Source: a bacterium
GTDB lineage: Bacteria; SAR324; XYD2-FULL-50-16
DNA length: 64,000 bases
Assembly (NCBI GenBank): GCA_024275165.1
Contig: JAJRZQ010000038.1
Location: 1 to 64,000 of the forward strand
Direction of reading: 5' to 3'
Shown: one piece after another, positions 1 to 64,000 of the stretch
How positions within the stretch are numbered: the first letter of the stretch is position 1
Layout of the letters: each line of letters opens with the position of its first letter
Notes under the pieces: generated by a model
Database searches by the model: none
What the model saw: the letters and a program-made list of their open reading frames with translations, nothing else
What the model was told of the DNA's origin: nothing
Translations under genes and position numbers: made by a program

Positions 1-379
1 CCTTTGATGAAATTGAGGAACCGGAACCCTTTGATGAAATTGAGGAACCGGAACCCTTTGATGAGCTTGAGGAAAAACCGGAACTAAGCGATCCCGCGAT
101 AGAAGCCGAGGACGCCTTCGAGGTTCTCGAAGAACCGGAACCCTTTGATGAGCTTGAGGAAGAATCAAGTCTGGAGGAAGTGGAACCCTTCGATGACCTC
201 GAAGAACCGGAACCCTTTGATGAAATTGAGGAAAAACCGGAACCCTTTGATGAAATTGAGGAACCGGAACCCTTTGATGAAATTGAGGAACCGGAACCCT
301 TTGATGAGCTTGAGGAAAAACCGGAACTAAGCGATCCCGCGATAGAAGCCGAGGACGCCTTCGAGGTTCTCGAAGAACC
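1..379 (+). repeat. 243-bp tandem duplication with nested 27-bp units
   Basis: Bases 1-136 and 244-379 are identical by eye, an offset of 243 bp (81 codons), and the match is cut by the left edge. Inside each copy, shorter in-frame 27-bp units encode EPEPFDEIE. The duplication keeps the frame of the acidic protein. Expansion and contraction by slippage or unequal recombination would be expected. Confidence 0.9.
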
Positions 380-1478
380 CGACTTTGCCACGCTGGATAC
401 AGAAGAAGAGGCAACCCCAGTCCAGAGCGAAACCCTAGAAGGGGAATTGGATTTTTCCGACCCCGTGCCAAAGGATGCCTCTACTGGGGGCGAATACATT
501 GAACCGGTTCCTGTTGTGGAAAATCAACCTGACTTGGCTGAATCGGCACATAGCTATTGGGGGACCGAAACGGATATCGAAGAGGAGGCTGAAGAAACAG
601 ACGAAATGGATGCCCTTCCCGCAGAACCCCAATTGGGCGGTGGTTTGCTCAATAAAGAGCCTCCACCTCAAGAACTGGCCCGGGCAAACCCTCAATTTCA
701 AACCGTTAAATTAGGGGAAGAAGATGAAGAAATGCAAGACTTTGCTGATAGCGAGAACCTGATGATTGAGGTTTCTCCCGAGGTTTTTGGGATGGAAGAC
801 TTCCAAATGGGAAAGGTGGAAACCGAGGAAGAACAATTGCAAAGCTCCTCGGTTGTAAATACCCCCCCATCCCCGGAGCAGGTTGAGGATTTAGCGGAGA
901 GCGCTTCCCCATCTCTGGAGATGGACGAAGACTTACCCGATCTAGAAGTTCGTGCCTTTGAAGTCGCCCCAGCCGGTTTGGCTCAAGAAACGACCGCGCC
1001 AGAGCCGCCCCCCAAAACGGGGACTCCAGAGAGCTTTGCTCCCTTAGCGGATACGGATTTACCGGATTTAGATATTGACCTTCCCGATCTGCATCCGGAA
1101 GAGGACGCCTTTGATGACCTCGAAGAACCAATGGATGACTCCGACCTGGCCCCGAAGCAACGAAATTTATCCATAGAGGATATTGATCACGGGGTGCGCT
1201 TCTTAAACCAACAGTCTGAGTTTTTCGACGAGTTCTCCAACGCGGAAATGAAAGACTTCGCGCAACAAAATCAGGAGTCGGTAGAGCAAGAAGTCCAATA
1301 CCAAACCCGGCATGAGGAGGCTCTAACACCTGAGGAGGAAGAGGTCAGCCCAGAGTTTAAAAATCAATTGGGGGGCATGCTGGAAGAGGTGGTTACCGAA
1401 ACGATCAAAGATACCTTGCAAGAGATGTTGCCCGATATGGTCGAGCAGATTGTGCAAGAAGAACTAGAAGACGATTAA
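1..1478 (+). CDS. Acidic repeat protein, N-terminus cut off by window edge
   Basis: The reading frame is open from the left edge (first whole codon at base 3), so the true start lies outside the window. What is seen is almost entirely Glu/Asp/Pro rich. The first part is built from nine-residue units of the type EPEPFDEIE, and variants such as FDDLEEP and LPDLDIDLPDL recur further on. No enzyme motif is visible. The last 40 residues change character to a probable amphipathic helix with the pattern EEVVTETIKDTLQEMLPDMV, followed by a short acidic end. I recall similar helical tails on deltaproteobacterial regulatory or polar proteins, but this is only an impression. It ends 5 bp before ftsW on the same strand, so a link to division or the envelope is possible. 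Function unknown; a structural or scaffold role is inference. Confidence 0.75.
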   Translation, partial: FDEIEEPEPFDEIEEPEPFDELEEKPELSDPAIEAEDAFEVLEEPEPFDELEEESSLEEVEPFDDLEEPEPFDEIEEKPEPFDEIEEPEPFDEIEEPEPFDELEEKPELSDPAIEAEDAFEVLEEPDFATLDTEEEATPVQSETLEGELDFSDPVPKDASTGGEYIEPVPVVENQPDLAESAHSYWGTETDIEEEAEETDEMDALPAEPQLGGGLLNKEPPPQELARANPQFQTVKLGEEDEEMQDFADSENLMIEVSPEVFGMEDFQMGKVETEEEQLQSSSVVNTPPSPEQVEDLAESASPSLEMDEDLPDLEVRAFEVAPAGLAQETTAPEPPPKTGTPESFAPLADTDLPDLDIDLPDLHPEEDAFDDLEEPMDDSDLAPKQRNLSIEDIDHGVRFLNQQSEFFDEFSNAEMKDFAQQNQESVEQEVQYQTRHEEALTPEEEEVSPEFKNQLGGMLEEVVTETIKDTLQEMLPDMVEQIVQEELEDD

Positions 1479-1483
1479 CCCCC

Positions 1484-2611
1484 ATGCTCAAAGCTTCCCC
1501 GGCAACCTCGCACCATCCTGGATTGGTCATCTTGAGTTTGCTTTTTTCTTTAGTGGGAATCGGGGTGGTAATGATCTATTCCGCCAGTGCCATTTTCGCT
1601 GAAAAAACCTTTGGCAGTCCCTTTGTGTTTGTATTTCATCAAGGGCTCAACTTGGGGGTGGGGCTATTGTGTTTGCGCTTTTCGATCAAGCTCGATTATC
1701 GCCTGTACCAGAAAGTCGTTCCCTTTTTAATGGTTTTAAGCTTTGTTTTATTGCTTTTGGTTTTGATTCCCGGCATCGGCACCGAGGCCGGGAATGCCCG
1801 CCGCTGGATTCGGGTTTTTGGTTTTGGTTTTCAGCCCGCTGAATTGCTCAAATTTACCTTGGTCGCTTGGGTGGCCAGTTTTTTAGGCCGAAAAAAAGAG
1901 GTTTTAGGGTATTTTTCCCGCGCTCTGTTGCCCACCTTTACGGTGCTGGGGGTGTTTTTTCTATTGCTTTTGATGCAGCCTGACTTTGGCACGGCCATCT
2001 TGGTTTCCATGACTCTTTTGATCATGCTCTTTGTGGCGGGAGCTAAGATTAGTCATATGATCTTCAGCCTTATTGGGGTCGTGGGCCTAGCGAGTTTGTT
2101 GGTCATGGGGCGGAGCTATCGCATCCGCCGAATCACCGGTTTTTTAGATCCCTGGGCCGACCCGTTGGATTCTGGCTTTCAGTTGATTCAATCCTTTATC
2201 GCCTTTGGCACGGGGGGGCTCTTTGGCAAGGGATTGGGCAATTCCATGCAAAAGCTTTTCTTTTTGCCCGAGGCCCATACTGATTTTATTCTCTCCATTT
2301 TAGCAGAAGAAACCGGTTTGTTGGGGGTCATGGTGGTCATGGCCTTGCTGGTCGCTTTGATCGTGAAAGGTTTTGAAGTCGCTTTGCATTGCCCCGACGA
2401 TTTTGGTCGGCACTTAGCCTTTGGCATCACTCTTTTGATCGCCTTGCAGAGTTTTTTTAATTTTGGCGTGGTGATGGGTTTGCTCCCCACTAAGGGAATC
2501 CCCCTCCCCTTTATTAGCTACGGGGGGAGTAATTTGATTTTGAATATGTTCATGGTGGGTATTTTGATCAATATCGCTCGGCAGCACTCCCCCCAGCCTC
2601 ATGGCCGGTAA
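1484..2611 (+). CDS. ftsW: FtsW, septal peptidoglycan polymerase (SEDS family)
   Basis: Polytopic SEDS protein of 375 residues, a normal length for FtsW, with about ten hydrophobic segments. The family signatures are present: NARRWIRVFGFGFQPAEL in the first half, QPDFGTA near the middle, and PTKGIPLPFISYGGSN near the C-terminus. SEDS proteins polymerise lipid II into glycan strands in the inner membrane together with a class B PBP. FtsW rather than RodA is favoured by the murG gene that follows with an 11-bp overlap, as in the dcw division and cell-wall cluster. The start at 1484 lies 5 bp after the preceding stop, without a strong ribosome site, which suggests translational coupling. Confidence 0.95.
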   Translation: MLKASPATSHHPGLVILSLLFSLVGIGVVMIYSASAIFAEKTFGSPFVFVFHQGLNLGVGLLCLRFSIKLDYRLYQKVVPFLMVLSFVLLLLVLIPGIGTEAGNARRWIRVFGFGFQPAELLKFTLVAWVASFLGRKKEVLGYFSRALLPTFTVLGVFFLLLLMQPDFGTAILVSMTLLIMLFVAGAKISHMIFSLIGVVGLASLLVMGRSYRIRRITGFLDPWADPLDSGFQLIQSFIAFGTGGLFGKGLGNSMQKLFFLPEAHTDFILSILAEETGLLGVMVVMALLVALIVKGFEVALHCPDDFGRHLAFGITLLIALQSFFNFGVVMGLLPTKGIPLPFISYGGSNLILNMFMVGILINIARQHSPQPHGR

Positions 2612-3689
2612 GTTGCGCCTTCTTGTTGCCGGGGGAGGGACGGGCGGCCATCTTTACCCCGGCATCGCCCTCGCCGAGGCCTTGTCGGAGCGGGTTCCCT
2701 TAGAGGCTCGGTTTGTGGGCACAAAAAGAGGGGTGGAGACGCGAGTCCTCCCCCCGTTGGGCTACCGCCTCTACCTGCTTTCCATTGGGGGCTTGTACCG
2801 CGTGGGATGGGTGAAAAAAGGCTTGAATCTGTTGAAGCTTCCCCTGGCTCTGTTCCAAGCATTGTGGATTTTGTTGAGCTATCGCCCTCATTTGGTGTTG
2901 GGGGTGGGGGGCTATGCCTCTGGGCCGATGCTCTTGATGGCCTTGCTTTTTGGCTTTCGTACCGCCTTGCAAGAGCAAAACGCCGCCCCGGGGATGACCA
3001 ACCGTTTTTTGGGGCCCTTGGTGCCCATTAGCTTTGTTCCCTTTGCGGGGTTGGAACAGCAGTTTAAAAATCCCTTAGCCTTAGGCAACCCTCTCCGCAA
3101 GGAATTATTGCAGGCTAGAGAAGTAAAGGTAAAACGAGCGGCAAGCCCCTTTACGATTGCGATTATCGGGGGTACCCAAGGGGCGCGGGCCCTCAACGAA
3201 GCGGTGCTGGCCATGTTGCCCCTCTTGCCCCAAACCGGGGTACGCCTTATTCACCAAACCGGGGCGGCGAATTTAGCCAAAATACAAGAGGGGTATAAGC
3301 CCTATCCCCACCTCCATGCTGAGGTGGTGCCTTTTATCCATGAGATGAGCAAGCTTTACCAAAGCTGTCATTTGCTGATCAGCCGAGCCGGTAGCGTAGT
3401 CCATGAATTGACCGCCATGGGTCGGGCTTCGATTTTGATTCCCATTCCCCTTTCTAGTGGCGACCATCAAAGAAAAAACGCGCAAAAACTAGCCGAGGCC
3501 GGGGCCGCGATTCTTTTAGAGCAAGCAGACTTAAAGGGGGAAAAATTATTTGCCTTGGTTCAAGGCTTAATGCAGGACCCGGAGCGACTCAAAAGCATGG
3601 AACAGGCTTCAGCGGGTCTATTTGCGGGCGACGCGGCAGCGAGCATGGCCGGGGCGCTCCTTGAGTTTTACGACTTCAAGAGTCTTTAA
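2601..3689 (+). CDS. murG: MurG, lipid II-forming N-acetylglucosaminyltransferase
   Basis: Transfers GlcNAc from UDP-GlcNAc to lipid I on the cytoplasmic face of the membrane, giving lipid II. The protein has 362 residues, normal for MurG. The N-terminal glycine-rich loop GGGTGGHLYPG and the second loop IIGGTQGARALN are clear. The donor-site region around SRAGSVVHELTAMGRASILIP and the following PLSSGDHQ are typical of this GT-B family. It overlaps ftsW by 11 bp, so the two are probably co-translated. The rest of the dcw cluster (murC, ddl, ftsQAZ) does not follow; the next genes are convergent and unrelated. The 3' end overlaps the convergent gene at 3676 by 14 bp. Confidence 0.96.
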   Translation: MAGKLRLLVAGGGTGGHLYPGIALAEALSERVPLEARFVGTKRGVETRVLPPLGYRLYLLSIGGLYRVGWVKKGLNLLKLPLALFQALWILLSYRPHLVLGVGGYASGPMLLMALLFGFRTALQEQNAAPGMTNRFLGPLVPISFVPFAGLEQQFKNPLALGNPLRKELLQAREVKVKRAASPFTIAIIGGTQGARALNEAVLAMLPLLPQTGVRLIHQTGAANLAKIQEGYKPYPHLHAEVVPFIHEMSKLYQSCHLLISRAGSVVHELTAMGRASILIPIPLSSGDHQRKNAQKLAEAGAAILLEQADLKGEKLFALVQGLMQDPERLKSMEQASAGLFAGDAAASMAGALLEFYDFKSL

Positions 3690-4008
3690 TCAAGGGGCAT
3701 TCGATTTTCCAGACCTCAATGCCGGGCGTCTCGTAGGGATGGTGACGGCGAACCTCCAGCAACAAAGCCTCTAATTCCCCTTGAAGGCAATGAAGCTCCA
3801 CTTTGCAAGATTTTACGGAGCTGAGTTCGTTGATCTTTCCCAAGGCGGGTTTCGCCCCCTTTAAGGGGCGAAATCGTTCGGTCACGGGGCCTGTGATCGA
3901 CCAAGAATCATAATTGCCTTGTCGCCCAAAGCCCTTTTGAGCTACCCCTTGCAAGAGGTCTGGGGCCGCTTCTTGAGGCACATAAACCACCACCTTGCAG
4001 AGTTTCAC
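3676..4008 (-). CDS. NIF3/CutA-like small domain protein (YqfO insert type)
   Basis: A 110-residue protein beginning MKLCKVVVYVP with a GTG start. The pattern VYVPQEAAPDLLQGVAQKG, GFGRQGNYDSWSI and, near the end, VRRHHPYETPGIEVW is what I associate with the CutA-like domain inserted in NIF3/YqfO proteins, which also occurs alone. Standalone versions have no settled function; metal or nucleotide binding has been suggested for relatives. It is the last gene of the pgk-tpiA-secG run, 6 bp after secG, and its 3' end overlaps murG by 14 bp on the other strand. The assignment to this domain is fairly sure, the biological role is not. Confidence 0.75.
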   Translation of the reverse strand: MKLCKVVVYVPQEAAPDLLQGVAQKGFGRQGNYDSWSITGPVTERFRPLKGAKPALGKINELSSVKSCKVELHCLQGELEALLLEVRRHHPYETPGIEVWKIECPLIKDS

Positions 4009-4014
4009 GGATTT

Positions 4015-4368
4015 TTAATGCTCGTGGGGCTCTGTTTCGCTAGGAGCAGGCTCAGCGGGCATTGTTTCTGGGGCCACCGGGGGTAATTTTTCCCCTTTCG
4101 AGGGTTGGACGGCCTCAACCTGATCTAAAACACTCGATTTTTGCATCAGGCTGGTGTTGTAGGTCAATAAAAAACTGGAAAGCATGAACAAAATCGCCAC
4201 GACCGCGGTCACCTTGCTCATTACACTAGCCTGCCCTCGTTGGTTTTGCGCTTGGCCCACGCTGCCAAAGGCGGCCCCTAACTCGGCCCCGCGGCCTACC
4301 TGGAGCAGGACCACGAAAATAATAAAAAAGCAGAAAATAACATGAAAGGTAATCAATAATCCGTTCAT
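4015..4368 (-). CDS. secG: SecG, protein-export channel subunit
   Basis: Small inner-membrane subunit of the SecYEG translocon. It shows the two SecG membrane segments: the first runs through LLITFHVIFCFFIIFVVLLQ, then comes the cytosolic loop with GRGAELGAAFGS and QNQRGQ, then AVVAILFMLSSFLLTY. The tail of about 40 residues is Pro/Glu rich and ends with HEH; such tails are common and variable. The ATG at 4368 is preferred over the in-frame TTG one codon upstream. It follows tpiA by a few bases; pgk-tpiA-secG is a classic gene order in proteobacteria. Confidence 0.95.
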   Translation of the reverse strand: MNGLLITFHVIFCFFIIFVVLLQVGRGAELGAAFGSVGQAQNQRGQASVMSKVTAVVAILFMLSSFLLTYNTSLMQKSSVLDQVEAVQPSKGEKLPPVAPETMPAEPAPSETEPHEH

Positions 4369-4376
4369 CAATACTC

Positions 4377-5135
4377 TTATGGATAAGCTTGCACAATGGA
4401 GATGAAATCTTTGGCCTTTAAGCTGGCACCGCCAACCAAAAGGCCATCCACCTCTGATTTTTTTAAAAGTTCACCGGCACTTTCCGGTTTCACCGAGCCC
4501 CCATATAAAATCGGGGTGGAATGGGCAATCAATTCAACGCTTTGAGATTGAATCTCTGCGCGAATCAGGGCATGAATCTCATTGGCTTGCTCCGCGCTCG
4601 CGGTTTTCCCCGTTCCAATGGCCCAAATCGGTTCATAGGCAAAGATTAAATCTTTATGCTGCTCTTTGGGCAGGGTTTGATAGATCGCTTGTACCTGTTT
4701 TTTGATTTTTTCTTCATGTTGGTTGGCTTCTCGTTCCGCAAGGCTTTCCCCCACGCAGACGATGGGGCGCATTCCCAGTTCAACCAAGGTTTGGGCCTTG
4801 GACGCGACGATTTTGTCGCTTTCCGCAAAAAGCTCTCGTCGTTCAGAATGGCCTGCCAAACCATAGCGGCAACCCATTTGTTGGGATAAAAAGGGACTGG
4901 TTTCCCCCGTATAGGCACCTTGTAGCTGGGAGGAGGTATTTTGTGTTCCCAACTCAATGAAGGAATCCTCTAACCAGTCGGCAACCAGGGGCAGCAGGGG
5001 GGCTTGGGGGAAAACCACGACCCGCAAGCCCTTTTTCCCGCTGAGTTCTTGCTTTAGGCCGTGAATCAGTTCCCAGGCTTGATCCAAGACCAGGTTCATT
5101 TTCCAGTTCCCGGCGATGATTGTTTCTCGGGCCAT
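4377..5135 (-). CDS. tpiA: Triosephosphate isomerase
   Basis: Interconverts dihydroxyacetone phosphate and glyceraldehyde 3-phosphate in glycolysis and gluconeogenesis. The protein has 252 residues, the normal TIM-barrel size. Catalytic landmarks are all present: AGNWKMN with the substrate-binding lysine near residue 12, GHSERR with the catalytic histidine, AYEPIWAIGTG with the catalytic glutamate and flexible loop, and YGGSVKPES plus GLLVGGASLKAKDF for phosphate binding. The start codon overlaps the pgk stop by one base (TAATG), so the two are translationally coupled. Confidence 0.97.
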   Translation of the reverse strand: MARETIIAGNWKMNLVLDQAWELIHGLKQELSGKKGLRVVVFPQAPLLPLVADWLEDSFIELGTQNTSSQLQGAYTGETSPFLSQQMGCRYGLAGHSERRELFAESDKIVASKAQTLVELGMRPIVCVGESLAEREANQHEEKIKKQVQAIYQTLPKEQHKDLIFAYEPIWAIGTGKTASAEQANEIHALIRAEIQSQSVELIAHSTPILYGGSVKPESAGELLKKSEVDGLLVGGASLKAKDFISIVQAYP

Positions 5136-6322
5136 TATTTTTCCTCTGCTAGGGCCTCAACACCGGGGAGCCTGTTCCCTTGGATAAATTCCAAGGAAGC
5201 GCCGCCCCCGGTAGAGACATGAGACATTTGATCCACCAGGCCCAATTGCTTGACCGCGCTAACCGAGTCGCCGCCGCCGACCACGGTCGTGCCGCTATTG
5301 GCCGCCACGGCTTGGGCGAGGGCAAAGGTCCCCTGATTGAAGTGTTCCCACTCGAAAACCCCCATGGGCCCGTTCCAAAAAATAGTTTTTGCTTGGTCGA
5401 TGACACGCTTGAATTCGGCAATGGTCTTCGGGCCGATATCCAGCCCCAGCCAACCCTCGGGGATGTCACCCTCTACTTTTTTAAAGGCGGCGGTTTTGCT
5501 GAAGCTGTCGGCAATAATATGCTCGAGGGGAAGATGGATTTTTTTCCCTAAATCCCGGGCTTTTTGTAAGACCTCCCGCACTACTTTGACGCTGCTTTCA
5601 TCAACCAAGGAGTTCCCGACCTTCATTCCCTGCTCTTTTAAAAAGCTGTAGGCCATGCCTCCTCCAATGATGAGTTCATCGGAGATATCTAAAAGGTGAT
5701 TTAAAAGCTGGATTTTGTCTTTTACCTTGGCCCCGCCGGTGATGGTCAAAAAAGGTCGTTGTGGGTGGTGGATCAAGCCGTCTAAATAGTCGAGTTCCGC
5801 TTTCATCAAGTAGCCGCAGGCCGCGTCGTCAAAGTATTGGGCTACTCCGGCGGTGGAGGCGTGGGCGCGGTGGCAGGTGCCAAAGGCATCCATGACGAAC
5901 TTATCGGCTAAAGAGGCTAATTCTTTGCTGAATTGAGGGTCGTTGGTCTCTTCTTCGGGGTAGAAGCGGATGTTTTCCATCAAGAGGCAATGCCCGGGCT
6001 TGAGGTTGTCGATGGCCGATTGGGCAACGGGGCCGAACAGGTCGGGGCTAAAGCTGACAGGTCGGGCCAATAATTTTTCTAAGGTTTCTGCCACGGGGCG
6101 TAAGCTAAACTCTTCTTTTCTTTGCCCCTGAGGCCGCCCCCGGTGGGAAAGGATGATCAGGCGAGCCTCCTTTTGCAGCAAATAGGTAATCGTTGGCAGA
6201 GCGGCCTGGATGCGGGTGTCATCGCTAACCCTTTGTTTGTCATCGACAGGCACATTGAAATCAACCCGCAAGAGCACTTTCTTGCCTTGCGTCTCGATTC
6301 CTTCCAAAGAGAGTTTGTTCAT
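5135..6322 (-). CDS. pgk: Phosphoglycerate kinase
   Basis: ATP-forming glycolytic kinase acting on 1,3-bisphosphoglycerate. With the ATG at 6322 it has 395 residues, the usual length; the frame stays open to a TTG at 6379, but that extension matches nothing in the family. Motifs: RVDFNVPVD at the N-terminus, LSHRGRP, DAFGTCHRAHAST, GGAKVKDK, the hinge and nucleotide region NGPMGVFEWEHF, and GGGDSVSAVKQLG near the C-terminus. It is the first gene of pgk-tpiA-secG. The upstream 300 bp should hold its promoter. Confidence 0.97.
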   Translation of the reverse strand: MNKLSLEGIETQGKKVLLRVDFNVPVDDKQRVSDDTRIQAALPTITYLLQKEARLIILSHRGRPQGQRKEEFSLRPVAETLEKLLARPVSFSPDLFGPVAQSAIDNLKPGHCLLMENIRFYPEEETNDPQFSKELASLADKFVMDAFGTCHRAHASTAGVAQYFDDAACGYLMKAELDYLDGLIHHPQRPFLTITGGAKVKDKIQLLNHLLDISDELIIGGGMAYSFLKEQGMKVGNSLVDESSVKVVREVLQKARDLGKKIHLPLEHIIADSFSKTAAFKKVEGDIPEGWLGLDIGPKTIAEFKRVIDQAKTIFWNGPMGVFEWEHFNQGTFALAQAVAANSGTTVVGGGDSVSAVKQLGLVDQMSHVSTGGGASLEFIQGNRLPGVEALAEEK

Positions 6323-6621
6323 TAAGGGAGTATAAGCTATTAAAAGGTTTAATTTCCTTGTTTTTCTCTGCTTTGTCAAGATCGGGTAAAGGTATGAGAT
6401 TCGTCCATTTGGTCGAGCTTTAGGAATTTTACCCTGGACAAAATCGTCGCGCTTATTTTATTTGTTTTTTAGTATAAAAAGTTAGTTAATTGATATTAAT
6501 GCAGGATTGTGTTTTGGCATGGTGCTTGAAATAAGGATCCTCACGAAAAGGCAAGCGAATCAACCCCCCAAGCCGATTTTTACGCTAGGGATTTTTAAAA
6601 ATACACTCCAAAGGAAGGATC
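6323..6621. other. Divergent intergenic region, pgk / small gene
   Basis: About 300 bp without a convincing gene. It must contain the pgk promoter on the minus strand and the promoter of the small gene at 6622 on the plus strand. The middle (about 6440-6510) is AT rich. No clear hairpin, operator or RNA gene was recognised. Confidence 0.5.
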
Positions 6622-6843
6622 ATGAGGACAAACTTTAGAAGCCGCCGAACAAGGAAATCCGGTAAAGCCTTTAACCCAACCCATCAAGATTTAAATCAAG
6701 CGATTCAAGAGTTTCAGCAGCGAGGGGGGCAGATTCAACAGCTTCGTCCGAATAAAGAGAGCTTGGCTAATTTTGTCCAAGGCCGTGAAGACCGCGCCGT
6801 GGATGAATTTTTATTGGGTGATGCCGGGGGCTTGCGCTTTTAG
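6622..6843 (+). CDS. Small basic protein, unknown
   Basis: A 73-residue protein with a good ribosome site (AAAGGAAGGATC before ATG). The N-terminal 15 residues are Arg/Lys rich (RTNFRSRRTRKSGK), suggesting nucleic-acid or RNA polymerase contact. The middle has a short helix ending EFQQRGGQIQQL, a motif shape that reminds me of small RNA-polymerase-associated regulators such as SutA, but the match is too short to rely on. It stands alone and its 3' end overlaps the convergent SCP2 gene by 4 bp through shared stop-codon bases. The ribosome site and clean ends make it a likely real gene; function unknown. Confidence 0.65.
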   Translation: MRTNFRSRRTRKSGKAFNPTHQDLNQAIQEFQQRGGQIQQLRPNKESLANFVQGREDRAVDEFLLGDAGGLRF

Positions 6844-7199
6844 GCTTTTTTGATCTCTGGTTTGGCGCGGGTCTTTTCAAAGACCTCGCCCAGCCGAGTC
6901 GCCAGTTCCAACTTGCCAGAAACCTTGAGCTTACCGCTCAAAACCGCCTTGAATCCTGGAATAATTCCTTTATAGACTTTTAAAAAATCCTTATCTCGCG
7001 CCTCAATTACGCATTCGGCCTCCCTCTCTTCATAGAGCAGTTGCGGTTGGTCCTTTAAATTAACCCAAACGATGAGGTTCTCCTCTCCGGTGATGCGAAA
7101 GAGATAGATTCCGCCGATCTCCTTGACCTGCTCGGGATGCTGCTGAATTCCCTGGGCGAGCTTGATAAACAGCGCCGCTACGCTGTCCGTCCCGCTCAA
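6840..7199 (-). CDS. SCP2 sterol-carrier-like domain protein
   Basis: A 119-residue protein of the SCP2 lipid-binding fold. The order of elements fits the family: an N-terminal helix, then GGIYLFRIT and NLIVWVNLKD strands, ECVIEARDKDFLKVYKG, and the closing GKLKVSGKLELATRLGEVF. Family members bind hydrophobic ligands in the cytosol; the ligand here cannot be told. The start is a TTG at 7199 that overlaps the valS stop in the four bases TTGA and has a GGAG site six bases before it, so translation is coupled to valS. There is no earlier usable ATG. Confidence 0.85.
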   Translation of the reverse strand: MSGTDSVAALFIKLAQGIQQHPEQVKEIGGIYLFRITGEENLIVWVNLKDQPQLLYEEREAECVIEARDKDFLKVYKGIIPGFKAVLSGKLKVSGKLELATRLGEVFEKTRAKPEIKKA

Positions 7200-9823
7200 A
7201 GTCGCTCCAATTCAGCCAGAGCCTCTTTGATCTTGACCAATTTATCGGTAATTTCTCGCAGTTCACCTTGGTTTTTTTTCACTACTTCTGGCGGGGCCTT
7301 GGCTAAAAAGCTTTGTTTGCTCAGCTTTCCCTCAATTTGCGCTTTCTTTTTTTCCAGTTTTTCTTGTTCTTTGCGCAAGCGGCTTAATTCGGCCGCCCTA
7401 TCCAAGCCTTCCGAAAGATCCAAAAAGACCTCAAACCCCTTTCCCACGCTGTGGGCTTGGCCATCTTGTTTTTCATGGCGGGCCTTGCAGGCAATGGACT
7501 TTAACCCGCCCAAGGCCTGCACCACGGCGCTGAACTGGGTTAAATCCTCTATCAAGGGCTGGGATGGAGTGAGGACGATCAAACTCAATTTGGCATTGGG
7601 CTTGATTTGGTTTTCCCCTCGAATATTGCGCACCAGGGTAATGGTTTCAATCAAGGCCTCTGCCCGGGGGGTGCCGGTTTGTTTTTTGGTGCCAAAGCGG
7701 GGGAAGTCCGCCAACATGATGCTGCCTCGGTTCCCCGGCAGCAGGGAAAAGAGTTCTTCGGTGACAAAGGGCATAAAGGGGTGCAAGAGGCGCAAGCTCT
7801 CATCCAAGACCCGAAACAAGGTGGCATAGGCCGCGGTTTGCGCTGTTTCGCCCAGTTTGCCAAAGAGCAGGGGCTTGATCAATTCTAAATACCAATCGCA
7901 AAAACTACCCCAGAAAAAAGCATAGATGGCTTTGGCGGCTTCGTTGAAGCGATATTCGGCTAGGTTGCGGTCAACGGACCAAACGGTATTTTCCAGTTCT
8001 CCTAAAATCCATTGGTCAAAAATTCCCAATTCGCAATCTGGGGTTGTTTTTGGGGGGCCTAAGCGTTCATGGTGAAAGAGGACAAAGCGGGTGGCGTTCC
8101 AGATTTTATTGATAAAGTTACGGTTGCCCTCAATGACCTTTTCACTCAGTTTCATGTCGCGGCTTGCCGAGGTGAGGCTGGTCAGGGTAAAGCGCAGCGC
8201 ATCGGCACCGTATTGCTCTACGATATTCAAAGGATCAATCGCATTTCCTTTGGTTTTCGACATTTTATCCCCTTTCTCATTCCGTACCAAACCGTGGAGG
8301 TAAACCTCGGGAAAAGGGACCTGCCCCGTGTTTTTAATCCCCATCATCACCATACGGGCAACCCAGAAAAAAAGAATATCATAGCCCGTAATCAAGGTGG
8401 AATTAGGGTAGAAATTTTTCAAGTCCTCGGTTTGTTCCGGCCAACCCATGGTGGAAAAGGGAAAGAGCCCAGAAGAAAACCAAGTGTCTAAGACATCGGT
8501 TTCTTCTTCCAAGGTGGTTGAGGCGCATTCGGGGCAGGCTGTGGGTTCTTGGGCGGCAACGATTTCTTTTCCGCAATTTTTACAATACCAAGCGGGGATG
8601 CGATGCCCCCACCAGAGCTGACGGGAGAGGCACCAATCTTGGATGTTGTTCATCCATTCTGAAAATATCTTCCCCTGATTCTCAGGGAGAAAACGAATCT
8701 CGCCCTTCTGCATGGCCTTTAAAGAGGCTTCGGCCATGTCTTTCATTTTGCAAAACCACTGCACCGAAATCCTCGGTTCAATCACGGTCTGGCAGCGTTG
8801 GCAATGGCCTACCGAATGGGTATGAGGCTCAATTTTTTTTAAAAAGCCCTTTTTTTCTAAGAGTTTCACCACCTCGTCGCGCGCGGCAAAGCGATCCAGG
8901 CCCTCTAGGGGGGGGAAGACATCATTGAGCTTCGCCTCGGCGGTAAAGATATTGATTTCCGGCAACTGATGCCGTTTGCCCATGTGAAAATCGTTGGGGT
9001 CATGGGAAGGAGTGATTTTCACCGCGCCGGTGCCGAATTCCGGGTCGACGAACTCATCGGCGATCACGGGGATCTCTCGCCCCACCAGAGGCAAGCGCAG
9101 GGTCTTGCCGATAAAGGCTTGGTAGCGCTCATCCTTGGGGTTGACCGCCACGGCGCTATCGCCCAGCATGGTTTCGGGGCGGGTGGTGGCCACAACGATC
9201 TCGCCGCTACCGTCGCTCAAGGGATAGGCGATATAGGTAAAACTACCTTGGGTTTCATGGTAGTCTACCTCCAGGTCGCTCAAAGCGGTTTTGTCCTGCG
9301 GGCACCAATTGACGATATAACTGCCCCGGTAAATCAATCCTTCTTCGTACCAATCCACAAAGGTTTTCACCACCGCTTTAGAAAGCTGTTCATCTAGGGT
9401 AAAGCGTTCTCGAGTCCAATCCAGGCTCGCCCCCAGTTTACGCAATTGCTGGGTGATGCGGTTGCCGCTTTGCTCTTTCCACTTCCAGATTTCCTTGACA
9501 AAGGCCTCCCTGCCCAAGGCCTCGCGCTCAATGCCTTTTTTGCGCAGTTCCCGCTCAACCACCATCTGGGTGGCGATTCCCGCGTGGTCCGTACCGGGCA
9601 GCCACAAGGTTTTATAGCCAAGCATGCGTTTCCAGCGGATCAGCACATCTTGTAGGGTATTGTCTAAAGCATGACCGATGTGCAGGCTCCCGGTTACATT
9701 GGGAGGCGGGATCACAATCGAGTAGGTTCGATCTGCATCGGAGATGTCGGGGGAGAAGAGTTGGTTCTCTTCCCAGTATTGGTACCACTTGTTTTCGATT
9801 GCTTGGGGGTTATATTGCTCCAT
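7196..9823 (-). CDS. valS: Valyl-tRNA synthetase
   Basis: Class I synthetase that charges tRNA-Val and edits misactivated threonine. The protein has 875 residues, typical for bacterial ValRS. It has the HIGH motif at residues 48-51 within PPPNVTGSLHIGH, a long CP1 editing domain including TTRPETMLGD, and two zinc-type CxxC sites (CQRC; CKNCG followed by CPEC). The KMSKS loop is at GDKMSKTKGNAIDP, followed by an anticodon-binding helical domain. The C-terminal 60 residues form the expected Lys/Glu-rich coiled coil. It is followed by the overlapping SCP2 gene. Confidence 0.98.
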   Translation of the reverse strand: MEQYNPQAIENKWYQYWEENQLFSPDISDADRTYSIVIPPPNVTGSLHIGHALDNTLQDVLIRWKRMLGYKTLWLPGTDHAGIATQMVVERELRKKGIEREALGREAFVKEIWKWKEQSGNRITQQLRKLGASLDWTRERFTLDEQLSKAVVKTFVDWYEEGLIYRGSYIVNWCPQDKTALSDLEVDYHETQGSFTYIAYPLSDGSGEIVVATTRPETMLGDSAVAVNPKDERYQAFIGKTLRLPLVGREIPVIADEFVDPEFGTGAVKITPSHDPNDFHMGKRHQLPEINIFTAEAKLNDVFPPLEGLDRFAARDEVVKLLEKKGFLKKIEPHTHSVGHCQRCQTVIEPRISVQWFCKMKDMAEASLKAMQKGEIRFLPENQGKIFSEWMNNIQDWCLSRQLWWGHRIPAWYCKNCGKEIVAAQEPTACPECASTTLEEETDVLDTWFSSGLFPFSTMGWPEQTEDLKNFYPNSTLITGYDILFFWVARMVMMGIKNTGQVPFPEVYLHGLVRNEKGDKMSKTKGNAIDPLNIVEQYGADALRFTLTSLTSASRDMKLSEKVIEGNRNFINKIWNATRFVLFHHERLGPPKTTPDCELGIFDQWILGELENTVWSVDRNLAEYRFNEAAKAIYAFFWGSFCDWYLELIKPLLFGKLGETAQTAAYATLFRVLDESLRLLHPFMPFVTEELFSLLPGNRGSIMLADFPRFGTKKQTGTPRAEALIETITLVRNIRGENQIKPNAKLSLIVLTPSQPLIEDLTQFSAVVQALGGLKSIACKARHEKQDGQAHSVGKGFEVFLDLSEGLDRAAELSRLRKEQEKLEKKKAQIEGKLSKQSFLAKAPPEVVKKNQGELREITDKLVKIKEALAELERL

Positions 9824-9930
9824 GTCGTACTAAAAAGAGGGAATTAATTGGAAAAGAATTACTTTAGATACAACCGACCGCTTTGACAATGGAGTGTTAA
9901 GCTTAAGCTGGCTTCTCCTTCCGAGCTGGT

Positions 9931-12900
9931 TTAGGCAAGGCCCTGTTGCCAAGAGCTTTTTAAGCCCTCTAGGGGTTCATGTACAACCACCTCGCCCTTG
10001 GCAAGGATCAGCAATTCTTGCTTCAGGGTGGTGGTGCCTAAAAGGGTGAGGAACTGATCTCGCAGCAGGCTTTCAAAAGCGGGTTGATGTTTTTTTTTCA
10101 CTAAGGCGACCAAGCGGCTGGCCGATTCGCTGAAGAGATATTGGATCGGTTCAAGGCCCGATGAGGTGAGGGCAAAACCCAATTCCAATTCCATGCCGTA
10201 GCCGCCCCCAAAAGCCATCTCCGCTAAAGCGACCCCCAAACCCCCATCGGAACAGTCATGCAGAGCAGAGATCAAACCCTGTTCTGTTGCCTGGGCCACC
10301 TGCTCATAGCGGGCCTTGGCTGTTGTTGAGTTGACCTTGGGCACTTGGCCCGCGGTAAGCCCTAAGAGGCCAAAAAGCTCGCTGCCCGCCATTTCGTTGT
10401 GGGTTTCTCCCAAGAGGTACACGGCGTGATCCGGCCCCTTGGCGTCGCTGGTGATCAGCTTGGTGATGTCTTCAACCTTGCCCAAGACGGAAAAGAGCAA
10501 GGTGGGCTTGATGGAAATCTTCTTCCCCTCTAAGATCGCGTCGTTTTTCATGCTGTCTTTCCCCGAGATGCAAGGCACCCCAAAGCCCAGGCAATAATCG
10601 TAAATCGCCTGGCAGGCGCGCACCAATTGGGCTAGTTTGTATTGCCCGTCGGGGGTGTGGTCTGATTCGACCGGATCGGGCCAGCAGAAATTATCCAACC
10701 CGGCGATCTGGTTTAAACTGCCTCCTGTGGCGATCAGGTTGCGAATTGCCTCGTCAATGGCATTGGCTGCCATGTGGTAAGTGTCGTAGGGGGCGAACTT
10801 GGGGCAGATCCCGTTGGCGATCAAGGCCCCCTCCTTACTTTCCAGTACCGGGCGCAGGGCGGCCGCGTCCATGGGAGCATCGTTGTTGGGCCCCATCAGG
10901 GGCTTGATGACGCCGGCTCCGCCCACCTCGTGATCATATTGGCGGATCACCCGCTCCTTGCTGGCCACATTAGGCCGGCCCAAGAGCTGGCGCAGGGTTT
11001 TGCCCAGATGCAATTCCAAGGCAGGAGGCTCCACAAAAACCGGGGGAGTCCATTTCGCCTTCAGTCGCATGGCGGGCAAACCCTGATGGAGAAATTCCAT
11101 TTCCAAACGAGCAACCAACTCCCCATGGTAAAAACATTCTAAATAACCGCTGTCTGTAAATTCGCCTAAGTCGGAAGCCTCGACCAACATCTCTTCAGCA
11201 AGGGCTAAGAACCGCTCTACCCGGGTTGGGGGCACCGAGAGGGTCATCCGTTCTTGCGCCTCGCTGACTAAAATCTCCCAAGGTTGCAGTCCCTTATACT
11301 TTAAAGGGGCGCGGTCTAGGTGCAGTTTCGCGCCTTTTGTGTCTTCTGCCATTTCGCCCACCGAACTCGAAAGCCCACCCGCCCCGTTATCGGTCACACT
11401 GCTGTATAGGTTTTCTTGTTTGGCGGCCCAGAGAAAGTCAAACATTCGTTTTTGGGTGATCGGGTCGCCGATTTGTACCGCGGAAACCGGGGAGTTCTCG
11501 TCTAAGGCAATGGAAGAAAAGGTGGCCCCGTGAATTCCATCCTTACCGATTCTGCCCCCAACCATTAAAATATGGTCGTCTCGCTGGGCTTGTTTCTGTT
11601 CGCTGGGGGCCCCTTGATGCTTGGCCGGCATGAGGCTGACGGTGCCGCAAAATACCAAGGGCTTGCCCACAAAGCTATCGTCAAAGCAAATGGCTCCGTT
11701 TACCGTGGGCACCCCTGAATGATTTCCCCCATGCTCGACCCCTAAACGGACCCCCTCAAAGATGCGCTCGGGGTGCATTAGTTTTTTGGGCAACGGCCCA
11801 TCGTAGTCTGGAGGGCCAAAGCAGAAGACATCGGTATTGGCGATCAGTTTTGCGCCCATGCCGGTGCCGTAGGCGTCGCGGTTGACCCCGACGATTCCCG
11901 TTAAGGCTCCGCCGTAAGGGTCTAAGGCCGAGGGGCTGTTGTGGGTTTCCACCTTAAAGGCCAAAGACCAATCCTCATTAAAGCGAATGATCCCCGCGTT
12001 GTCTTTAAAGACCGAAAGACACCAGTCCTTTGTGCCCAAAGCCTGCCGGATTTGATTGGTACTCCCTTGGATGTAGGTCTTGTAGAGGGATTGAATTTGG
12101 GTCAAGTTTCCCTCTTCATCCTCGTAGTCAATGTGGCTGTTGAAGATTTTATGTTTGCAATGCTCGCTCCAAGTCTGGGCGATACATTCCAATTCCACAT
12201 CCGTCGGGCCCTGAGGCAGGCCGTGGCGCAGGCGGTCTTGTTGGGTCGAGGCTCGTTGATAATAGCTTAAAATGGTCCGCGCTTCTTCCTTAGACAGGGC
12301 GAGTAAGCGTTGCTCGCTCAAGGCCATGAGTTGCTCTAGGCTGTCGCAGGGCGGTTTTTCCACTGAGATTGGAGCGTCCCCTTGGGGGTGGGGAAATTGA
12401 AAGAGTCGCTCTTTTTGAGCGGAAAACTCCTGGCGAGACAGCAGCGCCACCCGCTGAATCAAGGGGTTGACTAAGAGCCGGTGGGCCGCTTTTTGAATCT
12501 CTTGAGCGGTAAAATCCCCTTGAATTAAATAGGCCCGGGCCGAGGCGAGCAAATCCCCCTCTGCCAGGGGAACTTGTAGACTTAGATTTTCTTTCGCTAC
12601 CCTTGCCGCGTTGTCGGTTACTCCGGCTTTATAACCCACTTCCACAAACCAATCAAAAGCGAGCCGCTCGGCTAGAGGGTCATTGAGGGCGTAGTCGTTG
12701 AGTACGGGGTCTACAAACAACTCTTCGCTGAAACGGGCCAGTTGCTCTGTGCTGGAAATCGCCTCGCTTTCAATTAAATAAACCTCTAGGGTGCGAATGG
12801 AGGTTGCCGCGTACCCATGGGTTTGAAATTGCTTTAGGGTCTTATGGCCGATGGGGTCTTCTAAAGTCGGCTTGAGAGCCAATTCGAGGCGATGAATCAT
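9931..12900 (-). CDS. purL: FGAM synthase, PurS-PurL fusion without glutaminase domain
   Basis: Converts FGAR to FGAM in purine synthesis with ATP and ammonia from glutamine. From the ATG at 12900 it has 989 residues; a TTG at 12954 gives a longer N-terminus of no evident meaning. The first 80 residues (RLELALKPTLEDPIGHKTLK onward) look like PurS. The body carries PurL motifs: TWSEHCKHK, THNSPSALDPYGGA, GVNRDAYGTGMGA, SGKDSMKND and DCSDGGLGVALAEMAFGG. It ends at about 990 residues, without the C-terminal glutaminase of the 1300-residue E. coli enzyme, so a separate PurQ is needed and is not in the window. Good confidence in the family; the PurS fusion is read by eye. Confidence 0.93.
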   Translation of the reverse strand: MIHRLELALKPTLEDPIGHKTLKQFQTHGYAATSIRTLEVYLIESEAISSTEQLARFSEELFVDPVLNDYALNDPLAERLAFDWFVEVGYKAGVTDNAARVAKENLSLQVPLAEGDLLASARAYLIQGDFTAQEIQKAAHRLLVNPLIQRVALLSRQEFSAQKERLFQFPHPQGDAPISVEKPPCDSLEQLMALSEQRLLALSKEEARTILSYYQRASTQQDRLRHGLPQGPTDVELECIAQTWSEHCKHKIFNSHIDYEDEEGNLTQIQSLYKTYIQGSTNQIRQALGTKDWCLSVFKDNAGIIRFNEDWSLAFKVETHNSPSALDPYGGALTGIVGVNRDAYGTGMGAKLIANTDVFCFGPPDYDGPLPKKLMHPERIFEGVRLGVEHGGNHSGVPTVNGAICFDDSFVGKPLVFCGTVSLMPAKHQGAPSEQKQAQRDDHILMVGGRIGKDGIHGATFSSIALDENSPVSAVQIGDPITQKRMFDFLWAAKQENLYSSVTDNGAGGLSSSVGEMAEDTKGAKLHLDRAPLKYKGLQPWEILVSEAQERMTLSVPPTRVERFLALAEEMLVEASDLGEFTDSGYLECFYHGELVARLEMEFLHQGLPAMRLKAKWTPPVFVEPPALELHLGKTLRQLLGRPNVASKERVIRQYDHEVGGAGVIKPLMGPNNDAPMDAAALRPVLESKEGALIANGICPKFAPYDTYHMAANAIDEAIRNLIATGGSLNQIAGLDNFCWPDPVESDHTPDGQYKLAQLVRACQAIYDYCLGFGVPCISGKDSMKNDAILEGKKISIKPTLLFSVLGKVEDITKLITSDAKGPDHAVYLLGETHNEMAGSELFGLLGLTAGQVPKVNSTTAKARYEQVAQATEQGLISALHDCSDGGLGVALAEMAFGGGYGMELELGFALTSSGLEPIQYLFSESASRLVALVKKKHQPAFESLLRDQFLTLLGTTTLKQELLILAKGEVVVHEPLEGLKSSWQQGLA

Positions 12901-12997
12901 GGAGTTTATAAAGGGGGGATGGTGTTTTTTCTCAGTTTGCCGTTTTTCCCTCAAGGGGGCAAGCCGTTTCCTTCCATCCTCGAGAGCTTGTTTAGAG

Positions 12998-13035
12998 AAA
13001 AAAAAGGGCGAAGGAGAGCCCGCTCCCCTTCGCCC
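12998..13035 (-). terminator. Rho-independent terminator of acnB
   Basis: A perfect 9-bp stem (GGGCGAAGG at 13006-13014 with CCTTCGCCC at 13027-13035) has a 12-base loop. On the minus strand it is followed directly by a run of eight T. It lies 22 bp beyond the acnB stop. Confidence 0.9.
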
Positions 13036-13056
13036 TGAAACCGAAGAAAAAATCAG

Positions 13057-15582
13057 TTAGCTTTGGTATTCTTCCATCAGGTGAAAATTCAAGTAGCGGT
13101 AGATGGTTTCCTTTTTAGGGGTGATCTTTTTTTGGTAGAGCTTGAAGTATTCTTCCTTGGTGGGAATGCGCCCCAACTTGGCGGTTGCCGCGGCCAATTC
13201 CGCGCTGGCCAGATAGACCTGCGCCCCGGTGCCTAAGCGGTTGTCGAAGTTTCGAGTCGAGGTCGAAACCACTCTCGCGTTGGTCTTGACCCTTGCCTGG
13301 TTGCCCATGCAGAGGCTGCACCCGGGAATCTCGATGCGCGCGCCCATGGCCCCGAAAGCGGCATAGACCCCTTCGTGCTTGAGCTGGCTCTCATCCATGC
13401 GGGTTGGGGGGCAGATCCACAAGGTGGTTTCCACCTGATTTTTCCCCTCTGCCGCGATTTCGGCAGCGGCGCGGAAGTGACCGATATTGGTCATGCAGCT
13501 CCCGATAAAGACTTCATTGATTTTGTCTCCGGCAACCTCGCTTAAGAGTTTTACATCATCGGGGTCGTTGGGACAGGCCACAATGGGCTCGGTAACCTGA
13601 GCCAGGTCGATTTCCACCACCGCGGCGTAAGAGGCGTCCTTATCGGCCCGCAGCAGCTTGGGGTCGGCCAACCAGGCCTCCATCCCTTCAATTCGTTTTT
13701 GAATGGTCGCTTTGTCGTTGTATCGGTCGCGGATGAGGCTTTTTAATAACGCCACATTGGATTTGAGGTAATCGACGACGCTTTCTTGACTCAAGTCGAT
13801 GCTGCAACCGGCGGCACTGCGCTCTGCCGAGGCGTCGGTGAGTTCAAAAGCCTGCTCGACCGTTAGGTTGGGCAACCCTTCGATTTCTAAAATCCGCCCG
13901 TTGAAGATGTTCTTTTTGTTCTTTTTTTCTACCGTCAACAGCCCTTGTTTGATCGCAAAGTAAGGGATGGCGTTGACCGCGTCTCGCAAAGTGACGCCTT
14001 CGTTGAACTCTCCTTTAAAGCGTACCAGCACGCTTTCTGGCATCTCTAGAGGCATGGTGCCCAAGGCAGCGGCAAAGGCGACTAAGCCGGAGCCCGCGGG
14101 GAAACTGATCCCAATGGGGAAACGGGTATGGGAGTCCCCCCCCGTGCCCACGGTGTCGGGAATGAGCATGCGGTTCAACCAAGAGTGGATGATCCCGTCG
14201 CCGGGGCGTAAAGCCACGCCCTTGCGCTCGGTAATGAACTTCGGCAGGGTCTCTTGGGTGAGGATGTCGGCTGCCTTGGGGTAGGCGGCGGTGTGACAGA
14301 AGGATTGCATGACCAAGGGGGCCTCGAAGCTCAGGCAGGCGAGTTCCATCATCTCATCACGGGTCATGGGGCCGGTGGTATCTTGACTTCCCACGGTGGT
14401 CATTTTAGGCAGCACATTTTGACTCGGCAGTACCCCCTCCACCCCGCAAGCCTTGCCCACCATTTTTTGGGCCAAGCTAAAGCCTCCCTTGTGTTCTGGA
14501 GGCGGCGCGGGTTTGGTAAAGGCTTCACTCGCCCCTAAGCCCAAATGGGCGCGCGTCCGTTCGGTTAAGGCCTTGCCGATGATCAGGTTCACCCGGCCCC
14601 CGGCCCGGTATTCCTCAATCAAAATCGGGCTCAATTCAAAGGAGGCCACTTCCTTGCCCTCGGACAAGATTTTGCCTTCTTGGGTGTGAATGGTGATTTC
14701 CATTCCCGTGTTCAAGGCGCTTACATCCAGTTTTAGAGGTAGAGAGCCGGAATCTTCCGCGGTATTGTAAAAGATCGGCGCGATCGCCCCTCCTAAAATA
14801 ACCCCGCCCTTTCGTTTGTTGGGAACAAAGGGGATATCGTCGCCAATATGCCACAAGACACTGTTGCAGGCGGATTTACGCGAAGAGCCCGTACCCACGA
14901 CATCGCCTGCGAAGATCACATTTTTGCCCGCTTGGCGAAGGCCTTCAATGGTTTTGACCCCGTCGGGGAAGCGGGTCACCCCCATGGATTTCGCGTGCAG
15001 GGGAATATCTGGGCGGCTCCAAGCCTCGGCAGCGGGAGAAAAGTCATCGGTATTGATCTCCCCTTCGACCTTGTAAACCACGCCGCTGATTCGCGCGGGT
15101 AGGTCTTTGCTGTTGGCAAACCATTCCGCGTTGGCCCAGGAATCTAAAACCCGCTTGGCGTTGTCGTTGCTCTTTGCCAATTGGGCGATTTCGTCAAAGG
15201 CGATCCCCGACAAAATCAACTTGCAGAGGGCATCGGCGGCCTTGGAACCCAAATCCGGATCCACCAACAGCTTGGCTAGGGGGTGGATGTTGTAGCCGCC
15301 TACCATGGTGCCTAAAAGCTCAACGGCTCGCTCTTTGCCGATCAAGGGACTTTGCTTTGTTCCCTGGGCGATTTCGTTTAAAAACGCGGCTTTCACCTTG
15401 GCGGCGGGGTCGACCCCGGGGGAAACTCGATTGGTGATCAATTCCACTAAAAACTCGCCTTGATCGGCTGGAGGGTGCTCTAAAAGCTGAACCAGTTCTT
15501 GGGTTTGTTCCGCGTTTAGGGGCAGGGGCGGAACGCCTTGTTCAGCGCGTTCTTTTACATGGGCGTTATAGGCGTCGATCAT
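13057..15582 (-). CDS. acnB: Aconitate hydratase B
   Basis: Isomerises citrate and isocitrate through cis-aconitate in the TCA cycle; AcnB enzymes often also hydrate 2-methyl-cis-aconitate. The protein has 841 residues, with the AcnB order: an N-terminal helical HEAT-like domain (ending near residue 160), then the swivel domain (GVVYKVEGEINTDDFSPA, GDVVGTGSSRKSA), then the catalytic domains. Iron-sulfur ligands are seen at QDTTGPMT-linked segments, IGSCMTNIGHFRAA and CSLCMGNQARV. It is transcribed alone from a good promoter at 15643-15671 and ends at a strong terminator. AcnB in other bacteria can act as an RNA-binding iron sensor; nothing here tests that. Confidence 0.97.
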   Translation of the reverse strand: MIDAYNAHVKERAEQGVPPLPLNAEQTQELVQLLEHPPADQGEFLVELITNRVSPGVDPAAKVKAAFLNEIAQGTKQSPLIGKERAVELLGTMVGGYNIHPLAKLLVDPDLGSKAADALCKLILSGIAFDEIAQLAKSNDNAKRVLDSWANAEWFANSKDLPARISGVVYKVEGEINTDDFSPAAEAWSRPDIPLHAKSMGVTRFPDGVKTIEGLRQAGKNVIFAGDVVGTGSSRKSACNSVLWHIGDDIPFVPNKRKGGVILGGAIAPIFYNTAEDSGSLPLKLDVSALNTGMEITIHTQEGKILSEGKEVASFELSPILIEEYRAGGRVNLIIGKALTERTRAHLGLGASEAFTKPAPPPEHKGGFSLAQKMVGKACGVEGVLPSQNVLPKMTTVGSQDTTGPMTRDEMMELACLSFEAPLVMQSFCHTAAYPKAADILTQETLPKFITERKGVALRPGDGIIHSWLNRMLIPDTVGTGGDSHTRFPIGISFPAGSGLVAFAAALGTMPLEMPESVLVRFKGEFNEGVTLRDAVNAIPYFAIKQGLLTVEKKNKKNIFNGRILEIEGLPNLTVEQAFELTDASAERSAAGCSIDLSQESVVDYLKSNVALLKSLIRDRYNDKATIQKRIEGMEAWLADPKLLRADKDASYAAVVEIDLAQVTEPIVACPNDPDDVKLLSEVAGDKINEVFIGSCMTNIGHFRAAAEIAAEGKNQVETTLWICPPTRMDESQLKHEGVYAAFGAMGARIEIPGCSLCMGNQARVKTNARVVSTSTRNFDNRLGTGAQVYLASAELAAATAKLGRIPTKEEYFKLYQKKITPKKETIYRYLNFHLMEEYQS

Positions 15583-15642
15583 CTTCGGTCCTGGATGCTT
15601 TAGGGGTTTAAGATTTTCTTGATACTAGACAAAACTCTTATT

Positions 15643-15671
15643 ATTTTACGAAGGGAGCCTGTCTTCGTCAA
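15643..15671 (-). promoter_or_regulatory. Sigma-70-type promoter of acnB
   Basis: On the minus strand a TTGACG -35 box (15666-15671) and a TAAAAT -10 box (15643-15648) are separated by exactly 17 bp. They point into acnB, whose ATG lies about 60 bp downstream. Confidence 0.75.
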
Positions 15672-15695
15672 TGTTTCCCTGCTTTATTTTTGTAC

Positions 15696-15723
15696 TTGAC
15701 ATTTATTTTAATAGTATTAAAAT
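15696..15723 (+). promoter_or_regulatory. Sigma-70-type promoter of the DUF4336-tetR unit
   Basis: TTGACA (15696-15701) and TAAAAT (15718-15723) with a 16-bp spacer, followed by an AGGAG ribosome site at 15746-15750 and ATG at 15757. The spacer and -10 box lie inside the palindromes at 15706-15739, so a bound repressor should block RNA polymerase. Confidence 0.75.
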
Positions 15724-15739
15724 TTTAACATTATTAAAA
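15706..15739. promoter_or_regulatory. Two adjacent 17-bp palindromes, probable TetR operators
   Basis: The first, TTTTAATAGTATTAAAA (15706-15722), is a perfect palindrome around a central G. The second, TTTTAACATTATTAAAA (15723-15739), follows with no gap and differs from perfect symmetry at one position. Both cover the promoter of a unit that encodes a TetR-family protein. Autorepression by that protein, with two dimers side by side, is the natural reading but is inference. Confidence 0.75.
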
Positions 15740-15756
15740 TAAACTAGGAGTAAAGC

Positions 15757-16431
15757 ATGTTCACCTCCCTTGGAAAAGACATCTGGAGTCGTGCCTACGC
15801 CACCCGTTTCTGGGGCGTCCACTTCCCCTGCGCCAGCTTTGCGCTGCGCTTGGAAAAAAAATTACTGATCCTCTCCCCCGGCCCCTGGGACGAGGCCCTT
15901 GCCCCCGCGCTCCACGATTTGGGTGAAGTAGCCTTTCTTGTTGCCCCCAACGCCTTTCACCACCTTCATCTCGCCGCCTGGAAAACCCGCTTTCCCCAAG
16001 CCGAACTCTGGGGCCCCTCGCGTTTAGGGAAAAAACGACCGGAGCTGAACTTCGATCACTACTTTACCGAGCAGAGCCAACCCTTTGCCCCCGCCTTGAC
16101 CCTGCACCCCCTTTGGGGGGCGCCGGGAGTCTCGGAAACGGCCTTTTTCCACCAAGCCAGCCAAAGCCTCATTCTTACCGATTTATTGTTCAACTTAAAC
16201 GAGATTCAAGGGCGGTGGAGCCATTGCTTCTTTTTTCTGTTGGGGATTCATGGACGGCTTGGCAGCAGCCGACTCTTTCAAAGCGCCGTCAACGACAAAA
16301 AGAAGTTTGCTCAGGCGAGTAAAGACCTTCTTTCCCTGGACTTCACCCAGGTTTTGCTCCATCACGGCGAAAACCTGGAACGCGACGCCAAGACCCAACT
16401 GGAGGCAGCCTTAGCATGGGCAAAAAAGTAA
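15757..16431 (+). CDS. DUF4336-like, metallo-hydrolase-fold protein
   Basis: A 224-residue soluble protein. Its opening segment (WSRAYATRFWGVHFP) and later elements LLILSPGPWDEAL, FLVAPNAFHHLHLAAW, LWGPSRLGKKRPELNF and LILTDLLFNL follow the DUF4336 pattern. That family looks like a shortened metallo-beta-lactamase fold. The HHLHLAAW segment would be the counterpart of the metal-binding HxHxD motif; it keeps His residues but lacks the Asp, so catalysis is uncertain. It is the first gene of a two-gene unit and overlaps tetR by 16 bp. Expression is probably controlled through the palindromes at 15706-15739. Substrate unknown. Confidence 0.7.
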   Translation: MFTSLGKDIWSRAYATRFWGVHFPCASFALRLEKKLLILSPGPWDEALAPALHDLGEVAFLVAPNAFHHLHLAAWKTRFPQAELWGPSRLGKKRPELNFDHYFTEQSQPFAPALTLHPLWGAPGVSETAFFHQASQSLILTDLLFNLNEIQGRWSHCFFFLLGIHGRLGSSRLFQSAVNDKKKFAQASKDLLSLDFTQVLLHHGENLERDAKTQLEAALAWAKK

Positions 16432-17045
16432 ACCTCGAACAAAAAAGAGTCGCCAAACAACAAGAAATTTTAAGCGCTGCCAGAAAACTCCTCAGCCGAC
16501 AAGGGGCCGGCAAAGTCAGCGCCGCGGCCATTGCCAAGGAATTGGGATGGACTACGCCGGGGCTTTATTATTATTACCCTGGTTTGGAAGGGATTTTAGA
16601 TGAGCTTTTAAAACAACTCTTGGAAGAAAGCCTGATCGCCACCTGGGAAGGGGCCAAAAGGGGGAGCAGGGGCTCTGAAGGGTTGATTTTCGCCTTTGAG
16701 GCGCGAGTTCAATATGACCTGAAGCACCCAAAAGATTTTGAGCTCATCTGGCGGCGCTTTGCGGATAAAGAGGTGAGCCCGGAACTCTTGAGCGGCTTTG
16801 TCTACCCCAAGGCGCAGGGCTTTAGTCAATGGTTGGCCGCTTGGTTGGAGGCCGAGAAAGCTACGGGAGAAGTCGGCAAAGAGGTCGATTGCCGCAAGCT
16901 GGTCAACTTGATGATCGCGCTTGCCCAAGGTATTGTTTCGCTTCATTTTTGCTTTTCCCAGGTCGGGGGAGAACTACGCTACACCGCAGAAGAACTGACC
17001 GCAGAGGGGAAACGGGTCCTGTTGAAGGCGTTGCGGGGGGATTAA
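16416..17045 (+). CDS. TetR/AcrR-family transcriptional repressor
   Basis: A 209-residue protein with the family architecture: an N-terminal three-helix DNA-binding domain (about residues 15-62, containing AAAIAKELGWTTPGLYYYYP) and a divergent C-terminal helical ligand-binding domain. The tyrosine-rich YYYYP end of the recognition helix is typical. The start has a GGAGG site ten bases upstream inside the preceding gene. The likely target is its own promoter. The ligand and wider regulon cannot be read from the sequence. It overlaps the convergent NtrC-type regulator gene by 4 bp at the stop codons. Confidence 0.9.
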   Translation: MGKKVNLEQKRVAKQQEILSAARKLLSRQGAGKVSAAAIAKELGWTTPGLYYYYPGLEGILDELLKQLLEESLIATWEGAKRGSRGSEGLIFAFEARVQYDLKHPKDFELIWRRFADKEVSPELLSGFVYPKAQGFSQWLAAWLEAEKATGEVGKEVDCRKLVNLMIALAQGIVSLHFCFSQVGGELRYTAEELTAEGKRVLLKALRGD

Positions 17046-18445
17046 CCGCTTAGCGAGTCCTTGGATTTGATTTTTTTGCTTTTCAGCTTATAGCGCAAGG
17101 CCCGCTCTGAAATACCCAATTCCTTTGCCGCTCTGGTTTGTACCCCCTGGTGCTTGGCTAAAGCCTTTTCGATCAAGATGCGTTCCGCCTCTTCTAAGGG
17201 CATGAGGGGGAAGTCCTGGCCCCGGTTTTCGGCCTGACTTTGACCGGCCCCGGCGCTTTCTTGATAGCTGCTGGTTAAGGTTAGGGGGAGGTCTTTGACC
17301 GTTAAGATGTCATCGCGGGCAATGACAATCGCTCGTTCGATCACATTTTCCAATTCGCGGATATTGCCCGGGTAGTCGTATTTCACCAAGGTGCTGCGCG
17401 CTTCTTGGCTGATTCCGGTAATCTTGCGATTGTTGGCCTTGGCATATTTTTCAATGAAATACTCGATCAAGGGCACGATGTCATCGCGTCGATTCCGCAA
17501 GGAAGGCAGGTAGATGGGAACCACAGAGAGGCGATAATAGAGGTCTTCTCGCATCATCTTGGTTTCTACCGCTTCTTCTAAATTGCGGTTGGTTGCCGCG
17601 ATGATCCTCACATCCACCTTGATGGTCTGGTTTGCCCCGACCATCTCAAACTCTCGTTCTTGCAAGACCCGCAACAGCTTGCTTTGCGTGGTCAGGCTGA
17701 TCTCTCCGATTTCATCTAAGAAAATCGTGCCCTTGTTGGCCTCGGAAAACTTCCCCTTGCGGTCTGCAATCGCGCCGGTAAAGCTTCCCTTCACATGACC
17801 AAAAAGCTCTGATTCCAGTAGGGTTTCTGGGAGGGCGGCACAGTTGACCTTGACAAAGGGCTGGTCTTTTCGATTGGAGGCAAAGTGCAAGGCCTTGGCG
17901 ATCAATTCCTTGCCCGTACCGGATTCCCCCCGAATGATCACGGTGGCGCTCGAGGGGGCGACCCGCTGCACGAGGCTCATCACCTCGGCTAAGGCACTGG
18001 AGTTGCCGATGATGTTGTCCACGCGAAACTTTTCTTGCAGGATTTCTTTTAAAGCGCGATTTTCCGCGATCAATCGCCGTTTGTCGATGGATTTTTCCAT
18101 GATCAGCAAGAGTTCCTGCAAATCAATGGGTTTGGTCAAAAAATCGCTCGCTCCCGCCTTGATCACATCTACGGCCGTTTCAATGCTGCCGTAGGCGCTG
18201 ATCATGATCATGGCGATTTCCGGGTCCGCTTCCCTGACCGAACGAATCAGATCTAAACCGTTCATCTGGGGCATGCGATAATCCGAAATCAGCAGGTCAA
18301 ATTCCCGTCCGCGAATGAGGCCTAAAACCTTGCTCGGGTTATGTTCTACGGTGACGCTATAGCCTTTTTTCCCCAAAAAGCCTTTCAGCAATTCGGTTTG
18401 ACTCACCTCGTCGTCAACGATCAGTATTTTAGGGTTTAACGCCAT
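17042..18445 (-). CDS. NtrC-family sigma-54 response regulator
   Basis: 467 residues in three parts. The receiver domain (1-120) has the acidic pair near the start (VDDE) and the phospho-acceptor in LLISDYRMPQMNG. The AAA+ domain (about 145-380) has Walker A GESGTGKE, Walker B KGTIFLDEIGE and R-finger region YRLSVVPIYLP. The C-terminal Fis-type helix-turn-helix is at AAKELGISERALRYKLK. The sigma-54 contact loop reads GSFTGA rather than GAFTGA, a conservative change. It lies 16 bp after the histidine kinase gene and must be its partner. The adjacent upstream htrA gene makes an envelope-stress or ZraSR-like role plausible. Confidence 0.95.
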   Translation of the reverse strand: MALNPKILIVDDEVSQTELLKGFLGKKGYSVTVEHNPSKVLGLIRGREFDLLISDYRMPQMNGLDLIRSVREADPEIAMIMISAYGSIETAVDVIKAGASDFLTKPIDLQELLLIMEKSIDKRRLIAENRALKEILQEKFRVDNIIGNSSALAEVMSLVQRVAPSSATVIIRGESGTGKELIAKALHFASNRKDQPFVKVNCAALPETLLESELFGHVKGSFTGAIADRKGKFSEANKGTIFLDEIGEISLTTQSKLLRVLQEREFEMVGANQTIKVDVRIIAATNRNLEEAVETKMMREDLYYRLSVVPIYLPSLRNRRDDIVPLIEYFIEKYAKANNRKITGISQEARSTLVKYDYPGNIRELENVIERAIVIARDDILTVKDLPLTLTSSYQESAGAGQSQAENRGQDFPLMPLEEAERILIEKALAKHQGVQTRAAKELGISERALRYKLKSKKIKSKDSLSG

Positions 18446-18461
18446 GATTTAAAAAGATTGT

Positions 18462-20057
18462 TTACCCACGCATAGCCTTATTCTCTCGCTTTGGCAAGAT
18501 CATCGCCGCGGTTACGCCCTGCTTTGGGTTGTTGTGCAAATCCAAACTTCCCCCATGGGCCTGTACGATTTTTCGTGAGATATAAAGGCCCAACCCTGTC
18601 CCGCTTTGCTTGGTGGTGTAGTAGATATCAAAGAGGCGGCCTAGTTTTTCTTTGGGGATTCCTTCGCCGTTGTCTTCCACTTCAATGATCCAGGTTCCCC
18701 TTTTATCGATCTGCCCTCGCACTTGAATCTGCCCCCCCTTTGCATTGGCATCCATGGCGTTGCCGATCAAGTTCAAGACCACCTGCTTTAATTTTTCGGC
18801 ATCGCCGTAGTAGTGGGCACCCCCTTCTTTCAAATCTACCTTGAGGGTCATTTCTCTTTGTTTCGCCTCTTCGGCGATCAAGGTCAAGGAATCGCCCCAA
18901 AATTGGGAGATGGCAAAGGAGGCGCTGTTGGGCTCAAAGGGTTTGGCAAAGCCCAAAAAGTCGCTGACGATCTGGTTGAGCCGTTGCACCTCTTTGTTCA
19001 TCAGACCTAAAAAGGATTGATACTCCTGCGCGATTTTTTGTTCCGGCGGTTCAAACTCCAATTGCAGGCGTTGAATGGTAATGGAAATCGAGTTTAAGGG
19101 GTTCCTGATCTCATGGGCGACCCCGGCGGCTAAATTGCCGAGGGAAACCATTTTTTCGTTTTCCTGTTTTTCTTTTTCCACCTTTGCCATGCGGTCTAGG
19201 TATTGAAATTGAAAGCGCAAAATGACCACCACTACCACCACCACGAAGGCAAAGAGGGCTAAGCTTGCCCGGCGGGTGTTTTCCTTGGTGTCTAATAAGA
19301 CCCGATCAATGTCATCGGTGTTGATGGCCATATGGAAAACCCCATTGCGCTTGTCATCAATAACAAAGTACTGAATCACCTCTAATTGATTTTCCGAAGG
19401 GGGGAAAAAGGCGGCTTTGGAATCCAGGCTTTCTTTGATCTCTTTGATCACCGCGATCTGCCCTAAGCGGGTGGGGTCTGTATCAGCGACAATGACCAGG
19501 TGTTGGTCGTAAAAGGAGATGCTTTGCAAAAGCTGCCTGCTCTTGCTGCTGTCGGCCAGTTCTTGCAAGGCGAGTTTCAAGCGCAGGTTGATGAGTTTTT
19601 CTTCCCCCAAAGAGATTAAGATACTGCCTTCTCCAGAGAGGCGCTCAAAAGAAAAAATCGGCCCCACCGAGGTTTCGGGTAATTTTTTGGGAGCCTGGTA
19701 GACAACGGCTCCCTTGGCATCAAGAAATTGAATCCATTCGAGTTGATTGTTGCTCCGCAGCTCTTCTAAGCGCTGGTTCCCCCCGGTGTTGAGCATCCCT
19801 TGCAGGGATTCGATCTCATGGGCTAGGTTTTCAGCGTAATAGTTTAAGTATTCCGGGGCTAGGTGGGTGGTCTGAATCGCCTGTCTGGCCCCCATGGCAA
19901 TGGACTCGGTCACCACCTCGGACTGCTTCCAAAAGATACGCCGTAGCTTGGCATCCGTTTCGTCTGTGAGGTAAATGAAATTGGCGGTTAACATCAGACC
20001 CACAAGCAGCAAAAACCCGGCTGCGTAAAGAAAGGAAAAATTTTTACTGCTCAGCAT
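18462..20057 (-). CDS. Sensor histidine kinase of the NtrB/ZraS type
   Basis: 531 residues. A membrane segment lies near residues 9-30 and a second around 265-285 (a run of V and I after RRASLALFAF), enclosing a periplasmic sensor domain of about 230 residues. The cytoplasmic part has HisKA with the H box GVAHEIRNPLNSISI and HATPase with N box LNLIGNAMDANAKGG, G1 DNGEGIP and G2 GTGLGLYISRKI. No HAMP or PAS domain is obvious between the second membrane segment and the kinase. It is paired with the NtrC-type regulator that follows. The stimulus is unknown; an extracytoplasmic signal is implied. Confidence 0.94.
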   Translation of the reverse strand: MLSSKNFSFLYAAGFLLLVGLMLTANFIYLTDETDAKLRRIFWKQSEVVTESIAMGARQAIQTTHLAPEYLNYYAENLAHEIESLQGMLNTGGNQRLEELRSNNQLEWIQFLDAKGAVVYQAPKKLPETSVGPIFSFERLSGEGSILISLGEEKLINLRLKLALQELADSSKSRQLLQSISFYDQHLVIVADTDPTRLGQIAVIKEIKESLDSKAAFFPPSENQLEVIQYFVIDDKRNGVFHMAINTDDIDRVLLDTKENTRRASLALFAFVVVVVVVILRFQFQYLDRMAKVEKEKQENEKMVSLGNLAAGVAHEIRNPLNSISITIQRLQLEFEPPEQKIAQEYQSFLGLMNKEVQRLNQIVSDFLGFAKPFEPNSASFAISQFWGDSLTLIAEEAKQREMTLKVDLKEGGAHYYGDAEKLKQVVLNLIGNAMDANAKGGQIQVRGQIDKRGTWIIEVEDNGEGIPKEKLGRLFDIYYTTKQSGTGLGLYISRKIVQAHGGSLDLHNNPKQGVTAAMILPKRENKAMRG

Positions 20058-20122
20058 GACCAGGGGGGAAGTGAAGAAACCTCTGCTTAATTTTTAGAGC
20101 CTTTGTTCTTTTATCATACTGC

Positions 20123-21442
20123 TTAGGGGTTGCGGGGTAAAGCAAGAAAAAGAGGTCGGTTGCGTCGCATCACCAAGACCGTGACCAGTCCTTTGCCTTT
20201 GGAGCGCAATATTTTTTTCAAGGCTTTTAAGGAATTGATCTTTTTTCCCGCTGCCTTTACAATCAGGTCGCCTTGGCGCAGGCCCTTTTCAAATTCCTTT
20301 CCATTGGGGTCGATTCGCAACACGAGTACCCCCCGGTTTGCCTGGATGCCAAACTGGGCTTTTAGTTTTGGGGTTAAGTCGGCATACTGTACCCCTCCTT
20401 GCTCTGATTTGCCCTCTAAGGCCGCTACGGTCTCTTGCGGGCGGGTGCCGACCTTAGGCCGCAGCAGCTTGGCTTTGCCTTGGCGATAAATTTTTAGGGT
20501 CAGGCGATTTCCCGGTGGGGTCTCTGCCACCAACTGTTGCAGTTCCGTGGTTTTTTTCACCTTTTTGCCGTTTACTTCAACAATGACATCCCCTTCCATC
20601 AAGTTTGCGCTAGCAGCAGGGCTCTTTTCCCCGACCAAGGTCACGATAATCCCTTTTTGCCCCTGGGGCAGGTTCAAGGCCCGGGCTAAATCTTCATTGA
20701 TTTCTTGAATCCCCACCCCGAGCCAACCGCGCTTGACCTGGCCATTTTTTTTCAATTGGCGGATGATCTTTTTTGCTAAATTCGCGGGCACGGCAAAGCC
20801 CAAACCCTGCCCCTGGGCAATGGCGGTGTTGATGCCCACCACCTGGCCTTGGACATTGAACAAAGGCCCCCCGGAATTGCCCGGGTTGATGGCCGCGTCG
20901 GTTTGCAAAAACTGCCCGTAGGCCGTGCCCCCAAAGATATCCCGCCCGCGGGCGCTCAAAATACCGGCGGTGACCGAGTGATCCAGGCCAAAGGGGTTGC
21001 CGATGGCCAGCAACCAATCGCCGACCTTCAGCTGGTCTGAGTTGCCCCATTCGATGTACTTTAAACCCTGGGCCTTGATTTTCAAAAGCCCCAAATCGCT
21101 CATGGGATCGGTACCGATCACCTTGGCTTGATATTTTTTGGAGTTGTACAAGGTGACCTCAATGGTATCGGCCCCGGCAATCACATGGTTGTTGGTGACG
21201 ATGTAGCCGTCGGCGGAAATAATAAAACCGGAGCCTAGAGCCTGCTCTTTCCGATTTTTCGGCAAGGGGCCAAAGAACCGCTCCACAAAGGGGTCCATCC
21301 GAGGGTTTTTTTTAATGGAGGTGGTGGAGATATGGACCACCTTTTCCTTTTCCGCTTGAATGATATCCGCAAAGCTATCGGGCGCCGCCCACAGGGGGGA
21401 GGAAGAAAGCAATAGGGCAAGCAATAAACTGAGAACCTTCAT
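20123..21442 (-). CDS. degP: Periplasmic serine protease HtrA/DegP family
   Basis: 439 residues with a signal peptide (VLSLLLALLLSSSPLWAAP). The trypsin-like domain carries the catalytic triad: VTNNHVI (His), SDLGLLKI (Asp) and GNSGGPLFN (Ser). Two PDZ domains follow, the first starting at RGWLGVGIQEI and the second after LTPKLKAQFGI. Do-family proteases degrade misfolded envelope proteins; length and two PDZ domains fit DegP/DegQ. It is in line with the kinase-regulator pair downstream (65 bp gap) and a small CxCxxC gene upstream (4 bp gap), suggesting joint control of envelope quality. Symbol chosen by family, not by proven orthology. Confidence 0.93.
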   Translation of the reverse strand: MKVLSLLLALLLSSSPLWAAPDSFADIIQAEKEKVVHISTTSIKKNPRMDPFVERFFGPLPKNRKEQALGSGFIISADGYIVTNNHVIAGADTIEVTLYNSKKYQAKVIGTDPMSDLGLLKIKAQGLKYIEWGNSDQLKVGDWLLAIGNPFGLDHSVTAGILSARGRDIFGGTAYGQFLQTDAAINPGNSGGPLFNVQGQVVGINTAIAQGQGLGFAVPANLAKKIIRQLKKNGQVKRGWLGVGIQEINEDLARALNLPQGQKGIIVTLVGEKSPAASANLMEGDVIVEVNGKKVKKTTELQQLVAETPPGNRLTLKIYRQGKAKLLRPKVGTRPQETVAALEGKSEQGGVQYADLTPKLKAQFGIQANRGVLVLRIDPNGKEFEKGLRQGDLIVKAAGKKINSLKALKKILRSKGKGLVTVLVMRRNRPLFLALPRNP

Positions 21443-21446
21443 CTTG

Positions 21447-21710
21447 TTACTCCTCTGGGTCTAACTCACTGACAAAGACCTTGAAACCGAACTCCCGCAA
21501 CCCCCGCAGAGCGGGGTCTTTTTTTGCGGAGGCCTGGCGGCATTTGGCGCACTTACAATCAATGTGGTGGGTTTTTTGATATTTTTTTAATTTCATCCGG
21601 GTTAAGTCTTTTCCTTCCTTTTCTAAGTCCTTCAACAGTTTTTCGATTTCCTTCATCGCCTTTTGCAAGATGATGTTGGAGTATTTTGGGTTTTGCTGGC
21701 GTTTAAACAT
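21447..21710 (-). CDS. Small Lys-rich protein with CxCxxC motif, unknown
   Basis: An 87-residue cytosolic protein with no signal peptide. The first half is highly charged and probably helical (KAMKEIEKLLKDLEKEGKDL). The middle holds HHIDCKCAKCRQ, a Cys-x-Cys-x2-Cys cluster with two adjacent His residues that could bind zinc. The C-terminal part (LRGLREFGFKVFVSELDPEE) is unlike the rest. It lies between ubiA (6 bp) and htrA (4 bp) in a tight unit, which supports it as real. I do not recognise the family. Confidence 0.7.
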   Translation of the reverse strand: MFKRQQNPKYSNIILQKAMKEIEKLLKDLEKEGKDLTRMKLKKYQKTHHIDCKCAKCRQASAKKDPALRGLREFGFKVFVSELDPEE

Positions 21711-21716
21711 GGTGGG

Positions 21717-22586
21717 TCATCCCAGGGCCACTTCAAGCGTGACGGCGCAAAAAAGGGTGAGGCTGATGTAGGCGTTCATATTGAAAAAGGCTAAGTTGAG
21801 CTGTCGGAGGTCTCCTCTGCGCAAGAGGGCATGCTCGTAGGCTAAGAGTAAAATCGAAACGGCGACCCCACCGCCGTAAATCCATCCTAAGCTTGCCAGG
21901 GGGGCCAAGGCCAACCAGCAAAGCGCGGAACCGCCGTGCAGCAAACGAGCCAGCCAGAGGCTTTTTTGCACCCCCAAGGCCACGGGAATCGAATGCAGCC
22001 CTCGGCCTTGGTCGTAGTCTAAATCCTGCAAGGCGTAGAGAATGTCAAACCCCGTAATCCAGGCCAATACCGAGGCCCCTAAAAGCAGGGCGGTGGGGGA
22101 AATCTCACCTCTAGCAGCGATCCAGGCGGCGATGGGGGCCGCCCCGATAGCCAATCCTAAAAAGAGGTGGCACAAGCTGGTAAAGCGTTTGGTGAGGCTG
22201 TAAAAGCTTACCAAAAAAATGGCCAGGGGGCTTAGATAAAAAGCCAAGGGATTGAGCCGCCAGGCGGAGTAAACCAAAAGCCCGTAAGAGAGCAGCAGCA
22301 TTAAAATCATGGTGTTTGCGCTCACGGCACCGGTTACGGAGGGGCGGTTTTGGGTGCGGGGGTTTTCCGCGTCATAGGCGCGGTCAACCCAGCGATTAAA
22401 CCCCATGGCCCCGCTACGAGCCCCGATCATGGCGAGAATCACCCAGAAACTTGTTTCTCCTAAGGTCTGCCCAGGCCCTAAACCCTGTTTCCAGGCGAGG
22501 GCCAAGGCGGTTAGGGCAAAGGGGAGAGCAAACAAGCTGTGGCTGAACTTGATCAGCTCTAAGTATCCTGATATTTTTGCAAGCAT
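21717..22586 (-). CDS. UbiA-family aromatic prenyltransferase
   Basis: 289-residue integral membrane protein with about eight hydrophobic segments. UbiA motifs are present: the first Asp-rich site in GFNRWVDRAYDAENPRTQNRP, and the second in YALQDLDYDQGRGLHSIP. The family attaches polyprenyl chains to aromatic acids. Close relatives are 4-hydroxybenzoate prenyltransferase (ubiquinone) and MqnP of the futalosine menaquinone route; I lean to MqnP because deltaproteobacteria-like organisms often use it, but the sequence alone does not decide. It is co-transcribed with hslU upstream (2 bp gap). Confidence 0.88.
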   Translation of the reverse strand: MLAKISGYLELIKFSHSLFALPFALTALALAWKQGLGPGQTLGETSFWVILAMIGARSGAMGFNRWVDRAYDAENPRTQNRPSVTGAVSANTMILMLLLSYGLLVYSAWRLNPLAFYLSPLAIFLVSFYSLTKRFTSLCHLFLGLAIGAAPIAAWIAARGEISPTALLLGASVLAWITGFDILYALQDLDYDQGRGLHSIPVALGVQKSLWLARLLHGGSALCWLALAPLASLGWIYGGGVAVSILLLAYEHALLRRGDLRQLNLAFFNMNAYISLTLFCAVTLEVALG

Positions 22587-22588
22587 GA

Positions 22589-23941
22589 TTAAAGGATATA
22601 GCGGCTTAAGTCTTGATCTTGGACAATGCCCTTGAGCCTTTCTTGGACATAGGCCCGATTGATGGGTACCTTTTGCCCTGTTAGTTCTGGGGCGGAGAAG
22701 CTTACCTCGTCCAACAATTTTTCCAAAATGGCGTAGAGCCTGCGGGCCCCGATGTTTTCTGTTTTTTCATTGACCTGACTGGCCATTTCGGCAATTTCAT
22801 CAATGGCGTCATCGCTAAAAGCGATATCGACCCCTTCGGTCGCTAAGAGCGCGGTATATTGACGAATCAAACTGTTTTTGGGTTCGGTCAGAATGCGGGT
22901 CAAGTCGCTTTTGTTTAAACTCTGCAATTCCACTCGGATGGGAAAACGACCCTGCAACTCGGGAATCAAGTCACTGGGTTTGGCAAAGTGAAAGGCCCCG
23001 GCAGCGATGAAGAGAATGTGATCGGTTTGAATCGGGCCGTATTTGCTGTTGACCGTACTCCCTTCCACAATGGGGAGGAGGTCTCGCTGCACCCCCTCGC
23101 GGCTTACCTCTCCGCTGGTGTTCCGTCCCTCTTTGCTGGCGATTTTATCAATCTCGTCCAAAAAGATAATCCCCGTCTCTTCGACCCGTTTTACGGCTTC
23201 CGCCTTGAGGTCATCGACTTGAACCAAGCGGTCTGCCTCTTCTTCGGTGAGGAGTCGCAACGCTTCTTTGACCGTTACTTGACGGGGTTTGGCTTGGCGG
23301 GGGATGAAACTTTTCATCATCTCGCCCAAATCCATCCCCTCATTGCCACCCATGGGCAAAAATTCGATATGGGGGCCGGCGGACTTTTGCCCTATTTTAA
23401 TTTCAATGCGCCGCTCGTCTAAGTCTCCGGCGCGCAGCTTTTTTTCAAAGGACTCCCTGAGTTTCGCGTCGTCGCGAATCGCTTGTTCCGCGTCGGCCTT
23501 GATGCGGGTGGGAGGGACTAAAATATCCAAAACCCGCTGAATCGCGGCTTCATGGGCTTTGGGTTTGACCTCGATGGTTTTGATCTGGCGGCTCATCTGC
23601 ACGGAGATATCTACGAGGTCGCGGATCATGCTTTCCACATCGCGGCCCACATAACCGACTTCGGTAAATTTACTCGCTTCCACCTTTAAAAAGGGGGCAT
23701 GCACCAGCTTGGCGATGCGTCTGGCGATTTCTGTTTTTCCCACGCCCGTCGGGCCCATCATGATGATGTTTTTGGGGCTGATCTCATCTTTTAAATCCTC
23801 GCCCACCTGCATGCGCCGCCAGCGATTGCGCAACGCGATGGCCACACTGCGTTTGGCCTCTTTTTGACCTACAATATAGCGGTCTAAGAATTCAACGATT
23901 TGGCTGGGAATTAGGTTTTTTTGATCCGTAATGTGTTGCAT
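22589..23941 (-). CDS. hslU: HslU, ATPase subunit of the HslUV protease
   Basis: 450 residues, the normal length. It unfolds substrates with ATP and feeds them to HslV. Seen: [15 protein letters not shown] at the N-terminus, Walker [15 protein letters not shown], the inserted I-domain (about residues 110-230), Walker [12 protein letters not shown], and sensor 2 in [20 protein letters not shown]. The C-terminus ends QDLSRYIL, the expected short tail that docks into HslV. It follows hslV by 3 bp. Confidence 0.98.
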
Positions 23942-23944
23942 AGT

Positions 23945-24475
23945 TTAAGAATTGGAGTTTAATTCATGTAGATTGACCTGTTGATTGGTGTAGATGTCGA
24001 TTTCACCGGCAATGGCCAGGGATTGCTTGACGATCTCTTGGGCGTTCAGGTCGCTGTTTCTCAGCAAGGCCCGAGCAGCGGCCTGAGCGTAGGGGCCACC
24101 TGAGCCAATGGCTAAAATGTCGTCTTCCGGTTCGATTACATCCCCGTTGCCGCTAATGATCAGGCTGGATTTGGCGTCGGCTACAGCCAGTAGGGCCTCT
24201 AGGTTTCGCAGCACCTTATTGGTACGCCATTCCTTGGCCATTTCCACGGCGGCGCGCACGAGGTTCCCGTTGTATTCCTCCAACTTGGCGTCGAATTTTT
24301 CAAAGAGGGTAAAGGCGTCGGCGGTGGAACCGGCAAACCCGGCCACCACCAGTCCCTGGTGGGTCAACCGAATCTTAGTGGCATTGGCCTTCATCACCGT
24401 GTTGCCCAAGGTGACCTGTCCATCGCCGCCTAAAACCACTTTTCCCTTACAGCGTACCGATAATATCGTTGTCAT
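23945..24475 (-). CDS. hslV: HslV, peptidase subunit of the HslUV protease
   Basis: 176 residues, normal for the family. It begins MTTILSVR, so the catalytic Thr becomes residue 1 after Met removal. [18 protein letters not shown] and [12 protein letters not shown] are family signatures, as is [17 protein letters not shown] strong ribosome site (AAGGAG) precedes the ATG. Its start overlaps the end of rlmE by 29 bp. Confidence 0.98.
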
Positions 24476-25091
24476 GTTGTTCTTCTCCTTTTTTCCCTAT
24501 TCCGAGTACAAAAACCTCTTTGCTCTCCTTGCGGGTGCTTTGGGGCCTGAGGTTTTTTACTTTGGTATACTCTTCTCGCATGCGTTTGAGCAAGCGCTCC
24601 TGCGCTACTCCCTGTAAGGATTTTACCAAACAGCGGCCATTTTTTTTTAAATAGAGTTGCGCCGTGTCCAAGGCTAAGCTGCACAGGGCAAAGCTCCGCT
24701 CTGAATCGGCAACTCGGTTGCCGGTGGTGGAGGGGGCCATATCGCTGAGCACTAAATCCCACCTCAACGCGTATTGTGCCAGAGTCGCCAAATCCAGTTT
24801 AAAAATATCTTGATGGATAAAGGCCATGTTGGCAGCAAGGCTTAAATTCAATTCTTGGATATCCACCCCTACGACCAGCCCTTGAGCCCCTACTTTTTTA
24901 CCGGCAAACTGCATCCAGGAGCCGGGGTAGCACCCGAGGTCAAGGACTTTCATCCCCCTATGGAAGAGGTGGTTTTTTTGGTCCAGCTCTTCCAGCTTAA
25001 AGACGCTGCGAGCCCGGTAGCCCTCGGCCTTGGCTTGTTTAAAGTAATGGTCTTGGAGTTTTCTCAAAGGCTCTCTTTCGCCCCCTGCCAC
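24447..25091 (-). CDS. rlmE: RlmE/FtsJ, 23S rRNA 2'-O-methyltransferase
   Basis: Methylates the ribose of a uridine in the 23S rRNA A loop using AdoMet. The protein has 214 residues. Motifs: [15 protein letters not shown] with the first catalytic Lys, [11 protein letters not shown] for AdoMet binding, [10 protein letters not shown] with the catalytic Asp, LVKSLQG with the second Lys, and [11 protein letters not shown] with the Glu. The start is a GTG at 25091 that overlaps mazG by 28 bp; an in-frame TTG seven codons on is the alternative. The C-terminus runs 29 bp into hslV. Confidence 0.95.
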
Positions 25092-25825
25092 AGGTCTTCC
25101 ATTGCCTTTAAAGAGAGCTTTTTTCCGCTCTTTTCGGCTTTTTTGATCCCCTTTTCCACCTGGGCAAAGCGCTGTTTGAATTTGTCGTTGCTTTGCTTGA
25201 GGGCCATTTCAGGGTTGATGCGGTTAAAGCGGGCGAGGTTGATGACCGAAAAGAGCAAATCCCCGATCTCTCCAACCAGGTTTTGTTGGTTTTCCTGTGC
25301 CAACTCCGCTTCGACTTCTTGTAATTCTTCTTTGATTTTGGCTAAGATTTCGTTGTTGGTTGGAAACTCAAAGCCTAAACCAGCGGCGCGCTCACCTAGT
25401 TTTTTGGCCTGTAGGGCCTGGGGTTGGTGTTGGGGGATTCCTTCCAAAACCGACTCCCTTTGTTGGGTCCGGGCCTTAATCTGGTCCCATTGGGCCTTTA
25501 GTTCCGTTTCGGTTTGGTTGGGGTCGGCTTGGGCGAAAACATGAGGGTGCCGTTCCCGCATTTTTTTGCCCAGGCGGGCAATCAGGCTTTCTAAGTCAAA
25601 GCGGCCTTCTTCTTCTGCAATCTGGGCATGCAGCACCACCTGAAAGAGCAGGTCGCCCAATTCAGCTTCTAAGTCTTGTTCGTGGCGGCCCTCTTCGATC
25701 TCCTCAATCACCTCCCAGGCCTCTTCCAACAAGAAGGGGATCAGGCTTTGGTGGGTTTGTTTTTTATCCCAAGGGCAACCCTCTGGCCCTCGTAAGGCCG
25801 CGACGATTTTTTTTAGTTCTTCCAT
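25064..25825 (-). CDS. mazG: MazG nucleoside triphosphate pyrophosphohydrolase
   Basis: 253 residues with two MazG repeats, as in the housekeeping enzyme that hydrolyses NTPs and dNTPs to monophosphates. The first repeat has GCPWDKKQTHQSL, LLEEAWEVIEEIEEG and LEAELGDLLFQVVLHAQIA; the second has VEAELAQENQQNLVGEIGDLLF. The EExxE and ExxD metal-binding helices are intact in the first repeat. It starts the long minus-strand unit that runs through rlmE and hslVU. Confidence 0.96.
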   Translation of the reverse strand: MEELKKIVAALRGPEGCPWDKKQTHQSLIPFLLEEAWEVIEEIEEGRHEQDLEAELGDLLFQVVLHAQIAEEEGRFDLESLIARLGKKMRERHPHVFAQADPNQTETELKAQWDQIKARTQQRESVLEGIPQHQPQALQAKKLGERAAGLGFEFPTNNEILAKIKEELQEVEAELAQENQQNLVGEIGDLLFSVINLARFNRINPEMALKQSNDKFKQRFAQVEKGIKKAEKSGKKLSLKAMEDLWQGAKESL

Positions 25826-25950
25826 GGGTTATATTCTGCGTTTCGCCTTAGAAGTTGTCAATGAGCCAACCTAAGAGTGTTGATTTCTTTTCTAGACTAG
25901 GGTTTGTACTTTTGCTAGGGTGAATTATATTAAAACTACGAAGTTGAAGT

Positions 25951-26724
25951 ATGAAAAAACGACTAAAGAATTTTGTCGAGCTTGATTATTCTCGTCCGCT
26001 GGTCATCGCCCATCGGGGGGACCGGATCAATGCCCCGGAAAACACCCTTCCCGCTTTTGAAAAGGCGGTCGAACTCGGCTGCCCCATGTTGGAGCTGGAC
26101 CTCGCCTTGAGTAAAGACCGACAAGTCGTGGTGCTGCACGATGAAACCATAGAGCGCACCACCAACGGAGCGGGGCGCGTCAAAGACCTCACCTTAGAAG
26201 AATTACGCAGCCTCGATGCCGGGTTCTGGTTTAGTGACGAGTATCGGGGCACCTTTCTCCCTACCTTGGATGAGGTGCTCCAAAGTTGCGGCCACCGTAT
26301 TTTATTTAATTTAGAGATCAAACCCGAAGCTTTTGAGCCGGGGGGTAAAGACCGGATCACCGTCCAAATTGTAGCGGCCCTGAACAAATATCAACTCCGA
26401 GATCAGGCGCTGCTCTCCAGCTTCAGTACCGAGGTCTTAGAGGATATAGCCGCCATGCCTAATGCCCCTGCCCTAGCTTATTTGGTCGAGCAATATGATC
26501 CGGTCTGCCTGGAATGGATGACTCAGTTTAAGGTCTTTTCCTTAAATCTGTTGTCGCAATTGCAACCCGAACAGGTCCGGCAAATTAAGCGGGCGGGCTT
26601 TCGTCTTTTTTGTTATACGGTAAATGAGCCTCTCGAGATGATGAAGTTATGGGCTATGGGGGTGGACGGTGTTTTTACCGACGACCCGACTCGTTTGCTC
26701 GCCCAGGTGGAGCAATTAACCTAA
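25951..26724 (+). CDS. ugpQ: Cytosolic glycerophosphodiester phosphodiesterase
   Basis: 257 residues, no signal peptide, matching the short cytosolic GDPD type that releases glycerol 3-phosphate from glycerophosphodiesters. Active-site features are clear: IAHRGDRINAPENTLPAF, then LELDLALSKDRQVVVLHDE with the metal-binding Glu and Asp and the catalytic His, FNLEIKPE, and AMGVDGVFTDDP near the end. It is monocistronic. Its TAA stop forms the first bases of the repeat element at 26723. Confidence 0.93.
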   Translation: MKKRLKNFVELDYSRPLVIAHRGDRINAPENTLPAFEKAVELGCPMLELDLALSKDRQVVVLHDETIERTTNGAGRVKDLTLEELRSLDAGFWFSDEYRGTFLPTLDEVLQSCGHRILFNLEIKPEAFEPGGKDRITVQIVAALNKYQLRDQALLSSFSTEVLEDIAAMPNAPALAYLVEQYDPVCLEWMTQFKVFSLNLLSQLQPEQVRQIKRAGFRLFCYTVNEPLEMMKLWAMGVDGVFTDDPTRLLAQVEQLT

Positions 26725-26936
26725 GGAAACTCTGAAAAATTCCTTGCCTACCGCTTGTTCAAGCGGTAGGCTCATGCCCTTCGGGCTGATTATGCCCTTG
26801 GGGCGCATCAAGTTTTTCAGGCTTTTCGGTTGGGAATGAAATTCACAATCTTAATTAAAATCAATAGGTTCCGCTTTTTTATTTGGCAAGGCATCCCTGC
26901 CTTGCTGGGAAACTCCGCGTTTTTCAGAGTTTTCCT
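26723..26936 (+). repeat. MITE-like repeat copy R1
   Basis: About 214 bp. The left end AAGGAAACTCTGAAAAA is repeated inverted at the right end, as TTTTTCAGAGTTTTCCT with one extra T in the inner part. It contains a hairpin (GCCTACCGCTTG / CAAGCGGTAGGC) and a second (GGCAAGGCATCCCTGCCTTGC). No ORF of its own is credible. The related copies are at 45907, 51134, 51746, 47746 and 49546. Flanks are CTAA on the left and TAAA on the right. Confidence 0.9.
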
Positions 26937-27043
26937 AAAGTATTTGGGGGGTATAAAATCAGTTTGGCATAAAACCTGAATGTAAAATAATCAAAGCTTG
27001 GAATCAAAGCTTATCTATTGTTTGAGAGACTCAAGGGGGTTTT

Positions 27044-27310
27044 ATGACTGGAATTACACAAAGCGTCACCATTCGCCACGGGCAACACCTTCAGGTTGTT
27101 TCTCCCCTCGGTGAAACCCGCACGCTCAAGGTCATGGTCGGGGATGCCTTTTTAAACGGCGAGGGCAAGCAGATTTGGCTCATTCATGAGACAACGGGGC
27201 AGTACTTGCGTAAATTGCCCAATACCTTGGGTGAATTGGGCCGCGCCCTATTCAACTCCACCCAAGAACTTTTTTTATGCATTGAAGAACGACGCTTCTA
27301 CTTTGCTTAA
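27044..27310 (+). CDS. Small protein, unknown
   Basis: An 88-residue protein with a GGGGG ribosome site before the ATG. There is no signal peptide or membrane segment. It reads as a compact beta-rich domain (SVTIRHGQHLQVVSPLG, KQIWLIHETTGQYLR) with a mixed C-terminal part (FLCIEERRFYF). It stands alone, 6 bp from the convergent N-acetyltransferase gene. I do not recognise the family. Codon use looks like the neighbours, and it is probably real. Confidence 0.6.
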   Translation: MTGITQSVTIRHGQHLQVVSPLGETRTLKVMVGDAFLNGEGKQIWLIHETTGQYLRKLPNTLGELGRALFNSTQELFLCIEERRFYFA

Positions 27311-27316
27311 AGGCGG

Positions 27317-28345
27317 TCAAAACCTTAGGGCTAAGGCCTTAGAGGGTCGATTGGGGTCGTAGCCCTGTCGCCATTCCAGCGGCAGGTCTTGTTTATCGAC
27401 TTCCACAAAACCAAAGGATTGGAAAAACCTCCACATCTTCGCTTCGATACTCAACGCGAAAATCAAGCCTCCTCCCTGTTTTTTTGCCTCTTCAATCAAT
27501 CTCGCGCACAGGGCCTTGGCCATTCCCCTCCCCCGATAGCGTGGCAGAGTGCAAAACTTAGAAAGTTCATAGGTCTGCCCCCAGGGCTTGAGTCGCGCGG
27601 TGGCGACCATTTCGTGATTCACATAGGCGACAAAGTAGCGCTCTACCTCGGCGGCAATTTGCTCTAAACTGAGGGGCAAAATCGCTTGGGCCTGAATGTA
27701 AGGCTTCATCAAGAGGGAGATATCCATGACATCGGTTTTGGCCGCGGGGCGGACTTCTTTGTCTAAGCTTTGGGCGATTAAAGTGCCTGACCCCTGGTGG
27801 GTGAAAATTTCCAGGTACAGGTTTCCACTGCGGGCGGCGATGAAAGCGAGTTCTACTTTTTTCCGTTTTTGTTGCTGGAAGGCGACCGGCAGCAGATGGG
27901 GTTCTTTTTCCAGTAAAACATCGAGATGAGCGTGACTCAAGGCCTCGCCCTTTCCCGCTAAGGGGTTGCTCGCTTGAATAAAGAGAATTTTTTTTGCCTT
28001 TAATTTCTCGGCGAGAGGCCAGAGGTCGTTGGTCCCCGAAAGCGTCATCAGGGGGACCTGTGCCTGCTTTAAAGCCAAGCTCAAGCCCTCCATTTCAGCC
28101 CCTTGAACCCGATTAAAGGGGAACCCCCACTCTGCTTGTTCCCGCAAAGGGTCTAAGCGCACCCCAGGGGCAAAGCACAAAACCAAAGATACCCTAGCGG
28201 ATAAAAGAACTCGCAGGTCGGTGAGCATTTCCTCAAAGTCTTCTAAACGCTCAAAGTAGAGCAAAAATATTTTTTCCTGAAATCGAGCGGCGTAATGAAA
28301 GAGCTCCAGCGCATCCAGCATCTGGCGTTCCAATTGTTGGCTCAT
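27317..28345 (-). CDS. argA: N-acetylglutamate-synthase-like protein with degenerate kinase-fold half
   Basis: 342 residues. The C-terminal 150 residues are a GNAT acetyltransferase domain (VATARLKPWG, then CTLPRYRGRGMAKALCARLIEEA for acetyl-CoA binding, then FFQSFGFVEVDKQDLP). The preceding IFTHQGSGTLIAQS and the link RPAAKTDVMDISLLMKP match the domain junction of classical ArgA. The N-terminal 200 residues occupy the place of the amino-acid-kinase domain, but its glycine-rich loop has become LVLCFAPGVRLDP, and the domain is shorter than usual. NAGS makes N-acetylglutamate, the first step of arginine synthesis, and the kinase-fold half binds arginine as inhibitor. Altered or lost arginine control is inference. 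A good AGAGGA ribosome site precedes the ATG. Confidence 0.7.
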   Translation of the reverse strand: MSQQLERQMLDALELFHYAARFQEKIFLLYFERLEDFEEMLTDLRVLLSARVSLVLCFAPGVRLDPLREQAEWGFPFNRVQGAEMEGLSLALKQAQVPLMTLSGTNDLWPLAEKLKAKKILFIQASNPLAGKGEALSHAHLDVLLEKEPHLLPVAFQQQKRKKVELAFIAARSGNLYLEIFTHQGSGTLIAQSLDKEVRPAAKTDVMDISLLMKPYIQAQAILPLSLEQIAAEVERYFVAYVNHEMVATARLKPWGQTYELSKFCTLPRYRGRGMAKALCARLIEEAKKQGGGLIFALSIEAKMWRFFQSFGFVEVDKQDLPLEWRQGYDPNRPSKALALRF

Positions 28346-28407
28346 TGCTTTTTCCTCTTTGCTGGGTTAGGTCTGAGTAGTTCTTTGATTAACATTCTCG
28401 GAGTCAA

Positions 28408-29607
28408 ATGGAAAGCATTCCCCCCAAGGCAGATGGGCAGATGAGCTTGATCGCGCACCTTGACGAGCTGCGTGTGCGTTTGATGCGCTATTTGGTGGTG
28501 CTTTTTATTCTTCTTTTAGGGTGCTATGCCTTTCGCAAGGATATTTTAAATGTCCTGCGCGCGCCGGTGGAGGTACCCTTGCAAAAATACTCCGCCCAGC
28601 AACCCCTTGAAGGGGAAGGTTCCGCGACAAGCCCCGGTTTAGACCTCTCCGCCTTGGAATGTTCTTGTCTCCCCGCTTGGGAAAACAACCAATTGACCCC
28701 CGCGGTGAGCGCGGAGGCGCCGACCGAGGATGTCTCCCCTCCCCTTCCCCTAGCCGAGGGGGTCGCCAGCGGTCAAACAACTCAACCTAAGTCCGAGCTG
28801 GCTTGGTATGAGGGCCCCTTGCAGGAGATGAAAACCAGCTTTCGCGATTTTAAGGCCCTGTACCTATCAATAACAGGGCGCGAAGAAGAGGCGGCCAACA
28901 TGCTCAGTCCCAAAGAGGAGCTTGCCCCTCCTACGATGGTCGGGGCAGACCGGCAAGGAATACTCAGGTTAGATTGCGCCTGCCGCCCCAAAAAAGGCAA
29001 AACCGCTCATATGGTTTATATTGGCTTGCCGGAACTCTTTTTTGCCCAAATGAAAACAGCGATCTATTCGGCAATCTTTTTTTCCTTTCCCTTTTTGTTG
29101 ATTGAGCTTTGGGGCTTTGTGGGCCCGGCGCTGTACCGTGGTGAAAAGGTCGTGTTTTGGGCTTTCGCGATTTTCAGCTACCTCTTTTTTACCCTGGGCA
29201 GTCTCTTTGGCTATTTTGTGGTTTTTCCCTTTGGTTTCGACTTTTTTCTAAGCTTGAGCCAGCCTGGTGAAATTATGCCTAGTTTATCGGTAGGGGGATA
29301 TCTCGATTTCACCCTAAAGCTGTTTTTGGCCTTTGGGATGATCTTTGAACTGCCCTTAGTGGTTTTTATTCTCAGTCGCTTAGGGATTGTGACCCCGGAA
29401 TTGATGCTCAAGCAAATGCGCCTGGCCATGGTGACGATCTTAATCGCCAGCGCCGTGCTGACCCCCCCGGACCCCTTTACCATGTTGCTCATGGCGGCCC
29501 CCTTAACCCTGCTGTATTTGATCAGCATTGTCGTAAGCTTCCTAGCCGTGAATCGAAAAAAAGCCGCCTTGAGGGCGCAGGGTCTAAACCCTGAAGAATT
29601 CGGCTAG
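28408..29607 (+). CDS. tatC: TatC with a large periplasmic insertion
   Basis: Core receptor subunit of the twin-arginine translocase, which exports folded proteins. TatC is normally near 250 residues; this one has 399. The first segment (HLDELRVRLMRYLVVLFIL) and residues 208 onward (LPELFFAQMKTAIYSAIFFS, LWGFVGPALYRGEK, and the later membrane spans) are canonical. Residues about 61-199, in the first periplasmic loop, are an extra Pro/Glu-rich domain. It has LECSCLP (Cys 85 and 87) at one end and LDCACRP (Cys 190 and 192) at the other. Ribosome site GGAG before ATG. No tatA or tatB is nearby. Confidence 0.93.
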   Translation: MESIPPKADGQMSLIAHLDELRVRLMRYLVVLFILLLGCYAFRKDILNVLRAPVEVPLQKYSAQQPLEGEGSATSPGLDLSALECSCLPAWENNQLTPAVSAEAPTEDVSPPLPLAEGVASGQTTQPKSELAWYEGPLQEMKTSFRDFKALYLSITGREEEAANMLSPKEELAPPTMVGADRQGILRLDCACRPKKGKTAHMVYIGLPELFFAQMKTAIYSAIFFSFPFLLIELWGFVGPALYRGEKVVFWAFAIFSYLFFTLGSLFGYFVVFPFGFDFFLSLSQPGEIMPSLSVGGYLDFTLKLFLAFGMIFELPLVVFILSRLGIVTPELMLKQMRLAMVTILIASAVLTPPDPFTMLLMAAPLTLLYLISIVVSFLAVNRKKAALRAQGLNPEEFG

Positions 29608-29729
29608 GGTTAATGCCTGATATCCTGTTTTTTCTTGATCCTTATGGTTGTTTTGCCCATAATGTAACATGCAATCAATTTGATTATTTGCAAAAATCTT
29701 GACTCAACGCCTCACTATAGGGTGCCTGG

Positions 29730-32027
29730 ATGAATGCCTCACTTCGTTTTAAAGCCATAACCACCTTTGGGCTGCTTATATTCTTAACCTTTGTCGGAGC
29801 GTTTATCGTTAAACAAAACTTCGACGAGATTGAAAAGACGGGGCAGTATATTAACCTGCTTGGTCGCCAATGCATGCTCAGTCAAGCGCAAACCAAAAAT
29901 GTTCTCGCTTATAAGGAAACGGGTGAGAGGCGGCTGCTGGAGAAATACAGAATCCTGCACCGGGTTTTTGACGAAACCCTAAACGCCTTTCGTAAGGGAG
30001 GGCCGGCTCCCTTGGGTTTGCAGGGCAACAAGAAGATCACCGTTCCTCGGTTCTCCCCGGAACTCGAAAAGATCGCCCTCGAGATTGAGGTGGTGGGAAA
30101 GAGCTATAAGGCTATTGTAGAAACGCTTTTAGCCTATGATGAAGATATGGCGGGATATAATATCTTGGTATCTAAACTCGCCGGCGAATCGGATCGCTTG
30201 TTGGAAAGCAGCGCCAAGCTGGTGCAGAGGTACCAGAATCATGTTGATGAGCTCCACGCAAATATTCAAAATATTCTTTTTTGCGTGTCCTTCCTCCTGG
30301 CGCTTATTTTAGGCGGCATGGGGTATTATCTGATCCGCCAGATTATTGCCCCTATTTTAAAGCTCTTAGCGATGATCGAGAAGATGAGTCAAGGGAATTT
30401 AGAATGCCGTTCGCAGATCAAGCGCAAAGATGAAATCGGGCAAATCGCCGAGGCCATGGATAAGCTTGCGGAAAACCTAGATAATATCATTGGGCAGATC
30501 ATCGGCAATGCCGAGACCAACAACTCGATGGGAATCGGTTTGGTAAATGTCAGTCAAGGGATGCAAACCGCGACCGAAGAAATGACAAATATGTCCAATA
30601 CCATCGCTACCGCTTCGGAGGAAATCTCCACCAATATGTCGACCGTCGCTAGCGCCTCAGAGCAGGTCAGCGCCAATGTAAGCACCATAACCAGCACGGT
30701 GGAAGAGCTTTCTGCCAATATGAACACGATTGCCGCTGCCGCGGAAGAGGCGAGCGTGAACATGAATGGGATTAGCGATAATGTCGCTTCGATCTCCTCT
30801 GAAATCACCGGCGTCATTATCCAATCGGTGAGCAGCTTGGCCGAGGCCTTAACAGACATCAACCAAAACACCGCGAAGGCGAGCCAAATTTCTTTAGAGG
30901 CCAATAAAGGCTCAGAAGAAAACCAAGCGGCAATGGAAAAATTAGGGGAAGTGGCCCAAGAGATCGGTCAGATTCTCCAGCTCATCAACAACATCGCGAG
31001 TCAAACCAATATGCTGGCACTCAACGCCACCATTGAGGCAGCGAGTGCGGGTCAGGCCGGCAAGGGCTTTGCCGTGGTGGCGGGAGAGGTCAAGGAATTG
31101 GCCAAGCAAACCACAGAGGCCAATAACGAAATCGCCAATCAAATCGATCAGGTGCAAGAATATGTATCCAATGTGCAGCAGCGGGCGGCCTCGGTGTCTA
31201 AAGTTATTTTGCAGGTTTCCGACATCAACCAAAATATCTCCAGCTTAGTGGGGGAACAGAATCAAAGCGCGCAAAAGCTGGTTACCGCGGTGGATTCGGT
31301 TGCCCAGGCCGTCAAAAATTCGGCCCTCAATGTAGAAGAGGCCGCCAGCGGGATCAGCGAGATCACCCGCAGCACCTCCGAGGCCAGTAAAGGGGCAAAG
31401 GACGCTTCCACCAATGTAGCCGAAGCGGCATCGGGAGTAAAGGAAATCGCCCGCAGCTCCGCCGAGATCGCAACGGGGGTGCAGAACATCAATAAAAATA
31501 TTCAATCCATGGATGTGGTCATCAGCCGTAATCGTACGCACATTGAAAACGCGACTGAATATATCAACACCTTCACCCAGTTGACCGATGCGATGAAAGG
31601 CTTAGTGCAGTTTTTTGCCCAGAACTCCAGCACTTTCTTTTATTGGACCGACCAATTGTTGATCCATCATCCTTTGGTGGATAAGCAGCATAAAATGATT
31701 GTTGACGGCATTAACGCTCTGTTTCGCTCCATCAACAACAAACCGGGGAGTCTCAGCTTAGAAAATACCATGGCTGATTTTTTTCAAGTAACGCTACAGC
31801 ATTTTGAGGATGAGCAGAAAATCTTTTTGGCTTCGGATTACCCCCTCAAGGAGGAGCATTTAGAAAAGCATACGGATATCATTGACCAGTTAAAGGGGTT
31901 TGACCAACGGATTCGAGCAGGAGAAAAGGGTTTTGAAAATGAGTTGCTCGACTTTTTGAAAGAATGGCTGCAGGTTCATATTATTTTAACGGATCGAGGT
32001 TATAAGGCCTTTATCAAACAGGGATGA
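29730..32027 (+). CDS. Chemoreceptor with PilJ-type sensor and C-terminal hemerythrin
   Basis: 765 residues. Two membrane segments (about 10-30 and 185-205) enclose a periplasmic domain with [17 protein letters not shown], the PilJ/NarX-type signature. Then come HAMP ([19 protein letters not shown]), a long methyl-accepting coiled coil with tip sequence [17 protein letters not shown], and a C-terminal hemerythrin domain (about 635-765). The hemerythrin has its iron ligands: [31 protein letters not shown] and [10 protein letters not shown]. Hemerythrin binds oxygen at a di-iron site, so the protein should couple cytosolic oxygen to the flagellar or pilus chemotaxis path. Its substrate or ligand outside the cell is unknown. 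Confidence 0.93.
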
Positions 32028-32041
32028 AGCAATAAATTTCT

Positions 32042-32287
32042 ATGTGGCAAAAACTGTTCCAACTCTTTCGTAGTCCTGGCTTGCGCTTTGCCTTGCGCCT
32101 TTTTGCCAGTCTAGCCAGCGCAATTTTGGTGGTCAGTGGTTTGATTCTCTTTCGTACCAAGAAAAGTGGGCACCTAGAACGAGGGTTAGAGGAAGATGAA
32201 CCCTTAGAGGGGGAAGTCATTGAAGCCGATGAAGAACCAAAAACCAAGGCCTCGGTTCATTTTCTTTTTCGCGCTAAAAAGCCTTAA
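32042..32287 (+). CDS. Small single-span membrane protein, unknown
   Basis: An 81-residue protein: a basic start (WQKLFQLFRSPGLRF), one membrane segment (about 18-38, LFASLASAILVVSGLILF), then an acidic tail (ERGLEEDEPLEGEVIEADEE). It lies 14 bp after the chemoreceptor stop on the same strand, so it is probably co-expressed with it. There is no strong ribosome site. Family unknown; it could be a membrane adaptor for the chemoreceptor, which is inference. Confidence 0.55.
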   Translation: MWQKLFQLFRSPGLRFALRLFASLASAILVVSGLILFRTKKSGHLERGLEEDEPLEGEVIEADEEPKTKASVHFLFRAKKP

Positions 32288-32296
32288 GGGTTTTTC

Positions 32297-32923
32297 TCAA
32301 TCTTTTTTTTGATCCTCTAGAGCCTTCCAGTTGTAGCTTTTGCGATAAAAGGGGGGGAGTTCTCCTTTTTGTCGCAAATACCAGCGCACAAATTTCAAGG
32401 TCTGCCCATTGGCATAGCCCCCTCCCGCAATCGGCCCATATTCAGCCTGAAACGGTTCCAGCAGTTTGGCAAGTTGTTGATCCCGCGTTTCTTTCGCTAA
32501 GATGCTTGCCCCGGCAACCACGAAGAAATCTCGATCCGCGTGGTTGATTGCCTTGACCCCCGGCCTGATAAGGGGCCGGAACAGGGTCGCCCCGTCTAAG
32601 ATCACTTCTTGAGCGGGCAGGGCTTGAATCAATTCTTGGGCTTTGATCTGCTCTAAAACATTCAACCCTGGGCCTGAGGCTACAAAGTGGTCGATTTCGA
32701 TGGCATCCACCACGATGATTTGGTGCTGAAAATCGGCTTTGAGTTTTGCCGCAAGAGCGGCCCGCCGTTTTAGAGTCGTCGCGTTTTTGGCAAATAGCTT
32801 GGAGTCTTGAACCTCTAAGGCCTTGAATAAGGGGAGGTCGCTTTTATCAATACAAAGTCCCGCAAGCACCATGGGCCCTAAGAGGGGGCCGCGGCCTGCC
32901 TCGTCAATGCCTAATTGATCCAT
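32297..32923 (-). CDS. rnhB: Ribonuclease HII
   Basis: Removes ribonucleotides from DNA and RNA primers in RNA-DNA hybrids. 208 residues from the ATG at 32923. The active-site motif GIDEAGRGPLLGPMV (Asp-Glu pair) is at the N-terminus; ILDGATLFRP and INHADRDFFVVAGASILAK supply the further acidic residues. The ATG overlaps the def stop by one base (TGATG), so the two are coupled. An in-frame TTG just upstream is less likely. Confidence 0.96.
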   Translation of the reverse strand: MDQLGIDEAGRGPLLGPMVLAGLCIDKSDLPLFKALEVQDSKLFAKNATTLKRRAALAAKLKADFQHQIIVVDAIEIDHFVASGPGLNVLEQIKAQELIQALPAQEVILDGATLFRPLIRPGVKAINHADRDFFVVAGASILAKETRDQQLAKLLEPFQAEYGPIAGGGYANGQTLKFVRWYLRQKGELPPFYRKSYNWKALEDQKKD

Positions 32924-33438
32924 CAACCGCGAGCGAGTTTTTTTAAGCGAGTTTGGATCATCTTTCGCCTCAAGGGGGAAAGGTAGTCGATAAACAGCAC
33001 CCCGTTGAGGTGGTCTAGTTCATGCTGAATACAAACGGCGGTCAACCCGGAGGCCTCTAAAACTTGCGGGTTCCCCTTTGCGTCTTGATATTGCACCTTG
33101 ACCCAGTCGGAACGCTTCACTTCGGCCTTAAACTCAGGGATGGACAAGCAGCCTTCTTCCATCATGATTTCTCCCTTGGTTTCGATGATTTGAGGATTGG
33201 CAAAAAAGAGGGGTTTTTTTTTGCTTTCCGGTTCCTCTTTGTCGTATTGGATATCCATGATAAAAAAGCGCAAGTCGCTGCCCACCTGGGTTGCCGCCAG
33301 GCCAATTCCCGGCGCGTCGTACATGGTGTCGGCCATATCTTGGGCCAACTGGAGCAGCGACTCGTTAAACTGTTCAACAGGTCGGCACCGGGTTTTTAAA
33401 AAGGGGTTGGGGAAGGTCAATACTTCAAGGAGCGCCAT
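32923..33438 (-). CDS. def: Peptide deformylase
   Basis: Removes the N-formyl group from new proteins. 171 residues, with all three motifs: GIGLAATQVG, EEGCLSIP and QHELDHLNG; the Cys and two His ligate the catalytic iron or nickel. An insertion of about 15 residues after MDIQYDKEEPESKKK is normal for some bacterial types. It forms a two-gene unit with rnhB. Confidence 0.97.
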   Translation of the reverse strand: MALLEVLTFPNPFLKTRCRPVEQFNESLLQLAQDMADTMYDAPGIGLAATQVGSDLRFFIMDIQYDKEEPESKKKPLFFANPQIIETKGEIMMEEGCLSIPEFKAEVKRSDWVKVQYQDAKGNPQVLEASGLTAVCIQHELDHLNGVLFIDYLSPLRRKMIQTRLKKLARG

Positions 33439-33500
33439 AGTTTTTCCAAATCATTATAAAACTAATTTAGAATAAGTCCTGTGGCTATTCTTGGCAAGAG

Positions 33501-34427
33501 CTAGGAGGGCACAAGGTGATAGTTTTGTCGAATATTATGCCCCACTCGACGAATGGACTGAGAAAGGGTTGAGTTCGGGGCGTAGAGCAAAGCGGGTTGG
33601 CGGCAGCGAATGGATTGCAACGCCGTGTTGTCTTGGTCAAGAAAGCCTACATAATCGATAAGGATTCCAAAATATTTTTGACAAGCTTGCTTCATCGAAA
33701 AGCCTAAACGAATATCGCTGGGGGTTCTGACTTGATTTAACAAAAGTTTTGGTTTGAAGGCGGCGATTTGATATTTTAAGGTTTCCCCTGCTTGAGCGTT
33801 GATTTGAACGATTCGATTCAATAGCTCGGCCGGGGTTTTAGGATGGTCATCCCGCTTGACTTCCGTCAGTTTTTCTAAAAAGAGACGCACCTCAGGGTGA
33901 CTGATCACATTTTTCAGTTTGCGGTAAAAAGCGGCTTTAACAAAGCGATAGGTGTTTTCAACACTGGTGGGCTCGGGTGCCGTTACTAAAATCCCGCTGG
34001 TGGCGATTAAAAACAGATCCAGGGTATAAGGGGCGACCCCGGCACCGAGGTCGATGACCACATGATCGAAATCCTTGAGGTTGAAAATCGCCTTGGTTAA
34101 TTTATTTTGTTGGATCTGCTTGGGGTTGGCCATGCCCATGACATCATAAGCCCCGCTGGCGAGCATTAAGCCGGGGACCTCGGTCGGAATCAGAATTTCT
34201 TCCAGACTGAGATGATTGGAATTGATAAAGTCAGAAATCGAAATCTTGGAGTTATAGAGCCCAAAAAAGGTATGGAGGTTGGCCCCTCCAAAGTCGGCGT
34301 CAATTAAAGCCACGCGGTGCCCCTTTTGGGCTAGGTCAATGGCTAGATTGGTCGAGATAAAACTTTTGCCGACCCCACCCTTACCCCCGGCAATGGCCCA
34401 AATTCGTTTTTTTGCTAAATTCATCAT
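33501..34427 (-). CDS. MinD/ParA-family ATPase, FlhG-like
   Basis: 308 residues from the ATG at 34427, which has an AAGGAAG site about twelve bases upstream; the frame extends to a TTG at 34487 without a ribosome site. The deviant Walker A AGGKGGVGKS, the VALIDADFGGANLH segment and DHVVIDLGAGV show the MinD/ParA superfamily. The later part (YRFVKAAFYRKLK, then VRTPSDIRLGF and CQKYFGILIDYVG) resembles FlhG/MinD2 proteins that set flagellar number. No flhF or other flagellar gene is nearby, so its actual partner is unknown. Confidence 0.85.
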   Translation of the reverse strand: MMNLAKKRIWAIAGGKGGVGKSFISTNLAIDLAQKGHRVALIDADFGGANLHTFFGLYNSKISISDFINSNHLSLEEILIPTEVPGLMLASGAYDVMGMANPKQIQQNKLTKAIFNLKDFDHVVIDLGAGVAPYTLDLFLIATSGILVTAPEPTSVENTYRFVKAAFYRKLKNVISHPEVRLFLEKLTEVKRDDHPKTPAELLNRIVQINAQAGETLKYQIAAFKPKLLLNQVRTPSDIRLGFSMKQACQKYFGILIDYVGFLDQDNTALQSIRCRQPALLYAPNSTLSQSIRRVGHNIRQNYHLVPS

Positions 34428-34589
34428 AATGTTGGCGACTTCCTTGTCAGGCCGATTCCCCAGCTCATAGCCGGGTTGCTTAGGCAATGCAAAAGAAAAG
34501 CCAAAAAAATAAAAAGGCCTTTTTTTTAAAACTTTAAGGACTTTGCTGGATCTAGTAAAAAAACAAACGATTTTTTTAACGCTAAAAAA

Positions 34590-36899
34590 TTAAGGGCGAA
34601 TCTCTAAGAGGTGATCGGGTAAAATGGGACTTTTCAAGCGGTAGTTCAAGAGCCAAAGTTGGTGCGCCGCTCTGGTCGCTCCAATGTGCAAAAGATAGCG
34701 GTGATAGCTGTTGGGGGGGTAGTTGATCACATCCACATCCATCAAGGCGACATAATCGAATTCCAAGCCTTTGACTTGGCGAATCTCGGTGATATCAATG
34801 CCCGGGGTGAAGGAAAAGTTTTCTTCTTCCACCAGCCGCAAACGAGGCACCTCCATGGGGGATAAAAGTTCATAAAGAGCCTTGGCGGAGCCCTCATCGG
34901 GGGTGATTAGGGCGCAAGAGGCGTTGCCCTCTTTGAGCATCATGCTTTTTAAGGCCTGGGCCAAAAAGCGAATCTGCTCGCCCTGATGGCGAAATTGGAA
35001 CAACTCAACCGCAGGGCCGTGTCGGGTCGCGGCAAATTCATTTTCTTTGGTTAATTCCCCTAGCAAGTTAAAGGCAAATTCCATGATTTCAAAGGTGCTG
35101 CGATAGCTCACTTTGAGGCTGGATATCTTTTGTCCTTCCTGGCCGAGCAGATGAAAAAGAAAACCCCAATCCTTAAAGGCGTTGTAGCGAATCATTTGTT
35201 GGTTCACATCACCTGCGAAGGTGATGCTTAAAGGCTGACGCGCTACCTGAAGCATGACTTTCAATTCAATGGCGGCATAATCCTGCGCCTCGTCAATAAA
35301 AATATGGTGATAGCGGAGTTTTCCCCCCTTGGGGTTGGGGAGTTCTCCGGTTAATTGATGATAGAGGTAGAGTAAAATCGGGTCGTCTTCCGCATCGAGG
35401 TCTGGCCGCTCTTCCCCTACCGTATTTTCGGAGTCGCTCACTTTGCGCCTTTGATCCTCGAACCAGTTCTGCCGTTTGATGTATTGGTTTTTAATCCAGC
35501 GCATCGCCTCGGTGAGCTGCCCTGCTTGAATTTCTTCCACCTCGGCAAAGGCGTTTTGAATTAAGGTAAAGTCACTGAAAAACTCATCCCAGAAATGAAG
35601 AGCCAAATGCCTGGGGTTGAGTTCCGGGTTGGCCGTTGCTTGGCAAAGGGCTTCTAAGCGGGCTCGGGTCGCTCCGCTTTGATTCCAGGCGACACCAAGC
35701 AAGCTGCGCCGCCCCTGGGCCCAATCCCAGACCCCCTTGAGGCGCGGGATCAAGGGCATTTGAGAAAGCTTCGCCAAGGCTAATTTTCCCTTTAAAATCG
35801 TTGCCAGGCCTTGGTTGAAACGATTGTCGATCTCGCTTAAATAGCTTTCCAAGGCCGCGGCTAAGGCAGGGTGTTTTTTGACCCGAATCGCGGCTGCCGG
35901 GGTTTCTGAACTCAGCGCCTTGGGCAAGAGGTTGCCAAAAATCTTGCAGCGAATTTGATGTGCCCAATTTTCGTAAAAGTCAATTTCCACCCCCTCTACC
36001 CCTAGACTGGGTAAGAGTTTGGAAATATAGGTCGCCAAGGCTTTATTAAAGACCAAAACCACCATTTTTTCAGCGGGAAAACGAGCCGGGTCTTGATGGT
36101 GCAGCCAAGCAACGCGGTGCAGGGCTACGGTTGTTTTGCCCGATCCGGCCGTGCCTTGAATCGCTAAGATTCCGGTTTCGGGGGCGGTGATTAAGTTAAA
36201 TTGTTTGGGGTCAATGAGGCTTGTAATCTCAGGCAGGTAGCGATGCTTGCGCTGGCCCGCTCCCGTGCCGAATTCGCCGGTTACAATGCGCTCGGGTCGG
36301 CTTGCCACCCCACTGCCGCCTTTAAATAGGCGTTGTTTTAAGATTTGTTTTTGCCAACCCAATTCTTTGTCTTTGCGGAGCTGCATCCCCCCTTGCTGGA
36401 TTCCGACTAATTCCCCCAACAAGACTTGCAAACTGCGTTTGCATAGAATTTTTCCCTCTATAATCCGTTCCCCGATTTCTTCTTCATACTCATCCCCCTC
36501 GTCATAACGGAAGTATAATGCAGCGATGGGGCTGGATTTCCAATCTATAACCGCAATGCCCGAGGCATGGGTAAAGACTTCGGTGCCTAAGTAAAAATCC
36601 CTTTTTTTTTCTCCTTCTTGGGCGATCAGCCGGGCAAAATAGGGGTTCTCGATATCTAAGCCTTGCTGGCTGCGTTTTTCTTGCTGGTCGAGTAAAGCGG
36701 TTAAGCGGGTCATCTGTTCGGCCAGTTGAGAAAAGTCATCCTCATTAGCGCAATTTAGCTCTTCACGGAGATAAAAAAGCTGGTCTAAAAGTTCTTCTCG
36801 ATTGTCGCTCGGTCTGGTTTTGCGAAAAACTTTCCGCAATTCTTCGAGTCTCGTTTCCTCTTCTAAAATCAATTCCCGATCCGCTTGATTCAAGTGCAT
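34590..36899 (-). CDS. HelD/UvrD-like superfamily 1 helicase
   Basis: 769 residues. The first 60 residues are charged and probably a coiled coil (LILEEETRLEELRKVFRKTR). Motif Ia region and Walker A are at IQGTAGSGKTTVALHRVAWL, motif II at IFIDEAQDY, motif III at FAGDVNQQ, motif IV/V at VSYRSTFEIMEF and VKGLEFDYVALMDVD, and motif VI at IGATRAAHQLWLL. The N-terminal coiled coil, total length and VLVFNKALATYISKLLPSLG fit the HelD/helicase IV branch, some of whose members recycle RNA polymerase. Its precise role cannot be settled here. Its start abuts the stop of the upstream TPR gene. Confidence 0.85.
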   Translation of the reverse strand: MHLNQADRELILEEETRLEELRKVFRKTRPSDNREELLDQLFYLREELNCANEDDFSQLAEQMTRLTALLDQQEKRSQQGLDIENPYFARLIAQEGEKKRDFYLGTEVFTHASGIAVIDWKSSPIAALYFRYDEGDEYEEEIGERIIEGKILCKRSLQVLLGELVGIQQGGMQLRKDKELGWQKQILKQRLFKGGSGVASRPERIVTGEFGTGAGQRKHRYLPEITSLIDPKQFNLITAPETGILAIQGTAGSGKTTVALHRVAWLHHQDPARFPAEKMVVLVFNKALATYISKLLPSLGVEGVEIDFYENWAHQIRCKIFGNLLPKALSSETPAAAIRVKKHPALAAALESYLSEIDNRFNQGLATILKGKLALAKLSQMPLIPRLKGVWDWAQGRRSLLGVAWNQSGATRARLEALCQATANPELNPRHLALHFWDEFFSDFTLIQNAFAEVEEIQAGQLTEAMRWIKNQYIKRQNWFEDQRRKVSDSENTVGEERPDLDAEDDPILLYLYHQLTGELPNPKGGKLRYHHIFIDEAQDYAAIELKVMLQVARQPLSITFAGDVNQQMIRYNAFKDWGFLFHLLGQEGQKISSLKVSYRSTFEIMEFAFNLLGELTKENEFAATRHGPAVELFQFRHQGEQIRFLAQALKSMMLKEGNASCALITPDEGSAKALYELLSPMEVPRLRLVEEENFSFTPGIDITEIRQVKGLEFDYVALMDVDVINYPPNSYHRYLLHIGATRAAHQLWLLNYRLKSPILPDHLLEIRP

Positions 36900-37715
36900 T
36901 TAAAATTTCCGTTGGATTAAGATGCCTTGGGGGGTGAACCAAATTCCATATTTTCCCCTCAATTCATTCCAGGTTTGTGTTTGTTTCCAGTCTTTTTGTT
37001 TGTGCGCCGAATTCATTGCGCTGTAGATATTTCCCCCGTAAAAGAAGAGGGCAAAAAGCCCGAAACCCAGCCCTAAATCTTGTCGTTCAGCGGCCCAGGC
37101 CTCTTTAGCGGCAAAAGCAAAGGACAGGGTGAAAAAGGCGGCATAGCTGGCCTCTTGCCAACGGCCTAAATAAGCGCTCCCCATACCGGGAATCAAGGCG
37201 GATAAACCGCCTGCCAAAAGGGGAGAAGCCCCGGTAGGCTCAGGGAAGTTTTTTGCTTCAAGGGTAAATTTTTGAACTCGCGGCAGTTTGCTTTGCTCCA
37301 GCCAGGCTAGGCCTTTTTTTCTTTGTGCTTCGCGCAAGGGATAAGGGTCGGCGGGGCGTAAATCCAAATAGCAAAGTCCTAAAAGCAAGCGTTCTCGCTC
37401 TGTTAAGTTCGGTAAGGCTTCGAGGTAAGTAATCGCGGCTTGAACCTCACCGCCAGCGCGCCAGGCCCGCGCGATATTCAAGCGTGCCCGGTCTGCTCGT
37501 TTCCCCTGGGGAAAATAAAACAAGAGTCGTTGGTATTCGCTAATCGCCCGATAATATTCCCCCTGATTGTATAATTCTTGCCCATAGGAGAATAAATTTC
37601 CCTCCTGCAGGCGCAACTCCGCCCCTGTCAGCCAAAGGGGCGCAAAGAGCAATATAAAGAGGAGGCAGGATAAGCGCATGGCGAAGCGAAAAACATTAAA
37701 AAAATAGGGGATCAT
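36900..37715 (-). CDS. TPR protein with C-terminal membrane domain
   Basis: 271 residues. A signal-like segment (LSCLLFILLFAPLWLTGAE) follows a short N-terminus; an ATG at 37679 is the alternative start. Residues about 40-110 are TPR/BamD-like (YGQELYNQGEYYRAISEYQRL, FPQGKRADRARLNIARAW). The C-terminal part carries ALIPGMGSAYLGRWQEASYAA, a motif I associate with small inner-membrane domains near the TM2/DUF5683 group, with two or three hydrophobic segments. Its stop is next to the helicase start, so they may share a transcript. Role unknown; an envelope protein is the safe statement. Confidence 0.7.
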   Translation of the reverse strand: MIPYFFNVFRFAMRLSCLLFILLFAPLWLTGAELRLQEGNLFSYGQELYNQGEYYRAISEYQRLLFYFPQGKRADRARLNIARAWRAGGEVQAAITYLEALPNLTERERLLLGLCYLDLRPADPYPLREAQRKKGLAWLEQSKLPRVQKFTLEAKNFPEPTGASPLLAGGLSALIPGMGSAYLGRWQEASYAAFFTLSFAFAAKEAWAAERQDLGLGFGLFALFFYGGNIYSAMNSAHKQKDWKQTQTWNELRGKYGIWFTPQGILIQRKF

Positions 37716-37951
37716 TGCAACATAGCCTTTTCAAGGAGGCAAGAGCTAAGATGGGTCAGGTTGTTTTTTCCCCTTAGCAAAGAAGGGCAATTATGGTAAT
37801 AATGAATAAGCCCATCCCAAGGTGTTTTTAGTTGTTTGGGCCGGGCAAAAAGAGCAATCAAGGCACAGGGTCGCTTGATTTTAGCAGGCAGTTTGGAGCC
37901 CTGAATACTCAGAGGTGGTTGCGCGTCAATCTAAATCCCCGCAAAGGAGCC

Positions 37952-40879
37952 ATGGATAAGCTTACCCACAGTCCTCGCGTTGAAAAAGAGATTCGTGAGT
38001 TAGGTTTGCGGCTCTTTTCCAGCATGCGGGGGAAGAGTCCAAGCCTTTTTGATTCAAGGTTTTGGCAGGGAAAGCTGATGGAAGTTGCCTTAAAAGACCC
38101 AAGCTTTAAAGTCGATTTATTCCGTTTTATTGATGTTTTCCCCACCTTGCGCGATCCCCAAGAGATTTCGAGTCATCTCGCGGAGTACTTGCTGAAAAAA
38201 GATCGCAGGCTACCCCGCCTTTTTGGGATGGCCTTAAAGGCGGCTCGTTTTAAGCTCACTGCCCCCTTGGCGGCAAAGAGCATCCAGGCGAATATGACTC
38301 GCTTGGCTCAGGGTTTTATTTTAGGTGAAACCCCTGCCGAGGCCTTGGGTGCCTTAAAAAAGATGGACGCCAAAGGAGTGGGGTTTAGCGTTGATCTTTT
38401 AGGGGAGGCGGTTTTTAGTGAAGATGAGGCGGCAAGCTATCGCGCCCGGTACCTTGAGCTGGTTGACTCACTCAGGGGGCAGCTTTTGACCTGGCCGGAA
38501 AACCCCCGTTTAGAGCAAAGCCCGCAGGGGCGGGGCAACCTCTCGCTCAAGGTTTCCGCCTTTGCGCCTCATTTGGACGCCGCCGACTTAAAAGGCAGCG
38601 TCAAACGCCTTTACGCCGCGCTTTTGCCGGTATTGCTTCAGGCGAAAGAGGGGGGGCTTTTTGTGAATCTTGATTTAGAGCAATGGAGCCTGCACACGAT
38701 CACCTATGCGCTTTTTAAAGAAATCCTATTGAGCGCTGAGTTCCGCTCTTACCCCAAGCTCGGCATTGTAGTGCAGGCTTATCACCACAGCGCGCCAGAG
38801 GATGTGAGGCAATTGCTCGCCTGGGCGGAGCAACGAGGTTGCCCCCTTTCGGTGCGGTTGGTCAAGGGGGCTTACTGGGATTTTGAGGTTCTCAACGCCG
38901 GTTTGAGGGGCTACCCTTTGCCTCTATGGACCCAAAAAGGGGAGAGCGATTGCCGGTTTGAAGCTTTATCCCTAGAGTTGTTGAGGCACCATCAGATATT
39001 GCGTCCGGCCTTTGCCAGCCACAACCTGCGTAGCCTGGCCCATTTGCTCACCCATGCCCGCATCGCGGGCCTCAAGCCCGGGGATTACGAGATTCAGCTT
39101 TTAACCGGTATGGCCGAACCCCTGCGAGAGGCTTTGCTGCAAGAAGGGGAGTTGATTCGTCTTTATTGCCCTGTTGGGGGGCTTGTTCCCGGGTTGAGCT
39201 ATTTGGTGCGTCGGCTTTTGGAAAACACCTCCAGCCAAGGTTTCATCAGCCAAAGCCTGCAAAAGGAAATAGAGCCCGAATTGTTGTTCTGCCCGCCGGA
39301 GGTGAACTCGGCCCCTTCCCCTAGTCCAGGGGAATGGAAAAACTGCCCGGAATTGGATTTTACGGATCCTGCCATTTGCGAAGGCTTTGCCCAAGCGGTA
39401 GGACAGGTAAAAAGCAGCTTGCCCATTTTAGTGGGGGCAGCCAACAGAAAGGAACGCTTTACTCGCCTCTCCCCCAACGACCCGAAGCTGATCGTGACCC
39501 AAGCCTATTTAGCCGGTGAGCAGGAGGTCATTGAGGCGGTTCAAAGGGCGGCGCAAGCTTTTCCCTCTTGGCGGGATACCCCCTTAGAAGCTCGTGTCCA
39601 AGCCTTGGAACGCTTAGCCGATCTTTTGGAAAAAGACCGTTTTGCCTTAGCGGCCTTGCAATGTTTTGAGGTGGCCAAGCCTTGGCGAGAGGCGGATGGA
39701 GATGTGGCCGAAGCCATTGATTTTTGCCGCTATTACGCTCAGGCGGCCCGAACGGAATTGGCCCCGCGTGGGTTGGGGGATTTAGCGGGGGAAGAAAACC
39801 AACAAGAATTCATCGGCCGCGGCCCCGCGGCGATCATTGCCCCTTGGAACTTCCCCCTCGCTATTTTAACGGGGATGGCCACCGCTGCCTTGGTCGCGGG
39901 CAATCCGGTCTTGCTGAAACCGAGTCGCAACAGCTTGGCTCTCGGCCAAGTTTTGCATGGAAAAATGCTCGAAGCCGGTATTCCCCCTGAGGTGGCGCAG
40001 TTTTTACCTATTTCAGGCGAAAGAGCGGGCAAGCTTTTGGCGCGGGCAAAAGAAATTGCCCTCATCGCCTTTACGGGAAGCAAGGAGGTAGGGCTTTCTT
40101 TATGGCATCAGGCCGCCCAAACCGAGCCGGGGCAAAGAGAGATTAAAAAAATGATCTGCGAGTTGGGGGGGAAGAACGCGATTATCATTGATGAGGACGC
40201 CGACATGGACGAGGCGGTTTCTGGGGTGTTGCAAAGCGCCTGGAGCTACGGGGGGCAAAAATGCAGCGCTGCCGATCGGGTGATTGTCGTGGGCAGGGCA
40301 AAAGACCAGTTCATCCCTCGCCTGATCGCGGCGGCTCAATGCCTGCGCCTCGCCCCTGCTTGGGACCCCGCCTGCCAAGTCCCCCCAATGATTGATTCTT
40401 TCGCCCAAGAACGGCTCTTGCGACTCTTGGACAACCCGCCCCCGGGAGTCAAGGAGCTGTACCGGGGCCAAGCGCCGGAAAAAGGTTATTTTGTGCCTCC
40501 TGCCATTTTTCAAACCAAGGAACCCAACCACCCCTTCATGCAAGAAGAATTTTTTGGCCCCCTCTTGACGCTTTGTCCGGTAAAGGACTTTGATCAAGCC
40601 TTGGAGGTCGCTATGAATACGGGCTACGCCCTCACGGGGAGCCTCTATTCAAGGTTGCCCAGCCATCTTGAGCGGGCAAAAAAAGAATTTTTGGTGGGGA
40701 ACCTCTACCTCAACAAAGGCAGTACAGGGGCGAAGGTGGGGCGGCAACCCTTTGGGGGCCACGGCTTCAGTGGAGCAGGCACGCAGGCGGGAGGGCCGGG
40801 ATACCTCTCCCACTTTGTCTTTCCCCGCTTGTGGAGCGAAAATCTGATGCGCCGCGGCTTTTCCCCCAAATTACTTTAG
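37952..40879 (+). CDS. putA: Bifunctional proline dehydrogenase / P5C dehydrogenase
   Basis: Oxidises proline to glutamate in two steps. The ATG at 37952 gives 975 residues; the frame reaches a TTG at 37832, but homologous sequence begins at this ATG (EIRELGLRLFSSMRGKSPSL). The proline dehydrogenase half shows LSLKVSAF, LGIVVQAYHHSAPEDV, VRLVKGAYWDFE and FASHNLRSLAHLL. The aldehyde dehydrogenase half shows APWNFPLAILTGM, CELGGKNAIIIDEDADMDEA, YGGQKCSAADRVI with the catalytic Cys, and QPFGGHGFSGAGTQAGG. There is no N-terminal ribbon-helix-helix repressor domain. It leads a three-gene operon with ornithine cyclodeaminase and arginine dihydrolase genes. Confidence 0.95.
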   Translation: MDKLTHSPRVEKEIRELGLRLFSSMRGKSPSLFDSRFWQGKLMEVALKDPSFKVDLFRFIDVFPTLRDPQEISSHLAEYLLKKDRRLPRLFGMALKAARFKLTAPLAAKSIQANMTRLAQGFILGETPAEALGALKKMDAKGVGFSVDLLGEAVFSEDEAASYRARYLELVDSLRGQLLTWPENPRLEQSPQGRGNLSLKVSAFAPHLDAADLKGSVKRLYAALLPVLLQAKEGGLFVNLDLEQWSLHTITYALFKEILLSAEFRSYPKLGIVVQAYHHSAPEDVRQLLAWAEQRGCPLSVRLVKGAYWDFEVLNAGLRGYPLPLWTQKGESDCRFEALSLELLRHHQILRPAFASHNLRSLAHLLTHARIAGLKPGDYEIQLLTGMAEPLREALLQEGELIRLYCPVGGLVPGLSYLVRRLLENTSSQGFISQSLQKEIEPELLFCPPEVNSAPSPSPGEWKNCPELDFTDPAICEGFAQAVGQVKSSLPILVGAANRKERFTRLSPNDPKLIVTQAYLAGEQEVIEAVQRAAQAFPSWRDTPLEARVQALERLADLLEKDRFALAALQCFEVAKPWREADGDVAEAIDFCRYYAQAARTELAPRGLGDLAGEENQQEFIGRGPAAIIAPWNFPLAILTGMATAALVAGNPVLLKPSRNSLALGQVLHGKMLEAGIPPEVAQFLPISGERAGKLLARAKEIALIAFTGSKEVGLSLWHQAAQTEPGQREIKKMICELGGKNAIIIDEDADMDEAVSGVLQSAWSYGGQKCSAADRVIVVGRAKDQFIPRLIAAAQCLRLAPAWDPACQVPPMIDSFAQERLLRLLDNPPPGVKELYRGQAPEKGYFVPPAIFQTKEPNHPFMQEEFFGPLLTLCPVKDFDQALEVAMNTGYALTGSLYSRLPSHLERAKKEFLVGNLYLNKGSTGAKVGRQPFGGHGFSGAGTQAGGPGYLSHFVFPRLWSENLMRRGFSPKLL

Positions 40880-40887
40880 GGGGCTTG

Positions 40888-42117
40888 ATGGCGAGCCAAA
40901 CCCTCATGCTGGAAGGTCACCTCTTAGACAGTCATCTTTTGTCCAAGGTCTTGGACTTGATCGAGGCCCAGGGCGGGTGCGCGAAGTTGGAACGAATCGA
41001 GTTGGGCATGCGCCGCCAAGACTTAAGCCGCGCTTGGGTCGAGGTAACCGCCTCTCGACAAAGCGCCCTTGATGGCTTGCTCGCAAACTTGCGGCCCCTA
41101 GGTTGCGAAGCGGTGGAAGAGACGAAAAAAGGCGATTTGGTCTTAGCGCCCGCTCCCCTCGCGGGGTGCTTTCCCGCAAACTTTTACGCTACCAGCAACC
41201 GCCTTACGGAGGTCTATATTCAAGGTCGTTGGCTCGCGGTTACCCCTTCGGGCATGGACTGCGCGATTCGGGTCAGCTTGAGGGATTTAACGGCGGAGAG
41301 CGTTAAGATGTGGCAGGCAAAAAAGGGGGATTTGATTGTGGTGGGGGGGCGAGGGGTTCGAGTTGCGCCCTCTGCGGCGCTGGAGCCTGGTTCTGGCGAA
41401 TTTGGTTTTATGGATTCATCGGTGAGCAGTGAAAAGCCCAAAGCCATTGCCATCCGCAGGCTTGCTCAAAGGATGAAAGAAATCCGCGAAAAAAATCAGG
41501 GTTCGATTGTTTGGGTCGCGGGCCCCGCCTTGGTGCATACCGGGGCGAGGGAAGAGGCGGCCTGGTTGATCCGTGAAGGTTGGATCCACCGCCTTTTGGC
41601 CGGGAATGCCCTGGCGGCCCATGATATTGAAGCGGAGCTTTACGGCAGCAGTCTCGGGGTTTTTTTGGCTTCCGGTAAAGCCCAACGGCATGGGCACCGC
41701 AATCATCTCTACGCGATCAACGAAATTCGCCGATTGGGAGGGATCAAAGCAGCGGTAGAGCAGGGGGTGATTCAATCGGGGATTTTTTTTGAGGCGATTC
41801 AAAAACCCATTCCCTTTGTGTTGGCGGGAAGCATTCGCGATGACGGCCCTTTACCCGAAGTGATTACCGATGCCCTTGAGGCCCAAAAGGCAATGCGTCA
41901 AGAGCTTCAAGGGGCCGCCTTGGTGATCATGGTCTCCACCTTGCTGCATTCGATTGCCGTGGGGAATCTTTTGCCCGAAGGGGTCGAAACCTGGGCCGTG
42001 GACATCAACCCCGCGGCGCTCACGAAATTAGCGGATCGAGGGACGCATCACGCTCAGGGTTTGGTGATGGACGCAAAGTCGTTTATGGTCGCCTTGCTCC
42101 AGGCGTTGCGGGAATGA
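40888..42117 (+). CDS. TIGR00300/LOR-SDH-type ornithine cyclodeaminase
   Basis: 409 residues from the ATG at 40888 (AGGGGG site five bases before); a GTG at 40831 lies inside putA and adds only unrelated residues. The protein matches the TIGR00300 family: LEGHLLDSHLLSKVLDLIEA, VTPSGMDCAIRVS, GGRGVRVAP, then AGPALVHTG, LLAGNALAAHDIEAELYGSSLG, and AGSIRDDGPLPEV. From memory, the archaeal member MMP1218 and the C-terminal half of cyanobacterial ArgZ/AgrE convert ornithine to proline and ammonia using bound NAD. The position between putA and an ArgZ-like gene strongly supports that role. Its stop overlaps the next start in ATGA. Confidence 0.85.
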   Translation: MASQTLMLEGHLLDSHLLSKVLDLIEAQGGCAKLERIELGMRRQDLSRAWVEVTASRQSALDGLLANLRPLGCEAVEETKKGDLVLAPAPLAGCFPANFYATSNRLTEVYIQGRWLAVTPSGMDCAIRVSLRDLTAESVKMWQAKKGDLIVVGGRGVRVAPSAALEPGSGEFGFMDSSVSSEKPKAIAIRRLAQRMKEIREKNQGSIVWVAGPALVHTGAREEAAWLIREGWIHRLLAGNALAAHDIEAELYGSSLGVFLASGKAQRHGHRNHLYAINEIRRLGGIKAAVEQGVIQSGIFFEAIQKPIPFVLAGSIRDDGPLPEVITDALEAQKAMRQELQGAALVIMVSTLLHSIAVGNLLPEGVETWAVDINPAALTKLADRGTHHAQGLVMDAKSFMVALLQALRE

Positions 42118-42917
42118 GGCGGCTCTTGTTGTGCGCGCCTCGTTTTTATGGGGTGGAATACGAAATCAATCCCTGGATGAAGCTCAGCCGTCGGCCCGAC
42201 CTCGCTTGCGCCTTGAGGCAGTGGGAGGCCTTGCGGCAAGCCTTAACCCGATTAGGCGCAACCATCGAACTGCTGGAGCCGCAACAAGGTTTGCCCGATT
42301 TGGTTTTTACCGCGAATGGGGCTTTAGTGAGGGGGGAGGAAGCGATTCTCAGCCGCTTTCGGCATTTAGAGCGGCAGGGGGAAGAGCCCCTGTTTCGCCG
42401 TTGGTTTGCGGCAAAAGGGTTTCGGCTATTAACCCTGCCTCAAGATATCGCCTTTGAAGGGGAGGGGGACGCCTTGTTTTGGGGAGGCGACCTCATCGCC
42501 GCTTATGGATTTCGTTCCCACATCCGTTCGCACCGCCTGATCAGCGAGATTTGGTCGATTCCCGTGGTTTCCCTGGCTTTGGTCGATCAGCGGTTTTATC
42601 ATCTGGATACCTGCTTTTGCCCCTTGGATGAACACAGAGCCCTGTACTACCCTCCCGCCTTTGACGCCTATTCCCTGGCCGCTTTGCGGGGATTGGGCAA
42701 AGAGTTGATTGCCCTGGATGAGGCCGATGCCGTAGCTTTTGCCTGCAACGCCGTGGTCTTGGGTAAAGATGTGTTGATGCAGCCTTGTTCGCGGAGGTTG
42801 GAGGAAAAATTACGGCAAAGGGGGTTTCGTCTTCATTTGCTGCCGCTGGGGGAATATCTGAAAGCAGGAGGGAGCGCTAAGTGTTTAGGCCTCTATTTAG
42901 ATAACCCCGTTTTTTAA
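42114..42917 (+). CDS. argZ: Arginine dihydrolase (ArgZ-type amidinotransferase fold)
   Basis: 267 residues of the amidinotransferase/DDAH fold. Active-site candidates are INPWM with Asn 19, FTANGA with Asn 68, FYHLDT with His 163 and GGSAKC with Cys 257. As I recall, cyanobacterial ArgZ uses N22, N71, H168 and C264, and the spacing here agrees to within a few residues. The Asn in the FTAN motif is what separates dihydrolases from deiminases. The predicted reaction is arginine plus two waters to ornithine, CO2 and two ammonia. The gene overlaps the ornithine cyclodeaminase gene by 4 bp. A dimethylarginine hydrolase is the main alternative. Confidence 0.82.
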   Translation: MRRLLLCAPRFYGVEYEINPWMKLSRRPDLACALRQWEALRQALTRLGATIELLEPQQGLPDLVFTANGALVRGEEAILSRFRHLERQGEEPLFRRWFAAKGFRLLTLPQDIAFEGEGDALFWGGDLIAAYGFRSHIRSHRLISEIWSIPVVSLALVDQRFYHLDTCFCPLDEHRALYYPPAFDAYSLAALRGLGKELIALDEADAVAFACNAVVLGKDVLMQPCSRRLEEKLRQRGFRLHLLPLGEYLKAGGSAKCLGLYLDNPVF

Positions 42918-45619
42918 AGCTCTTCGAGAATCATTTTTCTCAATTCTTCCAAAAAGGCTTGCACCCGAGGGATTTCAATGTTTTCGACCGCTTCTTTAAG
43001 CTTATAGGCGCTTTTCTTTAAGCTCTCGCAATGCTGATCCTCTTGCGCCAGATCCAGCAGACGGTTTGCCAGTCGCTCTACCGAATCCAAAACCAAACTG
43101 CCTTGCAGATGCTCGATCCAAGGGAGGATTTCTTTTTGAAATAAAGCGAGTAGGTTTTTGTTTTTCAAACAGTCGCAGAGGGTGATATTGCTGATGAGGG
43201 TCAGGGTCGTTTCAACCTGCAGGTGCTTGGCCAACTCACCATGCAGGGTTTGCAGGCCAACGGGTTTGGTGAGGTAGCCCGTAAAATTACTGGCTAGAAC
43301 CCGCATCATGGTTTCGGGGGTGATGGAAGCGGTCACCGCGATAAAAAGAGGCCCTTGGTCTTTTATTTCCTTTTCCATCAGCTCAATCAATTCCAAACCG
43401 CTGATATCGGGCATGCGAATATCAATCAAGGCAATATCGTATTGATTTGTCCGTAGTTTTTCAATGGCTTGCAACCCCGTTTCTACCTCGTCGACCACTA
43501 AATTCCACGAGAGCATGCCGACTTTAAGGTATTCGCGATTCGAGGCGATGTCGTCCACCAGCAAGATCTTGCCTTGCACAAAGGGGCTGAGCTGTACCAA
43601 GGGTTGTAAGAGTAGGCTGGGCTTTTTTTCTGGGGTTTTTTCCTGCTTGCTGCAAGGCACTCCGTTGAGCAGGAGTTTAAAACAGCTCCCCTTGCCCAAG
43701 GTGCTGGTCAATTCAATCTGCCCTCCCATCATTTCGATCAAGCGTTTGCTGATGGTTAGCCCGAGCCCCGTGCCTCCGAATTTTCTGGCGTCATGCCCTT
43801 CTTGCTGGGCAAAGACCTCAAAAACGCGCTCTTGTTGTTCTTCTGCGATGCCGATTCCCGTATCTTCGACTAAAATCTCGATATCCACGAGTTCGCCTAG
43901 GGTGCGCAGTAATTTTACCGATAAACGAATCCCTCCCTTTTCGGTGAATTTGATCGCGTTCCCCACGAGGTTTAAGAGAATTTGCCGCAATCGGGATTCA
44001 TCTAAATAAACGAGTTTGGGTAAATTTGGATCGGTCTCCGCGAGTAGGCTCAACCCCTTTTTCTTTGCGGGTTCCGCAAAAATCTGCTCCACTTCGTTGA
44101 TCAAGGGGGCTAAGCCGACTAACTCGGGGCGGATACTCATCGCCCCGGCTTCGATTTTAGAGAGGTCTAAAATATCGTTGATGAGGGTCAATAAACTTTT
44201 TCCCGCGACCTTGATGGATTGTAGATGTTCTTGACTCTGCTCATCTTGGATTTGATAACTTAAAATATCGGCAAAACCAAGGACGGCGTTTAGAGGGGTG
44301 CGGATTTCATGGCTCATGTTGGCTAAAAATTCGGATTTAGCGCGATTGGCCTGTTCCGCGATTTCTTTCGCTTCGGTTAAGGCGGCTTCAAAGGCCTTGC
44401 GCTCGGTGATATCCAGCAGTACTCCGATCAATCCCGCGGGCTTGCGGTCAAGGCCAAAAAAATGGGCATGGTAGACTAAAAAAAAGCGCTTTTTTCCTTG
44501 TCCGTCAGTGAGTTCGACTTCTCCCTGCAATTGTTCTTGCAAAAGGTTCATTCCTGGATTTTTCGAAGGCAGCATGAGGGGGAACAGCTTCTCTAATTCA
44601 GGTTGATTTAAAGTGCCTGTTTCTCTCTTAAACAACATCTTAAAGGCGCGGTTCGACTCGATGAGTTGTCCTTCTTGATCTGTGTAAAATAGAGGGTTGG
44701 GCATGGATTCCATCAAATTTTGCTGAAAGATCAATTGGGCATCGAGGTCGCTTTGAATATTTTTTCTTTCTTCAATCTCATTATAAAGCAGTTGGTTGGT
44801 GCGGTGTAGTTCCTTGGTGCGTAGCCGAATCAACTGAGCTAAGTGGGAATTGAAGAACTGTTTTAAAATCGAAGCGGTTAGGGCAAAGCCCAAGAGGTTT
44901 AAACTCGCTACCGAGGTGAATAAAATCAGTCGATCATGATCAATCAAGCCGACCTGATATTTTACTCCTAGGGGGAAGAACAAGGCGGCTTTCATTCCCG
45001 CGTAATGCATTCCCGCAATGGCAAACCCCATTAGGTTGGCGGCTAAAAACTGTAGACCGAAGCTATGTTTTTTCCTGTAAAAGTAAAAGGTTAAAACAAT
45101 GGCCCCTGTGGAGGCGATGATGGCAATGGCAATGGAGTAAATAAACCAATCGACTTGGTAAAGCAATTGGGCTGGCAAGCGCATTGCCGCCATTCCCGTG
45201 TAGTGCATAGCCGCGATGCCAAAACCTAAACCAACACCGGCAAGTAATAAGATGGGCCAGGAGAGGCTTTTAACCCAGACCAATAAACCGAAGATAAACA
45301 AGGCGGCCCCAACGGCCAGGAGAAAGGATAAAAAAGTAAGCCCGATATCATAGCTAACGGGAAGGTTGAGCTGAAAGGCCAACATGCCCACAAAGTGCAT
45401 GGACCAAATTCCCATACCCATAGCGAGCGCGCCGCCCAAATACCAGAGCCAAAACTCCAACCCCTCGCTATGGTGAATCTGTTGGGCCAAGTCCAAGGCC
45501 ACATAAGAGGCAAAAATCGCCACGGCGACAGAAAGCCATACTATTTTAAAGTAATACTGTCCCTCGAGGGGGACAAGACTTGGCGGATCAAGGAGGAAAA
45601 ATTGCTGTAGCCAAGCCAT
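42914..45619 (-). CDS. MHYT-domain hybrid sensor histidine kinase
   Basis: 901 residues. The N-terminal membrane domain (about 20-265) has three MHYT motifs (SMHFVGM, AMHYTGM, GMHYAGM), thought to bind copper and sense a gas such as O2, CO or NO. A coiled coil and a PAS domain follow (about 275-420), then HisKA with SHEIRTPLNAVLGFA, HATPase with N box NLVGNAIKF and G boxes DTGIGIAEE and GTGLGLTISKRL, and a receiver (ILLVDDIASNRE, ALIDIRMPDISG). The last 100 residues are helical and HPt-like in position but lack an evident phospho-His. Monocistronic; it overlaps argZ by 4 bp at the stops. Confidence 0.92.
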   Translation of the reverse strand: MAWLQQFFLLDPPSLVPLEGQYYFKIVWLSVAVAIFASYVALDLAQQIHHSEGLEFWLWYLGGALAMGMGIWSMHFVGMLAFQLNLPVSYDIGLTFLSFLLAVGAALFIFGLLVWVKSLSWPILLLAGVGLGFGIAAMHYTGMAAMRLPAQLLYQVDWFIYSIAIAIIASTGAIVLTFYFYRKKHSFGLQFLAANLMGFAIAGMHYAGMKAALFFPLGVKYQVGLIDHDRLILFTSVASLNLLGFALTASILKQFFNSHLAQLIRLRTKELHRTNQLLYNEIEERKNIQSDLDAQLIFQQNLMESMPNPLFYTDQEGQLIESNRAFKMLFKRETGTLNQPELEKLFPLMLPSKNPGMNLLQEQLQGEVELTDGQGKKRFFLVYHAHFFGLDRKPAGLIGVLLDITERKAFEAALTEAKEIAEQANRAKSEFLANMSHEIRTPLNAVLGFADILSYQIQDEQSQEHLQSIKVAGKSLLTLINDILDLSKIEAGAMSIRPELVGLAPLINEVEQIFAEPAKKKGLSLLAETDPNLPKLVYLDESRLRQILLNLVGNAIKFTEKGGIRLSVKLLRTLGELVDIEILVEDTGIGIAEEQQERVFEVFAQQEGHDARKFGGTGLGLTISKRLIEMMGGQIELTSTLGKGSCFKLLLNGVPCSKQEKTPEKKPSLLLQPLVQLSPFVQGKILLVDDIASNREYLKVGMLSWNLVVDEVETGLQAIEKLRTNQYDIALIDIRMPDISGLELIELMEKEIKDQGPLFIAVTASITPETMMRVLASNFTGYLTKPVGLQTLHGELAKHLQVETTLTLISNITLCDCLKNKNLLALFQKEILPWIEHLQGSLVLDSVERLANRLLDLAQEDQHCESLKKSAYKLKEAVENIEIPRVQAFLEELRKMILEEL

Positions 45620-45906
45620 AGGAAAGGAAGCCTGCGAAAATAAGGGTTGAAAGAAAGGTATAAAATATTATATCGATTCGCTTGTTTTGTCAATAGAATA
45701 AGTACGATACAAATAGTTTTTAGGGCTTTGAATGTCGAGTTCAGTGGAGAAGAAAAAATGAATATTGGGCTTTTGAAACTGCGGGATCGGAATTTTTAAA
45801 AAGATTTATTTTATTGTAATTAAAGATTAAATGCATCTTAATTGGCTTGAAACATATATTTTTTAGTTTTTTGCCTGTTGAATGAATCGCAAAATTAATA
45901 TGCTTT
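45620..45906. other. AT-rich intergenic stretch upstream of the MHYT kinase
   Basis: No gene is seen. The stretch is AT rich (for example 45785-45900) and should carry the promoter of the kinase on the minus strand. An open frame across it and the adjacent repeat is discounted. Repeat copy R2 begins at 45907. Confidence 0.5.
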
Positions 45907-46122
45907 AAGGAAACTCTGAAAAACGCGGAGTTTTTTAGCAAGGCAGGGATGCCTTGCCAAAGCAAAAAGTGGTACTTATTGATTTTAATTAAGGTTGTGG
46001 ATTTCATTCCCCATCGAAAAGAGGGAAAAACTTGACGCGCCCCCAGGGCTATAATCAGCCCGAAGGGCATGAGCCTACCGCTTGAGCAAGCGGTAGGCAA
46101 GGAGTTTTTTAGAGGTTTCTTA
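45907..46122 (-). repeat. MITE-like repeat copy R2 (inverted relative to R1)
   Basis: About 216 bp, in the opposite orientation to R1, R3 and R4. Its ends read TTAAGGAAACTCTGAAAAA on the left and TTTTTTAGAGGTTTCTTAA on the right, so TTAA is found exactly at both edges. The internal hairpins of the family (GCCTACCGCTTG with CAAGCGGTAGGC, and the GGCAAGGCAT palindrome) are present. Confidence 0.9.
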
Positions 46123-46123
46123 A

Positions 46124-46185
46124 GATGCGGCCTCTTGATGGCCGCATCCGCGCTAAACAGAGTTGTGGTTTTCAACCACGCGGAT
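46124..46185 (-). terminator. Structured 3' region of the aldehyde dehydrogenase gene
   Basis: A perfect 9-bp stem (GATGCGGCC 46124-46132 with GGCCGCATC 46140-46148) lies beside a second structure. The second is ATCCGCG (46146-46152) pairing with CGCGGAT (46179-46185) around a GTGGTT/AACCAC hairpin. The two share bases, so they are alternatives. There is no T run. The location just after the stop suggests transcript-end stabilisation or attenuation. Confidence 0.5.
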
Positions 46186-46189
46186 CAGC

Positions 46190-47551
46190 CTATATCACGA
46201 CCACGGTCTTCACATTGGAAAACTCTCTAATCCCATGATGAGAGCATTCCCTGCCGAAACCAGAGCGCTTGACCCCGCCAAAGGGCAGGGCGGGGTGGCT
46301 GGTTGTCATCCCGTTGATAAAAACCTGACCCGTTTCCAACTGGTGGGCGACTTCCAAGGCTTTATCCACATCACGACTCCAAACGCTGCCCCCTAGACCA
46401 TAAGGGGAGAGGTTTGCCAAGCGCACCGCCTCTTGCGCGTCCCGGACTCGAATAACGCTGGATACGGGGCCGAACAGTTCTTGCTGAAAACAGGTCATCT
46501 CCGGGGTGACCTCGGCGAGCAGGGTGGGGGCGTAGAAGTTTCCCTTTCGCTGAAGTCGTGCCCCGCCGGTGACGAGGCGGGCCCCTTCTTGAACGCTTTG
46601 CCGCACTTGGGCATCCAATTCCAGCATGAGGTCTTCACGGGCCATAGGGCCCATTTGCGTGGCGGGGTCGGTAGGGTCGCCGAGGACTAGATTCTCCATG
46701 ATTTTTTGATGTCGGGCGACGAATTCCTCGTACAAAGGCTCAACGACAAAAAACCGCTTGGCCGAAATGCATACCTGCCCGGCGTTGAGACAACGGGAAC
46801 GCACGGAGACTTGGCAGCATTGTTCTAATTCAGCGTCCGCCAAAACAATAAAGGGGTCGCTTCCCCCAAGCTCCATCACCGATTTTTTTAATTCCCGCCC
46901 CGCTTTGCCGGCCACGGCCATGCCCGCTCGCTCGCTCCCGGTGAGGGTTACCCCCTTGACAATAGGGTTTTCTAAAGCGAGGGCAATTTGATCGGGCTCC
47001 ACTAAAAGGGCTCGGAAAATGTTTTTGGGAAAACCAGCCTCGAGCATGATTTCTTCCAAAGCCAAGGCCGTGCCGAATACATTGGGCGCATGTTTTAAAA
47101 TACAGCCGTTGCCCGCCATTAAATTAGGGGCGATAAAACGCATGGCCTGCCAAAAAGGAAAATTCCAAGGCATGATGGCAAAAATCACCCCCATGGGCTC
47201 ATAGCGGGCGTAAGAACGAGTGAACCCCGCCTCAATTATCTCATCGGCAAGCATTTCGGGCCCCTTTTCAGCGTAGAAGTCGCAGATGCGCGCGCATTTT
47301 TTGACCTCCGCTTCCGCCTCTTTTTTGATTTTTCCCATTTCAGAAGAGATCAATTGACCGTATTGCTCAGCGCGGTTCATAAAAATGCGGCCCGCTTTTT
47401 TGAGCAAAGCCCCTCGCTCGCTCAAGGGGGTGGCCTTCCAGGCTTTTTGCGCCTCATCGGTTTGGGCTAAGATATCGTTCATCTCTGTGGTGCTGTGAGG
47501 GGGGTACTCGGCAATGACTTCGCCGGTGGCCGGGTTAATGCTCTGGAACAT
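46190..47551 (-). CDS. Aldehyde dehydrogenase, succinate-semialdehyde type
   Basis: 453 residues of the NAD(P)-dependent ALDH superfamily. Seen: MPWNFPFWQAMRF, LTGSERAGMAVAGKAG, VMELGGSDPFIVL with the catalytic Glu, NAGQVCISAKRFFV with the catalytic Cys, QELFGPVSSVI, and LPFGGVKRSGFGRE. Overall shape and the HAPNVFGTALALE segment resemble the Sad/YneI succinate-semialdehyde dehydrogenases. Substrate is not proven. A perfect AGGAGG ribosome site precedes the ATG. It is divergent from the acetolactate-synthase-like gene across 343 bp. Confidence 0.85.
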   Translation of the reverse strand: MFQSINPATGEVIAEYPPHSTTEMNDILAQTDEAQKAWKATPLSERGALLKKAGRIFMNRAEQYGQLISSEMGKIKKEAEAEVKKCARICDFYAEKGPEMLADEIIEAGFTRSYARYEPMGVIFAIMPWNFPFWQAMRFIAPNLMAGNGCILKHAPNVFGTALALEEIMLEAGFPKNIFRALLVEPDQIALALENPIVKGVTLTGSERAGMAVAGKAGRELKKSVMELGGSDPFIVLADAELEQCCQVSVRSRCLNAGQVCISAKRFFVVEPLYEEFVARHQKIMENLVLGDPTDPATQMGPMAREDLMLELDAQVRQSVQEGARLVTGGARLQRKGNFYAPTLLAEVTPEMTCFQQELFGPVSSVIRVRDAQEAVRLANLSPYGLGGSVWSRDVDKALEVAHQLETGQVFINGMTTSHPALPFGGVKRSGFGRECSHHGIREFSNVKTVVVI

Positions 47552-47633
47552 AAAAGCCTCCTAAATTGTTTTTCCTTTTAAGGTAATATTTTTTTTGACT
47601 GGGGGCTAGAGCAAATCCTTTGAAAGAATCTTT

Positions 47634-47730
47634 AAAAAAGTCCATTCTTGGACTTTTTTAGCTTTGGTGAGCAGGAAGTCAATTCCTGATCACCAAACAA
47701 ATCAACTTACCTTGTTCATTGATTTGGTGA
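47634..47730. promoter_or_regulatory. Cluster of overlapping inverted repeats between divergent genes
   Basis: First, a perfect 11-bp inverted repeat (47634-47644 with 47649-47659, AAAAAAGTCCA and its complement, 4-base loop). Then TTTGGTGA-g-CAGGAA (47663-47677) pairs with TTCCTG-a-TCACCAAA (47683-47697). The second arm can instead pair with TTGATTTGGTGA (47719-47730) using ATCAA at 47701-47705. The two pairings exclude each other. This looks like an attenuator or bidirectional terminator. Confidence 0.55.
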
Positions 47731-47745
47731 AGCTGACGGGCCGCG

Positions 47746-47774
47746 AGGAAACTCTGAGTTTTTCAGAGGGTCCT
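47746..47774 (+). repeat. Minimal repeat copy R5 (two ends only)
   Basis: AGGAAACTCTGA and, inverted, TTTTTCAGAGGGTCCT stand almost back to back with no internal sequence. They match the two ends of the long repeats. It could be an internal-deletion relic or an independently formed small hairpin. Confidence 0.7.
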
Positions 47775-47894
47775 AATTTTATACTCATCTTTGCTGAATC
47801 TAGGGTCATTGCCTGGTTTTGGAAAGTAAAAAAGTTCTAGGAAAAGAGGTGAATGAAAGATTATACTGAGTGAAAAAATTGGGAGAATAGAGCC

Positions 47895-49547
47895 ATGAAA
47901 GCATCTGACTTATTTGTAAAATGTTTGGAAGAAGAAAAAATCGAATATATTTTTGGAGTACCGGGAGAAGAAAACGCGGATTTTATGATTTCTTTAGAAA
48001 AATCCAAAAAAATTAAATTTATCCTAACCCGCCACGAGCAAGGCGCCGCCTTTATGGCAGAGGCCTATGGCCGCCTCACGGGGAACCCGGCGGCCTGTTT
48101 GGGCACCTTGGGCCCCGGGGCAACCAACCTAATCACCGGGGTTGCCGACGGCAATATGGATCGTGCCCCCATGCTGGTTTTAACGGGCCAAGGCTCAACG
48201 GATCGTTTGCATAAAGAATCCCATCAAATCATGGATGTGGTGGGCATGTTTCAGCCGGTCACCAAATGGGCGACCACCATCCGTCACCCCCACGCGATTC
48301 CGGAAATCATTCGCAAGGCGGTGCGTTTAGCTCGCACCGAAAAGCCCGGCGCCTGCCATATCGAGCTCCCCGAAGACATCGCGAAGATGGAGACAGACGC
48401 CCTGCCCATGCTCCCTCACCGCTATTTGCGCAGTGTCCCCGATGTAAAGGTATTAGATCAAGCTTTTGAAAAAATTAAAGAATCCTATCGGCCCGTCATC
48501 CTAGCCGGGAACGGCTGCATTCGAGAGCAGGCGAGCGCGCAGTTGAGAGAGCTTTGTGAGCGCACCCATATTGGGGTGATCAGCACCTTTATGGCAAAGG
48601 GCTGTGTGGATATGGACAAAGACTACTGCCTTTTTACCATTGGGTTGCAGGCCAAGGATTTAATCTCGCAAGCGATTGAGCAGGCTGATCTGGTCATCAC
48701 TATCGGCTATGATATGGTGGAATATCATCCTAGCTTATGGAACCGTAAAAAAGATAAACCAATCATTCATATCGACTTTTTACCCACAGAAATTGATGAG
48801 CATTATCATCCGGAAATCGAGGTTTTAGGAGACATCACCCATGCCTTGTCCATGCTCGGCGACCGCTTTGAGGCCAACAGCGAACTGGGTTTTGATCTTA
48901 CCCCGCACCAGCAGGTGAGAGAAAAGATTTTTACAGAGCTGGACGCGCATATGTTTGATGATACCCAGGGGAGCCTCCGCCCGCAAAAGGTTTTATGGGA
49001 TGTGCGCAAGGCTTTGGGGAGAAATGATATTTTGCTTTCCGATGTGGGGGCGCATAAGATGTGGATCGCCCGGCATTACCAATGTTATGAACCCAATACC
49101 TGTTTAATCCCCAACGGGTTTTGTTCCATGGGTTTTGCTTTGCCCGCGGCCATTGGGGCGCATTTGGTTCACCCTGAGCGCAATATTTTAGCGATTTGCG
49201 GCGATGCGGGATTTTTGATGAATGTGCAGGAGATGGAAACGGCCTCGCGCCTCCAAGCGAACATCACCGTAATGATCTGGGAGGATCAGGCCTACGGCCT
49301 CATCGCTTGGAAGCAGCAAGCTCATTTTGGGCACCATACGAATTTGAGTTTTACCAACCCCGATTGGATGCAGCTTGCTCAGTCTTTTGGCTGGAAGGGG
49401 CATTTAGTGGATCAGGCTCCCGCGTTAAAGGGGGTATTGGACAAGGCCTTAAGGGAGTCGGGGCCGAGTTTGATCGTTCTCCCCATTGACTATAGCGAAA
49501 ACATGAAACTCACAAAGAGATTGGGGAAAATCGCCTGCCCTATTTAG
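47895..49547 (+). CDS. Acetolactate-synthase-like ThDP enzyme, large subunit
   Basis: 550 residues with the three-domain ThDP fold. The catalytic Glu is in TRHEQGAAFMAEAYGR, FAD/domain II is around LVITIGYDMVEYHP, and the cofactor motif GDAGFLMNVQEME ends with WED. It resembles the single-gene catabolic acetolactate synthase (AlsS type), which joins two pyruvates; related enzymes such as glyoxylate carboligase or sulfoacetaldehyde acetyltransferase have different substrates. There is no ilvN-type regulatory subunit next to it. A GGGAGAA site precedes the ATG. Its TAG stop sits at the edge of repeat R6. It is divergent from the aldehyde dehydrogenase gene. Confidence 0.85.
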   Translation: MKASDLFVKCLEEEKIEYIFGVPGEENADFMISLEKSKKIKFILTRHEQGAAFMAEAYGRLTGNPAACLGTLGPGATNLITGVADGNMDRAPMLVLTGQGSTDRLHKESHQIMDVVGMFQPVTKWATTIRHPHAIPEIIRKAVRLARTEKPGACHIELPEDIAKMETDALPMLPHRYLRSVPDVKVLDQAFEKIKESYRPVILAGNGCIREQASAQLRELCERTHIGVISTFMAKGCVDMDKDYCLFTIGLQAKDLISQAIEQADLVITIGYDMVEYHPSLWNRKKDKPIIHIDFLPTEIDEHYHPEIEVLGDITHALSMLGDRFEANSELGFDLTPHQQVREKIFTELDAHMFDDTQGSLRPQKVLWDVRKALGRNDILLSDVGAHKMWIARHYQCYEPNTCLIPNGFCSMGFALPAAIGAHLVHPERNILAICGDAGFLMNVQEMETASRLQANITVMIWEDQAYGLIAWKQQAHFGHHTNLSFTNPDWMQLAQSFGWKGHLVDQAPALKGVLDKALRESGPSLIVLPIDYSENMKLTKRLGKIACPI

Positions 49548-49593
49548 GGAACTTCTTAAAAAACCCATCTTTGGAGTTTTTCAGAGTTTCCTT
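49546..49593 (+). repeat. Minimal repeat copy R6 abutting a stop codon
   Basis: About 48 bp: AGGGAACTTCTTAAAAAACCC faces GGAGTTTTTCAGAGTTTCCTT, the two ends of the family with only a short middle. Flanks are TTTA on the left and TTAA on the right. It begins inside the stop codon of the upstream gene and could act as its terminator. Confidence 0.7.
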
Positions 49594-49838
49594 AAACTGT
49601 TTTTGTAGGTTTTAAAATTGGGAATTGTAATCGTTTTTACTGTAAAATTATTTTTTTTAAGTATATTCTTCTATTTTTTCAGTTGGTTCAGGGCGGCTTT
49701 AAAAAAAAAGATGCAAGTCCAATATTATTTGTGTTACCTCTTAAGGTAAGTTGGAATCGGTTCCAGCCTGATTTGCGAGACCGTTATAGAACCACGGTGC
49801 TTAAAGATCCTGCTTTTTACTTTTTTTTTGCTAGAACG

Positions 49839-50111
49839 ATGAATATTTATGTTGGAAATTTGCCCTATGGGGTAGCGGATGCTGATCTTCAAGATATTTT
49901 TGAAAAATACGGCGCCATTGACAAGGCTAAAGTCATTATGGATCGTGAATCAGGTCGCTCAAAGGGCTTTGGTTTCGTAGAAATGCCCAATGACGACGAA
50001 GCTCAAGAGGCGATTGAAGCCTTAGACGGTTACTCGGTCCAAGGCCGCAGCCTCAAAGTGAATGCTGCTCGTCCTAGAGAAGGTGGTGGCGGCCCCAGAG
50101 GGAATCACTAA
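49839..50111 (+). CDS. Small RNA-binding protein with one RRM
   Basis: 90 residues from the ATG at 49839; the frame is open to a TTG at 49683, but those residues show nothing of the fold. RNP2 is at NIYVGNLPYG and RNP1 at RSKGFGFVEM, followed by a Gly/Arg tail (PREGGGGPRGNH). This matches the bacterial Rbp family of single-RRM proteins, often cold induced, that bind RNA in the cytosol. There is no ribosome site before the ATG; the stretch before it is a T run (TTTTTTTTT). Monocistronic. Confidence 0.88.
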   Translation: MNIYVGNLPYGVADADLQDIFEKYGAIDKAKVIMDRESGRSKGFGFVEMPNDDEAQEAIEALDGYSVQGRSLKVNAARPREGGGGPRGNH

Positions 50112-50132
50112 ATTCATTGTCGCGGATTGAAT

Positions 50133-50178
50133 TGCCGGGGTGAGCGGTTGACTTTTGGTTGGACTTACTTCCCCGGCA
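50133..50178 (+). terminator. Possible terminator after the RRM gene
   Basis: TGCCGGGG (50133-50140) and CCCCGGCA (50171-50178) are perfect complements, followed by TTTTCCTT. The loop is long (30 bases), so this is weaker than a classic terminator. The rest of the 300-bp gap to maf (to 50408) holds nothing recognised. Confidence 0.45.
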
Positions 50179-50408
50179 TTTTCCTTGTTTGCGGCCCCTG
50201 GCGTAAAGCTTTTGTATCTCGCTTTGCGCTAATCAATTATATTCGCTAACAAGCTATATTGTTGCGCCAAGATGTAACCTAATTGTTGTATTGAGTAGGT
50301 TATTCTTTTCTTGTCGTTTTTTGCTTTGTTCCCAAGGCAAGTCAGGTGGATTTGTCCCCTGGATGAAAGTATCTTCTTGCGCCTTTTGCGCCTTCCTTTT
50401 TTTTTAGT

Positions 50409-51002
50409 TTACGCTAAGTTTGTCAGCCCCAAGCCGCTAATCATCTCAATGAGCAGGCAACTCGGCAAGCCCGTTACGCTATGGGGGTCTCTGGCATCAA
50501 TCTCCGTAAAAAGACTGAGCCCTAAACTTTCAATCCGGTAGGCCCCACAGGCAAAAATCGGGTTGTCCGCTTTTAAATAAAAGTCGATTTCCTTTTCATT
50601 TAAAGGGCGCATGGTTAAATAAGCCTCATCCAGTCGCGTCATACGACGACCTTTATAGATCATGCTCAAGCCGGTTACAAGGCGATGTTGCCTCCCCTGC
50701 AATCGCTGAAGCTGCCCCTTGGCAACCGCTAGGTCCCCCGGTTTGCCCAAGACATCGTAATCCAAGACGCAGAGTTGATCGGCCGCGATAATCAAGGCGT
50801 TGGGGAAATCCCGCGCAAGGCTTTCCGCTTTGCCCCGGGCCATTTGCTGCGCATGGTCTTCCACCGAACCATCGTCAAAGGGGGTCTCTGTAAACCGCGG
50901 GGTGATCACTCGATGGGCAATGCCCAATTGAGTTAAAATATCACTGCGCCATTTCGCGGTGCTGGCCAAAACGACTTGTTCCGCTCTCAAGGGTTGGGGC
51001 AT
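50409..51002 (-). CDS. maf: Maf-family nucleotide pyrophosphatase
   Basis: 197 residues. Maf proteins hydrolyse non-canonical or modified nucleoside triphosphates and can affect septum formation. Seen: VVLASTAKWRSDILTQLGI at the N-terminus, the middle VEDHAQQMARGKAESLA, ALIIAADQLCVLDYDVLGKP, and GAYRIESLGLSLFTEID in the C-terminal half. The pattern is closer to the YceF branch (7-methyl-GTP) than to YhdE, but this is not certain. The gene is solitary on the minus strand. Confidence 0.9.
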   Translation of the reverse strand: MPQPLRAEQVVLASTAKWRSDILTQLGIAHRVITPRFTETPFDDGSVEDHAQQMARGKAESLARDFPNALIIAADQLCVLDYDVLGKPGDLAVAKGQLQRLQGRQHRLVTGLSMIYKGRRMTRLDEAYLTMRPLNEKEIDFYLKADNPIFACGAYRIESLGLSLFTEIDARDPHSVTGLPSCLLIEMISGLGLTNLA

Positions 51003-51133
51003 GGTTTTGTCGATTATTTTAGGTTTGTCAATAGGTCCTAGCTTTGATCTTAATGCCCTTGTTCCCCTTCGTCAAAGGCTGCCTGAGGATAAAAAGAGTT
51101 TGTAAATCACCGAGATTTCGTTCAAAATAAGTT

Positions 51134-51348
51134 TAGGTACCTCTGAAAAACTCCCTGCCTACCGCTTGCTCAAGCGGTAGGCTCGTGTTCTTCGGGCTGA
51201 TTATAGCCCTGGGGGCGCGTCAAGTTTTTCAGTCTTTTCGGTTGTGAATAAAATCCACAACCTCAACGCGAATCAATAAGTACCACTTTTTGATTTGGCA
51301 AGGCATCCCTGCCTTGCTGGGAAACTCCGTGTTTTTCAGAGTTTCCTT
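51134..51348 (+). repeat. MITE-like repeat copy R3
   Basis: About 215 bp in the same orientation as R1: AGGTACCTCTGAAAAACTCC at the left, CGTGTTTTTCAGAGTTTCCTT at the right. It has the full internal content (CTTCGGGCTGATTATAGCCCTGGGG segment and both hairpins). The surrounding 51003-51402 gap has no other feature. Confidence 0.9.
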
Positions 51349-51402
51349 TATTCTTTTTAATCTAAAGCAAAGGCGGATTTGTTCTCCTTTTGACCGGTTG
51401 CC

Positions 51403-51672
51403 ATGATGAATCAAGTTTTTCTTTTTTTGCTAGCCTGTTTACTTTGGGCTTCTCCTCTTTTCGCGGTCGAGAAAATTTCCACCCTAACCGATGGCAGTGT
51501 CGTATTTCGTTGCGAGTACAAAGGCAAGGACTATAAAGTCCGGGTTAAATATATGGGGAATGGGGTTTATCGCGTTCTGCGCAGCGATCAAGGCACGGTT
51601 GCCTTTTCGGGTGAAACCAAGGCGGTCAACTATGGCGAGGCGGCGGCGGTAGGTTGCGGTAAGCCTCAGTAA
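51403..51672 (+). CDS. Small secreted protein, unknown
   Basis: 89 residues with a clear Sec signal peptide (VFLFLLACLLWASPLFAVE; cleavage after about residue 21). The mature part is about 68 residues, beta rich, with two cysteines (FRCEYKG and VGCGKP) that may form a disulfide. A second ATG follows one codon later. It is placed between repeats R3 and R4 and belongs to no evident operon. I do not recognise the family. Confidence 0.65.
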   Translation: MMNQVFLFLLACLLWASPLFAVEKISTLTDGSVVFRCEYKGKDYKVRVKYMGNGVYRVLRSDQGTVAFSGETKAVNYGEAAAVGCGKPQ

Positions 51673-51745
51673 CCCTTTACCCTGAGTGTCGGGGTTGGTT
51701 TATAGACGGGGCCTTCTCCTTTGTTTTTTATTCCTCCATTGAATT

Positions 51746-51925
51746 AAGGAACCTCTGAAAAACTCCTTGCCTACCGCTTGCTCAAGCGGTAGGCAAGGAG
51801 TTTTTCGGTCTTTTCGGTGGGGAATGAAATCCACAACCTCAAGGCAAATCAATAAGTACCGCTTTTTGCTTTGGCAAGGCATCCCTGCCCTGCTGGGAAA
51901 CTCCGCGTTTTTCGGAGTTTCCTCA
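51746..51925 (+). repeat. Repeat copy R4 rearranged into a perfect 24-bp hairpin
   Basis: A 180-bp copy that lacks the CTTCGGGCTG segment. Its left part reads GAAAAACTCCTTGCCTACCG and continues to 51780; bases 51783-51806 are its exact complement across a two-base centre, giving a 24-bp perfect inverted repeat at 51757-51806. The right arm repeats the inverted end sequence of the element. Followed by TTTTTC-type sequence on both sides, it should terminate transcription in either direction. The right end is GAGTTTCCTCAAGG. Confidence 0.88.
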
Positions 51926-51966
51926 AGGATTCATTTATATTTTTTTGTGGAGCGCTTAAATTTATT

Positions 51967-51995
51967 TTGCCTTTTATACCCTACCAGGGTATAGT
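51967..51995 (+). promoter_or_regulatory. csoR-copA promoter with CsoR-type operator
   Basis: A TTGCCT -35 box (51967-51972) and a TATAGT -10 box (51990-51995) are 17 bp apart. The spacer holds a perfect palindrome, TATACCCT-ACC-AGGGTATA (51975-51993). Its TATACCC...GGGTATA arms are the classic CsoR operator form. It lies 20 bp before csoR. Confidence 0.88.
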
Positions 51996-52013
51996 ATAAA
52001 CAAAAGAGGTAAA

Positions 52014-52283
52014 ATGAATCCTGATCACCGAGAACAAATTCAACGACTCAACAAAATCCAAGGGCAGGTCAAGGGCATTGTGCGCATGATCGAAGAAAAA
52101 CGATATTGCATTGATATTCTCAATCAGATCAAAGCCATTGATAAAGCCTTGCAGAAAGTCTCGCGGGGCGTGATGGAGCGGCATTTAAACCACTGCGTTC
52201 AAGGGGCGATTCAGGCCAAAGACCAAGCGCAGTCCTCTGAGAAAATCGCAGAAATCATGAAATTGTTGGACACCCAAAAATAG
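52014..52283 (+). CDS. csoR: CsoR-family copper-sensing repressor
   Basis: 89 residues, all-helical DUF156 repressor. The copper ligands Cys-His-Cys are in RYCIDILNQ and HLNHCV, and the first helix carries RLNKIQGQVKGIVRMIEE. Cu(I) binding releases CsoR from the operator and turns on efflux. The promoter-operator at 51967-51995 and the copA gene nine bases downstream complete the circuit. A ribosome site AGAGGT precedes the ATG. CsoR, rather than RcnR or FrmR, is supported by the operator and neighbour. Confidence 0.95.
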   Translation: MNPDHREQIQRLNKIQGQVKGIVRMIEEKRYCIDILNQIKAIDKALQKVSRGVMERHLNHCVQGAIQAKDQAQSSEKIAEIMKLLDTQK

Positions 52284-52292
52284 GAGGGTAGA

Positions 52293-54758
52293 ATGAATTC
52301 AACCGCAACCGTAAATACAACCGCGACCCTGATTGTCGAGGGGATGACCTGCGCCTCTTGCGCCGGTCGGGTTGAGAAGGCCGCCTTAGCTCAGGCAGGG
52401 GTCGTGCAGGCACAGGTTAATTTAACCTCCAGGGTCTTGCGCCTAGAACTTTCACCGGAGTTTCAAACCATCAACTCTATTGTTGAGGCGGTGCAAACCG
52501 CCGGGTACTCCGCCCGCTTGCCCAAAAAGCTTTCTCGAGCGAGCTTCAAGGTAGAAAAAATGAGCTGCGCAAGCTGCCAATCAAAGGTAGAAAAGGCGGT
52601 AGAAGGGCTAGAGGGCGTAGAGCGCTTTACGGTCAATTTGATGACCAAGCGGTTGAATCTCGATTATAACCCCGAAGTCTTGGACTTAGCCGCGGTGAGC
52701 GCCGCGGTGGAAAAAGCGGGTTATGGGCTCAGCGACTCGCAGAGCCAAGATGTGCAAGAACAGATGATCCCCGGCTTTGCCGCCGAGTTTGCCACCTACG
52801 CGACCCAGTTTCGCTGGAGCCTGATTTTTAGTCTCCCCTTGCTGGTTGTCGCCATGGGCCCTATGCTGGGTTTAACCTTGCCGGGGTGGCTTTCCCCTGA
52901 TGTGAGCCCCTTAACCTATACCTTAACCCAGCTTGTCTTATTGCTTCCGGTGTTGTGGGTGGGGCGCGATTTTTATTTGGTCGGCTTCCCCCATCTTTTG
53001 AAGGGAGCCCCCAACATGGACAGTTTAATCGCCCTCGGCACGGCCAGCGCGGTTTTATTTAGCCTCTATCACAGCTGGTTGATCTGGCAGGGGCAGGCTC
53101 AATTCGCTCACCAGCTCTACTATGAAACCGCTGGGGTGATCATCACCTTGATTCTTTTCGGCAGGCTTTTAGAGGCTTTGAGTAAGGAAAAATCCTTTAA
53201 CGCCTTAAAGGAACTCCTTGCCCTGCAATCGGATCAGGCTCGCCTCATCCTAGAAGGGGAAGAGCGACTGATCCCTCAGGTAGAGGTGATTGAAGGGGAT
53301 GTCTTGTTGGTTAAATCAGGGGAAACCATTCCCGTTGATGGACTGATTTTAAAAGGAAAAGGCGCGGTAAACGAGTCCATGATTACCGGCGAAAGCCTGC
53401 CTTTGGCAAAGGAAAAGGGGGACGAGGTGATCGGGGGCTGTATTCTGGCCGAGGGGCTTTTAGAGATTCAAGCCACTCATGTGGGGCAAGATTCCATGCT
53501 CGCTAAGATGATTCATCTAGTGGAAGAGGCGCAGTCTTCTAAAGCTCCCATTGCCCGCTTAGCTGATCTGGTCGCCAGTTACTTTGTTCCCGTGGTGATT
53601 CTCATCGCTATACTGAGTGGCGGTTATTGGGCCTTGGTCGGCGCGGGAACCGTTTTTTCAGTGAAAATCTTCGTGGCGGTCTTGGTGATCGCTTGCCCCT
53701 GCGCCTTAGGCTTGGCTACGCCCACGGCGATTTTGGTGGGGACCAGTCGAGGGGCCCACCTAGGGGTTTTGATCAAGGGGGGGGAATCCTTAGAGCGCCT
53801 CTCTAAGGTTCAGGCGGTTGTTTTGGATAAAACAGGCACTCTCACCCTTGGCGAGCCTGAAGTAACGGGGATTTACAGCGAAACCGCGGGAGAGGAAATC
53901 TTTTTGTTGGGGATGGCGGCAAACCTGGAAAAAGGTAGCGAGCATCTTTTTGCTCAGGCAATTGTAGACCATGCCCAGGTAAAAGGGCTCAACCCCAATC
54001 CGGTCGAGGAGATCGAAATCCTCCCCGGGAGGGGGCTTAAGGGCTCTTGGCAAGGCGCTCATTACCTTTTGGGAAATGAAAGCTTGATGAAAGAGCAGGG
54101 GGTTTTTACCACCCCACCCCCAAAGTCGGCCGGGGAAATGGCAGCCGGTCACAGCTTGGTTTATCTAGCGAGAGAGGCCCAACTCTTGGGCTTTTTGGCC
54201 CTGCGTGACGCACCCCGAGCCGAGGCGAAACAAGCGATTCAAAACCTGAAAGATTTAGGCATGACCCCCTATATGCTCACTGGGGACAAAAAAGAATCCG
54301 CGCGGGAGATCGCTCATGAAATGGGGATTGAAGAGATTATTGCCGAGGTTTTGCCAAGTGAAAAATTGGATAAAATCAGAGAATTACAGGGTCAGGGCTT
54401 GAAGGTGGCCATGGTGGGCGACGGGATCAACGACGCTCCCGCTTTAACGCAAGCTGATGTGGGCATTGCCATGGGTTCCGGCACCGAGGTCAGTATGGAG
54501 TCGGCTCAAATGGTTTTGTTGGAATCCAATCTTTTAGCCTTAGCCCGCGGGGTGCGCTTGAGCCGCGCCACCTTGCGCAACATCAAGCAAAATCTCTTTT
54601 GGGCCTTTGGCTATAATGTTTTGGGGATTCCTCTCGCTGCGGGGGTTTTTGTTCCCGCCTTTGGCATCGCCTTAAACCCCATGATCGCGGCTTTGGCAAT
54701 GGCTTTTAGTTCGGTTTCGGTGGTGGTCAACGCGCTACGGCTCAATCGGTTTCGTTAA
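52293..54758 (+). CDS. copA: Cu(I)-exporting P1B-type ATPase with two N-terminal HMA domains
   Basis: 821 residues. Two heavy-metal-binding domains have GMTCASCAGRVEKA (first) and KMSCASCQSKVEKA (second). Eight membrane segments follow. The transport site CPC is in ACPCALGLATP, the phosphorylation site in LDKTGTLTLGE, the actuator loop TGES in MITGESLPLAKEKGD, and the ATP-binding GDGINDAPAL near the end. The CPC motif with N/Y and MxxS features in the last membrane helices indicates Cu(I) or Ag(I) export from the cytosol. Start has a perfect TAGGAGG site. It is derepressed by copper through csoR. Confidence 0.97.
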   Translation: MNSTATVNTTATLIVEGMTCASCAGRVEKAALAQAGVVQAQVNLTSRVLRLELSPEFQTINSIVEAVQTAGYSARLPKKLSRASFKVEKMSCASCQSKVEKAVEGLEGVERFTVNLMTKRLNLDYNPEVLDLAAVSAAVEKAGYGLSDSQSQDVQEQMIPGFAAEFATYATQFRWSLIFSLPLLVVAMGPMLGLTLPGWLSPDVSPLTYTLTQLVLLLPVLWVGRDFYLVGFPHLLKGAPNMDSLIALGTASAVLFSLYHSWLIWQGQAQFAHQLYYETAGVIITLILFGRLLEALSKEKSFNALKELLALQSDQARLILEGEERLIPQVEVIEGDVLLVKSGETIPVDGLILKGKGAVNESMITGESLPLAKEKGDEVIGGCILAEGLLEIQATHVGQDSMLAKMIHLVEEAQSSKAPIARLADLVASYFVPVVILIAILSGGYWALVGAGTVFSVKIFVAVLVIACPCALGLATPTAILVGTSRGAHLGVLIKGGESLERLSKVQAVVLDKTGTLTLGEPEVTGIYSETAGEEIFLLGMAANLEKGSEHLFAQAIVDHAQVKGLNPNPVEEIEILPGRGLKGSWQGAHYLLGNESLMKEQGVFTTPPPKSAGEMAAGHSLVYLAREAQLLGFLALRDAPRAEAKQAIQNLKDLGMTPYMLTGDKKESAREIAHEMGIEEIIAEVLPSEKLDKIRELQGQGLKVAMVGDGINDAPALTQADVGIAMGSGTEVSMESAQMVLLESNLLALARGVRLSRATLRNIKQNLFWAFGYNVLGIPLAAGVFVPAFGIALNPMIAALAMAFSSVSVVVNALRLNRFR

Positions 54759-54763
54759 AACCA

Positions 54764-54815
54764 TTCATCCGGCGTGGATATGGTTCCTGATTTCAAAAAA
54801 CCACTGCCGGATGAA
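54764..54815. terminator. Inverted repeat between convergent copA and UDPGP genes
   Basis: TTCATCCGGC (54764-54773) and GCCGGATGAA (54806-54815) are perfect 10-bp complements around a 32-base centre. It lies in the 65-bp gap where the two convergent transcripts end. A shared terminator is likely; no long T run is seen. Confidence 0.45.
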
Positions 54816-54823
54816 CAAGGGGG

Positions 54824-56218
54824 TCACAACTCACCGATTTCAATATTCCCCGTGAGTACCTGGTTTTCCAACCGAGTGCCACGGGGAAGGTGCAATTTCC
54901 CCTGTTGGCTGACTAAAATCACATTGCCTTTGAGCTCCATTTCTCGGCCAAACCAAACATCCCCCACCACGGTGAGTAAATCCAAATCCAATAAATCGGG
55001 AATCTGCTCAAAGCGTTCTTGATAGGCCGCGTAATCCCTAAAACAATCCCCCAGCCGGATCAAAGGCAGGTTGCTGAACTGCCGCCCCGGATGCCGCACC
55101 AACACTCCATCCATGATTTCAAATAAATTCGATTGCACCAAAAGCAGGTCATCGGTCTTTTTGACCGGCAAGAACCGATTTCTCGGCACCTGAATCGCTT
55201 TGGAGTCCGCCCACCAATTGATCGCGCTGCCCAAAGCCGTTTCGAGTTGAACCACCGGAAAGCCTTGGATGGTCTTGGAGTTGGTTAAGACCTCTCTTGT
55301 TACCTTGCCTTGCTCCAGCCGTGTTTTCAGCGCCTTGAGATTGATCCAAATATTGTTGGTGTTAAAAATCTTAAATTTTAAGACGCTTTTAAATTCCTCA
55401 CGGTGCTCTTTGGGAACCTGAGCAATCTCCAACAGATTTAAGGGATTTTGCGGGGTTTGGACGAGGGTGCCTCCTTTGACATCCGCGCGGGTCTTCGGGG
55501 TGACCTCCATCAAAAAGGGGCACTTTGATTGCTCTAAATAGGCTAATATTTTTAGGTCAATCGAGGCCCCTAGGTTATCGGAATTGGCGATGAAAATCCA
55601 TTCCTTTCCCTCTTGGAGCAATTGGTCTAAAATCCCCGAGGCGGGAAAGGAATCATAAAAATCCCCATGCCCTGGAGGATAAAAACTATCCTCTCCAAAG
55701 CGGGCCTTGGCCATGGGCATAAAGCTGTCTCTGCGCAGGCGAGGGAGCCAGTTTTGCTTAAAGGTGTGAATTTGTAGATCCCCCGCGTATTTTTGGATGA
55801 TTTTTTTGGTATCTTGTTCCGTGTTTTGGCTGTTCATTAATACCAAAGGAACCCGAGCCTGATATTTTTCGTTGAGTACCTTAATTTGGGTTACCGCCAG
55901 GTCCATAAACGAGGCGCCATCGCGCACCTCAATCGCCGACTTGGGGCCCACGCAACCCATGCTGGTTCCCAAGCCCCCATTGAGCCTGCAAACGGCCAGT
56001 TTTTTCAACAGTCCTTGCGCCTGGAGGCTGGAGGGCTCATTGAGGTTTGGATAGTCTAAAATCCGCTGTTCTTCAGGCGGTTGGATTTCATTCCAGAGCA
56101 GAGGTTGCTCTTTTTGCTTTAAAAAACGGCTGTAGAGGTCGCGATAGAGTTGAATATCGTTTTGCCTTACCTGCTGTGCCACTAAAAACTGCTCGATCTG
56201 TTTAAAGTCAGCTGTCAT
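54824..56218 (-). CDS. UTP-glucose-1-phosphate uridylyltransferase, eukaryote-like UDPGP family
   Basis: 464 residues of the UDPGP family that is common in eukaryotes and sporadic in bacteria, unlike GalU. The nucleotide loop LNGGLGTSMG, then GPKSAIEVRDG, PLVLMNSQNTEQDT, PGHGDFYDSF and IANSDNLGA are diagnostic. A C-terminal left-handed beta-helix-like region (VVGDVWFGREMELKGNVIL) is present. It makes UDP-glucose, or UDP-N-acetylhexosamine in some relatives. It lies 3 bp after the CHAT/TPR gene and has an AAAGGTAGG ribosome site inside that gene's end, so the two are co-transcribed. Confidence 0.9.
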   Translation of the reverse strand: MTADFKQIEQFLVAQQVRQNDIQLYRDLYSRFLKQKEQPLLWNEIQPPEEQRILDYPNLNEPSSLQAQGLLKKLAVCRLNGGLGTSMGCVGPKSAIEVRDGASFMDLAVTQIKVLNEKYQARVPLVLMNSQNTEQDTKKIIQKYAGDLQIHTFKQNWLPRLRRDSFMPMAKARFGEDSFYPPGHGDFYDSFPASGILDQLLQEGKEWIFIANSDNLGASIDLKILAYLEQSKCPFLMEVTPKTRADVKGGTLVQTPQNPLNLLEIAQVPKEHREEFKSVLKFKIFNTNNIWINLKALKTRLEQGKVTREVLTNSKTIQGFPVVQLETALGSAINWWADSKAIQVPRNRFLPVKKTDDLLLVQSNLFEIMDGVLVRHPGRQFSNLPLIRLGDCFRDYAAYQERFEQIPDLLDLDLLTVVGDVWFGREMELKGNVILVSQQGKLHLPRGTRLENQVLTGNIEIGEL

Positions 56219-56221
56219 ACC

Positions 56222-59200
56222 CTACCTTTTAAATCCCTGTGCGAGTTTATAATATTCCGTTGATTTCAATTGATTGTCGATCTTAAAAAAGAGCCCGCCC
56301 AACTTGTGCGCGATCTGGCTCGCGGCCCCTGATTGCTTGCGTTTTTGTTGGTAATGAAAAAGCCATTCCAAATGGGTCACCGCGGCTTTTAAATTTCCTT
56401 CTTGTTCTCCAATTTCTGCCAAATCTTGATGAATTTCAGAAGCTTCATCCAGTAAGCCTGCCTCCTCCAATAAGGTCGCGGCGCGGTCGGTATACCGCAA
56501 AAAGGCTTCAATATTGTTTTCTTGTTTATAAATCGACGCCAGCGCCACATAGCTTTTTCCCCATAAGGCGGGGGAAACCTCTGCCGAAGGTTTGAACAAA
56601 AAATGTTGCAAGCTGGTCAAGGCGGCCTGGTATTCCCCTGCGTAAAAAAGCAGGTGCCCGTCAATCAACCACAGATGGCTCAATTGCCGTTCACTGAGTA
56701 AGGCCGGGTCGAACTCATGCCCCTCAATCAAGCGTTTCAGCTTATCGAATTCACCGAGTTCCAAAAAGAGCAGGGCAATGGCGATCAGATTTTTATAACG
56801 GCTCTCATAATGGCTGATATCGGCGGAGAGTTGCAAGGCACTGGTTAAACAGGCTACCGCTCGTTCTGGTTGCCGCCTTTGGGTGTACAGGTTGGCCAGC
56901 TTGGTGAGAATTTCCGCCACCATGGGCCAGTTGCGGTTTTTTTGCGCTTCTTCCAAAAACCATTCCAGAAGCTCGACCGCATTATAACTTTGTGGCAAAT
57001 GCTCTAGAATATTTAAGGCGGAGAGGAGGGATTTTTCCTTTAAGGCTTCATCCTCGCTCAAAAAGGACAGCTCCAAGGCGGTAATCACATGTTGGCTGAT
57101 CAGGTTGGGGCGGTTGGCGCATTTGCGGCTCAGCTTTCTGGCATATTGCAGGTTGCGTTGAATCGCAGCCTCTAAAAGCCCCAGGGTAGCCAGTTCACTT
57201 AAAGCGTATTGGGAGCCGGCGCGGAGAAAGTCGGTTTCTGTTTGGTTTGCTTCTAAGAGTTGAACCAAGTTTTTTAACAGAACCTGCCCTTGGTGCTTGA
57301 GCATATCTGGAGGTAGAAAATCTTGCCGCTTGATCTGCACCCATAAATGACTGGGCAGCCAGTATCTCTTTTTTTCCAAGTCGCATTCAATGACACTTAA
57401 ATCCAGCAATCCTTGCAGGGTCGGGTTTAGCTTTTCGGCCCCCACCAAGCTGCAAAGCGCCTTGTCGCTCAAGCGCACCCGCATGAGGTAGAGGGTTAAA
57501 AAGACCTCTTTGGCCCGATGACTCAGCGTTTTTAGGAGTTGGGCAAAGGCGTGCATGTATAGCTCTGCCGCGTCGAGTTCGGGGTTGCCCGCCGCCTCGA
57601 TCAGTTCTTCATCCTTGAGCCCCACGATGAGCCGCAACAGGGGCAACAGCCTCATCTGGGGGGGGACTCCGTCGGCCAGGAACTCCTCCCATTGGGGGGG
57701 GAAGTCTTCTTCTAAGGATTCTTGGATCTCGCTTAAGCTGATGGTGCCTGTATCGAGGGTCAGAGTCGGTTGCTCGGTCACAAAGCTCGAATGGCTTAAG
57801 AGGATGACCTGCCAACCTTGCTTTTGCTTTTTTTCCAACCAGAGTTCAAAGATGGGGTCTATTTTTTCCGGAGGATAATAGACGCTTAAGTAATGCAAGC
57901 CTTCATCGTCCCCCTCTTGGAGGGGGATTAAGCTTTCATCGAAATAATCCAAAACCCGCTCGGTTTCAAAGAGGCTGTTGAATTTTCCGGCAAAGTGCCC
58001 GGTTGTCAGATTTTTGGTCTGCCCTTGGTGGTAGCCCCAGCGTTGGTAATAGAGCAATTTCCAAGAGAAGTTTTGCCGCGCTTGGATGCGGCGGAAAAAC
58101 TCCAGCAGGTACTCCTCTTGACTTTGACCTTCTAAAGAGCGGAGCCAGAGGATCTTGTTTTGGGGTGCCGTAAGCAGGTGGCGATAGAGCTGCCTTAAAA
58201 TCTCTGGATTACCCGCAAAGGGCCGCTCTGCCAAAAGAGCGCCGTTAACGGCGGGTTGATGCTCACCATAAGAGGTAAAGGGAGCAAAGAAAAAGGGCCG
58301 CAAGGGCTCAGGCTCAGTTTCCAACAAGGCTTCATGGACATAAAAGCGCATAAAGGCCCAATCCCAACTGAGGGGCAAGGTAGAATAAAGCTGGTTTAAG
58401 GCATGGCGGTGGGCTTTTAGGAGGGAGTCTTCCCTCAAGACGCTCAAAACCCATTCCCGGAAGTAGGTTTGGGTACGGCTCCGTTCGAGTCGCCCCTGTT
58501 GGGCCAAGATGAGGGGAACGCCGAAGTCTTGATAGGGCTCAATCCCCCCGGAGGGGGATAAAAAACCAGAGCAATTGAGCAGTAAAACCCGCAACCCCCG
58601 TGCCGCCGCGCGCATAAAGGCTTCTTTCAAACTTAGAGGGGGGGGCTCTGGTTGGGGCTCTTCTTCATAAAGCAACCAGCTCCCGGCCTCGTCGTAACCG
58701 GAAAAGAAAAACAGATCGGGTTCTTTTTGCAATGCCTTGAGGATCGCTTGCCGACTCGCCTGCCCATTGACTTGAAAATGGAGGTGACCGCTCAACTCCA
58801 AGCCTAGAGGCAAGGATTCCATGCTGGTAATGAAGCGGTTGCCGTAATGGGGCGAGGTTTCGGGGGCTTCACCTATGGGGGAGTAGGAAAACAGAGCGGT
58901 TTCTAAACGAGCGTTGATTTTGCGAGACTTTTCAAATTGAGGGGGAAGCTTGCCCGCAAAGGTGCGGGTGACCCCAATGGTTAAAGCCAAAAAACTGGCT
59001 CCATCGTGAATCAATTCTAAGGGGAGCTGTTTCGCCTCCCCGTGCAGCTTAAAGATTAAGCTTTTGGCTTTGGCCAAATGGGGCCGCAGCCTAAGAGGAA
59101 TCAAAGCGTGAAATAAGGCCTCTCCATAAGCTTTGAGAAGTTCCATTGCCTCGGCCCGTTCACTCCTTGAGGAACGATGCAGTAGGGCCACCGAATTGCG

Positions 59201-59323
59201 CAAAAGGCCAAAGGCCTCCAAGGCCGCTTGCTCCAATTTGGGGTGCGGAGGGTGATAAGGAAGTTCTAGATTATACTTGGGGATACGCAGCAGCATCCCA
59301 TCGAGTTCAATCAGCAGCGGCAT
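56222..59323 (-). CDS. CHAT-domain protein with degenerate active site, STAND-like and TPR regions
   Basis: 1033 residues. Residues about 90-345 are a CHAT (caspase-like) domain: KQLPLELIHDGASFLALTIG, then LFFFSGYDEAGSW, VLLLNCSGF and FGVPLILAQQGRLERSRTQ. The usual HFxGHG is FFFSGYD, so the catalytic His is replaced by Tyr 210; Cys 251 remains. Residues about 345-600 follow the STAND plan (RPFAGNPEILRQLYRHLL), but the P-loop is lost (LWLRSLEGQSQEE). A winged-helix-like region (about 600-680) and TPR-like repeats to the end follow. The gene overlaps selB by 17 bp and precedes a UDP-glucose gene by 3 bp. Likely a non-catalytic scaffold; function unknown. Confidence 0.75.
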   Translation of the reverse strand: MPLLIELDGMLLRIPKYNLELPYHPPHPKLEQAALEAFGLLRNSVALLHRSSRSERAEAMELLKAYGEALFHALIPLRLRPHLAKAKSLIFKLHGEAKQLPLELIHDGASFLALTIGVTRTFAGKLPPQFEKSRKINARLETALFSYSPIGEAPETSPHYGNRFITSMESLPLGLELSGHLHFQVNGQASRQAILKALQKEPDLFFFSGYDEAGSWLLYEEEPQPEPPPLSLKEAFMRAAARGLRVLLLNCSGFLSPSGGIEPYQDFGVPLILAQQGRLERSRTQTYFREWVLSVLREDSLLKAHRHALNQLYSTLPLSWDWAFMRFYVHEALLETEPEPLRPFFFAPFTSYGEHQPAVNGALLAERPFAGNPEILRQLYRHLLTAPQNKILWLRSLEGQSQEEYLLEFFRRIQARQNFSWKLLYYQRWGYHQGQTKNLTTGHFAGKFNSLFETERVLDYFDESLIPLQEGDDEGLHYLSVYYPPEKIDPIFELWLEKKQKQGWQVILLSHSSFVTEQPTLTLDTGTISLSEIQESLEEDFPPQWEEFLADGVPPQMRLLPLLRLIVGLKDEELIEAAGNPELDAAELYMHAFAQLLKTLSHRAKEVFLTLYLMRVRLSDKALCSLVGAEKLNPTLQGLLDLSVIECDLEKKRYWLPSHLWVQIKRQDFLPPDMLKHQGQVLLKNLVQLLEANQTETDFLRAGSQYALSELATLGLLEAAIQRNLQYARKLSRKCANRPNLISQHVITALELSFLSEDEALKEKSLLSALNILEHLPQSYNAVELLEWFLEEAQKNRNWPMVAEILTKLANLYTQRRQPERAVACLTSALQLSADISHYESRYKNLIAIALLFLELGEFDKLKRLIEGHEFDPALLSERQLSHLWLIDGHLLFYAGEYQAALTSLQHFLFKPSAEVSPALWGKSYVALASIYKQENNIEAFLRYTDRAATLLEEAGLLDEASEIHQDLAEIGEQEGNLKAAVTHLEWLFHYQQKRKQSGAASQIAHKLGGLFFKIDNQLKSTEYYKLAQGFKR

Positions 59324-61226
59324 TGTTTTTTTCTGATTCCCTCGCCAGAATGCGGTGATCTCCTAAGCGGATGGTGCGTTTTTCCCGGTCGAAATACTCT
59401 AAGATCAGTACGGCCTCTTTGCGAGACAAATCTAGAAGCTTTTTAAACCCGATCACCGTAATTTGCGGTTCTTTTGATAAATAAGTTTTTAATTCTTGCC
59501 AGGCCTTGTCTGTGGCAGCAGTACTTAAAAATTGATCTGTCGCCAGTTCGACCCACCAGCCACGCGTCTTCCCCAGGGCCAGCAACCTCGTTACGCCGCT
59601 CAGGCCTATTGTCAGCCCCCTTTGCAAAGTCGTTGGGCTTTGGGGCTTCATCCCCCCCTGTTTCAGTTTTAGGAGCAAGCTTTGTTTCAGCAAGACTTGT
59701 TCTGGGCTAAGGGCACCTGTAACGCCTTGAAGATGATAGAATTGAGCCGTTTTGACTAGGATTTTTTCTTTCTCCAGCCAGCTTAAAAAAAGCAAGGACT
59801 CGGCAGCGGAAAACAGCCGCTTGAGCTTTCCCGTAAAGTATTCCCCTGTGGCTCCGATTTCTTCAGGCTGTGCTTGATGAAACTGTTGCAATAGCTGGGT
59901 GATGTAGGGAATGATTCGTTGGAGGTGCTCTGGATGTCGCCAACTTGTTTTGAAGCGGAGGAGTTTGCCTTGACTCGCGAGGTGTTGCAAGGGCTTGGCC
60001 GCTTTTTTTGGGGTTAGGCCCGTTAAGGGAAAAAGGTCTTTTTCTTCTATTCCCTTTAAGCCGTCAAATAGGGCAATAGCTTCAATGCGTTCTTCCGCGC
60101 TGCCTTGTTGAAGCTTATGCAGGGCCTCGTTCCTTTTGGCGCCCGAGATGCGCGTGAGGGGCTTTTTGGCTAAGACGACGATTGCCCCGGCAAGGGTTTC
60201 TTTGGGGTTAAAGGCGCGGAGGATTAAGCGGTCACCCCAGGCAAAGGCTAAGGTTTTTTCCAAGCGAAGGCGGAAAAATCCAGGCTCCAAAAGATTAAAG
60301 TCATAACCCTTGGGGGCGATTAAGCGGGCTGGGCTCTCTTGAGCGTGACTAAAGAGGGTTAAGCTCGCTTGGTCTTTGGGGCGAAAACGGGTTTGCGGCA
60401 ACCATTCCAGCCAGATGTCGAGGTCTCTGCTTTCGCTTAAGCTGTTCGGGCTGGCTAGCTGGCAGCCTCTAGGGGTGTTGGAAGGAGCTCGCGATAGATT
60501 GATGGCGGCGCGCATTCCCGTAACGACTTGCTCAACGGCTTGGTTGCGGCTTTGCAACCCTCGTAATTTGACCTGTTTTTGCCCCGGATATAGCACGCAG
60601 GGGCTAGAGGTGGTTAAGGCGCCACGGCAGACGGTGCCCGTCACCACCTTGCCAAAGCCCTTGATTAAAAAACCGCGGTCTATTGGGAGGCGAAAGGGCA
60701 GGCCCTGGGTTTGGGTTTGATGGAGAGGCGCCAAGCGCGTGATCGCTTTTTTTAAATCCTTTAGGCCTTCTCCTGTTTTGGCGGAGCAAACAATCAGGGG
60801 GGCCTGGGCTAAAAAACTCCCCTCTACAAGGTCTAAAACCTCTTCTTTGGTAACCTGCAAGCTCTCCGCGTCGGCTAAGTCGCAACGGGTTAAGGCGATG
60901 ATTCCCTGGGGAACTCCTAAAAGTCGCGCGATTTGAAAGTGTTCTTTGGTTTGGGGCATCACCCCTTCATCCGCCGCGACCACCAAAATCACTCCGGTCA
61001 GCCCCCCTATGCCGGCAAGCATATTATGAATCAGGTCTTCATGGCCGGGAACATCAATGATAGAGACCTCTTTCCCCTCATAACTCAAGGAGGCGAAACC
61101 GAGGTCCAAGGTAATGCCTCGCTTTTTTTCCTCTGCCCAGCGGTCTGGGTCTTGCCCGGTCAAGGCCTGCACCAAGCTGGATTTGCCATGGTCGATATGG
61201 CCTAAGGTTGAAAGACAGACTTCCAT
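59307..61226 (-). CDS. selB: SelB, selenocysteine-specific elongation factor
   Basis: 639 residues from the ATG at 61226; an upstream TTG at 61307 adds 27 residues that do not look like the family. SelB brings selenocysteyl-tRNA to UGA codons that have a SECIS element. G motifs: GHIDHGKSS, the switch RGITLDLGF, DVPGHE and TRCD. Domains II and III follow, and the C-terminal half consists of winged-helix repeats (for example ITVIGFKKLLDLSRKEAVLIL) that bind SECIS RNA. No selA, selC, selD or selenoprotein gene was recognised nearby. It overlaps the CHAT gene by 17 bp. Confidence 0.93.
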   Translation of the reverse strand: MEVCLSTLGHIDHGKSSLVQALTGQDPDRWAEEKKRGITLDLGFASLSYEGKEVSIIDVPGHEDLIHNMLAGIGGLTGVILVVAADEGVMPQTKEHFQIARLLGVPQGIIALTRCDLADAESLQVTKEEVLDLVEGSFLAQAPLIVCSAKTGEGLKDLKKAITRLAPLHQTQTQGLPFRLPIDRGFLIKGFGKVVTGTVCRGALTTSSPCVLYPGQKQVKLRGLQSRNQAVEQVVTGMRAAINLSRAPSNTPRGCQLASPNSLSESRDLDIWLEWLPQTRFRPKDQASLTLFSHAQESPARLIAPKGYDFNLLEPGFFRLRLEKTLAFAWGDRLILRAFNPKETLAGAIVVLAKKPLTRISGAKRNEALHKLQQGSAEERIEAIALFDGLKGIEEKDLFPLTGLTPKKAAKPLQHLASQGKLLRFKTSWRHPEHLQRIIPYITQLLQQFHQAQPEEIGATGEYFTGKLKRLFSAAESLLFLSWLEKEKILVKTAQFYHLQGVTGALSPEQVLLKQSLLLKLKQGGMKPQSPTTLQRGLTIGLSGVTRLLALGKTRGWWVELATDQFLSTAATDKAWQELKTYLSKEPQITVIGFKKLLDLSRKEAVLILEYFDREKRTIRLGDHRILARESEKNNAAAD

Positions 61227-61407
61227 GGAACGCGAGAGCGGAAAAAGGGTTGCTGGAGGAAAGATAACCGAGGGGCCCAAGAATGGCCAGAGCGGGGAAG
61301 GAGGCAAGGCGGGCTACAGACTGCTCCTTTTGCTTTCGCAGAGTTCGCTTGAAGGCGGATCGCCTTGAGGATGCTCTGCCCGCATATAAACCCAATGCCT
61401 TCGCAGG

Positions 61408-61426
61408 CTGGGGCCAAAGGCCCCAG
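61408..61426. terminator. Short perfect hairpin between the OMP and selB genes
   Basis: CTGGGGCC and GGCCCCAG form an 8-bp perfect stem with an AAA loop. It is GC rich without a T run, about 45 bp past the outer-membrane protein stop. The 244-bp gap 61227-61470 shows no tRNA-Sec or other gene. Confidence 0.4.
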
Positions 61427-61470
61427 ACCCCGGAACATGTTGCTTTATTGGGAACAGTCGATGCCCCGGA

Positions 61471-62715
61471 TTAATAACTAAAGCCGATGCCTAAATGAAC
61501 CTGTTCGCTTTGCATCTCATACTTTAAACTGGAATAAGCCCCGGTGGGCATGGAAAACTGCACCCCCAAACTGGCGTCATTGTCGAGCAGCGGTTTCTCG
61601 TAGTAATTTTGATAGGAATCAACAAAGACTTTCAACTCTTCGGTGATCATGTACTTCGCTCCTAGGCCAATTCGCTGGTTGTCAATATAGGCATTGGCCA
61701 TGAGGCCTAAGTTTTCCAAACGGCCTGTCACCGCCAAAAAGAGGCTGTTTTTGTTGCGCCCGTCATTTTTTTTATCCAAGGTATCATTTCCGGTCACAAA
61801 ATCTAAGTTTTCCTTATTCCAGGTGATGCGCTTGCGCCCTCCAAAACTGACTAAGACCTCTTGCGCGTCAACCAGCATCAACTTGGCGTAGAGATAACTC
61901 GAATGGGATTTCGCCTCGATATTCGTATTGACCTGATAGCTGAATTGTAAATTTTCCAAAGCGCGCCAATCCATAAACAAACTTTTGGCAGGCACCTTGA
62001 CATCGGTTAGATTCTTCAGCCAAATCTGGAGCAGCATGGAAATCGGGGTGGGGCTCATCAAGGCGGTGGGGTTCCAATCAATCCAAGAATTGTTTTGGTC
62101 ATCGCGAAAGCTCCGGGGGATGAACTCATCGGCAAATTGGGCGACCTGCATGGTCTGGGGTCGCATGGATTGGCCTAAAACCTTGTATTCCCGCGTTGCT
62201 TTTTGGGGCGCTTTAGCCTGGCTATAGACTTGGGCCGTGGACTTTCTCGGTTGCTTTTTTTGTCGGGCCACTTCCATGCTTTCAACGCCTAAACTCCGGC
62301 CTTGCCGGTCATAGAGTTCACCTTTGAGGGATAAGCCTTCGCCGTAAGGTTTCAATTCAATAATCAAGGTGCGATTGCTGCCGTTGCGCTGGTTACAGGC
62401 CCGCATTTTTACGGGGTCTTGTTTTAGTTCCTGGGCGCTCAAATGATTTTTGCGCAAAATTTCCGCCGTAATCACGGGGTCGGCGACTTGAAAGGAGCGT
62501 AACATCTCCTTGGCCATATCCTTTTTGAGTTGGACGAGGTTAAAGCCCGTCTTCAACTGGCTGCGCCCCTGGGTTTCAAAAATCAACGCCAATTTGACGG
62601 TTCCTTGGGCCTCTGTTCGCGCCGCTATTTTGCGGCGAAAAGCGGAAAAATCTTCCGCCCAAGCCGTGGCGGTGAAAAGAAGAGCGCAACCAAGACTGAT
62701 GAGGAGTTTTTTCAT
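61471..62715 (-). CDS. Outer-membrane beta-barrel protein, unknown
   Basis: 414 residues with a signal peptide (LLISLGCALLFTATAWAED). The first 170 mature residues form a periplasmic domain with no recognised motif (a CNQRNGSNRTLIIELK segment). The C-terminal half shows alternating strands (FSYQVNTNIEAKSHSSYLYAK, QVHLGIGFSY) and ends in FSY, the aromatic C-terminal signal for outer-membrane insertion. The pattern suggests a small barrel. A possible promoter lies in 62716-62911. It is not obviously linked to nadC, which is 196 bp upstream. Confidence 0.72.
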   Translation of the reverse strand: MKKLLISLGCALLFTATAWAEDFSAFRRKIAARTEAQGTVKLALIFETQGRSQLKTGFNLVQLKKDMAKEMLRSFQVADPVITAEILRKNHLSAQELKQDPVKMRACNQRNGSNRTLIIELKPYGEGLSLKGELYDRQGRSLGVESMEVARQKKQPRKSTAQVYSQAKAPQKATREYKVLGQSMRPQTMQVAQFADEFIPRSFRDDQNNSWIDWNPTALMSPTPISMLLQIWLKNLTDVKVPAKSLFMDWRALENLQFSYQVNTNIEAKSHSSYLYAKLMLVDAQEVLVSFGGRKRITWNKENLDFVTGNDTLDKKNDGRNKNSLFLAVTGRLENLGLMANAYIDNQRIGLGAKYMITEELKVFVDSYQNYYEKPLLDNDASLGVQFSMPTGAYSSLKYEMQSEQVHLGIGFSY

Positions 62716-62911
62716 TCTGTTTTACCTGACAATTCCAGCCTGATCGCGCTTTGCGAGCTGGATAGAGTTGACCTGAAGCAAGGTTTTGTACCCCTACAGT
62801 TATTTTAAGTAGGGTTATTCAAGAATAGGGCCAGTGCTTGGGGTGACCCGAGAGATTCACGCAATAGCTTCCCCTTGGAGTTGCCTTTTTAGGGCAGAGA
62901 AAAAAGAGCGC

Positions 62912-63760
62912 TTAGGGGTAATCGAGACTGATGTCTAAAGCATTGGCCGAATGGGTCAAGGCCCCAACAGAGATGATGTTGACCCCCGTGGCGGCGATGC
63001 TGCCCACTCGTTGGAGGTTGACCCCTCCGCTGGCCTCCACGGTGCAATGCCCTTGAATAAGCTTTAAGGCCTCTACAATCATTTCATTCGACATGTTGTC
63101 TAATAAAATACAATCCACCTCTGCCTCTAAAGCCGCGGGGATTTGTTCGAGGCGGTCGACTTCCACCTCGATAGTGACGGTATGGCTGATGCGTTTGCGC
63201 ACCAGGGCCACGGCCTCTTGAATGGTTTTTTGCCCCTGCTTGAGCATGGCGACATGATTGTCTTTAATCATCACGGCGTCTGCCAGGCAATAGCGATGAT
63301 TGTGCCCTCCGCCCATGCGAACCGCGTATTTTTCTAAGTGTCTTAATCCGGGGGTGGTTTTTCTCGTATCCGCGATGCGCACCGTTTCAGAATAGCGCCT
63401 TGCCTCCTGCACAAAGCGATGGGTCAGGCTGGCGATTCCGCTGAGGCGTTGCAAAAAATTCAAGGCCACGCGCTCTGCCTTCATCATCTGTTGAGAATTC
63501 CCCTTGAGCTTGACTAAGGGCGTGCCCGCGGGGAGGAACTCCCCATCCTTTTTTAGAGGAGACCAGATTAAGCCTGGGTCTAATATTTTAAATACCTGCT
63601 CTGCTATGGGAAGCCCGGCAATGACCCCTTCCTCATTCAGGGTTAAAATCAATTCGCTCGATTGATTGGGGTCAATGAGGTTTTCAGTGGTGATGTCACC
63701 CCAAGCTAGGTCTTCTTCCAAACTTGCCTTGATGATCTGGGTTATCAGATGTACTTCCAT
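62912..63760 (-). CDS. nadC: Quinolinate phosphoribosyltransferase
   Basis: Makes nicotinate mononucleotide from quinolinate and PRPP in NAD synthesis. 282 residues. Motifs: EEDLAWGDITTENL, ERVALNFLQRLSGIASLT, ADTRKTTPGLRHLEKYAV, GGGHNHRYCLADAVMIKDNH, and VEASGGVNLQRVGSIAATGV. The catalytic and substrate-binding Arg/Lys/His residues are intact. It follows nadB by 4 bp. Confidence 0.97.
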   Translation of the reverse strand: MEVHLITQIIKASLEEDLAWGDITTENLIDPNQSSELILTLNEEGVIAGLPIAEQVFKILDPGLIWSPLKKDGEFLPAGTPLVKLKGNSQQMMKAERVALNFLQRLSGIASLTHRFVQEARRYSETVRIADTRKTTPGLRHLEKYAVRMGGGHNHRYCLADAVMIKDNHVAMLKQGQKTIQEAVALVRKRISHTVTIEVEVDRLEQIPAALEAEVDCILLDNMSNEMIVEALKLIQGHCTVEASGGVNLQRVGSIAATGVNIISVGALTHSANALDISLDYP

Positions 63761-63764
63761 ATTT

Positions 63765-64000
63765 TTAGTTTTCTTCCAGGGGGGGGTAGTCAGAGCGGTA
63801 ATGGCTCCCTTTGCTTTCTGCGCGGGCCAAGGCCGAGAGAGCTAAAAGTCGCCCCAAGTGCCGCATGTTTTGCAGTTCGTATTCGGCTTGAGTCTGCTGC
63901 TCAGGGGGGTGAAAGGGGGGGGCGCCGAGGAGGTTTAAGAGTTGCTTTAAGCCTTTTTCATTGCGGATAATTCCCGCGTAGTCCCACATGGCTTGCCGGA
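63765..64000 (-). CDS. nadB: L-aspartate oxidase, C-terminal part (cut by window edge)
   Basis: The frame is open to the right edge. The visible part ends an L-aspartate oxidase: MWDYAGIIRNEKGLKQLLNL followed by LGRLLALSALARAESKGSHY, then RSDYP. The residue pattern ESRGxHYRxDYP near the C-terminus is shared by NadB and fumarate-reductase-type flavoproteins. The nadC gene next to it favours NadB, which makes iminoaspartate from aspartate. NadA is not seen. Confidence 0.85.
   Translation of the reverse strand, partial: RQAMWDYAGIIRNEKGLKQLLNLLGAPPFHPPEQQTQAEYELQNMRHLGRLLALSALARAESKGSHYRSDYPPLEEN

Follow-up and report, generated by a model that had tools for sequence, protein, structure and literature searches.

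Two palindromes of 17 bp that adjoin one another over a promoter in the stretch of DNA analysed here (64,000 nucleotides, hereafter the window) are very probably the paired operator of the TetR-family regulator encoded by the second gene of the unit downstream. The palindromes would most likely serve as the on/off switch of a small local repressor that controls itself and a metal-hydrolase gene. The reading of the sites as an operator is based on how rare they are and where they lie, on their recurrence upstream of orthologous units and on the lack of any clear further site in the genome. What we propose for TetR binding, repression, the ligand and the link between ligand and hydrolase draws on knowledge of the family.

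Architecture of the promoter and the hydrolase–TetR unit

The first-pass annotation described abutting 17-bp palindromes that cover the promoter of a TetR unit, and this description was borne out: the two sites follow each other with zero gap between TTGACA and the ATG, and they include the −10 box (Table 1). No second promoter-like site with at least 10 matches was found on the same strand between 15000 and 17800.

Table 1. Features of the promoter region and the unit, with positions in the window.
Feature	Position	Strand	Basis or remark
−35 box TTGACA	15696-15701	+	sequence; promoter scoring
42-bp near-palindrome comprising both sites and flanks	15702-15743	.	dyad at 15722/15723 (site junction); 19/21 pairs
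Palindrome 1 (predicted operator site 1), TTTTAATAGTATTAAAA	15706-15722	.	8/8 complementary pairs; −35/−10 spacer and most of −10 box
−10 box TAAAAT	15718-15723	+	16-nt spacer to TTGACA; 11/12 consensus matches
Palindrome 2 (predicted operator site 2), TTTTAACATTATTAAAA	15723-15739	.	7/8 pairs; from last −10 base over expected start point
Ribosome-binding site AGGAG	15746-15750	+	sequence
ATG of hydrolase gene	15757	+	sequence
DUF4336-like metallo-beta-lactamase-fold protein, 224 aa	15757-16431	+	Pfam, predicted structure
TetR-family regulator, 209 aa	16416-17045	+	TetR_N, predicted structure; 16-nt overlap with hydrolase gene

The composition of the unit, a DUF4336-like gene followed by a TetR gene, was likewise confirmed. 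TetR_N (PF00440) matched the regulator with 41.4 bits against a cut-off of 24 (E 1.2e-10), and the predicted model (pLDDT 92.6) has the all-helical TetR fold, its top PDB matches being 3pas (the best), 2g3b and EthR entries, all of them TetR-family regulators. The top PDB sequence match to the TetR profile was Mce3R. A 426-residue open frame at another locus (L008, G007:C45), the second half of which matches the window TetR, may be a double-TetR protein resembling Mce3R.

The match of DUF4336 (PF14234) to the window hydrolase (24.7 bits, E 1.6e-5) lies below the curated cut-off of 28.5, as does that to the hydrolase of a relative, G001 (20.4 bits), and the more distant homologues from loci L020, L021, L022 and L023 score above it. 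The model of the window hydrolase (pLDDT 88.1) shows a metallo-beta-lactamase fold, with PDB 2p97, a putative metal-dependent hydrolase, as best match (E 1.3e-12), followed by metallo-beta-lactamases. The usual metal ligands of such enzymes are HxHxDH, H, D and H. Across 6 proteins the residues H69, H71, H132, D142 and H203 are invariant, and they are candidate members of this ligand set; the DH of HxHxDH reads AA in the window hydrolase and is missing in the other five homologues too.

The pairing of the palindromes is rare in shuffled sequence

The window pair was compared with the best palindrome pair at spacings of 16-22 in 2000 dinucleotide shuffles of each region. In the 174-bp intergenic region (15583-15756), an equally good pair arose in 0/2000 shuffles for 17-mers, 2/2000 for 15-mers and 14/2000 for 13-mers; the corresponding counts for the A/T-rich 67-bp core (15690-15756) were 0, 2 and 34 of 2000. 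Palindrome 1 is the sole 17-mer of the window with 8/8 pairs, and since about one is expected by chance it is unremarkable when taken alone, the tandem pairing being the notable feature. No further tandem pair with at least 14/16 pairs was found in the window.

Some points favour the view that the palindromes arose by chance in an A/T-rich promoter. The operator core has a G+C content of 18%, at which A/T palindromes form easily; equally good 13-mer pairs arose in 34/2000 shuffles of the core, and the motif TTTAA-N5-TTAAA turned up singly in 356/20000 shuffles of 15690-15756. As a pair, however, the motif appeared in 0/20000 shuffles of either the window region or the G001 region, and among the 24 exact sites of the window's own genome (G000) and the 50 of 58 sites listed for G001, the motif stands in tandem at the two orthologous units only. 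We therefore regard chance as a very improbable explanation.

The 42-bp near-palindrome that spans both sites was matched in 0/2000 shuffles. Only two 42-bp stretches of the window reach at least 16 pairs, this one and another that scores 20. The latter is a near-perfect inverted repeat at 51761-51802 (AACTCCTTGCCTACCGCTTGCTCAAGCGGTAGGCAAGGAGTT, 20/21 pairs).

Palindromes accompany orthologous units

Fifty-seven related genomes were compared besides the window's own. TetR matches at E 1e-5 were present in 6 of the 57, and the only close one was in G001 (38%, E 2.2e-44), the others lying at about 1e-6. G001 belongs to the same family as the window organism and to a different genus. Its hydrolase gene (42% protein identity) stands just before the TetR gene (38%), with reading frames that overlap as in the window. 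A further and distant orthologous unit, on L020, comes from an Acidobacteriota metagenome bin (hydrolase 38%, TetR 30%).

The first-pass annotation had pointed to orthologous units as the place to look for the palindromes. This check was run, and palindromes were present upstream of both orthologous units, with the same motif in G001 and another sequence in L020. The G001 sites, TTTTAATATGTTTAAAT (L011 1434-1450) and TTTTAATCTAATTAAAT (L011 1453-1469), lie upstream of the unit and around the −10 box of a putative promoter made up of TTGACT at L011 1423 and TAAATT at 1446-1451. When they were treated as bare palindromes, 472/2000 shuffles gave an equally good pair (15-mers, L011 1320-1497); because this test was not significant, the evidence from G001 rests on the specific motif in common, TTTAA-N5-TTAAA occurring twice. 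In L020, two 13-bp palindromes, TGAAAGCATTTCA (3592-3604) and TGAAACGTTTTCA (3612-3624), lie around a predicted −10 box, CATAAT (3603-3608). Their sequence differs from TTTAA-N5-TTAAA, which is thus shared by one ortholog only, and taken alone the pair is weak, equally good ones arising in 99/2000 shuffles for 13-mers and 576/2000 for 15-mers. The recognition region of TetR reads LGWTTPGLYYY and LGWNLPGIYYY in the two units that share TTTAA and ADVSTPALYYY in L020, a difference in line with the other operator sequence of L020.

Common to all three units is the layout, in which site 1 lies in the spacer and touches the −10 box and site 2 lies at or just past its end. Other open reading frames that match the window at E 1e-8 were sought around the orthologous units, and none was found besides the hydrolase and TetR genes in a 19-kb stretch of G001 or besides the unit in 8.3 kb of L020. 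Since no neighbouring genes match in these stretches, the operator sites seem to travel with the unit and not with the neighbourhood.

It had also been suggested that the two sites stand about 1.6 helical turns apart, with cooperative binding in mind. This geometry was not conserved: the site centres lie 17 bp apart in the window, 19 bp in G001 and 20 bp in L020, so that helical phase is no constant of these units. The same figures bear on a variant of the main reading, in which the two 17-mers together make up a single 42-bp operator, symmetrical about their junction and occupied as a whole by a dimer of dimers. The pairing across 15702-15743 (19/21 pairs, matched in none of the 2000 shuffles) speaks for such a site, but adjacent copies of one palindrome automatically yield much of such a dyad, the best 42-bp stretch in G001 has 15/21 pairs, and the spacing varies. 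The large dyad is therefore not conserved, and we consider this variant doubtful in comparison with two separate sites.

Further relatives of the regulator were few. A TetR profile found the proteins of G000 and G001 only among 52 genomes of the phylum (E 1e-15), and only that of L020's own genome among 396 sampled genomes of its phylum (E 1e-25, with up to 7 candidates scored in each genome). The window TetR protein had no match on plasmids at E 1e-8, and no relative turned up when viral contigs were scanned with a hydrolase pattern.

The predicted operator appears to be local

A wider regulon, envisaged at first pass as something that a genome scan might uncover, did not emerge. Across the whole genome (2.69 Mb) the 17-mer has no copies at up to 1 mismatch beyond the two sites, and all 22 other exact TTTAA-N5-TTAAA sites lie inside mechanically called ORFs of at least 80 aa. 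Five of the 22 (L052, L064, L074, L077 and L078) lie at most 100 nt from the earliest possible start of their ORF; every one of these sites has a possible start ahead of it, and the true start is ambiguous at L052. With the other motif sites of this genome within ORFs, a regulon is not visible, and the predicted operator seems local and confined to its own unit.

The motif was also counted against a reversed control. At up to 2 mismatches a looser pattern gave 51/42 forward/reverse hits in G000, little different from the 36/45 of the control, and 146/155 versus 102/92 in G001. Exact sites numbered 24 versus 8 in G000 and 58 versus 24 in G001. The exact motif is thus ~2.4 to 3 times commoner than its reversed control in the two genomes, and a promoter role for it was not seen in G000.

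The palindromes might instead be the target of another of the cell's regulators, the TetR gene being a passenger or acting elsewhere. At first look the genome held 7 loose TetR candidates, of which this gene alone passed E 1e-5. Outside this promoter the genome shows no clear copy of the motif between genes, unlike what a global site would show, and the motif recurs together with the hydrolase–TetR unit in another genus, among different neighbours. We consider such another regulator unlikely, and retain the co-transcribed TetR as the protein that probably binds the two sites.

Upstream of the unit lies a divergent aconitase gene (13057-15582) with Pfam aconitase B domains. A predicted promoter for it, TTGACG and TAAAAT separated by 17 nt, is located on the minus strand at 15671-15643, its −35 box 35 bp from the predicted TetR operator. 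Control of the aconitase gene by the palindromes, as a form of cross-talk, is conceivable but gained no support; no aconitase match was found near the orthologous units, in 19 kb of G001 or 8.3 kb of L020.

Regulators at other hydrolase loci

We compared 39 hydrolase loci, some with short flanks, and scored them for TetR and MarR; L012, L013, L019, L049 and L069, which are represented by other loci, were left out of this number. A co-transcribed TetR of the window type was found at 3/39 loci, namely the three that built the profile and so match by construction. A divergent MarR-family gene was present at 4/39 (L021 and L023, called by Pfam; L105 and L107, called by a three-protein MarR profile). 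A fifth MarR match, itself one of the three profile-building proteins, lies upstream of the G001 unit at a distance of more than 1 kb. By eye, GTCAAG/CTTGAC-like half-sites can be seen in the gap between the hydrolase and MarR genes at L021 785-815, L023 3815-3860, L105 2165-2220 and L107 2165-2220, and these are likely to be a MarR operator. The hydrolase matched 35 plasmid records, and four neighbourhoods from these were inspected; none of the four contained an annotated TetR gene, one had a MerR gene just upstream, and two others had ArsR and AraC genes nearby. The divergent MarR loci suggest that the hydrolase has been put under a local repressor more than once.

A bolder generalization, which we offer as speculation and judge rather improbable as a whole, is that hydrolases of the DUF4336 type form dedicated detoxification modules, induced by a ligand, in which evolution has swapped one local repressor for another, TetR or MarR. 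Each would have at least two palindromes, or arrays of half-sites, across its promoter region, and the TetR operator of the window would act as one 42-bp dimer-of-dimers site. If this were true, the natural inducer would reveal the substrate of the hydrolase.

Discussion

On the preferred reading of the palindromes as two operator sites, one TetR dimer would sit on each 17-bp site. A dimer on site 1 would cover the −35/−10 spacer and most of the −10 box, and one on site 2 the last base of the −10 box together with the expected start point, so that bound TetR would keep RNA polymerase off the best promoter candidate of the unit. Since this promoter would serve both genes, TetR may be expected to repress the hydrolase gene and its own, and would in this way limit its own supply. 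TetR would be released, and both genes turned on, by a small ligand that is probably related to the substrate or product of the hydrolase.

A self-regulating repressor and a neighbour gene under palindromes is a common bacterial arrangement. Binding of DNA by a pair of dimers is reported for the TetR-family proteins QacR and CprB, and two dimers per operator region are possible in the window too; those of QacR share ~28 bp, whereas the window has two full 17-bp sites that abut over 34 bp.

Two operators at a TetR promoter region are the classical tet arrangement, and the window unit is a new instance of what is already known. The TetR/tetA system, with its two 15-bp tet operators, likewise places two palindromes between or over promoters, where a dimeric TetR-family repressor controls itself and its neighbour, in the account given in the available part of PMC3511530. 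In that system a divergent regulator controls an efflux pump, whereas in the window the regulator is second in a unit with a hydrolase gene and the sites abut. The same part of that source counts 55 co-transcribed TetR-family regulators in three Streptomyces genomes, in line with and at most 35 bp from their neighbour, and its table rows give 1 to 3 palindromes per footprinted TetR-family regulator (PMC3511530). These Streptomyces regulators share the in-line arrangement of the window, with other proteins and other operator sequences; the binding tests in the portion available concern divergent cases (PMC3511530), whereas the window regulator is co-transcribed.

In the open-access literature searched, a TetR with two or tandem palindromic sites returned nothing relevant by those terms, and no bacterial regulator of a DUF4336 gene was found. 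The word DUF4336 occurs in PMC9993742 and PMC11313482, in the latter in a table row on an algal DUF4336 gene.

TTTAA-N5-TTAAA, present twice, is the predicted operator for a subgroup of TetR proteins that is rare among the genomes searched. The regulatory arrangement itself is an ordinary one. As a local switch on the hydrolase gene, however, it would make the ligand that releases TetR a direct route to the substrate of the enzyme.

Follow-up and report, generated by a model that had tools for sequence, protein, structure and literature searches.

In cyanobacteria, arginine is converted to proline by AgrE and then to glutamate by PutA, with the release of three NH4+ (PMC8262935). The first of these enzymes—known as ArgZ in Synechocystis (Sll1336) and AgrE in Anabaena (Alr4995)—is a single protein that joins an arginine dihydrolase (ADH) to an ornithine cyclodeaminase (OCD), and in sequence groupings such two-domain enzymes fall together with a larger set of proteins that are uncharacterised (PMC11659421). 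Each half also has described stand-alone counterparts: an archaeal OCD of solved structure (3C2Q) and, for the ADH, guanidino hydrolases of Actinobacteria that are annotated as 'dimethylargininase' (NF045659, Rv2323c type). Here we describe a locus from a SAR324 bacterium (XYD2-FULL-50-16; assembly GCA_024275165.1) in which both halves are predicted to be encoded by separate genes beside putA. The window, meaning the whole stretch of DNA analysed, comprises 64,000 nucleotides of contig JAJRZQ010000038.1, and the features of interest within it are as follows.

37952..40879, + strand: putA, 975 aa, with PutA_N, proline dehydrogenase and glutamate-semialdehyde dehydrogenase domains; predicted to convert proline to glutamate
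40880..40887, + strand: spacer of 8 bp between putA and the OCD gene, read from the sequence
40888..42117, + strand: TIGR00300-type OCD, 409 aa, with a LOR/SDH N-domain and an ArgZ-like C-terminal Rossmann domain; predicted to convert ornithine to proline and NH3
42114..42117, + strand: ATGA overlap of the OCD stop and the ADH start, from the ORF coordinates, with a matching pair at locus L002
42114..42917, + strand: stand-alone ArgZ-type ADH, 267 aa; predicted to convert arginine to ornithine, 2 NH3 and CO2

All three reading frames lie on the same strand at the positions, in the order and with the spacing (8 bp, then ATGA) given in a preliminary description of this DNA. The ATG taken as the start of putA (37952) is preceded by AAAGGAG, and an in-frame TTG at 37832 is open too, so that this start is a choice. 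putA ends at 40879 and the OCD gene opens 8 bp on with the ATG at 40888; the OCD stop codon (TGA, 42115-42117) and the ADH start (ATG, 42114) share one ATGA, an overlap that suggests translational coupling of the two genes. Divergent or convergent neighbours flank the three-gene unit—a TPR/YfiO-like gene upstream and a hybrid histidine kinase downstream. Scanning for consensus promoters returned one weak site upstream, fewer than in shuffled sequences, and we claim no promoter.

The identity of the last gene carries most of the interpretation. Its product is ~51% identical to Synechocystis ArgZ, and in sequence searches it matched the ArgZ/AgrE crystal structures at E ~1e-80, compared with 1e-8 or worse for DDAH. 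An AF2 model (pLDDT 96) superimposed on ArgZ (6JV1/6JUZ/6JV0) with a TM of 0.96 and an rmsd of 1.4 Å, and on DDAH with ~0.8 TM and roughly 3 Å; by such comparison of models, ArgZ is a closer match in fold than either DDAH or ADI. Four residues that had been proposed as the counterparts of residues in ArgZ, Asn19, Asn68, His163 and Cys257, align exactly with N22, N71, H168 and C264, and the numbering of two of these can be checked against the titles of 6JUZ (N71S) and 6JV1 (C264S). The second of the four positions, which Zhuang et al. reportedly identified in 2020 as the determinant of dihydrolase activity, is occupied by Asn in all of the split and fused relatives that we compared, whereas the true DDAH and DDAH-like sequences in the comparison have Asp. 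In a tree built against DDAH-type sequences, the window ADH was placed with ArgZ and other split ADHs, away from DDAH, on a long branch whose link to the separate-gene sequences has modest support (83/70). Against the curated NCBIfam model Arg_dihydro (NF052232), by comparison, the protein is a formal miss, scoring 298 bits where the cut-off is 450. All eight separate-gene relatives scanned, the Melainabacterial one included, also miss it (266-347 bits), and the one fused cyanobacterial protein scanned lies above it at 535 bits. The cut-off appears to delimit the cyanobacterial type, and we do not treat it as defining activity.

The two upstream genes could be assigned with similar methods. 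The putA product contains the domain set of PutA (Pfam Pro_dh, 2e-77; Aldedh, 3e-109; PutA_N, 3e-30), and its best NCBIfam PutA model is PRK11904, at 569 bits and under the cut-off of 747. The middle protein carries Saccharop_dh_N, ArgZ-like_C_1st and ArgZ-like_C_2nd domains and scores 449.2 bits against TIGR00300, above the curated cut-off of 410.8, which bears out its earlier assignment to this family. Its sequence matches include ArgZ, AgrE and an archaeal structure, 3C2Q, which we take to be MMP1218. Its AF2 model (pLDDT 85) has the fold shared by the C-terminal half of AgrE and 3C2Q (Foldseek: 3C2Q_A, rmsd 1.7 Å, TMt 0.92), the next and distant fold relative being NAD-dependent deoxyhypusine synthase. 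Like MMP1218, the window OCD is a stand-alone protein, and the two share their fold over 331 columns; the match spans residues 86-407 of the window OCD only, and so its N-terminal LOR/SDH domain lies outside the match to 3C2Q. The preliminary description had named two outcomes that would speak against its reading, a grouping of the ADH with DDAH or deiminases and a middle protein without the NAD-binding and ornithine residues of MMP1218, and we encountered neither.

Taken with the gene order, these assignments make it highly probable that we are dealing with an arginine-catabolic operon of three genes, in which ADH, OCD and PutA would act in turn to convert arginine to glutamate. The likely route, from arginine through ornithine and proline to glutamate with three ammonia released, agrees with the enzyme identities and pathway first proposed for this locus, and finds support in the conserved residues, the tree, the fold and the order of the genes. 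On the proposed mechanism, the ADH would hydrolyse arginine twice at the guanidinium carbon, yielding ornithine, CO2 and two ammonia, with the use of Cys257, His163 and the dihydrolase-specific Asn68; the OCD would cyclise ornithine to proline and free the third ammonia; and PutA would then oxidise proline to glutamate. The genes may be co-transcribed, and ADH and OCD may form a complex. A search of the genome for arginase-family genes found none. The window pair thus shares with ArgZ/AgrE both catalytic halves, the catalytic residues, the fold, the expected net reaction and PutA as the next step, but is encoded by two genes in the order OCD-ADH rather than as one ADH-OCD protein, has putA in the same predicted operon, and has an ADH that falls under the Arg_dihydro cut-off. 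Such a two-protein system is well suited to asking whether ADH and OCD must be joined for channelling.

How ordinary this arrangement is became clear from a genome scan, which returned at least 578 relatives and led us to reject the idea of rarity outside cyanobacteria. Among the best 80 relatives, which were examined for arrangement, 34 are fused ADH-OCD proteins, all of them cyanobacterial and forming a single clade (100/100). Another 34, from several other phyla, have an OCD gene directly upstream on the same strand, always OCD then ADH, although in one of these (L024) the OCD is represented by its N-terminal domain alone; the rest have an OCD further away (2) or no OCD on the contig (10). 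Spacing was 30 bp or less in 26 of 35 measured pairs, a count that includes the family relative at L002. Separate pairs from Planctomycetota, Verrucomicrobiota, Nitrospirota, Chloroflexota and Armatimonadota share the genes, order, strand and tight spacing of the window pair, with ADHs that are 46-54% identical, but putA lies directly upstream in none of those examined. Within the window's own phylum, sampled by 52 genomes of one class, the pair was found in two—the window genome and that of a second genus in the same family (G001), where the genes overlap likewise (OCD-ATGA-ADH, L002). Because of this second genus, and because of the 34 of the best 80 relatives with OCD directly upstream, the OCD-ADH arrangement is not a matter of chance.

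The link to putA has a different distribution. Among the genomes examined, putA is directly upstream of the pair in the window genome only, and a universal link was accordingly rejected; the direct attachment looks local, with the proviso that the G001 contig begins just upstream of its OCD and cannot show whether putA is present or absent there. In Nitrospirota an aldehyde dehydrogenase gene precedes the pair, and on a myxococcotal contig (L026) the ADH gene sits beside a putA on the opposite strand, with no OCD on the contig. At the Gastranaerophilales locus mentioned above (L024:5735-6792), a free LOR/SDH N-domain of 78 aa is encoded 23 bp before a stand-alone ADH; this contig ends soon past the ADH gene, and the OCD core was not found on it.

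The preliminary description had presented the locus as a split ArgZ/AgrE enzyme outside cyanobacteria, in reverse order. Literally this is correct, but as a novelty it does not stand: separate OCD-ADH genes are the general form, ordinary outside cyanobacteria, and the fusion belongs to one clade, such that the window offers a good annotation and not a new kind of system. A broad distribution of arginine dihydrolases outside cyanobacteria had reportedly been stated already by Zhuang et al. (2020). What the comparison brings out is that many other phyla carry the cyanobacterial AgrE route in the ordinary form of separate genes, and that the curated model for arginine dihydrolases misses the ADH there.

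Two other accounts of the pair deserve consideration. Fusion of the same two domains in cyanobacteria might suggest that the separate genes arose by fission of a cyanobacterial-type fused gene, but we consider this very improbable, and tree and gene order disfavour it: since the fused form is one clade and the separate form is widespread over many phyla with its genes the other way round (OCD before ADH), the simpler reading is that fusion is derived, although the root of the tree is not fixed. It is at least as improbable that the 42114 protein is a DDAH or an arginine deiminase that yields citrulline and adjoins the OCD gene incidentally. DDAH_eukar is indeed its sole Pfam match, and with the NCBIfam model DdahMtb it attains 276 bits, near the cut-off of 300. 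All the same, it remains under this and the other DDAH/dimethylargininase cut-offs (52 vs 340 and 30 vs 450 bits) and has Asn68 where DDAH has Asp; members of the DdahMtb family themselves have Asn as ArgZ does, and the M. ulcerans gene lies before rocD. With its tree position and fold closer to ArgZ, and with a gene for an ornithine-consuming enzyme adjoining it in many phyla, we rejected a DDAH or deiminase identity on the grounds of residues, tree and fold.

The most interesting part of this analysis is a lead on the cofactor of the OCD, which could be NAD+, a nickel-pincer nucleotide (NPN) or both. The preliminary description had taken it to be NAD, as for MMP1218 and AgrE. NCBIfam (2026) names TIGR00300 as NPN-dependent, a naming behind which our literature search found no paper. 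The window genome encodes larB and larE side by side and a LarC that is split over two unlinked genes, LarC1 and LarC2 (profile positions 1-235 and 235-374), and a search of the genome found no LarA. Because proteins of NPN biosynthesis are encoded with no LarA to receive the cofactor, NPN use by the window OCD is plausible. Approximately 15% of genomes, many cyanobacteria among them, have larB/E/C without larA, the acceptor being unidentified as of 2024 (PMC11796402). The two LarC genes of the window genome (L107 and L108; G000:C47:91852-92556 and 190567-190989) lie ~98 kb apart and are neither one gene nor a frameshifted pair, and short LarC1 frames are also carried by G001, G002 and G004.

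We then tallied LarC in the genomes behind individual ADH loci, a count to be read with no matched background rate for larC. LarC was over the cut-off in 29 of 35 non-verrucomicrobial genomes tested and in none of the 17 verrucomicrobial ones (L018, L019, L025, L033, L034, L036, L038, L039, L046, L050, L053, L061, L062, L065, L072, L074 and L091). Three histidines that are otherwise invariant (H217, H245 and H273 in window OCD numbering) show a parallel pattern: at least one is lost in each of the 15 verrucomicrobial OCDs that could be aligned, and D383 is changed in all 15, whereas the window OCD and all LarC-positive OCDs compared keep all four residues. The verrucomicrobial sequences form one clade (100/100), and this is therefore essentially one evolutionary event rather than many independent proofs. 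Speaking against a simple rule are two LarC-negative genomes outside Verrucomicrobiota (L017, L063), in which the OCD residues are retained, possibly because their assemblies are incomplete, and two relatives, G002 and G004, taken up below.

On these observations, we see an even chance that the OCD is a non-LarA acceptor of NPN, with H217, H245 and H273 in the cofactor site, and that Verrucomicrobiota kept the enzyme after losing both the cofactor pathway and the residues. If true, this would explain the occurrence of larB/E/C without larA in the window genome and in many cyanobacteria. That the OCD uses NAD+ only, and that the lar genes serve another protein, is a real possibility which we hold somewhat below that. 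A crystal structure of AgrE contains NAD+ and ornithine (title of 6LRG), the OCD fold resembles that of an NAD-dependent enzyme, deoxyhypusine synthase, and the Verrucomicrobiota tested, which have this OCD, have no larC. In addition, two near-complete genomes of the window's family (G002 and G004) have LarC1 without LarA and without a TIGR00300 match, which implies that LarC can serve something else, either another NPN acceptor or a different role for LarC1. Set against NAD+ as the sole cofactor are the NPN-dependent label of TIGR00300, the frequency of LarC in non-verrucomicrobial ADH genomes and the loss of invariant histidines from the verrucomicrobial OCDs, whose genomes lack larC. The two-protein system of the window likewise lends itself to asking whether NPN is used by enzymes of the TIGR00300 family, its acceptor in larA-less genomes having had no name in 2024 (PMC11796402).

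Finally, the comparison touches the actinobacterial 'dimethylargininases' (NF045659). Like the window ADH, to which they are 41-46% identical, these are stand-alone guanidino hydrolases with the ArgZ-type Asn; they form a separate clade, and in M. ulcerans the partner is rocD (ornithine aminotransferase) rather than an OCD. The M. ulcerans plasmid gene (L098:3911-6027), which overlaps rocD, and those at L099, L100 and L102 encode the ArgZ-type Asn at both positions. Judged from such residues and gene neighbours, the NF045659-type proteins may be arginine dihydrolases. M. tuberculosis obtains ornithine from arginine without arginase and needs Rv2323c for growth on arginine (PMC4569260), which the dihydrolase reading would fit.

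Elsewhere in the window, a gene for a TatC homologue (28408-29607, + strand, 399 aa) appears to be interrupted, behind its first transmembrane helix, by an insert of ~150 residues, and this insert carries the CxC-type motifs ECSCLP and DCACRP.

Follow-up and report, generated by a model that had tools for sequence, protein, structure and literature searches.

What does a protein with the build of a CHAT-STAND-TPR receptor do when neither its protease site nor its nucleotide site is recognizable, and why does its gene lie between selB and a sugar-nucleotide gene? The question is raised by a gene in the window, by which we mean the whole 64,000-nucleotide stretch analyzed here, taken from a SAR324 genome assembly of 2.7 Mb that is 98% complete. 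Positions 56222-59323 (-) form one uninterrupted reading frame of 1033 codons, which with its immediate neighbors was annotated as follows.

54824-56218, minus strand: UTP-glucose-1-phosphate uridylyltransferase family gene, UDPGP (PF01704), beginning 3 nt past the stop of the pseudo-CHAT gene
56222-59323, minus strand: pseudo-CHAT / degenerate STAND / TPR gene, 1033 amino acids, orthologues known
59307-61307, minus strand: selB, directly upstream, overlapping the start of the pseudo-CHAT gene by 17 nt

An earlier note on this DNA, made from the sequence alone, had placed the gene between selB and a sugar-nucleotide gene; this held, the latter being a PF01704 UDPGP gene. Given the overlap on one side and the short gap on the other, the pseudo-CHAT gene apparently belongs to one transcription unit. 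Its neighbors are nadC, a secreted protein, selB, UDPGP and a metal P-type ATPase. The protein encoded at 61471-62715 (-) has a signal-peptide-like N-terminus, is kept upstream of selB in eight genomes of the host's family (f1) and matched no Pfam or NCBIfam family.

The N-terminal part of the protein was divided as follows, with the two active-site columns compared across f1 and its sister family, f4.

59168-59323, minus strand: conserved N-terminal extension, residues 1-52
58319-59167, minus strand: CHAT (caspase-like) domain, residues about 53-335, from alignments, an AlphaFold2 model and Foldseek
58694-58696, minus strand: Tyr210, at the catalytic His column, Y/F/H in f1 and F/Y/W in f4
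58568-58570, minus strand: Ser252, at the catalytic Cys column, Ser in 19/19 f1 and f4 sequences

The Pfam CHAT family (PF12770) scored below threshold (E=0.012, 15.5 bits, cut-off 24). An hhalign profile-profile comparison against ten canonical CHAT domains gave a probability of 96.7 and E=3e-10, and the family profile (HMMER) picked up the solved SAVED-CHAT structure 8tl0 with E=2e-7. The AlphaFold2 model of the CHAT domain, for which the input alignment contained four catalytic CHATs, had a pLDDT of 90.2 and a pTM of 0.91; when it was searched against the PDB using Foldseek, Csx29/TPR-CHAT (Craspase) was the best match, and separase, SAVED-CHAT and gingipain were also matched. The CHAT identity proposed earlier was thus borne out by the profile-profile comparison, the 8tl0 match and the structure prediction that had been suggested as a check, and the predicted model confirmed the N-terminal domain as a caspase-like alpha/beta CHAT fold. 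Two other names offered by searches with the whole protein, MzaA from PADLOC (E=0.017) and FimS from NCBIfam, were weak, partial matches and were disregarded.

The GHG-motif His aligned with Tyr210 in FFFSGYD by MAFFT, by hhalign and by HMMER to 8tl0, so that Tyr does stand at the catalytic His position, and no other His aligned in the active site. Conservation of this Tyr was checked and took the form listed above for column 210, with His in f1 confined to genomes G007 and G009. The statement in the earlier note that Cys251 is retained proved wrong. With LLLNC-S-G set against VVLSA-C-E, Cys251 pairs with the Ala and Ser252 with the catalytic Cys, a register resting on the same three alignments, which rule out Cys251 as a retained nucleophile; it is one residue out of register, in a column that is variable (C/T/S in f1, D in f4). 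Ser occupies column 252 in ten f1 and nine f4 sequences; the divergent f2 member has Trp there. Because Tyr210 and Ser252 occupy the dyad columns, the CHAT dyad is lost on both sides, and judged from sequence neither hallmark of an active CHAT protease, the His of the GHG motif or the Cys after the fourth strand in an SAC motif, is present.

In the sequences from G009 (L025) and G007 (L026) the motif reads SGHE, with His at the catalytic column and Ser still at the Cys column. These sequences bear on the idea that the protein is an active protease, with Ser252 as nucleophile and a migrated base, either His305 or, in these two genomes, His210. Migrated residues are known in pseudoenzymes, where activity can persist (PMC10211241), and Ser252 and His305 are invariant across f1 and f4. 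By the topology of the model, however, His305 would sit early in helix 301-315, across the sheet from the active site; f4 proteins carry Phe, Tyr or Trp at the His column, and we consider such a relocated active site very improbable.

The remainder of the protein was divided as follows.

57644-58246, minus strand: degenerate STAND/AAA_16-like NTPase core, residues about 360-560
58115-58138, minus strand: Walker A remnant, residues 396-403, SLEGQSQE (GAPGSGKT in f4), with Gln402 at the Lys column
57866-57892, minus strand: Walker B remnant, residues 478-486, YLSVYYPPE (RLVIVDGLE in f4), with Tyr483 at the Asp column
57314-57643, minus strand: helical / winged-helix-like stretch, residues about 561-670, boundary approximate
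56225-57313, minus strand: TPR array, residues about 671-1033

The full-length model (pLDDT 75.5, pTM 0.62) had the STAND-TPR protein 6mfv as its best structural match and further matched Avs3 (8dgc) and Avs5 (9jap). The family profile matched AfsR (8k60) over profile positions 383-979, which cover the core and the TPRs. A STAND-like core between an effector domain and a repeat sensor is therefore present, lacking the Walker A and Walker B residues: the ten f1 members and G010 (f2) have other residues in place of both the Walker A Lys and the Walker B Asp. The reported absence of GxxGxGKT was accordingly upheld, since the f4 motif aligns with SLEGQSQE and the Walker B Asp is gone as well, with the correction that the absence is a derived state, because nine f4 relatives still carry an intact GxxGxGKT and an Asp-containing Walker B. 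AAA_16 was found in 9/20 members, and f4 homologues match this family.

Full-length orthologues with 33-37% identity are carried by all nine other f1 genomes, so that the gene is present in 10/10 f1 genomes, in one copy each. G010 also has a homologue, as do nine of the ten f4 genomes (L033-L041); none was found in the tenth, G032 (80% complete). The f3 genomes yielded no pseudo-CHAT, their sole relative being a catalytic one in G027. In a single-protein scan of a contig collection no match was found, and an alignment-based search of contigs returned nine f1 orthologues (the same as in G001-G009) together with a Nitrospinia sequence, L065, which was set aside as an ordinary active CHAT of other architecture.

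In the tree the pseudo-CHATs formed a single clade (support 100/98), with the G027 protein, L043, as nearest neighbor; G010 has a very divergent sequence, whose position in the tree is uncertain. L043 is a CHAT-STAND-TPR protein in which His, Cys and P-loop are intact (HFTGHG, LNSCAT and GEGGMGKT). Since f4 proteins combine a dead CHAT with an intact P-loop, the simplest reading of the sequences is that the protease dyad was probably lost first and the nucleotide site later, in the order that contains f1 and f2. The f4 loci L033-L041 combine a dead CHAT, a STAND core with an intact P-loop and a genome with no recognizable canonical CHAT. At one of them, L033, tgt (queuine tRNA-ribosyltransferase) lies nearby, and members of its cluster turn up at three more f4 loci.

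Within f1 the pseudo-CHAT tree matches the selB tree at the well-supported forks that they share, and the gene is inherited vertically within part of the SAR324/Lambdaproteobacteria phylum. This pattern bears on whether the protein is a decaying or repurposed NLR-like defense receptor that can still detect phage and signal by proximity but no longer cuts. Prokaryotic conflict systems include CHAT and STAND modules (PMC10907252), the full-length model resembles the Avs proteins named above, and a catalytic relative survives in G027. Defense genes are usually patchy, whereas this one is universal, single-copy, syntenic and congruent with selB in f1; moreover, PADLOC assigned no family, cas included, to the ten neighboring proteins, in agreement with the earlier statement that no effector, nuclease or gasdermin is nearby, and gave only a weak partial match for the protein itself. 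A surviving receptor role is accordingly improbable, and we infer from the universality, vertical descent and neighbors of the gene that its role is probably a non-defense one.

The order selB - pseudo-CHAT - UDPGP was found in all ten f1 genomes, so that the arrangement, whose conservation in relatives had been proposed as a check, is kept in every f1 relative; the secreted protein and nadC follow upstream in f1 wherever contigs reach and no rearrangement has occurred. In G009 (L025, 9356-11629) and G007 (L026, 11887-14181) only, an extra ORF of about 760 amino acids sits between the pseudo-CHAT gene and UDPGP; the G009 copy had no Pfam match. The description of the gene as locked in place is therefore right for f1, but the context is not general to all carriers. 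The f4 homologues lie at other loci, while selB is present in most f4 genomes. G010 (89% complete) keeps the pseudo-CHAT gene, gave no selB match above the level of elongation factors and has UDPGP on a different contig. UDPGP (PF01704) is present in f1 and G010; searches of ten f4 and three f3 genomes did not find it. Because the f4 gene is elsewhere and G010 has no recognizable selB, the link to selB reflects positional history in f1, not shared function. A dedicated factor for selenocysteine insertion or for the neighboring UDP-sugar enzyme would account for the gene adjoining both others in ten f1 genomes, in a mostly operon-like array; it is hard to reconcile with an f4 gene that lies elsewhere in genomes most of which have selB and in which no UDPGP was found, or with G010, and is very unlikely.

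Canonical CHAT proteins were found in every f1 genome, at least one in each and two in the host genome (G000:C29 and G000:C16). A protein of this kind could restrain or activate an active CHAT elsewhere in the cell by pairing with it, as the pseudoprotease cFLIP binds procaspase-8 (PMC10211241). The canonical CHATs are not at the pseudo-CHAT locus, however, and in the f4 genomes and G010 none was found above the Pfam cut-off; a search of the same genomes with a canonical-CHAT profile, which had no positive control, was also empty. Since f4 and G010 keep the pseudo-CHAT without a recognized canonical CHAT, the gene is not tied to canonical CHATs and a cFLIP-like role is disfavored; we rate it as unlikely.

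Constraint on the gene was estimated from the closest pair, G009 and G007, in which dN was 0.19, dS was 1.8-1.9 and dN/dS was about 0.1; this was the one pair in which the ratio could be estimated, and with dS near saturation it is rough. As dN is well below dS, purifying selection acts on the gene; its rate of evolution is roughly double that of selB and UDPGP (dN about 0.10). Among genus g4 sequences, three pairs were compared by domain, and identity was 34-39% in the STAND core and 52-55% in CHAT and TPR. Six of the nine CHAT-core positions that are invariant in f1 and f4 (Pro149, Trp216, Ser252, Gly277, Trp320 and Trp322) lie in active-site-side loops, where 1.9 were expected (p=0.003, an optimistic value, as the loop sets were taken from predicted strand topology and picked after the alignment had been seen). 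These data are supportive of constraint that is strongest on the active-site-side loops and the TPRs and weakest on the dead STAND core.

The reading that we favor, and hold to be probable with real room for doubt, is that the protein, a CHAT-STAND-TPR member inactivated at both sites, has been vertically inherited and kept as a non-catalytic binding scaffold. Universal retention together with loss of both sites suggests such a scaffold with a role in normal cellular life. Binding of a partner or peptide may fall to the TPRs and, separately, to the former substrate cleft; the dead STAND core may serve as a linker, and the protein would then assemble a complex constitutively, with no ATP switch and no cleavage of a target. 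The partner is probably encoded elsewhere, because the neighbors differ between lineages. The earlier note had implied a pseudo-protease scaffold or a non-defense role; presence in 10/10 genomes, synteny, congruence with selB, dN/dS and the double loss support this, the non-defense part being reached indirectly. A further proposal, which is possible although we hold it with considerable doubt, is that an NLR-like protease receptor lost its two activities step by step and was domesticated as a housekeeping scaffold, with the CHAT cleft now reading a peptide or protein signal, and became a core component of the lineage. The order of loss can be followed in a living series, from catalytic L043 through f4, with a dead CHAT and an intact P-loop, to f1, in which both are dead. 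This series lets one ask what function a CHAT-STAND protein has once it no longer cuts, and whether bacterial immune-type receptors turn into housekeeping scaffolds.

Among known systems, Csx29 has an active His-Cys dyad, carries its TPRs before the CHAT domain and works with Cas7-11. The protein described here shares with Csx29/Craspase the combination of a CHAT fold with TPRs; it differs in that a dead CHAT domain stands ahead of the TPRs, with a STAND remnant after it, the neighbors include no cas family, and the type III-E association with Cas7-11 that marks Craspase is absent from the neighborhood. L043 of G027 has an identical domain order and adjoins the pseudo-CHAT clade in the tree, but the equivalents of its HFTGHG, LNSCAT and GEGGMGKT are all three lost in the pseudo-CHAT. 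PH0952 (6mfv) and AfsR (8k60) likewise have a STAND core followed by a TPR superhelix; they have no CHAT and are named as an ATPase or regulator with nucleotide binding, whereas the pseudo-CHAT is without Walker A and B. In the literature searched there was no direct precedent for an inactive CHAT and no description of a conserved, lineage-wide pseudo-CHAT. The closest parallel is found in the pseudo-orthocaspases of the p20/C14 branch, in which Tyr replaces His and Ser replaces Cys (PMC6426788, PMC3501461), and of which SyOC alters oxidative-stress tolerance when knocked out (PMC7889975). Both groups have the Tyr-Ser pair in common, but pseudo-orthocaspases belong to the p20/Peptidase C14 family, not CHAT, and occur mostly in Alphaproteobacteria and Cyanobacteria, and Pfam gave no C14 match in the pseudo-CHAT protein. 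By analogy, the pseudo-CHAT is best read as the CHAT counterpart of these Tyr-Ser pseudo-orthocaspases. Pseudo-caspases were already known in the p20/C14 branch; to these is added a conserved, lineage-wide pseudo-CHAT, and the shared replacement suggests that there may be a preferred route by which caspase-like folds are silenced.
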